This document shows positions 1 to 22,308 of a DNA stretch of 22,308 nucleotides, piece after piece (positions within the stretch are counted from its first letter, which is position 1; every line of letters starts with the position of its first letter). The position numbers and the translations under genes were made by a program. Where the stretch lies: IMG/VR virus record IMGVR_UViG_3300035661_002051, positions 1-22,308 of that record. One strand, written 5' to 3'. The stretch is from a virus. The notes beneath the pieces were generated by a model. It made no database searches and was not told where the DNA came from. It worked only from the letters and a program-made list of their open reading frames with translations.

Positions 1-1122
1 AGGCTTTACATGCTCATACACCATATGAGTTACAACAACGTCCATATAGTTGTAGTGTTTAAGCACAGAATGATACTCATCAGGCTGCTCCAGCAACCAA
101 GACAGAGGGTACACACTAGGAGCGCTTTCTTCTACACTTTTGAATTTGTCTTCGTACCCGCCATACGGTGTGTACAAATAGGCCAAATTCTTAAGGCCGT
201 TGCTCGCCTCCTCATTGACCCCTATGTAAAACCCCACAAGGGTACAAAACAAAGGAGGAGTCACCTCCATTTGATATTTTTCTAGCAGCCACCCAGAGTC
301 AAATTTGAGGTGGTGGGCCACCTTTTCTACACCTGGCAACTGTAGTATCCTTTGGCAAACTTGTCTGTCTTGTTCCCAACTGTCTTTATAGGGGTCTGCC
401 CCTGCTACCAAATACTTGTCACCATCCTTCAAACAGAACCCAATCCTAGTGATAAAACCATTTGGGTTCTTAGGGTCTAAGCACTTATTGGTCTCAATGT
501 CGTACACAACGCTCTTAGCATGTTGTGCGTACCCCTCAAACTCCTGCAATGATACCTCTGTGTACGGGGCATTTGAGATTGAATCAACACGGGTATCCCA
601 CGTTCTGTAGGCACGTTTCATATCCTCCACCCACATACTGAGCATGCCTATATTGCGCAGTATGTATGCCGGATGGAATATGGGGAATACGGGCACGGCA
701 CCCCAGGAGGCTTCGTAGGACAACCTAGTGCCACGCAGTTTAGTGATACCCGTCAACCCTAGCAATGACTGCAGAGGTACTGCCCCGCACACAAATATAA
801 AGTCAGGGTGGCAATTTTCTATGTCTTCAATCAAGTATTTACGGCAAGCCTGTATAGCCTTGGCGCCACTCAACTTGTTTTGTGGGGGGCGGCACTTCAC
901 AGCGTTAGTTATGTAAGGCACTACATCTTTAGGCAGGAACTCAGCTAGACCATCTCTCAGCAGCTGACCTGACTCGCCAACAAATGGCTTAGCCATCCTA
1001 TCTTCTTCGGCGCCAGGAGCTTCCCCTATTATCAAGATTCTAGGGGAACCGCTGCCAACAGACATAGGTATCTTGACTGACATGCAAGATTTGCATAGGT
1101 CACAGTCAGTACACCGAGGCAT
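1..1122 (-). CDS. Family-4 uracil-DNA glycosylase fused to 3'-5' exonuclease (N-terminal part of a DNA polymerase), partial
   Basis: 374 codons are visible and the reading frame runs off the left edge. Residues 1-165 look like a family-4 (Fe-S) uracil-DNA glycosylase: an N-terminal Cys cluster (C4, C7, C10, C13), motif GEAPGAEED at 33-41, PFVGESG, Cys77 and Cys93 with 15 residues between them, and HPAYILR at 150-156. From about 200 a DnaQ-fold proofreading exonuclease follows: Exo I YDIET at 207-211, Exo II HHLKFD ending at D275, and Exo III Y357-xxx-D361. A family A polymerase domain is expected beyond the edge but is not seen. SPO1-like phage polymerases are known to carry a UDG-like N-terminus. 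The ATG overlaps the upstream TAA by one base (TAATG) behind AGGAAACGG. The catalytic and cluster residues look intact, so the glycosylase may be active. A stand-alone UDG-exonuclease is the alternative. Confidence 0.85.
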   Translation of the reverse strand, partial: MPRCTDCDLCKSCMSVKIPMSVGSGSPRILIIGEAPGAEEDRMAKPFVGESGQLLRDGLAEFLPKDVVPYITNAVKCRPPQNKLSGAKAIQACRKYLIEDIENCHPDFIFVCGAVPLQSLLGLTGITKLRGTRLSYEASWGAVPVFPIFHPAYILRNIGMLSMWVEDMKRAYRTWDTRVDSISNAPYTEVSLQEFEGYAQHAKSVVYDIETNKCLDPKNPNGFITRIGFCLKDGDKYLVAGADPYKDSWEQDRQVCQRILQLPGVEKVAHHLKFDSGWLLEKYQMEVTPPLFCTLVGFYIGVNEEASNGLKNLAYLYTPYGGYEDKFKSVEESAPSVYPLSWLLEQPDEYHSVLKHYNYMDVVVTHMVYEHVKP

Positions 1123-1379
1123 TACCGTTTCCTCATCAAGCCCATGCTGTCTAGCATATCATCTGTCAACTTGTTTAGGTGCATGTCCTCAGTGACTACC
1201 AAAACAAGCACACCGTCTAAACCAAGCTGGGACAGAGCCCCTCGCAGCAGCGCCTGCAAATGCTTCAATTGCCTAGGGGTCACTTTGCTCTCTACTGTAG
1301 CAAGCAGGATATCCCCGTTACTGAGTTGCAGCTTGCTGAGTTTAGCTGGGATGGTTGTAGCAGATACCTCCTTAGTCAT
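1122..1379 (-). CDS. Unknown 85-residue phage protein
   Basis: I do not recognise this family. The ATG at 1379 was preferred to an upstream in-frame start at 1439. It lies behind a GGGAGTTGGAGC ribosome binding site and overlaps the end of the upstream gene by 8 nt (ATGACTAA), the same junction style used elsewhere in this genome. The protein has a beta-rich N-terminal half (KLSKLQLSNGDILLATVESK), a Leu/Ala-rich helix (LKHLQALLRGALSQLG), a hydrophobic strand (DGVLVLVVTED) and a basic tail ending GLMRKR. The longest hydrophobic run is too short to be a convincing membrane segment. It lies directly upstream of the UDG-polymerase gene with a one-base overlap, so co-translation with replication genes is likely. 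The function is unknown. Confidence 0.6.
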   Translation of the reverse strand: MTKEVSATTIPAKLSKLQLSNGDILLATVESKVTPRQLKHLQALLRGALSQLGLDGVLVLVVTEDMHLNKLTDDMLDSMGLMRKR

Positions 1380-1854
1380 GCTCCAACTCCCTGGAGCCAT
1401 GCAGGGCAGCTTGGTTCGTTTCAGTATCAAATATCTCAATTTTGTCCTGCACGTCTACAACTTCCTTGTAGAGCCTTTCAACCAGCCTATCATAGCGGTC
1501 TGGGTGCTTAGCAAGTATGTACCCAAGCCACTTCACAGAGTAGACAGCTAAGTCAAGAACAGTTTCCTCAACAGCTTCGCCAAAGCCCTTCCATATGTCC
1601 TTACCACTGGTGAAGATTGACTCAAGCCTGTCCCACTTGCGTGCTATAGTGAAGAAGATACCATGGTCTCCCCTTTTGCACCATGAGTTTTTGTACCCAG
1701 GGGCTTTGGTCAGGCTCTGAACCAATGCCAACTTGGCTGCAACCACAAACCAATTGGCTTCGTCCAAAATAATACTGGTGGTCTCTGCGTCGAGACCGCT
1801 AGTGAACGCCAGGTTGATACCTTCTAGCTTATGGGTGGACCTCTCCTCAGTCAT
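1372..1854 (-). CDS. DUF1599/Nmad1-like protein (nucleotide-modification-associated)
   Basis: 160 residues from the ATG at 1854. An in-frame TTG at 1866 is less likely because GGAGG sits 5 nt before the ATG and overlaps that TTG. The central part resembles the DUF1599 family (nucleotide modification associated domain 1). It has a SWCKRGDHGIFFTIARKWDRLESIF segment split by a loop, then acidic EAVEETVLDLAVYSVKWLGYI, recalling the family pattern of a K-x-x-R-L segment followed by E-x2-D/E-T-x-x-D-L-A-x-Y. The pattern of acidic residues on helices also recalls all-alpha NTP pyrophosphatases, so a nucleotide-binding role is inferred. It starts inside the end of the methyltransferase gene (8-nt overlap). 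The family is recognised from memory of its motif and was not confirmed by a search. Confidence 0.55.
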   Translation of the reverse strand: MTEERSTHKLEGINLAFTSGLDAETTSIILDEANWFVVAAKLALVQSLTKAPGYKNSWCKRGDHGIFFTIARKWDRLESIFTSGKDIWKGFGEAVEETVLDLAVYSVKWLGYILAKHPDRYDRLVERLYKEVVDVQDKIEIFDTETNQAALHGSRELEHD

Positions 1855-2524
1855 TTTTGCCTCCAAATAGTGGCTGGGTCAATGCCTCCTTGATACGCTT
1901 GACTGCTATGTTGAAATAGTCCTTGTTTATCTCAATTCCAATGAAGTTCCGGCTCAGCTTGGCACAGGCCACGCCGGTCGTGCCGGAGCCCATGAAGGGG
2001 TCAAGGATGCTTTGGCCTCCAGATGCTGCGACCAGCGATATCATTAGCGCCTCTGGCTTGGTGGCCGGATGATACCACCAGTTATGCCCATCGCAATTTG
2101 TCCTTATGACATCCCAACCAATCGCTTTTTGCTTCACCGGACGCCATAATGCGATAGGATGGTAGCGATATGCGTAGCCGTCTTTCCTGGTTCTTGACAG
2201 AGTAAAGGCCGGAGCCCAAATAAGAATCCTATCTGGGCGCGGGGCGTAGTTCGCAAAGTCCAGAATCCGAGGCGCGGAGCCAAACCACATAACAGGGCCT
2301 CTTGCAGCATTGAGGCAAAGCGAGAGCACCTCTTGCGGCGGCATATCATAATCCCAATCCGCTGCCTTCACCCCATATGGGGGGTCTGTGACAACAGCGT
2401 CCACCTGTCTCAACGTAGGCATAATCTTCAGACAGTCAGCGCAGTAAAGTGTGGATGTTGTCTGGCCATTGCGCAGGATGACTGGGTTTGACCGTTTAGC
2501 CAGCATATTGAATATACTAAACAC
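1847..2524 (-). CDS. Beta-class DNA methyltransferase (N6-adenine or N4-cytosine, DPPY type)
   Basis: 225 residues. Motif IV TDPPYG (46-51) comes before the SAM-binding motif I region LDPFMGSGTTG (174-184) and GIEI (196-199), with HPATKPEAL at 152-160. This order defines the beta class of the N6/N4 methyltransferase family (PF01555). It transfers methyl from SAM to an exocyclic amine in DNA; adenine and cytosine cannot be separated by eye. No restriction enzyme gene is adjacent, so it is an orphan enzyme, plausibly for anti-restriction or regulation. The start is GTG, with GGAGG six nt upstream; the intervening ATG runs straight into TAG and cannot be used. Sampled lines inside the gene are about 60% G+C against 37-47% in neighbouring genes, suggesting recent acquisition. 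It lies just downstream of the inserted RCC1 gene. Confidence 0.88.
   Translation of the reverse strand: MFSIFNMLAKRSNPVILRNGQTTSTLYCADCLKIMPTLRQVDAVVTDPPYGVKAADWDYDMPPQEVLSLCLNAARGPVMWFGSAPRILDFANYAPRPDRILIWAPAFTLSRTRKDGYAYRYHPIALWRPVKQKAIGWDVIRTNCDGHNWWYHPATKPEALMISLVAASGGQSILDPFMGSGTTGVACAKLSRNFIGIEINKDYFNIAVKRIKEALTQPLFGGKND
1860..1864 (-). promoter_or_regulatory. Ribosome binding site fixing the start of the DUF1599-like gene
   Basis: GGAGG on the minus strand, 5 nt before the ATG at 1854. It overlaps the alternative TTG at 1866-1864, so that TTG is unlikely to be the start. It lies within the 3' end of the methyltransferase gene. Confidence 0.7.
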
Positions 2525-2540
2525 CTACATCCTCCATAAT
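2515..2540. repeat. Direct repeat copy A (26 bp, exact)
   Basis: These 26 bases recur exactly at 3180-3205. One mismatch and then a matching GCC extend the similarity. On the minus strand the repeat contains ATGGAGGATGTAGGTGTTTAG, here serving as the ribosome binding site and GTG start of the methyltransferase. In copy B the same bases encode the end of the HD-domain protein (MEDVGV, stop). The RCC1 gene lies between the two copies. Confidence 0.9.
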
Positions 2541-2565
2541 CGCCCAAGGTGGTCTTTGGGTGATT

Positions 2566-3114
2566 TCATTTCTTTGTTCTCCAATTGCACAACAGATTTA
2601 TATATGACCCATGCGTTAAAAGCTGCTTAGGGGTAGCACTGTTGATACATACTCCAATGCCAGGCTTAGTCTTCCCCCAGCCCCATACTGTACCGCCCTT
2701 TTTCATGGCTAGGGAATGATAATCGCCGCCAGAAATGGCTATAACATCAGTGAGCCCTAAAACCTGAACAGCGACATTGCTAGTGGAGTATTTCCCGTTG
2801 CCTAGTTGGCCATAACTGCCATTGCCCCAAGCCCAAACCGTGCCGTCATTTTTCAAGGCTAGGGTATGATATCCGCCCTCAGCAATGGCTGTTATACCGG
2901 CCAGCGCTGGCCCACCAACAGAAGTTACAACCTGAACAGGGGTATTCCTGCTAATATATGTTCCGTCGCCGAGTTCACCATTGTTATTTGTGCCCCAGGC
3001 CCATACCGTACCATCATTCAGTAAGACAATAACCCGTTTCACTCCGTTACCGGACTTAATGGCCGATATGACTGAGGATTCGTCAAATGGCTTTGACTTA
3101 GGTTTCTTGGTCAC
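2566..3114 (-). CDS. RCC1-repeat protein, short, probably inserted
   Basis: 182 residues with RCC1 (beta-propeller blade) repeats. Two clear copies carry the N/KNDGTVWAWGxNxxGxLGxGT signature (around 33-50 and 86-105). A third, degenerate copy lies at about 138-150 (GGTVWGWGKTKPG). Full RCC1 propellers have seven blades, so this is either a fragment or a short multimerising form. The C-terminal 35 residues fit the repeat poorly. The start is GTG with GGAGG six nt upstream. RCC1 repeats usually make binding surfaces; no catalytic role or partner can be read here. The gene sits between two 26-bp direct repeats that duplicate the junction of the flanking genes, so it looks like a cargo gene (moron) rather than a core replication gene. 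Confidence 0.8.
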   Translation of the reverse strand: MTKKPKSKPFDESSVISAIKSGNGVKRVIVLLNDGTVWAWGTNNNGELGDGTYISRNTPVQVVTSVGGPALAGITAIAEGGYHTLALKNDGTVWAWGNGSYGQLGNGKYSTSNVAVQVLGLTDVIAISGGDYHSLAMKKGGTVWGWGKTKPGIGVCINSATPKQLLTHGSYINLLCNWRTKK

Positions 3115-3120
3115 CTACCA

Positions 3121-3125
3121 CCTCC
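3121..3125 (-). promoter_or_regulatory. Ribosome binding site for the RCC1 gene (GTG start)
   Basis: GGAGG followed by six bases and GTG. The stretch TGGAGGTGGTAGGTG closely resembles TGGAGGATGTAGGTG before the methyltransferase. It could be a third, imperfect copy of the flanking repeat or simply a similar translation signal. Confidence 0.6.
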
Positions 3126-3179
3126 AGCCAGACAAGAGTGGCTGCTCTCGCCAACCCCTCTGGGCATCACTAGCACTGC

Positions 3180-3205
3180 TACTAAACACCTACATCCTCC
3201 ATAAT
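3180..3205. repeat. Direct repeat copy B (26 bp, exact)
   Basis: Identical to 2515-2540. This copy is part of the 3' end of the HD-domain phosphohydrolase gene, including its stop codon. About 640 bp separate the two copies. Confidence 0.9.
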
Positions 3206-3820
3206 TGCCAAGCTGGCGGTATTGACTGCTTTGACCAGGGCAGCAACTTCTTCAGTCAAAAAGAGCAAAGTTCTGACTTCCTGAGAAAAGAAATAATTGT
3301 ATCTAGCCCAAGCCACTTGTGTCGCCTTGTCAAGGACATATTCCACATCAGAGTTACCCAGTTCTACTTCTCCTTGCATGGTAAGAAACAGCTCAAGCAT
3401 ATCCCCGAACTCAACCAAATGGTCCTCTAGCTGATGCGTAGAACTGTTGCCCCAAATGCTCCCTTGTATGGCATCAGAGTCTAGGATACCGGCTTTTTCC
3501 CACATCAGTATCCGCTCAACCTGCTCATAACTACTGCCCTTATCAGAACCAAGCAGCTCATTGATGACTTTTTTGGTCGGCCAAGGGATATCCCCAGTCA
3601 CTGCTTCGGGCAGGTCATGAAACAACGCACGTTCCAGCAAGTAGGTCAAATCAACTCTAGCTGCTGGTGAATTGCTGGCATTGAGAACTGAAGCTGCTTT
3701 ATGCAGAAACATCGCCAAGTTGTAGCTATGCTCCGCTACACTCTGAGGTTTGCGGAGCTGGTGCATGTGCAACCTCTTTATGTCAGAAAGTCTGCGGGCA
3801 AGTTTAGAATAAGAGGCCAT
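3182..3820 (-). CDS. HD-domain 5'-deoxynucleotidase, YfbR-like
   Basis: 212 residues from the ATG at 3820; GGAG sits six nt upstream, and the codon before it (TTG) is not needed. Metal and catalytic residues of the YfbR/dNMP phosphohydrolase family are in place: SVAEHS with H31, HD at 68-69, E72 and D77 in LPEAVTGDIPWP, and D140 in FGDMLELFL. Positions are close to those of E. coli YfbR (H33, H68, D69, E72, D77, D137). The reaction expected from the family is hydrolysis of dNMP to nucleoside and phosphate in the cytoplasm. The YfbR residue Trp19 after the conserved Arg appears to be Leu17 here, so substrate choice may differ. It is 14 nt downstream of the TS-like gene, suggesting a joint role in the thymidylate/deoxyuridylate pool. 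A DatZ-like dNTP phosphohydrolase is an alternative, though no PurZ is visible. Confidence 0.82.
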   Translation of the reverse strand: MASYSKLARRLSDIKRLHMHQLRKPQSVAEHSYNLAMFLHKAASVLNASNSPAARVDLTYLLERALFHDLPEAVTGDIPWPTKKVINELLGSDKGSSYEQVERILMWEKAGILDSDAIQGSIWGNSSTHQLEDHLVEFGDMLELFLTMQGEVELGNSDVEYVLDKATQVAWARYNYFFSQEVRTLLFLTEEVAALVKAVNTASLAIMEDVGV

Positions 3821-3834
3821 CAATTTCTCCTTTT

Positions 3835-4908
3835 TTACAGTACGTTAGACAAAGCCCAGTCTTTGCTCAGTAAGAACTGCCTACTGGCAGCGACTAACCC
3901 GTTATTGGCCAATGGTTCCTCATGTAGTTTGAAACTTTGCCACCAATGCGCCACTTCAGCGTTGTTTGTTTTACGGAACAGCAAGTGCGCGCCCAGCAAA
4001 GCATAAAACACATGGACAAAATGGTTGCTAGGCCCTGACGACAGGTTCTTTCTCAAGGCATACAAAGTGTCTAATACTTGACTTGTACTTGTGCCTTCCC
4101 AAGCTCTAGACAATGTCTCTACCACTATCCAAATAGCATTGTGGTCTCCCAGCAAGCTGGGATAAGTATCTATGCACTCATTACCGTAGTCAAAGCTAAA
4201 GCAGGAATGCCCAGAAATAGACTTGCATGTTGGTATGTCAGACATCATTCTACGCACCTGCTCATACTTGTCCTCATAAACATGCAAGCTGGTAACATGA
4301 TTGATGTACGCGCCAGGGATAACTCCTCCTGGCAAGGCTGCAGCAACCACTGCGAGGAGCACTGAGAATTCAAAGTGGTTGATGGCGTACCCATAAATCA
4401 AGTCATTGCTACGGCAGAAACGAACCAGGTTAAGGTACTGTCCGGACCTATAGAATTGAATTCCCACATTGCAAGGTATGTCCCTAGAGCTTTTCAGCCG
4501 AGTCAGGTCAGTGGGGTAGTTAATGGGTAAATAGGCTCTGCGGGTTTCGGGGTCGGATGCCAGTATTTCTATGATTGCCCCAATACCTGCACAAATCCTA
4601 GGCCCATAAGCCCCAGGCCACACCAGGCCATCATCGCTAAATGAAGCTGCTGACGGTATGTACCTTTGCAAAAAAGAAATCCGGTCTTGTCCGGACAGTA
4701 CCCATAGAGTTTCTGCCATCAGTTGAAATGGGTGGGCCTTGCGTGATGGCAGTCTAGGCAGTAAGTCCTCGAGAGGATAGCTTACTTCCCAACTGAGGTC
4801 AACAATTTCCTTGTAGTTCATGCCACGGGAGTTCCTATCAACTCCTGAGCGCATAACCCACTGTGACAGGTCTTGTGTGGCCTCAGTAACATCATCATAC
4901 AACCGCAT
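3835..4908 (-). CDS. Thymidylate synthase superfamily enzyme (thymidylate synthase or dUMP hydroxymethylase) with C-terminal extension
   Basis: 357 residues. The first ~215 match the thymidylate synthase fold: AETLWVLSG with E66, Arg pair R123/R124, catalytic Cys146 in DIPCNVGIQFY, RSND (R166, S167, D169), Asn177 in YGYAIN, and H209-V-Y211. Numbering is nearly that of the E. coli enzyme. Asn177 favours a uracil substrate (dUMP); cytosine hydroxymethylases have Asp there. The usual Cys-His is Cys-Asn (N147). Beyond residue ~235 the sequence departs from canonical TS: the ordinary C-terminal lid is not recognisable and about 100 mostly helical residues replace it. It could make dTMP or hydroxymethyl-dUMP from dUMP and methylene-THF. 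The start has GGAGG six nt upstream. It is followed by the dNMP phosphohydrolase. Confidence 0.8.
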   Translation of the reverse strand: MRLYDDVTEATQDLSQWVMRSGVDRNSRGMNYKEIVDLSWEVSYPLEDLLPRLPSRKAHPFQLMAETLWVLSGQDRISFLQRYIPSAASFSDDGLVWPGAYGPRICAGIGAIIEILASDPETRRAYLPINYPTDLTRLKSSRDIPCNVGIQFYRSGQYLNLVRFCRSNDLIYGYAINHFEFSVLLAVVAAALPGGVIPGAYINHVTSLHVYEDKYEQVRRMMSDIPTCKSISGHSCFSFDYGNECIDTYPSLLGDHNAIWIVVETLSRAWEGTSTSQVLDTLYALRKNLSSGPSNHFVHVFYALLGAHLLFRKTNNAEVAHWWQSFKLHEEPLANNGLVAASRQFLLSKDWALSNVL

Positions 4909-4935
4909 GTGTGCCCTCCGCTCTTGTATTACAGC

Positions 4936-5835
4936 TTAGTGCTTGAAAACTTTAGTCCTGTATAAATCCCAAGGGTCTCCTTGCTTCTCTGTAAGATGTA
5001 CTATATCCACTGCTATGCCCCACTGTGACAATTTCTTACTGGCCTTTCTCAGTTGGTCATTAGAGACATCAGGGTCAAACATCAACGTGCATCTTCCAAG
5101 GTGGAGCTTAGACAGCTTGATGGCCTGAACATCACTAATTGTCTTGCCTAGCACAGCAACTGAGGGGCAACCGAGCAGCTCAGACGCTCCCCAAGCTGAC
5201 ATCAATCCCTCTGTGATGATAAAGGGTTCATTGGGCCGAAGATACTGTATGTAGCCGACCACACTGCTCTTTCCTAAGCAGGCATCACTTTCTGATGGGT
5301 TTAGGTACTTAGGGCCACCTGCGTTACCGACAACCCTAGCCTGATAATACACCAGTTTGTTGTCTTCAAACAGCGGGAACACCAGTCTCCCCTGCAACCT
5401 GCCAACCGTGCCAAACCCTACCCCGTACTTCTGAATCATTTCTGGTGTTGCCCCTCTTTTGAACAGATAATCTGCTGCTCTAGCTGCCATCACCCCTTTT
5501 GCTCCGGTTAGAGGGGTCCATAGGTCAGCCGAGGGGGCCTCCACTTTTGGGCCTCTGGCACCCTCTCGTCTTAGAGACGCAACGGAAGGCTTGTGAGCCA
5601 TAAGACGTACTGCGTTGACCTGTTTCATAAGCTGGAGGGTCGTAAAAGTAGCTAGGCAGAACACACAACGGCCTACCCCTTTGGTGACATTGAAGTTCAA
5701 AGTAGGGTATCCGTTGTGGTCAATATGCATGCACTTTGGGCAGAGCACTTTAGTTTCGCCATCATGGCCTATGCGAGCCTGCCCCTTAGACCAGGAGTTG
5801 ATAACCTGCTCAGAAAGCTGAGTCTTCGTTCTCAT
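4936..5835 (-). CDS. DnaG-type DNA primase
   Basis: 299 residues. An N-terminal zinc ribbon has CPKC (C32, C35) and CVFC (C57, C60). A central region shared by DnaG-like primases reads GRLVFPLFEDNKLVYYQAR at 149-167. The Toprim domain has FIITEG with E209 and the metal-binding DPD at 254-256. It should synthesise RNA primers at the fork with the helicase encoded upstream. At 299 residues it is about half the length of cellular DnaG and lacks the C-terminal helicase-binding domain, as is common in phages. The ATG lies inside the 3' end of the helicase gene (26-nt overlap). No strong ribosome binding site precedes it, so translation is probably coupled to the helicase. Confidence 0.88.
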   Translation of the reverse strand: MRTKTQLSEQVINSWSKGQARIGHDGETKVLCPKCMHIDHNGYPTLNFNVTKGVGRCVFCLATFTTLQLMKQVNAVRLMAHKPSVASLRREGARGPKVEAPSADLWTPLTGAKGVMAARAADYLFKRGATPEMIQKYGVGFGTVGRLQGRLVFPLFEDNKLVYYQARVVGNAGGPKYLNPSESDACLGKSSVVGYIQYLRPNEPFIITEGLMSAWGASELLGCPSVAVLGKTISDVQAIKLSKLHLGRCTLMFDPDVSNDQLRKASKKLSQWGIAVDIVHLTEKQGDPWDLYRTKVFKH

Positions 5836-7102
5836 CGACGTAAATCCTGGCTACATCACGGTCCACCATGGCCTGTATAATCCTGCCATCATTTTCTTCC
5901 CGAGCCCCTGCTATGTACAAGCGAGCACGCTCAGGCTGACCGTACCTCTCCTCCTTGGTTTGGCAAAAAGCAACAGCCAAATCTACGATAGCCATTTTGC
6001 CTATGTCTTCAGCTACGTCTGACATATTGATTATCTCAGCGTTTAGGGTAGCTTTGTTGCTCTGGCTAGCAGTCCAGACTGCCATATTGAATTCGCTGCC
6101 CAAAGCCCTCAAGTCTGTGTATGTTCTTGATAACTCAAATCTTCTTTCTGAATACTTCCTAGTTGGCTCTAGCAGGTCCGCGTAGTCAACCACCAATACG
6201 TCAAACTTGATTCCTTGGGTGGCGTAGTAGTTGAGCAGCCCATATATCGTTTCGGAGGATGCTTTGTTAGCAGGGAAATACTTGACAACCAATTCTCCTC
6301 GGAGCTTCTTCAGCCTGTTGATTAGCTCTTGTGCTCTGTCATAGTTATCTGCTTGACGGAGAGCGCGCTTGGTGAGGTTAGTCACTGCTCTGTCATACCG
6401 TAGCTCAGTTGCTTCCTGCCTTAATTCAAGTGTAATATGCAGCACCTTGAGGCCGTTAGTCATGGCCCCATACCCAATGTTGACTAGGGAGAATGATTTG
6501 CCCCTTTTGGGTGGAGCAAGTATAGCAGCCAGCTCCCCGCGAGCAACCCTGATACGGTTGCCCAGGCCCACATTCAGCAGCTCTGCTTCTTCGCCTCTTA
6601 TGTATTTTAGCAACCGTTCTTTTGATGTGCCGAAGTATGTACTGTTTTCTACGTTAGGAAAACCGAACGAGGATATGCTGTCTAGTTCGTTCCTTAGCCC
6701 TAGCACATCAATGTTTTCCCCTTGCTCTGACGCTGCTATTATTGACTCCCCCAGCAAGGCTAGTTTTGTGCGCTTTACAAATCCTACAAGATGCTGCCGT
6801 ATGAACTCAATGTCATTGGGCTGTTTTGCCATCACGACTGTTAGGGCATCCTCGACAGCCTTGCGTTTGTCTTTGCTTTGGATTTGGTCAACCACCCTGC
6901 TGATTATGGAGCCATGTTCAGGCACTTTGCCATACTGCCTGTAGAACTCTCTAACCTCTTCCCACGCCAGCCCAAGGTACTCAATCACAAATGACTCTGG
7001 GGGGATGAACAAACCGAACTCTTTGAAGTGTTCGGGCTTCAGCAGGTACATGAACAACTCTTCTTGGAATGCCTTGCTTTCGCTGAGCCTAAACGGTTTC
7101 AT
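5810..7102 (-). CDS. DnaB-like replicative DNA helicase
   Basis: 430 residues. The RecA-fold ATPase domain has Walker A PPKRGKS (197-203), LELRQEATELRYD with the family's conserved E and R residues, Walker B VLVVDYAD (302-309), TASQSN (344-349) and a C-terminal basic/acidic segment with R residues that could act as the arginine finger. The N-terminal ~170 residues are helical and not closely similar to the DnaB N-terminal domain. It is expected to be a hexameric 5'-3' helicase unwinding phage DNA for the primase and polymerase in this window. It overlaps the upstream unknown gene by 14 nt and the primase by 26 nt. An AAGGAGAAGGGA ribosome binding site precedes the ATG. Confidence 0.9.
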   Translation of the reverse strand: MKPFRLSESKAFQEELFMYLLKPEHFKEFGLFIPPESFVIEYLGLAWEEVREFYRQYGKVPEHGSIISRVVDQIQSKDKRKAVEDALTVVMAKQPNDIEFIRQHLVGFVKRTKLALLGESIIAASEQGENIDVLGLRNELDSISSFGFPNVENSTYFGTSKERLLKYIRGEEAELLNVGLGNRIRVARGELAAILAPPKRGKSFSLVNIGYGAMTNGLKVLHITLELRQEATELRYDRAVTNLTKRALRQADNYDRAQELINRLKKLRGELVVKYFPANKASSETIYGLLNYYATQGIKFDVLVVDYADLLEPTRKYSERRFELSRTYTDLRALGSEFNMAVWTASQSNKATLNAEIINMSDVAEDIGKMAIVDLAVAFCQTKEERYGQPERARLYIAGAREENDGRIIQAMVDRDVARIYVDENEDSAF

Positions 7103-7646
7103 ACAGTCCCTTCTCCTTCATGATGTTGATGGATGCTGAATCCCCTTGTAATACTTTGCGGCAAAGGTTTGCTAATTTGTCATAATACTGCCAGTGCCGG
7201 GAGTCTAACGCCAGCAGGAACGCAAAAGCCAGGTCCTGCCCTGTAACTTGATATACAGCTTTTACCTTGAGAACTAAAGCAGTCAATTCGTCGGCGAAGG
7301 TTCTATTTCTCAGCAACAACTGGTCTCTCATGGCCTCAACATTGGTGAAGCCATACCGGTCCTGTCTATTGGTACGCCGGATGAACGCAGTGAGTAGCTT
7401 GGTTGACCGTAACAGACGGTGGTCCGCCCTAATGCCCCTGGACCTAGCCCACCTCATGACATAGCCCATGTATGGCTCTATGTCTTCGTCAGGTAGAAAT
7501 AGTTTCAGGGTGCAAAAGGTTCTGGCTAATGACTCCAGGCCCTCATCGGATACTACAGCGCTGAACCTCCGCTGGAAAGCAGCTACCTGGCCTTCCCTGT
7601 ACATAGCATAGAAGTCCGTCAGAGTGACAGGCTGTGTGTTAGACAT
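7089..7646 (-). CDS. Unknown replication-operon protein (185 residues)
   Basis: Not recognised. The sequence is almost entirely helical and rich in Arg/Leu. It has a basic stretch RWARSRGIRADHRLLRST around 86-103 and an acidic region EDIEPY before it. There are no membrane segments, Walker motifs or zinc ligands. It is the first clear gene after the palindromic spacer and overlaps the replicative helicase by 14 nt, ahead of the primase. In many phages that position is taken by a helicase loader or an origin/single-strand binding factor, so such a role is a reasonable guess from context only. GGAG six nt before the ATG supports the start. Confidence 0.65.
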   Translation of the reverse strand: MSNTQPVTLTDFYAMYREGQVAAFQRRFSAVVSDEGLESLARTFCTLKLFLPDEDIEPYMGYVMRWARSRGIRADHRLLRSTKLLTAFIRRTNRQDRYGFTNVEAMRDQLLLRNRTFADELTALVLKVKAVYQVTGQDLAFAFLLALDSRHWQYYDKLANLCRKVLQGDSASINIMKEKGLYETV

Positions 7647-7962
7647 GTTGTGCTCCGGAAGAAATCGAGAGAGAGGAGGGGAGGATTATGGAGGGGAGAA
7701 GAGAGAGTTGTATTTTATATTCTCTGAGAGAGTTGTATATATTATATATTATATTCTCTGAGAGAGTTGTATATTTAATATCCACTCTCTCATAGACTAC
7801 TCTCAGAGAGAGTAGTCTCTTCGAGAGTGGATATTCTAGAGTACAAGTATAGAGAGAAGAGACTTCTCTCTCTCCATTGTACTCTAGAGAGAATAGACTC
7901 GCGCGCGCGAGCGCGAGCGCGCGAGAGAGATTCAAACACATAGAACTCCTAAAGCCTCTCAT
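7639..7962 (-). CDS. Doubtful 107-codon ORF across the palindromic spacer
   Basis: An open frame whose ATG overlaps the UvsW-like stop by 4 nt (ATGA) and whose stop overlaps the next start by 8 nt (ATGTCTAA). These are exactly the junctions used by real genes here. Against coding: the product is low-complexity Ser/Leu/Arg/Tyr sequence, and the ribosome binding site is weak and distant. The 13-bp direct repeats inside are spaced 25 and 34 nt apart, so they are read in different frames and no peptide repeat is preserved. That suggests the DNA or RNA structure, not a protein, is conserved. Probably spurious, but the end geometry is worth noting. Confidence 0.2.
   Translation of the reverse strand: MRGFRSSMCLNLSRALALARASLFSLEYNGEREVSSLYTCTLEYPLSKRLLSLRVVYERVDIKYTTLSENIIYNIYNSLREYKIQLSLLPSIILPSSLSISSGAQHV
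7701..7772. repeat. Three direct repeats GAGAGAGTTGTAT
   Basis: The 13-mer gagagagttgtat occurs at 7701-7713, 7726-7738 and 7760-7772. AT-rich spacers (TATATTCTCT-type) separate the copies. The AT-rich tracts could be easily melted DNA or promoter-like sequence. Confidence 0.85.
7777..7835. repeat. Nested inverted repeat 1
   Basis: Outer arms of 13 bp, 7777-7789 (aatatccactctc) and 7823-7835, are perfect reverse complements. Inside them, 11-bp arms 7794-7804 (agactactctc) and 7808-7818 flank a 3-nt loop AGA. It could form a cruciform or a long RNA hairpin on either strand. Confidence 0.9.
7835..7888. repeat. Nested inverted repeat 2
   Basis: Outer arms of 12 bp, 7835-7846 (tctagagtacaa) and 7877-7888, are perfect reverse complements. 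Inner 9-bp arms 7851-7859 (agagagaag) and 7863-7871 again flank an AGA loop (7860-7862). It abuts the previous structure and shares its plan. Confidence 0.9.
7898..7925. repeat. CG-alternating palindrome
   Basis: ctcgcgcgcgcgag (7898-7911) is a perfect 14-bp palindrome. An alternative hairpin pairs 7898-7906 with 7917-7925. Alternating CG runs of this kind can adopt Z-DNA in principle. It is strikingly GC-rich beside very AT-rich repeats. Confidence 0.85.
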
Positions 7963-9338
7963 ATGATTTCAAATCCTTCTGCTTTAACAATTCGTAGCAT
8001 CTTATGGGATGCTGACTTGAGGAAGAAGTCACCTTCATCCTGAAACATATACACCAGTGCTTTGTCCTTAGTCGTTGATTTCCTAAGAACCCTACCAATA
8101 CGCTGTAGAACCCTGGTTACTGATTTGGTAGGACTTGCTAGGAACACCCAGTCTAGTTCTGGGACATCTATGCCTAAGTCAAAGATGTTAGTAGATATCA
8201 GGAAATTCAACTCCCCTGACTTGAGTTCCTCTAGCAGACTGATACGGGTTTCCAATGTATCGTTACCACTTACGAACTTAGCCTTTACCCCTGCCTCTTT
8301 ACACAAGGATTCAAGGTTATTTCCATGACTGATGTACTGTACCATAACCAGCCCTTTGGTATGTGGTTCTGCTTTCCGTAAGACATTGATTATTTGATTA
8401 TTTCTTTCAATGTTATGTACAACCCCTCTGCTCACAGCGAGTTGATAATCTAGGTATTCCTTGTGCTGGAAGGGTATCACAAACACTGTAGGTACAGCAG
8501 AAACATCCAAATCTATCAGGTCCATATTGCCTATGTGATAAATCACAGGGCCGAGGAGACCGGTGAGCTTCCTATTGCGGATTTTATCATCGGTATATGG
8601 TGTCCCAGAGAGACCAAACCTGAAGTATGCTTTCTCACAAGCAGAAACAACTTTAATCCATGTATCCGCAGAGCCTAGATGACATTCGTCTAGGATGACT
8701 ATCGGCACTTTGTTTAGCCAGGATAGAACCTCCGTATAATGGGCTAACTTCTTAGACATAGTTTGAACAGTAGATACTACTATCCTGCCGGATAAATCAT
8801 ATTTTCCTTTGTAAGCTAGTGAAACAGGTAGCCCTGTCCTCCCTAGGATACGCTTAGAACTCTGCTCAGCGAGGTCTAGGGAGTGGGTCAACCATAAGGT
8901 TTGACCTACTTTCTTCAATGAGTTGATGAGAGCAATAGCTATCTCTGTTTTCCCAGCGTTAGTAGCTAGGGATAAAATGCCTCTCCTTGCCTCTAAACTA
9001 GCCAACACTGCCTCTTTTTGATACTGCCTGAGTTCTATGCCATTCAAAGAGAGGTCTAGGTCGTAATCAAACTCCGGGGGAGCATTGACCACTGATACTT
9101 CTATGTCATGTTTAACACAGACCTCTGTAACCAGGTCTAACAGACCTGTTAGAAATCTCCCTTTAGGGGTGATAAAGTGAGCATATCCATCCCATGTTTT
9201 ACCATAAGAAGGAGCAAAGAATGCCCCTGGGACAGACAACTTCAGCTCTTTGTCTAGCATTCTGATGACTTTGAAATTGCCATCAGGGTTTTGTATGTAG
9301 CAGAAGTTGGGGGTACTTTTGACTTCAACCTGTTGCAT
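7959..9338 (-). CDS. UvsW-like superfamily 2 DNA helicase
   Basis: 459 residues. SF2 motifs: Q-like LRQYQKEAV at 103-111, Walker A ATNAGKT (125-131), DECH (217-220), SGTP (244-247), STNIFDLGIDVPELD (382-396) and QRIGRVLR (412-419). The N-terminal ~95 residues form a small extra domain, as in T4 UvsW. UvsW-type enzymes unwind branched DNA and R-loops, promote fork regression and help switch from origin- to recombination-dependent replication. The gene lies directly upstream of the palindromic spacer and the helicase/primase operon, consistent with that role. AGAGGG precedes the ATG. The T4 gene name is not assigned because only domain-level similarity is seen. Confidence 0.85.
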   Translation of the reverse strand: MQQVEVKSTPNFCYIQNPDGNFKVIRMLDKELKLSVPGAFFAPSYGKTWDGYAHFITPKGRFLTGLLDLVTEVCVKHDIEVSVVNAPPEFDYDLDLSLNGIELRQYQKEAVLASLEARRGILSLATNAGKTEIAIALINSLKKVGQTLWLTHSLDLAEQSSKRILGRTGLPVSLAYKGKYDLSGRIVVSTVQTMSKKLAHYTEVLSWLNKVPIVILDECHLGSADTWIKVVSACEKAYFRFGLSGTPYTDDKIRNRKLTGLLGPVIYHIGNMDLIDLDVSAVPTVFVIPFQHKEYLDYQLAVSRGVVHNIERNNQIINVLRKAEPHTKGLVMVQYISHGNNLESLCKEAGVKAKFVSGNDTLETRISLLEELKSGELNFLISTNIFDLGIDVPELDWVFLASPTKSVTRVLQRIGRVLRKSTTKDKALVYMFQDEGDFFLKSASHKMLRIVKAEGFEII

Positions 9339-9380
9339 GTACGCCCTCTTGCCAGGGATTACAGTGTTACATCAAATAAG

Positions 9381-9887
9381 TTAAGCAAGAACCACATCAA
9401 TTTCTTTAATTGCTTTGTAAACTGATTTGATAATGCGTTTATGCCTAAGATATAGTTTGAGTGCTCTTGGGTCATTGGCTTTATCTCTTTCGCCCCAGTA
9501 CTTATACCGCCGTAAATACTCAAAGAACAGGTGAGTATTCCTGCTCGCTGATATAGCTCTATACAAATGCCTGTCTTTCCTCAATTGTATCGCTAGGTCA
9601 ACAATTGAGTCATCTAGGGAGTAGTACACTTTGAACTTCTTGGTCTTTTTGAGGTATCTATCACCGATTTTGATAGGCAGGTCTACATCTACAGTCTCCC
9701 CCATCCAATCAAAGTCATCTAACAAATTGAACAGGTTGTTCGAGTTGGGGATTAGATACTTGCCCCAATTGGTTTCTAGGGCTGCCAGAGTGACTACAGA
9801 ATTTGCGTACAGCCCCGTTCTGTCTTGTTGTCGTTTAGCTGGGGGCAGGACTAGCTTTACGAACTCACGTTGAAACGGATAAACCAT
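9381..9887 (-). CDS. Endolysin, GH73-type glucosaminidase
   Basis: 168 residues matching the FlgJ/GH73 beta-N-acetylglucosaminidase core: GLYANSVVTLAALETNWGK with candidate catalytic Glu38, NSNNLFNL (48-55), and the FKVYYSLDDSIVDLA segment before RHLYRAI, corresponding to the family's F-x-Y-x-S-x-x-x-S-I-x-D pattern. It cleaves the glycan strands of peptidoglycan. There is no signal peptide or cell-wall-binding domain, so it would need a holin or other release. It is a compact single-domain lysin, typical of phages of Gram-negative hosts. GGAG five nt before the ATG. It follows the YiiX-like gene by 8 nt, forming a lysis pair. Confidence 0.75.
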   Translation of the reverse strand: MVYPFQREFVKLVLPPAKRQQDRTGLYANSVVTLAALETNWGKYLIPNSNNLFNLLDDFDWMGETVDVDLPIKIGDRYLKKTKKFKVYYSLDDSIVDLAIQLRKDRHLYRAISASRNTHLFFEYLRRYKYWGERDKANDPRALKLYLRHKRIIKSVYKAIKEIDVVLA

Positions 9888-9895
9888 TGTGTCTC

Positions 9896-10486
9896 CTACA
9901 TGTACGGAGGCACGTCGTCCTTTATGCAGCAGATTAACAATAGGGCAGGGTCAGTGGTGTTTGGGTCTAGCCTCACTGTCCAGCCCAGCTTGAGAGCTTT
10001 CTCCGTTTCACCTGCCTTGCTCAGAGCTAACATCAGCATGCGTAAATAAATCAAACCATCTTCTGAGCAAACTGTCCCTAGAGGGAAAGGATTGAAGACA
10101 TTTAGGTGTAGCTTGCGTAAGAGCAGGACCGGGATAAAACCAAGAATCTGTAACCATCCGTAAGGGTGGTTGTCATATTTGCTGTAGAACTCAAGTAGAG
10201 TGTCTTTGACTATCTGCTCAGGAGCATCTGGCCTAAAGATGTAAACATTCCCTGCTTCAAAGTCTGCTTTGTACTCCAGCTTAGACCGTACCTTGGTTTT
10301 CTCTAGGGCCTCTATGACCTGTGTTTTGTTAAGCACGATGAACACATGTGAAGGAATCTTGAAGCCTAAACTAATCAAATCCTTCCTTGCTGTTATGTGT
10401 TCTATGGCATCAGATATTATTCCTGGGCCTACATACCACCCTAAATCCCCAGGTTGTACGTCTTCCCACTTGTTTACTCTTAGCAT
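9896..10486 (-). CDS. Permuted papain-fold hydrolase (YiiX/NlpC-P60-like)
   Basis: 196 residues. PGDLGWYVGPGIISDAIEH near the start and IPSHVFIVL with His47, then VIEA with Glu59, are followed late in the chain by GTVCSEDGLIYLRM with Cys140. His before Cys, with a C-S-E-x-x-x-x-Y-like motif, is the order seen in the permuted YiiX/DUF830 branch of NlpC/P60 enzymes. These act as peptidases or amidases; in a lysis cassette a peptidoglycan target is likely but not shown. A hydrophobic stretch at 111-123 might reflect membrane contact. The ribosome binding site is near-perfect (AAGGAGGT, 5-nt spacer), implying strong translation. It lies between a hairpin and the endolysin gene. Confidence 0.7.
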   Translation of the reverse strand: MLRVNKWEDVQPGDLGWYVGPGIISDAIEHITARKDLISLGFKIPSHVFIVLNKTQVIEALEKTKVRSKLEYKADFEAGNVYIFRPDAPEQIVKDTLLEFYSKYDNHPYGWLQILGFIPVLLLRKLHLNVFNPFPLGTVCSEDGLIYLRMLMLALSKAGETEKALKLGWTVRLDPNTTDPALLLICCIKDDVPPYM

Positions 10487-10642
10487 GTAGACCTCCTTTT
10501 AGACCCTCTACCCAAACAACCCCACAGGTGAACCCTGTTTCATTGCGTCTCTAAGACGAGAGAGTGCCAGACACGGTATAAACTTAGACCCCTGGCATAT
10601 GGTAAGAGCCAGGGGTCTATTCAGTGCCTCGAGGAACAATTA
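10487..10642. other. 156-nt intergenic region with hairpin
   Basis: No gene seen. It holds the hairpin at 10585-10619, a small CGTCT-TAG-AGACG dyad on the minus strand around 10547-10560, and the ribosome binding site of the YiiX-like gene. It may separate the tail/envelope transcript from the lysis/replication transcript. No clear -10/-35 promoter was identified. Confidence 0.6.
10585..10619 (-). terminator. Perfect 12-bp stem hairpin, possible terminator
   Basis: Arms 10585-10596 (tagacccctggc) and 10608-10619 are perfect reverse complements with an 11-nt loop. It follows the outer-membrane gene in the transcription direction. There is no T-run after it on the minus strand (AGTTTATACC), so intrinsic termination would be weak; a processing or stability hairpin is equally possible. 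Confidence 0.5.
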
Positions 10643-11188
10643 CTACTTGCCGAACTTCCACCCAAGGCCCAAACCTGTCTGGACTGTGTTGGCCACAGGA
10701 ACTACAAAGTTCTGAACGTGCCTGAACCTGGCGTCAACATACAGATAGAGGCCTTTGTAAAATTGGTACTGCAACCCAAAGCCAGCAGTGACACCGCCCT
10801 TGTGCACTCCGCCTCGGTCATACAAGGACATGCCCACCATGGCATAGACCAAAGCCTTGTCTCCTGGGTTGAACGTGTAACGGCCTTCAGCGTCAAAAAT
10901 GGTGTAGTTCACCGAACCGGCAGGGGGCAAATTGGTAGTAAAATTGTGGTAGTACGCCCAGTTGACTACATCAATGGTGTCTCTGCTCACAGAGAGGCCC
11001 GCAGACCAATGAGGGTCAAAATCAAACAGGAAAGACCCCTGTAGCTGGAACTGCGAGGTCTCCATGGCGTAGGGGTAACTCCCCTGAGCAGACCACAGAT
11101 GGCCAACACCAAGCTGGGTCTGAACCTGAGCCATGAGGGCAGTGGACATAACAAACAGAGCTACTATGATACAGAATTTCTTCATCAT
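10643..11188 (-). CDS. Secreted outer-membrane beta-barrel protein
   Basis: 181 residues from the ATG at 11188, chosen over a longer frame (11272) because GGAGG lies 5 nt upstream and a signal peptide starts exactly here: MMKK, a hydrophobic core (FCIIVALFVMSTAL), and a probable cut after ALMA. The mature part has alternating amphipathic strands (QFQLQGSFLFDF, HWSAGLSVSRD, GVTAGFGLQYQFY, LYLYVDARFRH, TVQTGLGLGWKF), enough for an eight-stranded barrel. It ends in an aromatic-rich strand, as OMPs do. It resembles generic OmpA/opacity-type barrels. In a phage it may alter the host surface, for example blocking adsorption of competing phages, or help disrupt the outer membrane at lysis. Its ribosome binding site overlaps the end of the holin-like gene. 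Confidence 0.75.
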   Translation of the reverse strand: MMKKFCIIVALFVMSTALMAQVQTQLGVGHLWSAQGSYPYAMETSQFQLQGSFLFDFDPHWSAGLSVSRDTIDVVNWAYYHNFTTNLPPAGSVNYTIFDAEGRYTFNPGDKALVYAMVGMSLYDRGGVHKGGVTAGFGLQYQFYKGLYLYVDARFRHVQNFVVPVANTVQTGLGLGWKFGK

Positions 11189-11189
11189 C

Positions 11190-11465
11190 TCAACCTCCTT
11201 CTTGGGTTGTATCTGGTGTATCTGGTGTATCTGTAGAGCTAGGCTTTCTGTACGACAACTTGCTAGTTGCACCGATGCCCGTGGCTCTAGCTAGTAAAAT
11301 GCCAAGGCACGTTATGACACCACCATCTGCGTACTGGGTAATTGTCGCAGGTATCACCTCCTTCCAGTAATTGCCACTGATGTCTAGCGCCAAGCAAATA
11401 GCCAGCGCTAACAGTGCGTATCTAGTTGTGTTACTCTCTAAAAAGTGTACTTGAGGCTTTTCCAT
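11190..11465 (-). CDS. Holin-like small membrane protein
   Basis: 91 residues. There are two likely membrane segments, RYALLALAICLALDI (15-29) and DGGVITCLGILLARATG (47-63), joined by a short loop, then a polar tail ending in DTPDTPDTT repeats. Size, topology and position near two wall hydrolases fit a class II holin, which would form membrane lesions that release the endolysin. Sequence alone does not prove this; a small accessory membrane protein is the alternative. The start has an AGGAGG site with a 4-nt spacer. The C-terminal repeat comes from a 9-bp tandem DNA repeat at 11210-11233. Confidence 0.5.
   Translation of the reverse strand: MEKPQVHFLESNTTRYALLALAICLALDISGNYWKEVIPATITQYADGGVITCLGILLARATGIGATSKLSYRKPSSTDTPDTPDTTQEGG
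11194..11198 (-). promoter_or_regulatory. Ribosome binding site fixing the start of the OMP gene
   Basis: GGAGG five nt before two consecutive ATG codons (11188 and 11185). It lies in the last codons of the holin-like gene. It excludes the longer in-frame start at 11272, which would place 28 residues in front of a perfect signal peptide. Confidence 0.75.
11210..11233. repeat. Short 9-bp tandem repeat
   Basis: tatctggtg occurs twice and then partially a third time. It encodes the DTPDTPDT tail of the holin-like protein. Probably slippage in a tolerant, disordered region. Confidence 0.8.
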
Positions 11466-11473
11466 GTTCCCTC

Positions 11474-12844
11474 CTAATACATGCCCTTTTCAACAAGGTG
11501 CAAAGGAACTGTGCCAGAGGTACTTAGCTGTACTTTTGGCTCTTGAGGAATAGATTGTCCTACGAAAGGAGCATCAACTGCGCGCAAGGGCTTTATATCC
11601 TCATTGTGGTACACACCCATTATTTCGCCCAGCTTTTGGGCATAGGCTCTTCTAGAATGATTTCTCAAAGCTCTCCAGAAACCCCTCTGTTCCCTAGAAC
11701 TCAACAGAGCTTCCATGGCTTCCATAGCTATATGACGGTAGTATGTATGGGCTAGTTCTCCTTTCATAAAGCAGCTGGCGTGTAGATTGCCAAATCTAGC
11801 ATAAATCACTTCCTGGCCACCAAACTCTTGAAACTTGTTGCAAGGCAGGTCTGCGTTAAGTATCAGCAATTGACGGTTTGCCATTGCCTCAAGCATAATC
11901 AGTGAACAAGTTTCTGATAAACTTGTTTGTATGAACAGGTTTGCCAGCCTATTCAAAGAAGATACATCATGCCGGCCCAGCCCCAATTCTGATTTGCATA
12001 CTTCAGAAGTAAAGCAAAAGTCTTTATTACACACTAAACCTTCATCCGCAGCATGGTCCTTGAGCCGAGCAATAGTGTCTAGGCTTTCTTGGGAATTAGA
12101 AAAGGAGTTGACTATGATTCCTCTAATGCTGATTCCTAGTTCTTTGAAGGCAGCTACCATACTCAACCAGACATCAATTTGTTTGCCTTCGCTCAGCCTA
12201 GTTGGATAAATGGTAATGATGTCTGCGTCTTCTAGACGCATGGCTTTGTAGAGGCTTGACACTTCTGGAGAAAGCTCAAAAAAGTCTGGCAAATCAATAG
12301 GGTTGAATGCTCCGAACACCCTGTCAGTTTGATACCTTTCTGCCACTGCCTGGAGGTCACTACAGTTATTGTAGATAACACTTTCTTGTTCTTTTAGCTC
12401 ATACATAGTGTTGAATGGCGCACCTAGGTCTTTATGGTCAGCAGGAGCTGAATGTATCAAATGGTACACCTTAATGTTCGGCAAGTGCTCCAAAGCAACC
12501 CACAAAGCCCAACGATATTGCATGTACCAGCTCTGCATGATTAAATCGTTGGCTAATAGGACATCAATGTCTTTCAATGCTTGAATCATGGGTTCAACAA
12601 GCAGCTGGGCATTGTCATACCAATGCTCGTCTAACGGTGTGCCGCCTAACCAGTCTTCCATTTTCAGGTTAGGTAAATATCTTCTTTCCCCAGTAAACTC
12701 CTTGGGGTGTTCTCCTCCTTCTGTGTTTATAAATACAGGGTTTAACCCCAAATCTTGTAGCCCCAACAGTTGATTGCGGACTACAGTACTAATTGAGTAC
12801 GCAGGCAGATATCCCCCTATGATTCCAAGCACTGCCAGTTTCAT
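11474..12844 (-). CDS. GT-B fold glycosyltransferase (GT4-like)
   Basis: 456 residues. The N-terminal Rossmann-like start MKLAVLGIIGGYLP is followed by a central SGxxR-like region IIIYPTRLSEGKQID-type strand (about 209-224), and the GT4 hallmark E-x7-E at 311-319 in SLSETCSLIMLEAMANRQ. Such enzymes move a sugar from an activated nucleotide donor with retention of configuration. The acceptor is unknown: modified phage DNA, a host envelope glycan or a phage structural protein are all possible. The gene lies 24 nt after the poly-threonine/Hint tail gene, which makes the Thr linker an interesting candidate acceptor. The last ~45 residues are Pro/Val-rich and probably flexible. AAGGAGATAGAGG precedes the ATG. 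Confidence 0.78.
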   Translation of the reverse strand: MKLAVLGIIGGYLPAYSISTVVRNQLLGLQDLGLNPVFINTEGGEHPKEFTGERRYLPNLKMEDWLGGTPLDEHWYDNAQLLVEPMIQALKDIDVLLANDLIMQSWYMQYRWALWVALEHLPNIKVYHLIHSAPADHKDLGAPFNTMYELKEQESVIYNNCSDLQAVAERYQTDRVFGAFNPIDLPDFFELSPEVSSLYKAMRLEDADIITIYPTRLSEGKQIDVWLSMVAAFKELGISIRGIIVNSFSNSQESLDTIARLKDHAADEGLVCNKDFCFTSEVCKSELGLGRHDVSSLNRLANLFIQTSLSETCSLIMLEAMANRQLLILNADLPCNKFQEFGGQEVIYARFGNLHASCFMKGELAHTYYRHIAMEAMEALLSSREQRGFWRALRNHSRRAYAQKLGEIMGVYHNEDIKPLRAVDAPFVGQSIPQEPKVQLSTSGTVPLHLVEKGMY

Positions 12845-12868
12845 AAGCCCTCTATCTCCTTAATCAAA

Positions 12869-14899
12869 TCACTGGTCCATCTTCACGTTGCTGATTAAGA
12901 TACCATTTGCAAAGTAGTTATGCAGCTCAGTTGTAAGGTTCCACACAGTTTTTATTGATATTTCAAAGGCGTCATACCTAACTTCTGACGCGCCTTTGTC
13001 TAAGACGTAGCATCTAGCAGCAAGTTTGTCTTTATCCATGTAGCCAGCTGGGCTGTATTCTTGCTTGTCATCACGCCAGACCTTGTGGTCCGGGGTAATC
13101 AGCAACCCTACATCTTCTGTATAAAGGCGTCTCAACTTGTAAGTTCCTACATGCTTCATCACCTTTAGCACTTTTTGAGGCACTATGCTGCCGTCTGGAG
13201 AACGCCCCAGTATGATATCTCCAACTTTGATGTTTTCAATGGCGGTGCTCTTACCTTCTGGTTGAGCGATAGCAGACTGGCCATATATACAACCACTCCC
13301 ACCACCAGAAGAAGTAGTAGTCGTTGTGGTTGTTGTGGTAGTGGTCGTAGTGGTGCTTGAGGAAGTAGTAGTCGTTGTTCCTGTTCCAGTTGTTGTAGTG
13401 CCTGTAGTGGTCGTTGTTGTGGTAGTCGTTGTGGTCGTTGTAGTCGTTGTGGTAGTGCCTGACCCAAGCCCTCCGAGGGGGTCATTGATATGCGGGCAAT
13501 AACGGGTGATAGACTTGGACCTCTCCAGCTTAACTGCTGAAATCAATACAGTACAAGCCTCCAAGTTGGAATGTATCTTGTAGACAGGGCGAACTACCAC
13601 AGTACGGCCATACGTGTTCTTCCACCCATTGTAATACAGTATAACCCACTGCCCCAAGGAGCTGGCTGGAAGTTGCTCAGTATCTAAGGTAACTGTTTCA
13701 ATTGCAGTAGTACCATCTTTCTCATATACCGCCAGTTGTATCATGTAGTAAGACCCAGTAGCAGATAAAGAACCTGAGTTAAGTTTGACTATAGCCTGAG
13801 CTGAGAGATAGCCTCCTGGGGGCACTAAGTGCCCATACGCAGTTTTGGGGGATAGTGTAGCACTTCCAACGGCGGTATTTACTGCAGTGTACTTTAGTGC
13901 CCCGTATCCAATGAGTCCAGCAGTTGGGTCAATGACGAAAGTTGGTGTACCAGTTCCTGTGTCTAAAGTGACTACTGCATCCCATTCGTTCATAGCTATT
14001 GGGTTTGCGCTACTATATGTCCCAAAGAAGCTGTTGGGGAGTAGGTTTGTTAGAGAGTAATGGTATGTATCCAAGTCAACCAGTTTATGTGGGTATCCTA
14101 CTTCAGCAGGCACATTGGCTATATGATGGTTGTACACGCCTTGAAGCCAGCGTATGCTGGTTTTTACCCATACAGGTATGCTAGAAGGAGTTGCTTGATA
14201 GGTTTGACCCAAGTCTATAAACTGGTCACCTAATGACACCCCGCTGATAGAAGGCCCAATAGCCCAAACCAGGTAGGCAGCAGCAGCTGTTGATGGGGTA
14301 GTCTGCCCAAGAACTCCAGAAGTTGTAACAACATTATGGCCATTAACGTAAGAAACTACCAGGTCTTCAAACCAAGATGTTAGTGACTGAGGCTGCACAA
14401 GTTGTACCCTAACCACTCTACCTGCAGCATTTATGTTGTGCAGTAGAGTGTCTAGAACAAGTGTTAAAGTTCCGTTACCGTTATCTGTAACACTATCAGG
14501 AGCAGAGATTTCTCCTATAACCTCGTATATCTTGCCGTACTCAATTGCTCCTGTTTTGGGGTTGGGCTCTGGCTCACTAACTAATTCTCCATACTTAAAC
14601 CCATAATACAAGGTCAGGGCTGTTCCTGTTGGTATAGCTATGTTCTGGTAGTTAGGCCAGCTCAGCACGTTACCATTGTTGTCTATACCAAACCCTGACA
14701 AAATAGACATTTTGTCAACTAGTTGAGTAGTAAGACCCCCAAAAGCAAATAGACCTGCGTATGGGTAACAGGTCCTAGCAAACTGCCTAGTTTTCTCAGT
14801 AAGGTAGTCTAGAAATTGTTCACGGATGTCAGTCAGTCCCATCAGGTTCTTAGGGTAAACATTCACCTTACTTTTTAGCATTTCTACTCTGGTAGTCAT
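12869..14899 (-). CDS. Tail/adhesin protein with poly-Thr linker and C-terminal Hint autoprocessing domain
   Basis: 676 residues in three parts. Residues 1-480 look like a virion structural or receptor-binding protein: a helical start, then beta-rich repeats, with a carbohydrate-binding-like jelly-roll suggested at about 300-465. Residues 482-536 are a linker with 42 threonines plus Gly/Ser. Residues 537-671 form a Hint domain: Cys537 at the splice-like N-terminus (GSG-CIYGQSAI), IENIKVGDIILG, LLITPDHKVW with T602 and H605, VWNLTTELHNYFANG with H660, and the terminal ILISN with Asn671. The usual penultimate His is Ser670, and only VKMDQ follows, so full protein splicing is unlikely. N-terminal cleavage, release or cross-linking as in bacterial intein-like domains is more plausible. 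ATGA overlap with the gpI-like gene places it in the baseplate operon. Confidence 0.85.
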   Translation of the reverse strand: MTTRVEMLKSKVNVYPKNLMGLTDIREQFLDYLTEKTRQFARTCYPYAGLFAFGGLTTQLVDKMSILSGFGIDNNGNVLSWPNYQNIAIPTGTALTLYYGFKYGELVSEPEPNPKTGAIEYGKIYEVIGEISAPDSVTDNGNGTLTLVLDTLLHNINAAGRVVRVQLVQPQSLTSWFEDLVVSYVNGHNVVTTSGVLGQTTPSTAAAAYLVWAIGPSISGVSLGDQFIDLGQTYQATPSSIPVWVKTSIRWLQGVYNHHIANVPAEVGYPHKLVDLDTYHYSLTNLLPNSFFGTYSSANPIAMNEWDAVVTLDTGTGTPTFVIDPTAGLIGYGALKYTAVNTAVGSATLSPKTAYGHLVPPGGYLSAQAIVKLNSGSLSATGSYYMIQLAVYEKDGTTAIETVTLDTEQLPASSLGQWVILYYNGWKNTYGRTVVVRPVYKIHSNLEACTVLISAVKLERSKSITRYCPHINDPLGGLGSGTTTTTTTTTTTTTTTTTTGTTTTGTGTTTTTSSSTTTTTTTTTTTTTTSSGGGSGCIYGQSAIAQPEGKSTAIENIKVGDIILGRSPDGSIVPQKVLKVMKHVGTYKLRRLYTEDVGLLITPDHKVWRDDKQEYSPAGYMDKDKLAARCYVLDKGASEVRYDAFEISIKTVWNLTTELHNYFANGILISNVKMDQ
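12887..13291 (-). other. Hint domain (bacterial intein-like) coding segment
   Basis: 135 residues, the size of mini-Hint domains without a homing endonuclease. Blocks A (Cys537), B (T602-x2-H605) and F (LHNYFANG) are present. The block G dipeptide is Ser-Asn instead of His-Asn. Confidence 0.8.
13292..13456 (-). repeat. Threonine-rich linker, ACN codon repeat
   Basis: Encodes residues 482-536: runs of 18, 4, 1, 5 and 14 threonines separated by Gly or Ser, ending SSGGGSG before the Hint Cys. All four ACN codons are intermixed without a simple period. Confidence 0.9.
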
Positions 14900-16440
14900 G
14901 TTCCTAGCTCCTCTGTGTATGTGGGAATAGGCAGTACTGCCAGCTCAACTAACTGGAAGCCGTTCCCGGACAACTTCCAAACCCCAGACATGGTGTTAGC
15001 AATAGGGCCATCTGACACTTGTAGTATATTATTCCCATCAACATATGCCTGTAAAACAGTGCCTTCCCGAGCAAATGATATTCTGTGTATAATGCCTCTG
15101 CTGTCGTAAGTACCAGTGGCCAAAGTGGTGGAGCCTCTGGCGATAGTAGCAACACCACCGCTCAAAACAAGGCTATAACTTGCAGGAGTATTAGGAGGCC
15201 CACTAGCATTCAAATCTATACGAACTGTGCCCATGTTTTCTACTTGTATTGATACCATGTAATCCTTAGCACCTAAATACTTGTCTGTGTCACAGGATTC
15301 AACCCAAGCTGTACCGTCACTTGGGAACACTATGTATCCTGTATTCTGGTCTATGGTAATCAAATCGCTCATGTACAAGTTATCAGAAAGATTAAAAGGG
15401 GCAATATGCCTTTCATACACAAGGTGTAATTTGAACTTCTCGCCAGTTGGCCTCATATAAGAAGCTATGCTAGAAATTAGTGGTAGAGACTCATAGTAAC
15501 TCAAGGATGAAGACAGTTGATAAGAAATTCCTGCGCTTGGGGAACCTACAACTTGGTTGGTCCAAGTATCTTTGTAACAAAATAAGGGGTAAACATAACC
15601 ATTAGTCACTAGCATAACCCTGCGGATTCTAATTCGGTACTGCCCGACGCCATCATTATTATCATACAAAGCAAGAGCATAAAGATTTATGTTGCTTGGT
15701 ATAGGAAAAATGCGTCTAATCCATTTGCCTAAATTTGCCCCTGGGGAATTGATGTTTAAGTTCATAGGATAGCCAAATTGGTCTTGTACTGTTGATGAAG
15801 CTGCTACCCAAGAACCATTAATAAGCAAGTCTAAGCCCATTTTGGCTCCTGGGCCGTCAACCAAGAACTCTGCTATTAGCTGCGTAGGTATGTTGCCTGG
15901 AGACACGTTCAAATTCTTAAATATAACCCTCAAAGGTCCTAAGTTGGCTTGGCTCCTATTGGTTATCAAAGATATTTCTTGCCAGTATGGAACTTTTAGA
16001 TATAAGTCTGTAGTGCACAGGTCTACTGGGGTTAGAGCGAAATTGTCTTCTCCTACAGCTTTGTCTTCTAAGAGCCATCTGAAATCAAATTGCTCATCAT
16101 AAGAAGACTCTATGCTTCCTATGGCATTAAAATGAGCGTTAATGCCTTTCTTAATTGACTTGACCTTCCACAAAGATATCAACTGCTGAATCAATCTTCT
16201 CTTTTGGTATTCTTGAAGTTGGCTCGCCACAGATTGTGGCATCCCCAAAGTGTTTAACAAGTAGTCAATTTGGTCACTCTTCAGTTCTGAATATGGGCTA
16301 TAGAGACCTCTAAGGGAATCTAGTTTATTCCAAGCATTATCATAAACTGCTTGGAATCCAGCAACAAATTTCTCAAGTATGCCGTCTTCATCAGAATCCC
16401 TAACCGCTTTGATAATGAACTTGTAAACGTCGTAGGACAT
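14896..16440 (-). CDS. Baseplate/tail protein I-like with C-terminal LamG-like domain
   Basis: 514 residues. Residues 1-110 match the phage tail protein I (gpI) type: LGMPQSVASQLQEYQKRRLIQQLISLWKVKSIKKGINAHF recalls the family's conserved R-R-L-I and K-G-T-x-x-G/A-I region, as in baseplate wedge proteins next to gpJ. The middle is beta-rich. Residues ~385-510 (starting near DYMVSIQVENMG, with GIIHRISFAREG and LQAYVDGN) resemble a concanavalin/LamG jelly-roll that could bind glycans. It would link the baseplate to fibres or adhesins, consistent with the next gene being the Hint-bearing tail protein (ATGA overlap). It follows gpJ by 8 nt. An AGGAG site precedes the ATG. Confidence 0.72.
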   Translation of the reverse strand: MSYDVYKFIIKAVRDSDEDGILEKFVAGFQAVYDNAWNKLDSLRGLYSPYSELKSDQIDYLLNTLGMPQSVASQLQEYQKRRLIQQLISLWKVKSIKKGINAHFNAIGSIESSYDEQFDFRWLLEDKAVGEDNFALTPVDLCTTDLYLKVPYWQEISLITNRSQANLGPLRVIFKNLNVSPGNIPTQLIAEFLVDGPGAKMGLDLLINGSWVAASSTVQDQFGYPMNLNINSPGANLGKWIRRIFPIPSNINLYALALYDNNDGVGQYRIRIRRVMLVTNGYVYPLFCYKDTWTNQVVGSPSAGISYQLSSSLSYYESLPLISSIASYMRPTGEKFKLHLVYERHIAPFNLSDNLYMSDLITIDQNTGYIVFPSDGTAWVESCDTDKYLGAKDYMVSIQVENMGTVRIDLNASGPPNTPASYSLVLSGGVATIARGSTTLATGTYDSRGIIHRISFAREGTVLQAYVDGNNILQVSDGPIANTMSGVWKLSGNGFQLVELAVLPIPTYTEELGT

Positions 16441-16448
16441 AGTTTCTC

Positions 16449-18332
16449 CTAGACTGCACGTACATCCAATGAAATGTCAGACAGCTCTACAATAGGCAAT
16501 TCGTTAGCAGCCAATTGCACATCTGAAGTAGGAGAATAGAGCACAACATTTCCTACATTAGGAACATCTTGTATAGTGGCTATGATAACAGAAATTGGTA
16601 CTCTTCCATTAAAGTTCCACTGCCAAGTAATAGACCCATCGTCAGCAGTTCTAGTAGCGAGAGGCTGGAACTTAGCTAACAATGCTGCTATTATGTCATT
16701 CCTATTCCCGCCATGAACCAAGGCAGATATAGAAATATGCCTGGGGGTGTAGTTAATCAAAGAAAGCCTTTTGTTGACTTGCAGTATGCCACTTTTCTTA
16801 TCGTTGAAGTAGTTTTCTATACTTGTCATAACAGAAGAATCAATTAAGCCGCCCCCGCTACCAACAAGCACAGCAACTATTGACCCTGTGCCCATCCCTT
16901 CGTCTATGATGTTTACTCTACTTGCGGGAGAACTTCCTGAGCCTGTAGCGTTATTAAGCAGAAAATACTCCAAATCTGCGTTAGTCACTGCTCGGGAGTT
17001 AGTGCTGGCCCATAGTGGTATATTTTGCTTAAGAAATTCCAGTGGGGCAAATGCGCTTTTGAACCCAGCAGCAGACCTAGGATTGGTGAACGACAGTACT
17101 TTGCCACCAGTGTCTCCTCCGCTAATGCTATACGCAGGAACATTCCCCCCAGAAGTTACAGAGACTGTCCTATAAGAAACAGAAATGACTGCTCCATACG
17201 CAGGAACTTTGCCTGTTGTGCCATCTCCAAATGATAAATAGATATGGTTTTCTGAGTCTACAACATATGTAAATACCAAGTCATTAGGCCCAGCCAGCCC
17301 CATATACTTCTGCCTTAGCCACTGTGACTGCTGAGTACCTTCCATAACTTCGATAGTTTCCAAACTTCCTTCTACCAAGCCCACATTACCCAGCTGGAAG
17401 GTTTGATTGGCAACCCCTGTTGAGGTAAAAGACTCATTTCTGGTTATACCTTGAGTGACAAGTAATTTTATCCACTTGTCCCCAGTGTCAGCGTCAACCA
17501 TGTCTCCAGTGCCAGACGGGTATTTAGAAGTTAGAGTTGGAAGAGTAGAACCCACATCAACTTGTGTTATTCTGAACCTTACCCAGTATCTTGCTTCAGA
17601 GTCAATGCTCATGGTCTCCCAATCAGCATTTATCTGTTGTGGCAAAGAGAAGTTTACTGTACCACTGTGGTCTAAGTTGCCTGTGTTATCAACTCCATGA
17701 GGTATTGGCGCCCATACCTCATATAGACCGTCCCAATACTCCCAAACTCCTTGCCAAGTAGCGCCTTCGCTCAAAGCGAAGTTTAGAGAAGTGAACATTG
17801 TTTCTAGCCCAAAGTATATGCAGTCTCCAATTTGTACAGGAACCACATCTTGGTATGGAGAACTAAAATACTGATTTTGTAGAGAACTGTAGTATTTGAT
17901 AGACACAGTCTTAGTGTCATACAACACAAATGCTTCTAAGTTCTCAAAGTTAATTGCTGCTCCTGTATTAACATCTTTAGCGCTAAAGGAGGAAAGGGCA
18001 GGCAGTACTGTAGTCTGTTGAGTGATATCTGCGGATAACTTACCTACAACTGTTGCTACTGCTGGAGAAAACTGAGAAAATGGGTAGCCCAGGGTGTTGC
18101 CTATATTGATGGCGGACTGTAGCAATTTGGCTGTAGGAAGTGCTAATTCGTTAGCAAGTATATCTATGTTGCAATTAACAAGATGCCCAACAAGAGCCAT
18201 CATACGCTCAAGCTGAGTTTCTGGAGCGTAAGGAGAAAAGTCGGGGAGTTGCTTGATATTTCTCCTACGAAACTCCTGTAGGGCCTCCAGAATTGCTTTG
18301 TAATAAAAAGCAGTAAACTTAAAGTCCGCCAT
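16449..18332 (-). CDS. Baseplate J-like protein (wedge)
   Basis: 627 residues. The best-conserved segment is SFTNPRSAAGFKSAFAPLEFLKQNIPLW followed by NSRAVTNADLEYFLL. This matches the gpJ signature in which a NP-x-A-x-G-G stretch precedes R-A-V-T-x-x-D-y-e. SFGDGTTGKVP around 370-380 is another recurring gpJ motif. It is longer than P2 gpJ (about 300 residues), as in large contractile-tail and injection-system homologues. It would form the inner baseplate wedge with the gp25-like and gpI-like products on either side. GAGGT lies four nt before the ATG; the gap from the upstream gene is 2 nt. Confidence 0.82.
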   Translation of the reverse strand: MADFKFTAFYYKAILEALQEFRRRNIKQLPDFSPYAPETQLERMMALVGHLVNCNIDILANELALPTAKLLQSAINIGNTLGYPFSQFSPAVATVVGKLSADITQQTTVLPALSSFSAKDVNTGAAINFENLEAFVLYDTKTVSIKYYSSLQNQYFSSPYQDVVPVQIGDCIYFGLETMFTSLNFALSEGATWQGVWEYWDGLYEVWAPIPHGVDNTGNLDHSGTVNFSLPQQINADWETMSIDSEARYWVRFRITQVDVGSTLPTLTSKYPSGTGDMVDADTGDKWIKLLVTQGITRNESFTSTGVANQTFQLGNVGLVEGSLETIEVMEGTQQSQWLRQKYMGLAGPNDLVFTYVVDSENHIYLSFGDGTTGKVPAYGAVISVSYRTVSVTSGGNVPAYSISGGDTGGKVLSFTNPRSAAGFKSAFAPLEFLKQNIPLWASTNSRAVTNADLEYFLLNNATGSGSSPASRVNIIDEGMGTGSIVAVLVGSGGGLIDSSVMTSIENYFNDKKSGILQVNKRLSLINYTPRHISISALVHGGNRNDIIAALLAKFQPLATRTADDGSITWQWNFNGRVPISVIIATIQDVPNVGNVVLYSPTSDVQLAANELPIVELSDISLDVRAV

Positions 18333-18334
18333 GG

Positions 18335-18742
18335 CTACCTCACCAGGTCAACAGGGAGCAAATCCCCTAGAGTAATTTCTTGATTAAATGGTAGATATCT
18401 AGCTCTAGCAGTCAACCCAACTCTGCCGCCATCTACGTCAGACTTGGTATTTACTTCTAGCAACCTAAACCTGTCAACAAATTCGTCAAACATGTCTGAC
18501 ACAGCCTTTTGAACCATGGGGGCTTGACCATTGTTAATTGAGAATATCATTTGAGGGTCTAAGCCAAGAGTCTGAAATGGGTTTTCTGACTCGCAGTCTG
18601 ACATAGCTAACCTAACTAAGAACGCGCTGTGCACTATACCTGATGGCGTATCCACTGAGTACAGTAAATGGCCACCTCTACTGTACGGAGCATGCAACCC
18701 TTGAAATGGCAGAGCCTGCTGTAAAAACTTATCTCTATTCAT
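18335..18742 (-). CDS. Baseplate wedge protein, possibly gp25/GPW-like
   Basis: 135 residues. Length and position, directly before gpJ, are those of the T4 gp25/P2 gpW wedge proteins. Features fitting that family are a start with FLQQALPFQ, a central helical segment MVQKAVSDMFDEFVDRF followed by a beta-rich end (GGRVGLTARARYLPF). Sequence similarity is weak by eye, so the assignment leans on synteny. It overlaps the upstream gene by 8 nt and is followed by gpJ after 2 nt. If correct, it would anchor the wedge to the sheath initiation site. Confidence 0.45.
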   Translation of the reverse strand: MNRDKFLQQALPFQGLHAPYSRGGHLLYSVDTPSGIVHSAFLVRLAMSDCESENPFQTLGLDPQMIFSINNGQAPMVQKAVSDMFDEFVDRFRLLEVNTKSDVDGGRVGLTARARYLPFNQEITLGDLLPVDLVR

Positions 18743-19316
18743 CAGTCATCCTACTATCATAGAAAGCCAGTAACTGGTCCAAAACCTGGCATATGTAACT
18801 ATCTGGAGCCAATGCCTCTTTAGAGAGTTCTGATTTGGCTGGTACTATGTACTGCCCACCAACTCCTAAGTCTAGGATATTTAACTGCCTTAAGAGGATA
18901 CCCAACTCAGGATTGTTATACACCCTTCTAGCGATATCCTCAAACACCAAACTGCTCAGTGGTGAAGGGCCTAAGCCATAAGCCTGGTCTGCAGGGTAGT
19001 TTGGCAAAGCATAATCAAACATCACTGTTTTACCTAGTGTAGCAGCATTGAAATCTATATGTACAACTACCCAGTTACCGTTAGAATCATGTATTTGTAC
19101 TACACCACTGCCAAATATTGCTTGCACACCTGTATTAAGATGTAGGTAAGAATCACCTGTATAGCCTGGTGGCGCGCATTCCCACTCTAGCGTAGAGTAT
19201 CTGGGTATACGACTGTGCCTCAGTACAGATATGCCAGGTATGGTATCAGGGTGGCTGCCGTCTTGAGAGACAGTAATCAAATTGCCAATAGTGTCTGTCA
19301 ACTGAACCTTATCCAT
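18735..19316 (-). CDS. Unknown baseplate-operon protein (193 residues)
   Basis: Not recognised. The first half is beta-rich with many Gly/Pro/Ser turns (GYTGDSYLHLNTGVQAIFGSGVV split by turns). The second half is helical (LVFEDIARRVYNNPELGILLRQLN, and YICQVLDQLLAFYDSR). There is no signal peptide, membrane segment or catalytic motif. It starts by a one-base TAATG overlap after the tube/LysM-like gene and overlaps the gp25-like gene by 8 nt, so it is very likely a virion assembly or baseplate component. The helical C-terminus could be an interaction tail. Confidence 0.65.
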   Translation of the reverse strand: MDKVQLTDTIGNLITVSQDGSHPDTIPGISVLRHSRIPRYSTLEWECAPPGYTGDSYLHLNTGVQAIFGSGVVQIHDSNGNWVVVHIDFNAATLGKTVMFDYALPNYPADQAYGLGPSPLSSLVFEDIARRVYNNPELGILLRQLNILDLGVGGQYIVPAKSELSKEALAPDSYICQVLDQLLAFYDSRMTDE

Positions 19317-20032
19317 TACAAATGTTCCTTATTAGGGTCAGGAGCGTCTTCCCCGCCGCCTGGTGCACCTAAATCTGCTAGTGGGTCTTTAGCCCCTTTA
19401 CTCTTGCGCGTAGCCGCCTTGTCCTGAGTGTCTTCCTTTACTGTGTAGAAAGCAGTGTCTTGAGGTACTTTATTGGTGGTTGTAGGTTCTGGTAGAGGAG
19501 AGTACTCTACAAGTTCTACAGAAACAGTAATTGTTCTGCTCACTTTACCATCAAAACAATTTTCTGACAATTCAGCAGAAAAGTCTCTGATGTAACCATC
19601 CCATGCTTTCAACCCAGGCATCAACACAGTAACTATAGGCAGTGAACCATCCTTTTGACGGCTCAACTGGTTTCTAATGTTATCAAGAGCTTTGTAGTGG
19701 TCATAGGTCTTATCAATCTTGTAGTACATGGCCCTGATTGATATCACTTCTTCTCCACCAGAGCCTATGATAGGTATGCCCTTATCACTCCGGATACCTT
19801 TATGTATGGGGAGTTCGTTGTTCCTATGTATAGACAGCGGGGGGTTAAACTGGAATCTAAACTGTTCTCCTGTTTTCTTATCCACCAACCAGCACTCTGA
19901 AGGAGCGCCTTTTGACTGGCTTTTGCCTTGATAAGGGATAGGAATTGTAGGTAGCCCAGGAAGAAGCATTTCTGGGCTAGGAATATTCAGCAGCTGAGCC
20001 CCCAATTGTACTGGATTCGGTAAACCAGGCAT
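19316..20032 (-). CDS. Contractile tail tube/LysM-type baseplate adaptor, probable
   Basis: 238 residues. ECWLVDKKTGEQFRFQFNPPLSIHR (about 47-71) resembles the start of contractile-injection-system tube/adaptor proteins, in which a F-x-F-N-P motif follows a short beta hairpin. A mid-chain IVTVLMPGLKAWDGYIRDFSAE segment and ISVELVEYSPL-type strand (ITVSVELVEYSP) also fit that fold. AFYTVKEDTQDKAA near 208-220 may be the start of a degenerate LysM motif, as in gp53- or Afp7-like proteins. The C-terminal ~25 residues are Gly/Pro/Asp-rich and disordered. The place between spike and wedge genes supports a hub-wedge adaptor. GAGGT sits five nt before the ATG. Confidence 0.5.
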   Translation of the reverse strand: MPGLPNPVQLGAQLLNIPSPEMLLPGLPTIPIPYQGKSQSKGAPSECWLVDKKTGEQFRFQFNPPLSIHRNNELPIHKGIRSDKGIPIIGSGGEEVISIRAMYYKIDKTYDHYKALDNIRNQLSRQKDGSLPIVTVLMPGLKAWDGYIRDFSAELSENCFDGKVSRTITVSVELVEYSPLPEPTTTNKVPQDTAFYTVKEDTQDKAATRKSKGAKDPLADLGAPGGGEDAPDPNKEHL

Positions 20033-20159
20033 CAGTCACCTCAAATTGCTAATAGGATAATGCAGTTACTGCCATCACTCTGCACCGTTACTAACTTCTA
20101 ACGGCTGGTTGAGGAATAGTGCCAGCATTTATCCCACGTGCCATTGGTTCTCCTCAATG
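20033..20159. other. 127-nt gap with SD-led mini-ORF
   Basis: This is the largest gap in the tail block. On the minus strand GAGGAG is followed by ATG (20144) and 17 codons ending at TAG (20091). A second frame, shifted by -1, stays open from 20097 to a TGA at 20041, immediately before the next gene's ribosome binding site. Read together with a -1 shift these give a 34-residue product. No classic slippery heptamer is present, so a decayed gene, an error or chance are possible. Confidence 0.3.
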
Positions 20160-20768
20160 TCATTTCAAGCACAAACCGACAGCAGAAGCTTCTGCTGTTG
20201 GCCTAGATATTGCTCCAACTCCAGAACCTCCTGCGCACATTGCAAACTTAGCATCTACAGCAGCCTTCAAGTCATCTATAGCTTTTTGTAGGTCAGCCTT
20301 ACGAACTATGCCGTCATCTGCTGTAAGACCCTTCTTGCCAACCTCAAATAGTGGTGTTTCAAAGTAAACATCAGTTGCTGAAACAACTTTTACATCACCA
20401 GTGCTCAGAACTGTAATGACCTTGTTTTTGGCGTCGAACAGCACGTAGCCCATGTCTCTGAATTTGATGATAGCTCTATTGGGGTAGTCCTGTTTCACCT
20501 CGTCTGGGACGTCCTCGGGCTTCAGAGGGTGTGCTCCAAGGTACACTGGGTTATCAATAGACCCTGAAGGCAGTATCACTTGAATAGACGCACCTATTTT
20601 TGGCACCATAAACACAGCAGAAGACCCATCACAAACTGGGAACTGAGGCTCCGCCCAATTGGGGTGCTCTTTGCCTCCAAGCAACTCATCACTCTTGAAT
20701 TTGACCCTCCCCAGCTTAATCGGGTCTTCATTATTCGTAACGATTGCTGTAACCAAATTCACTAGCAT
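20160..20768 (-). CDS. Baseplate spike protein, gpV/gp5 OB-fold type
   Basis: 202 residues. The N-terminal ~95 residues are the OB-fold of the phage baseplate V/gp5 family: AIVTNNEDPIKLGRVKF, then WAEPQFPVCDGSSAVFMVPKIGASIQVIL and DNPVYLGAHP. These recall the family's G-R-V-x-V, W-x-r-v and P-x-x-G-x-x-V-x-V features. A beta-rich stretch (IIKFRDMGYVLFDAKNKVITVLSTGDVKVVSATDVYF) follows and may be a short triple-beta spike. A helical segment and a Gly/Ala/Ser tail come after. As a trimer it should pierce the outer membrane at the tip of the tail tube. It starts by a TAATG one-base overlap with the hub gene. Confidence 0.82.
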   Translation of the reverse strand: MLVNLVTAIVTNNEDPIKLGRVKFKSDELLGGKEHPNWAEPQFPVCDGSSAVFMVPKIGASIQVILPSGSIDNPVYLGAHPLKPEDVPDEVKQDYPNRAIIKFRDMGYVLFDAKNKVITVLSTGDVKVVSATDVYFETPLFEVGKKGLTADDGIVRKADLQKAIDDLKAAVDAKFAMCAGGSGVGAISRPTAEASAVGLCLK

Positions 20769-21787
20769 TATGACACCCTGTACAAGTCAAGTTCTGTGGT
20801 AAACACAAAGTCTTCCCCAGAAATTATGTGATGTGTGTACTCATTGATTCTGTAATTCCCGTCTAAGCTAGGGAAGAACTTGGGTGTTATGCCTTTGAAC
20901 TGGTGTATTTCTCCTATCTTCAACTGCTCATTACCAAGCACAATGGCCTTGGCAGTCATATAGGTCTCATTACGCTGTTTGACTAGCCCATCAAAGAATG
21001 CCTTAGCTTCTTTGCCATTCTGAAATCTTAGGCCACTGATTACTTCTCTAACAGTAGCATCACCAGCTACTTCTGCCTCTAGCATGATAGGCCCTCTTTC
21101 TTCTGCTAAGAAAGCTACCATTTTAATTTGGGCCTTATGCTCTACTTCTCCAGAGACTTCTGGCGAAAATGAATTCACAGGGCTAGGATTAGCAGAGTAG
21201 TCATACACAAATGTCTGCTTTTGCCCGATACTACGTGGCGCGTGGAAGTGCATAACCCACTTTCTTTTGAACACGTCGAACTCAAAGTAGAATTCGTACC
21301 CGTTGCGCATAGCAAGGTCTCTGAGGAACTCAAAATCAGTGAGTTTTGATTGTATTCGTGATACAGTGGCTTGAGTATCTTCAATGTCTGTTTGTACACC
21401 GTATTTGCCAGCTATAGTACGTGCTATCTCAGAATCTTTAGTATTGTTATACGTTTCGTCTTCGTGTTTAACTGCCATATCCCTGCCCTTGTCCCTGGCG
21501 ATGACAGTCAACCTTTGGCTTGCTATATCAAGCCTGTGCTTATGTATTATTCCTGCCCCTAGAAATGTTTCGTTGCCCCAGCCACCAAATAGTACAACTT
21601 CCCTCCCCTTAGAAAGAATGTACTTGGTGCTAGAGTTGTCCTCTACAAGAGGGCAAGTTAGGTCTATTTGCATTTCTGCCATTATATCTCTGGTTTTATT
21701 GAATGAAATTCTGTTGATAAGTGCCTTCAACCCGTTGTCTATTGGGGTATTGTCTAAGTCCATAGACCAGGAGAATTTGTCTTCCAT
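20768..21787 (-). CDS. Baseplate hub protein, gpD/gp27-like
   Basis: 339 residues matching the phage late control D family: KHRLDIASQRLTVIARDKGRDMA, the KTSEIARTIAGKYG-like segment (DSEIARTIAGKYGVQTDI), LTDFEFLRDLAMRNGYEFYFEFD (a highly characteristic stretch), and the later GLRFQNGKEAKAFFDGLVKQRNETYMTAKAIVLG that resembles the family's A-x-A-x-L segment. The C-terminal HHIISGEDFVFTTELDLYRV strand is also typical. It forms the trimeric hub joining tail tube and spike, whose gene follows with a one-base overlap. The start abuts the upstream stop (TAAATG). Confidence 0.85.
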   Translation of the reverse strand: MEDKFSWSMDLDNTPIDNGLKALINRISFNKTRDIMAEMQIDLTCPLVEDNSSTKYILSKGREVVLFGGWGNETFLGAGIIHKHRLDIASQRLTVIARDKGRDMAVKHEDETYNNTKDSEIARTIAGKYGVQTDIEDTQATVSRIQSKLTDFEFLRDLAMRNGYEFYFEFDVFKRKWVMHFHAPRSIGQKQTFVYDYSANPSPVNSFSPEVSGEVEHKAQIKMVAFLAEERGPIMLEAEVAGDATVREVISGLRFQNGKEAKAFFDGLVKQRNETYMTAKAIVLGNEQLKIGEIHQFKGITPKFFPSLDGNYRINEYTHHIISGEDFVFTTELDLYRVS

Positions 21788-22308
21788 TTAGAATGGCCTT
21801 CCAGAAGAAGCCCCCAAAGAGGCCGCCAGCCCTTCGGAGACAGTCTTCTGCCGTTTGACTATTGCGCCTGCGCGTTCTGCTTCTTCCTTGCCGGAGGCTT
21901 GGACAGTAGCAAACAGCTTCTGGTCACCTACGATAAGGGTAGCATTGACTGTAATAGGATTGGCCTTCAATAACTTACGGAAGTCTTCAACGTTTAACCC
22001 TTGTAGGGCTTGCCCTTCAAACTCCTGGGCTTTTGGAGAAGTCTTGCCTCCCCAATGTGCAGTGAACCCTATGTTGTCGCTCCACCCCATAACAAATTGA
22101 GACCCTGGGAACTTTGTGTTTACTTCAGTAGATATGTAATCAGCCATGGCCTTGTGCGCGATACGGAGTTTTTCGTCATCTGAGAGATTAGGATTGGCTT
22201 TAAGCGCTCTAGCTAGAGCCTCAGTACCAGCTACCATAGCTGAGGCAGAAGTAGCATTGGTTGTTGTAATACCGTACTTCTGGGATAACTTGTTCCTAAA
22301 TTGTTCCC
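21788..22308 (-). CDS. Probable tail tape-measure protein, C-terminal end (partial)
   Basis: The 173 codons visible (the 5' part lies beyond the right edge) stay open to the window end, beginning EQFRNKLSQKYGITTTNATS. An internal ATG at 22237 is not a convincing start. The fragment is Ala/Lys/Glu-rich and helical, with a beta-rich middle (NATLIVGDQKLFATVQASG) and a Gly/Ser tail. Tape-measure genes usually precede the hub gene in contractile-tail phages, and the C-terminus of such proteins is like this in composition. The call rests mainly on position. Another hub-associated protein is possible. Confidence 0.45.
   Translation of the reverse strand, partial: EQFRNKLSQKYGITTTNATSASAMVAGTEALARALKANPNLSDDEKLRIAHKAMADYISTEVNTKFPGSQFVMGWSDNIGFTAHWGGKTSPKAQEFEGQALQGLNVEDFRKLLKANPITVNATLIVGDQKLFATVQASGKEEAERAGAIVKRQKTVSEGLAASLGASSGRPF

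Follow-up and report, generated by a model that had tools for sequence, protein, structure and literature searches.

A constrained array of nested hairpins and direct repeats ahead of the DnaB and primase genes of an uncultured phage: a candidate replication-initiation region

The gap and its gene neighbourhood

The 22.3-kb viral contig IMGVR_UViG_3300035661_002051 (positions 1-22,308, analysed as a whole and referred to here as the window) comes from an uncultured phage, and in the studied region every recognisable gene in the list of open reading frames lies on the minus strand. In the order of transcription, an endolysin and a UvsW-like helicase are followed by a gap of 312 bp, a 185-aa protein, a DnaB-like helicase and a DnaG-like primase. 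This gap is the longest intergenic gap of the window, the next measuring 156 bp in our gene list. The genes and the features of the gap, in transcription order, are the following.

9381-9887, minus strand: glucosaminidase-type endolysin (domain/family searches)
7959-9338, minus strand: UvsW-like superfamily 2 helicase, stop codon adjoining the gap (Pfam ResIII/Helicase_C; PHROG 16, DNA helicase)
7647-7958: the gap, 312 bp
7898-7925, no strand assigned: CG-alternating imperfect palindrome (inverted-repeat search)
7835-7888, no strand assigned: hairpin A, with 12-bp outer arms and 9-bp inner arms separated by a 4x5 internal loop
7777-7835, no strand assigned: hairpin B, with 13-bp outer arms and 11-bp inner arms separated by a 4x4 internal loop
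7701-7772, no strand assigned: three 13-bp direct repeats with AT-rich spacers (ATACAACTCTCTC on the coding strand)
7647-7700, minus strand: CT-rich tail (coding strand) with a GGAG ribosome-binding-like sequence before the next gene
7089-7646, minus strand: 185-aa protein of no known family, in the slot of SPO1 gp20.1
5810-7102, minus strand: DnaB-like replicative helicase (Pfam DnaB_C; PHROG 19)
4936-5835, minus strand: DnaG-like primase (Pfam DNAG_N; PHROG 47)

These gene calls agree with a preliminary description of the sequence, which had placed the site between a UvsW-like helicase and the DnaB and primase genes, and they add the intervening 185-aa gene. The helicase matches relatives of SPO1 gp19.5 at 31.8%. 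The 185-aa protein has no Pfam or PHROG match, profile searches detected no initiator domain in it, and profile and protein scans of viral and genome contigs detected no relatives beyond the one close relative of the window, L006 (IMGVR_UViG_3300043540_000103), against which its gene has a dN/dS of 0.039. Its AlphaFold model (pLDDT 49.6) was too poor and was left out of the analysis. A 17-residue W..[FY]......C motif of this protein aligns with gp20, but the match falls short of significance (hhalign probability 1.1%; HMMER E 0.008 when a single sequence was searched), and homology to gp20 is not supported.

Alongside this SPO1-like replication module, the window encodes an outer-membrane beta-barrel protein (Pfam OMP_b-brl, 10643-11272, minus strand), which suggests a Gram-negative host.

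Structure of the gap

The helicase transcript would first enter the CG palindrome, then hairpins A and B, then the three repeats and the CT-rich tail. The palindrome forms a weak terminator-like hairpin for this transcript (7918-7897 on the minus strand), with a T tail consisting of CTATTCTCTC only, where an intrinsic terminator would need a T run; neither hairpin A nor hairpin B is followed by one. Both hairpins close on the same triloop, AGA on the plus strand and TCT on the coding strand, with CTC-TCT-GAG and AAG-TCT-CTT as their centres. The direct repeats, GAGAGAGTTGTAT on the plus strand, lie at 7701-7713, 7726-7738 and 7760-7772 and are thus unevenly spaced, by 25 and 34. They fall largely within 7706-7780, the 75 bp with the lowest GC in the window (0.21 against 0.458 for the window). 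Over its full length, at a GC of 0.43, the gap is not AT-rich, and it is rich in GAGAG/CTCTC. The preliminary description had reported three 13-bp direct repeats, two hairpins with outer arms of 13 and 12 bp, inner arms of 11 and 9 bp and an AGA loop, and a CG-alternating palindrome; all of these were recovered, the repeats at 7701-7772, the hairpins at 7777-7888 and the palindrome, in imperfect form, at 7898-7925.

The structure of the gap is real and well beyond chance. Folding of RNA and of DNA, which had been proposed as a check, gave structures exceeding those of shuffled sequences in every case: the minus-strand RNA fold has an MFE of -119.6 (z -10.2), the plus-strand RNA fold a z of -7.4 and the minus-strand single-stranded DNA fold a z of -8.6, and for each of them none of 100 dinucleotide shuffles was as good. 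The gap has three pairs of perfectly matching arms that are 11 bp or longer, a number reached in none of 300 dinucleotide shuffles. A two-level rule (inner arms of at least 8, outer arms of at least 10, loop of 3-6) was applied to 1,631,674 bases of other phage loci, some of them overlapping, from which eleven loci that duplicated others or the window had been dropped beforehand. It found the two hairpins of the window and one in L006, a copy of hairpin A, and nothing else; hairpin B of L006 has a broken outer arm and is missed by the rule for that reason. Outside the window, the 21-bp hairpin core turned up only in L006.

The shared two-level plan of the hairpins had been read as the product of duplication or of functional design rather than chance. 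The part of this claim that concerns design over chance is supported by the shuffles, by the low substitution rate and by the gaps of SPO1-like phages, both described below. Duplication is not supported: A and B share a plan and not a sequence, and their alignment is equalled by 183 of 1000 shuffles.

Constraint on the gap

Selection on the gap was assessed from a single sequence pair, the window and L006, which has about 95% DNA identity to it. L006 was the one close match in protein scans of viral contigs; a protein scan of genome contigs gave no further relative, and no DNA match was found among phages. At the four-fold degenerate sites of the helicase, the 185-aa gene and DnaB, 79 of 464 positions differ (17%). 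By comparison, 13 of 276 aligned positions differ over the whole gap (P 4.1e-10 against the four-fold sites), and 2 of 112 in hairpins A and B together (binomial P 2.4e-7). Hairpin A is identical in the two sequences (0/54), hairpin B differs at 2 of 58 positions (7777-7834), the direct repeats at 1 of 43 and the CT tail at 1 of 54, and for each of these four segments the binomial P lies between 4e-5 and 3e-3. No significant constraint relative to L006 is found in the CG palindrome (2/28, both at one arm end) or in the first bases of the gap (3/25). Because the hairpins vary far less than the four-fold sites, the gap is constrained at the level of nucleotides, and this one pair of sequences points to purifying selection on it without covariation.

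Covariation had been suggested as a check on the pairing, and L006, the sole close relative, does not provide it: both changes in hairpin B fall within the outer arms and are one-sided, one giving G.T and the other a mismatch. When the L006 sequence is folded as RNA (z -6.5), the outer stem of B is no longer predicted. L006 is also without a 33-bp unit that carries one of the repeat copies.

Corresponding gaps in SPO1-like phages

The order of lysis genes, UvsW helicase, gap, gp20.1 and DnaB is found as in the window in SPO1 and in the Exiguobacterium phage EalM-132, with syntenic gaps of 217 bp and 247 bp, respectively. Both gaps contain TTTAAA repeats in an 11-bp phase and a perfectly paired hairpin (12-13 bp) whose triloop is GAA or TTC, and by eye the SPO1 gap starts with a terminator-like hairpin. 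Perfect hairpins with arms of at least 11 bp are present in 17 of 22 distinct gp20 gaps, one of them (LysYB1) terminator-like; the gp20 gaps of L013, L099, L146, L160 and L165 have no perfect hairpin of that length. The end of the hairpin is 39-53 bp ahead of gp20 in the SPO1-type, EalM-132, L116 and L141 gaps, whereas in putative Shanette-like loci the hairpin lies about 155 bp ahead of it. The same place in L100 holds a hairpin of 16 bp centred on TAC-CTT-GTA, and the middle gene of that locus misses the gp20 profile. In Moonbeam and Troll, which are of the Bastille type, this gap is no longer than about 100 bp.

Compared with the SPO1-type gap (gp19.5-gp20.1; Herelleviridae, Spounavirinae), the gap of the window occupies the same slot between the helicase and the gene preceding DnaB, and has triloop hairpins, direct repeats and an AT-rich stretch in common with it. 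The SPO1-type gap differs in having one short hairpin with a TAC-GAA/TTC-GTA core, without nested two-level hairpins or a CG palindrome. The TAC-NNN-GTA core, found in 9 of the 10 SPO1-type hairpins compared, is absent from the hairpins of the window, as are the 11-bp-phased TTTAAA repeats; the AT-rich minimum is there, as judged within 22 kb.

In some relatives the gene following the gap encodes an initiator-like protein: those of LysYB1 (Lysinibacillus) and Troll (Bacillus) have weak N-terminal matches to replication-initiation PHROGs (E 3e-5 and 3e-4), although neither phage is among those carrying the hairpin element. The gp20 proteins of LysYB1 and Goe26 have a clear initiator-like N-terminus by alignment, yet their gaps lack the hairpin element or have a terminator-like one only. 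The gp20 homologues at L009:4444-5640 and L013:2036-3253 carry an extra N-terminal domain by alignment, which is replication-initiator-like in L009; the gaps ahead of these two genes have either no hairpin element or a terminator-like hairpin only.

A broader comparison covered 44 non-redundant helicase-DnaB loci, 23 of which have no gap of at least 90 bp by our rule. Hairpins were found in 5 of 25 helicase-DnaB gaps and in 4 of 70 control gaps (P 0.051), a marginal excess and a weak statistic, since L006, SPO1 and EalM-132 do not pass the filters for open reading frames and terminators and so are not counted as positives.

Dispersed elements in SPO1 and EalM-132

The element is not confined to the gp20 gap. 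Elements consisting of a TAC-GAA/TTC-GTA triloop hairpin and phased CTTTTAAAAG-like repeats are dispersed over both genomes, at gene positions that match between the phages. In SPO1 they lie at L182:11318-11510, L182:32970-33115, L183:28320-28433 and L183:48872-49000 (11.3, 33.0, 78.3 and 98.9 kb), and in EalM-132 at L185:37290-37452 and L186:34400-34555. The sites are the terminal repeat, the region ahead of phoH (at 34.5 kb in EalM-132, with a hairpin that shares the core), the region ahead of gp20 and, in SPO1, also the region ahead of thymidylate synthase. The four lowest-GC 120-bp windows of each phage are element sites, gp20 gaps included, with the terminal-repeat copy of EalM-132, which lacks the TAC-TTC-GTA hairpin, counted twice among its four. 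After these four, GC jumps from 0.19 to 0.27 in SPO1 and from 0.12 to 0.24 in EalM-132.

Among SPO1-type hairpins, 8 of 11 pairs are changed on both sides, with 99% pairing and no G-U pairs. This covariation is largely circular, as eight of the ten hairpins were selected by perfect pairing and the 4-nt-loop (Shanette-like) hairpins were left out; the pairing and the lack of G-U follow from a search that required perfect pairing. The non-circular part of the evidence is the recurrence of the hairpins at the same gene positions and their shared core.

Possible functions of the gap

The gap is tentatively proposed to be a cis-acting DNA element, most likely the replication-initiation region of an SPO1-like replication module, a proposal to which we give somewhat less than an even chance. 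It is favoured because the element seems to act at the level of DNA and combines AT-rich repeats and palindromes with adjoining replication genes. The AT-rich direct repeats at 7701-7772 would be the candidate part for melting, for protein binding or for both, the perfect palindromes A and B may mark the site by extruding or by binding a dimeric protein, and the gap could then be where the 185-aa protein and the DnaB helicase, encoded just downstream, are loaded. In favour of initiation are the nucleotide constraint that coding does not explain, the synteny with SPO1 and EalM-132, the hairpins and low-GC phased repeats of the syntenic gaps, the initiator-like proteins encoded after the gap in some relatives, the repeat structure proposed as a functional site in phage Shbh1, and the position of the AT-rich minimum in the repeat array.

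Several observations weigh against it. No hairpin sequence is common to the window and the SPO1-like phages, the TAC-NNN-GTA core included. GC skew, suggested earlier as a means of locating an origin, shows no switch anywhere in the 22-kb window, and the protein next to the gap has no detectable initiator domain. LysYB1 and Goe26, which have an initiator-like gp20, appear to be without a proper hairpin element, and an origin has been proposed elsewhere in phage K. The excess of hairpins in helicase-DnaB gaps is marginal, and there is a single close relative, showing no covariation.

Known or proposed origins offer partial likenesses. Like the window, iteron-type origins of phages and plasmids combine direct repeats with high AT content ahead of the replication genes, whereas the repeats of the window are short (13 bp) and unevenly spaced, differ in copy number in L006, and adjoin a protein without a recognisable initiator domain. 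Papers on other phages describe further candidates. For phage Shbh1, PMC5135824 proposes a role in replication or regulation for a structure of inverted and direct repeats at the GC-skew minimum near 60 kb. For Staphylococcus phage K, an origin is proposed in the gp190/gp191 gap, which is long, untranscribed and contains direct repeats (PMC9241854, PMC11598898); a similar low-GC locus is proposed in Kayvirus (PMC8952766), and for a Listeria phage an origin is suggested by AT content (PMC12282133). The phage K gap resembles that of the window in its length and direct repeats, but it lies near lysis and terminase genes and not before DnaB, and it is the lowest-GC region of phage K, whereas the gap of the window is overall not AT-rich. 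The literature searched, with the SPO1 genome paper outside it, yielded neither a mapped replication origin for SPO1-like phages nor a description of the dispersed SPO1 elements, and no claim is made that these are unpublished.

A structured leader or processing RNA is possible, but somewhat doubtful. The helicase transcript would run through the gap, and A and B would be processed by an enzyme of the RNase III type or protect the DnaB/primase message at its 5' end. This account is almost as good as a replication-initiation region because the gap lies within an apparent operon, with the surrounding genes all on one strand; read-through of the CG hairpin is plausible, its T tail being weak. The fold of the coding strand has the better z (-10.2 against -7.4), and the low substitution rate suits an RNA equally well. 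The layout of A and B (about 55-59 nt, a lower stem, an internal loop of 4-5 nt and an upper stem) is, we presume, like that of T7 RNase III sites, a likeness in size and in the arrangement of two stems around an internal loop; a long imperfect hairpin with an internal loop is in any case present. What speaks against an RNA is the broken outer stem of B in L006, with no covariation, and the result of the Rfam search, which gave sub-threshold matches only, none near the gathering score. Moreover, gene 55 of SPO1 has, by eye, a promoter-like sequence downstream of one copy of the element, which places that copy outside a probable leader, and as the element recurs at several unrelated genes, a DNA-level site explains it more easily than a leader private to the DnaB operon.

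It is unlikely that the gap is a transcription switch, in which the CG hairpin would be a terminator, the palindromes operators for a dimeric phage or host regulator, and the AT-rich repeats the promoter of the replication operon. The terminator-like hairpin at 7918-7897, the promoter-like sites at 7739-7712 (minus strand) and at 7714-7743 and 7724-7752 (plus strand), and the terminator-like start of the SPO1 gap are consistent with such a switch, but neither count is clearly above chance: seven promoter-like sites compare with 4.0 (sd 2.1) expected from shuffles of 7000-9500, by a consensus that may not be that of the host, and two terminator-like sites with 2.3 in the same shuffles.

A small gene is very improbable. 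A 107-codon frame (7639-7962, minus strand) fills the gap exactly, with an overlap of a few bases with both neighbours, and stays open in L006, where the 33-bp deletion is in-frame. Nevertheless, its omega is 0.6 against 0.01-0.075 in the neighbours, its codon preference -0.054 against +0.03 to +0.06, it has no family match, and coding would leave the nested palindromes unexplained; judged by these sequence measures, the frame is probably no gene. Accidental folding of low-complexity GA/CT sequence, for which only the richness in GAGAG/CTCTC speaks, has next to no probability, as dinucleotide-preserving shuffles never match the gap and the constraint relative to L006 is strong.

Two further classes of site were considered. 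Protelomerase hairpin-telomere sites are large palindromes with an even and perfectly palindromic centre, and such a site is rejected because the centres of A and B are 3 nt long and therefore odd; an attC-like site was set aside.

Extending the proposed replication-initiation region to the dispersed hairpin-repeat elements, it is conceivable, at a rather low probability, that these represent several replication origins or sites of partition or packaging, and that the gap of the window is a re-invented version of the gp20 site in a phage of a Gram-negative host. Being syntenic, constrained and furnished with hairpins, the gap offers a precise and inexpensive target for mapping, with a single stretch of 312 bp in the window and, in cultivated SPO1, four of about 200 bp.

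Other features of the window

Apart from the replication module, an RCC1-repeat protein is encoded at 2566-3114 (minus strand), flanked by a DNA methylase and an HD-domain gene. L006 is without most of the window from 1877 to 3179, and the N6/N4 DNA methylase gene at 1847-2524 is for the greater part missing with it. A 676-aa protein (12869-14899, minus strand) with no Pfam match contains a long poly-threonine linker, and its C-terminal part resembles, by eye, a Hint/intein-type domain.

Follow-up and report, generated by a model that had tools for sequence, protein, structure and literature searches.

A Candidate Autoprocessing Hint Domain at the C-Terminus of a Phage Tail Protein

Introduction

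The tail protein of an uncultivated virus described here ends in a Hint domain which, on balance, we take to be an autoprocessing domain of the bacterial intein-like (BIL) kind, most like type A, that would form a thioester at Gly536-Cys537 and then detach. Inteins, Hedgehog and secreted bacterial proteins are the established settings of Hint autoprocessing. No description of the process in phage tails was found in the open-access full-text literature searched, where queries linking Hint to tail fibres, tape measures or structural proteins led to enzyme inteins or to nothing. Viral tail proteins carry a similar Hint architecture in independent cases, and the sequences suggest that some phage tails may cut their own proteins, or link them chemically, in the course of assembly. 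If the domains are active, tails have a maturation or cross-linking step of their own that needs no protease, and this would bear on the trimming of tape measures, tip proteins and fibres and would provide a source of new small self-cleaving domains for protein chemistry.

The Tail Gene and Its Operon

The window, by which we mean the whole stretch of DNA analysed, is an entire IMG/VR record of 22,308 bases and represents a fragment of an uncultivated virus. The tail protein gene lies at 12869..14899 on the minus strand, as an ORF of 676 aa with its ATG at 14899 and its TGA stop at 12871-12869. The initial annotation had named no strand; the ORF reads 14899→12869, and the plus strand across 12869-14899 contains stops throughout. 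The start of the gene overlaps by four bases the stop (14896) of the upstream TIGR02242 tail gene, in agreement with the baseplate-operon location first proposed: the baseplate/tail operon directly upstream (14896..22237, minus strand) encodes a protein with a gpI-like TIGR02242 domain, a baseplate wedge protein (phrog_219, E=7e-14), a gp25-like protein, gpV (PF04717, E=1.7e-11) and a gpD-like hub.

The next gene (11474..12844, minus strand) encodes a GT4-like glycosyltransferase (PF00534, E=4.3e-4, below the curated cut-off). Its ATG follows the tail gene stop codon by 24 bp, no terminator-like site was found in the gap, and the two genes probably share a transcript. They are in the same frame with TGA and TAA between them, and the glycosyltransferase gene has its own Shine-Dalgarno-like AGGAGA. 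Gene order suggests that this enzyme is a candidate modifier, by O-glycosylation, of the Thr/Ser linker described below. Two further genes of the fragment, at 2566-3114 and 10643-11272, code for a protein with RCC1 repeats (PF00415, E=1.6e-24) and for a beta-barrel protein of the outer membrane (PF13505, E=8.5e-9).

The N-terminal part of the tail protein (residues 1-478; 13466..14899, minus strand) belongs to no recognised family. No Pfam, PHROG or NCBIfam domain was found in it, the label of adhesin originally given to the protein stays putative, residues 1-479 matching no family, and a single-sequence fold of residues 1-479 was uninformative (pLDDT 31.5). The tail protein had no match by tblastn against 50,697 phage records, nor did its N-terminal part in IMG/VR, where close relatives of the N-terminal part, of the Hint alone, of the gpI-like protein or of the baseplate protein were likewise not found. 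Direct reading reveals a low-complexity linker at residues 479-536 (13292..13465, minus strand), 58 residues comprising 42 Thr, 7 Ser and 9 Gly, with GGGSG immediately before Cys537. The Hint domain follows at residues 537-671 (12887..13291, minus strand) and, after it, the protein closes with the C-terminal tail VKMDQ (12872..12886, minus strand).

Identity of the Hint Domain

Profile, structural model and invariant residues together identify residues 537-671 as a genuine Hint domain with the complete invariant catalytic set (C537, T602, H605, H660 and N671). Single Pfam models match weakly (Vint, E=0.01; Hint, E=0.073; both below the curated cut-offs), phmmer against the PDB gave marginal matches, the NrdJ-1 intein and a BIL among them, and tblastn to annotated phages reached 94% coverage for several inteins, including the vir335 terminase mini-intein. 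The initial annotation had called for a profile search of these residues, and its outcome is a significant match over the full length: a profile of 52 viral Hints, from which the window was excluded, recognises residues 537-671 at E=8.9e-19 and 62.7 bits, with mild circularity in that some members were fetched with the window as seed, most coming from a scan confirmed with L012 as the leading sequence. The alignment spans all 133 positions and its final position is exactly N671; among 2000 shuffles the highest score was 12.4 bits.

The AlphaFold model of the Hint, built from 40 sequences, has a pLDDT of 86.3 and a pTM of 0.83. Foldseek matches it with a probability of 1.00 to inteins, BILs and Hedgehog, the top PDB structures being BIL2 of T. 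thermophila (6y75, 1.4e-9), the DnaB intein (1mi8), NrdJ-1 (8ubs), the Hedgehog Hint (1at0, E=3.7e-7) and the C. thermocellum BIL (2lwy). All of the invariant columns of a 40-row alignment of viral Hints, namely Cys1, the block B His, the block F His, a Gly and the terminal Asn, are present in the window Hint. Cys537 (block A; 13289..13291) is the candidate thioester-forming residue and is invariant in the 40 rows; in the block B motif T602-P-D-H605 (TxxH; 13085..13096) the His is invariant and the Thr is found in at least 90% of them; His660 (block F; 12920..12922) is invariant; and in Ser670-Asn671 (block G; 12887..12892) the Asn is invariant and the first position is usually His, all of these features lying on the minus strand. 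The residues listed in the initial annotation, with five more after Asn671, are thus exactly as it described them.

In a tree of Hints the branch leading to the window domain is very long, at 2.75 changes per site, and no placement was found for it, and a genome scan with a Ser-Asn profile returned only distant bacterial and archaeal Hints. A further match, in Caudovirus D_HF5_2C (H28), turned out on inspection to be a chance match and not a Hint. The length of the branch, the loss of the block G His and the failure to find close relatives showing constraint are what an inactive or binding-only domain might display, a former intein or BIL that is now structural or decaying; we consider this unlikely, since the other five catalytic positions are intact, as are frame, boundaries and fold, the model is of high confidence, and Ser-Asn also occurs in the terminase inteins L002 and L010, where a working enzyme should need splicing.

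What Kind of Hint

An ordinary intein was considered and rejected. The +1 residue is Val672, not Cys, Ser or Thr, and the in-frame sequence after the TGA stop reads TTT GAT TAA ahead of the next gene, so that beyond five residues no C-extein is left; the initial annotation was therefore right that no useful extein follows and that this is not an intein interrupting an essential gene. Inteins interrupt proteins that are intact in relatives; here the Hint is at the end of the protein with nothing as large as an extein after it, and no homologue of the tail protein without a Hint was found in phage records or IMG/VR. A hidden C-extein reached by readthrough was discarded as well, because TGA and TAA precede the next gene, which has its own Shine-Dalgarno-like site.

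The same region bears on the polymorphic toxins, in which a pretoxin Hint precedes a toxin. Among the bacterial relatives from the genome scan are long proteins (L120-L122 and L125) in which 89-154 residues follow the Hint, a layout that points to a toxin role, and the window Hint might be the remnant of such a cassette with the toxin lost. This is extremely improbable: no domain, toxin-size extension or readthrough frame lies downstream, there are two in-frame stops and then a glycosyltransferase gene, and the tail operon setting recurs in unrelated phages.

With respect to the other classes, type B BILs have no intein-like block G, which here reads FANGILISN with the Asn present, and Hedgehog Hints are followed by a sterol- or adduct-recognition region, in whose place only VKMDQ is found. 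The resemblance to BILs noted initially is borne out by the catalytic set, by the lack of a +1 nucleophile, as in type A, and by the Foldseek matches to BIL structures. Type A BILs sit in variable regions of their host proteins (PMC5874633), and the window Hint follows a low-complexity linker, no homologues of its host protein having been found in phage records or IMG/VR to compare. The published definition of type A BILs includes a His-Asn ending (PMC4031507); in Ser670-Asn671 the Asn is present and the His is absent, so strict membership fails on one residue and, from the sequence, a 'type-A-like' BIL is as far as the assignment can go.

The substitution of Ser-Asn for His-Asn, to which the initial annotation drew attention, is thus real, but it is not diagnostic of a special mechanism by itself because the same ending is shared by the terminase mini-inteins L002 (vir335 TerL) and L010 (...LVSN-C) and by the archaeal L126 (L126:145-591, a Thermoplasmata MAG), which has a VVC/C junction, the ending ...FANGILVSN and Ala at +1. 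In L126, as in the window Hint, Ser-Asn is combined with a non-nucleophilic +1 residue.

Hints on Viral Tail Proteins

Two profile scans of IMG/VR (35 loci; the best 80 of 321 confirmed) provided 53 non-redundant domains, the window's included, a panel that was chosen by similarity from the listed matches and is not a census. Among the matches listed, a +1 nucleophile is absent in 44 of the 53 Hints, 25 of these 44 having Lys at +1 and 21 of them Gly at -1. Flanks are richer in Gly, Pro, Ser and Thr in the Hints without the nucleophile (mean 0.45, vs 0.28 with it; p=0.012, for small groups).

The recognised hosts of the panel Hints are tail proteins. One is a gpJ protein (L065; phrog_31, E=3.9e-137) with a C-terminal Hint, ending GGGGGGGGG/C..HN/SKE; another, likewise with its Hint at the C-terminus, is a minor tail protein (L049; phrog_2048) encoded between tape measure and gpJ; two Hint proteins adjoin tail-tube genes (L012 and L046); and five gpJ-like tail tip proteins, recognised by Pfam, have an N-terminal Hint (L013, L089, L094, L102 and L103). 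In two tape measure proteins (L026 and L073) the Hint lies about 120 residues before the C-terminus, which we take to be roughly comparable to the place where the lambda tape measure (gpH) is trimmed. Nearly all tail-linked Hints retain the block G Asn, though the shortest have only 1-14 residues after it. Closely related copies of tail Hints are under purifying selection, with dN/dS of about 0.04-0.35 in the informative close pairs of relatives.

Further arrangements were observed in the panel. In L013, L089, L094, L096, L101, L102, L103, L106 and L113 the Hint starts 14-36 residues from the N-terminus, mostly with glycine-rich sequence on both sides; for L096, L101, L106 and L113 the likeness to gpJ is that of Hint and flanks. 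Viral proteins of ~620-915 aa carry two to four tandem C-terminal Hints (L031, L033, L035-L037, L039, L018, L050, L053, L059, L061, L064, L069 and L071) and often end in HN-K, HN-KK or HN-KV, some being cut by contig ends. L031 and L018 have a first Hint that seems degenerate, lacking Cys1, and their N-terminal half starts MKGTLFS-x-DFVKDSNGNLRLLE; this half matched no phage record (L031) and no PHROG (L050). In proline-rich viral proteins (L038, L074, L076-L080, L082-L084, L086-L088, L090, L097-L099, L105, L107 and L108) the Hint is placed between Pro-rich stretches, with junctions such as PPIM/CFVAGT ... SHN/KMPP and a dN of 0-0.01 in the pairs tested.

Cultured phages have related proteins (L115:5083-6525, L119:1577-3028 and L118:3554-4507). 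In Achromobacter phages JWF and 2-1 a tail-fibre-like protein encoded after the baseplate hub ends in a Hint-like domain, annotated in the JWF record as 'Hom_end-associated Hint family protein', and a similar tail-module protein of Providencia phage PSTNGR1 does so too; the three Hints have a diverged C-terminal half and no terminal His-Asn. Both Achromobacter proteins show a CNCDCNC stretch just ahead of the Hint, and a radical SAM or sulfatase-maturase-like gene is found two genes downstream at both loci. The remaining Hint matches in the phage collection are mostly on enzymes such as terminases, helicases and methylases. The arrangement is therefore not a one-off: Hints are found repeatedly in uncultivated phages, on tail proteins unrelated to one another, where they look selected, and cultured phages add three cases on tail or tail-module proteins.

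Proposed Mechanism

The autoprocessing reading draws on the profile, the fold, the catalytic residues, the recurrence on tail proteins and the selection seen on relatives; we have counted against it the Ser in place of the type A penultimate His, the very long branch together with the failure to find a close relative of the gene, and the retention of Asn671 with only five residues downstream. In the proposed pathway, Cys537, aided by T602 and H605, would attack the Gly536 carbonyl and form a thioester by an N-to-S acyl shift, and the thioester would then yield to water or to an amine, for which the amino group of Val672, freed after cyclisation of Asn671, is a possible candidate. By analogy with the studied BILs and with Hedgehog, we infer that the Hint, of roughly 15.5 kDa, would leave the tail protein, whose mature end would be ...SSGGGSG, or ...GGGSG-VKMDQ if religated. 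The likely benefit would be a maturation step, in which the Hint either assists folding or assembly before being shed or, by leaving, sets the time at which the stalk is exposed. For type A BILs, which have no +1 nucleophile, the main outcome is cleavage, and splicing can proceed by aminolysis (PMC4031507). Given this predominance of cleavage in the BILs studied, we favour release of the Hint by hydrolysis or aminolysis.

Splicing without a side-chain nucleophile would instead make the domain a self-removing insert, tolerated in the linker, that joins ...GGGSG to VKMDQ. Type A BIL splicing through the freed alpha-amino group has been described (PMC4031507), and several viral Hints, such as those N-terminal in gpJ, are flanked on both sides by glycine-rich stretches, which would make religation seamless; but the religated pentapeptide has no obvious value, the studied BILs give mainly cleavage products and no homing endonuclease is present, and we hold this outcome to be improbable.

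The Hedgehog Hint attaches cholesterol, and a comparable covalent ligation can be envisaged for the stalk tip, in which the Gly536 thioester reacts with an amine or hydroxyl belonging to a second virion protein, to a glycan or to a molecule on the host surface. The Gly/Cys junction shared with Hedgehog, the flexible exposed stalk, the frequent -1 Gly of the listed viral Hints, the lack of a useful downstream extein and the reactivity of BIL thioesters with amines (PMC4031507) are consistent with ligation. We nevertheless regard it as rather unlikely: no acceptor-binding domain comparable to the Hedgehog sterol-recognition region follows the Hint, the block G Asn is kept though Hedgehog needs none, and no candidate acceptor was found. 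It is similarly doubtful, in our estimate, that tail-protein Hints form a widespread undescribed tail maturation system in which, in some phages, that of the window included, a stalk-end thioester joins the tail tip covalently to a virion component or to the host surface. Detachment of the Hint remains our preferred reading.

Comparison With Known Systems

The C-terminal Hint of Hedgehog (1at0) shares with the window domain the C-terminal position, the junction and the fold, and differs in its sterol-recognition region and in the window's block G Asn. The terminase mini-inteins (L002 and L010) are about 30% identical to the window Hint along the entire domain and share with it an ending of the FANG-x-L-x-S-N type; unlike that terminal domain with Val at +1, they interrupt an enzyme, have Cys at +1 and need a C-extein. 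The reference type A BIL is that of C. thermocellum (2lwy; Amitai 2003 and Dassa 2004, as cited in PMC4031507). Type A BILs and the window domain have in common the Hint fold, Cys1, TxxH, the terminal Asn and the lack of a +1 nucleophile, and the placement of the former in non-conserved regions may be set beside the low-complexity linker of the latter; the type A ending is His-Asn, whereas the window Hint ends in Ser-Asn, with five residues after it, a phage tail protein as host and cleavage as the predicted outcome. The proteins of JWF, 2-1 and PSTNGR1 are likewise tail fibre or tail-module proteins ending in a Hint-like domain, but without a terminal His-Asn these domains are closer to type B BILs or Hint_2. 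The Hints of uncultivated phages (L065, L049/L058, L012, L094/L101 and L026/L073) also occupy low-complexity linkers of tail or tail-operon proteins, mostly without a nucleophile at +1 and several of them at the C-terminus; they differ from the window Hint in ending in His-Asn, in their Gly- or Pro-rich rather than Thr-rich linkers, in the tail proteins that carry them and in the +1 residue, which is often Lys, Gly or Ala, and Ser in L065.
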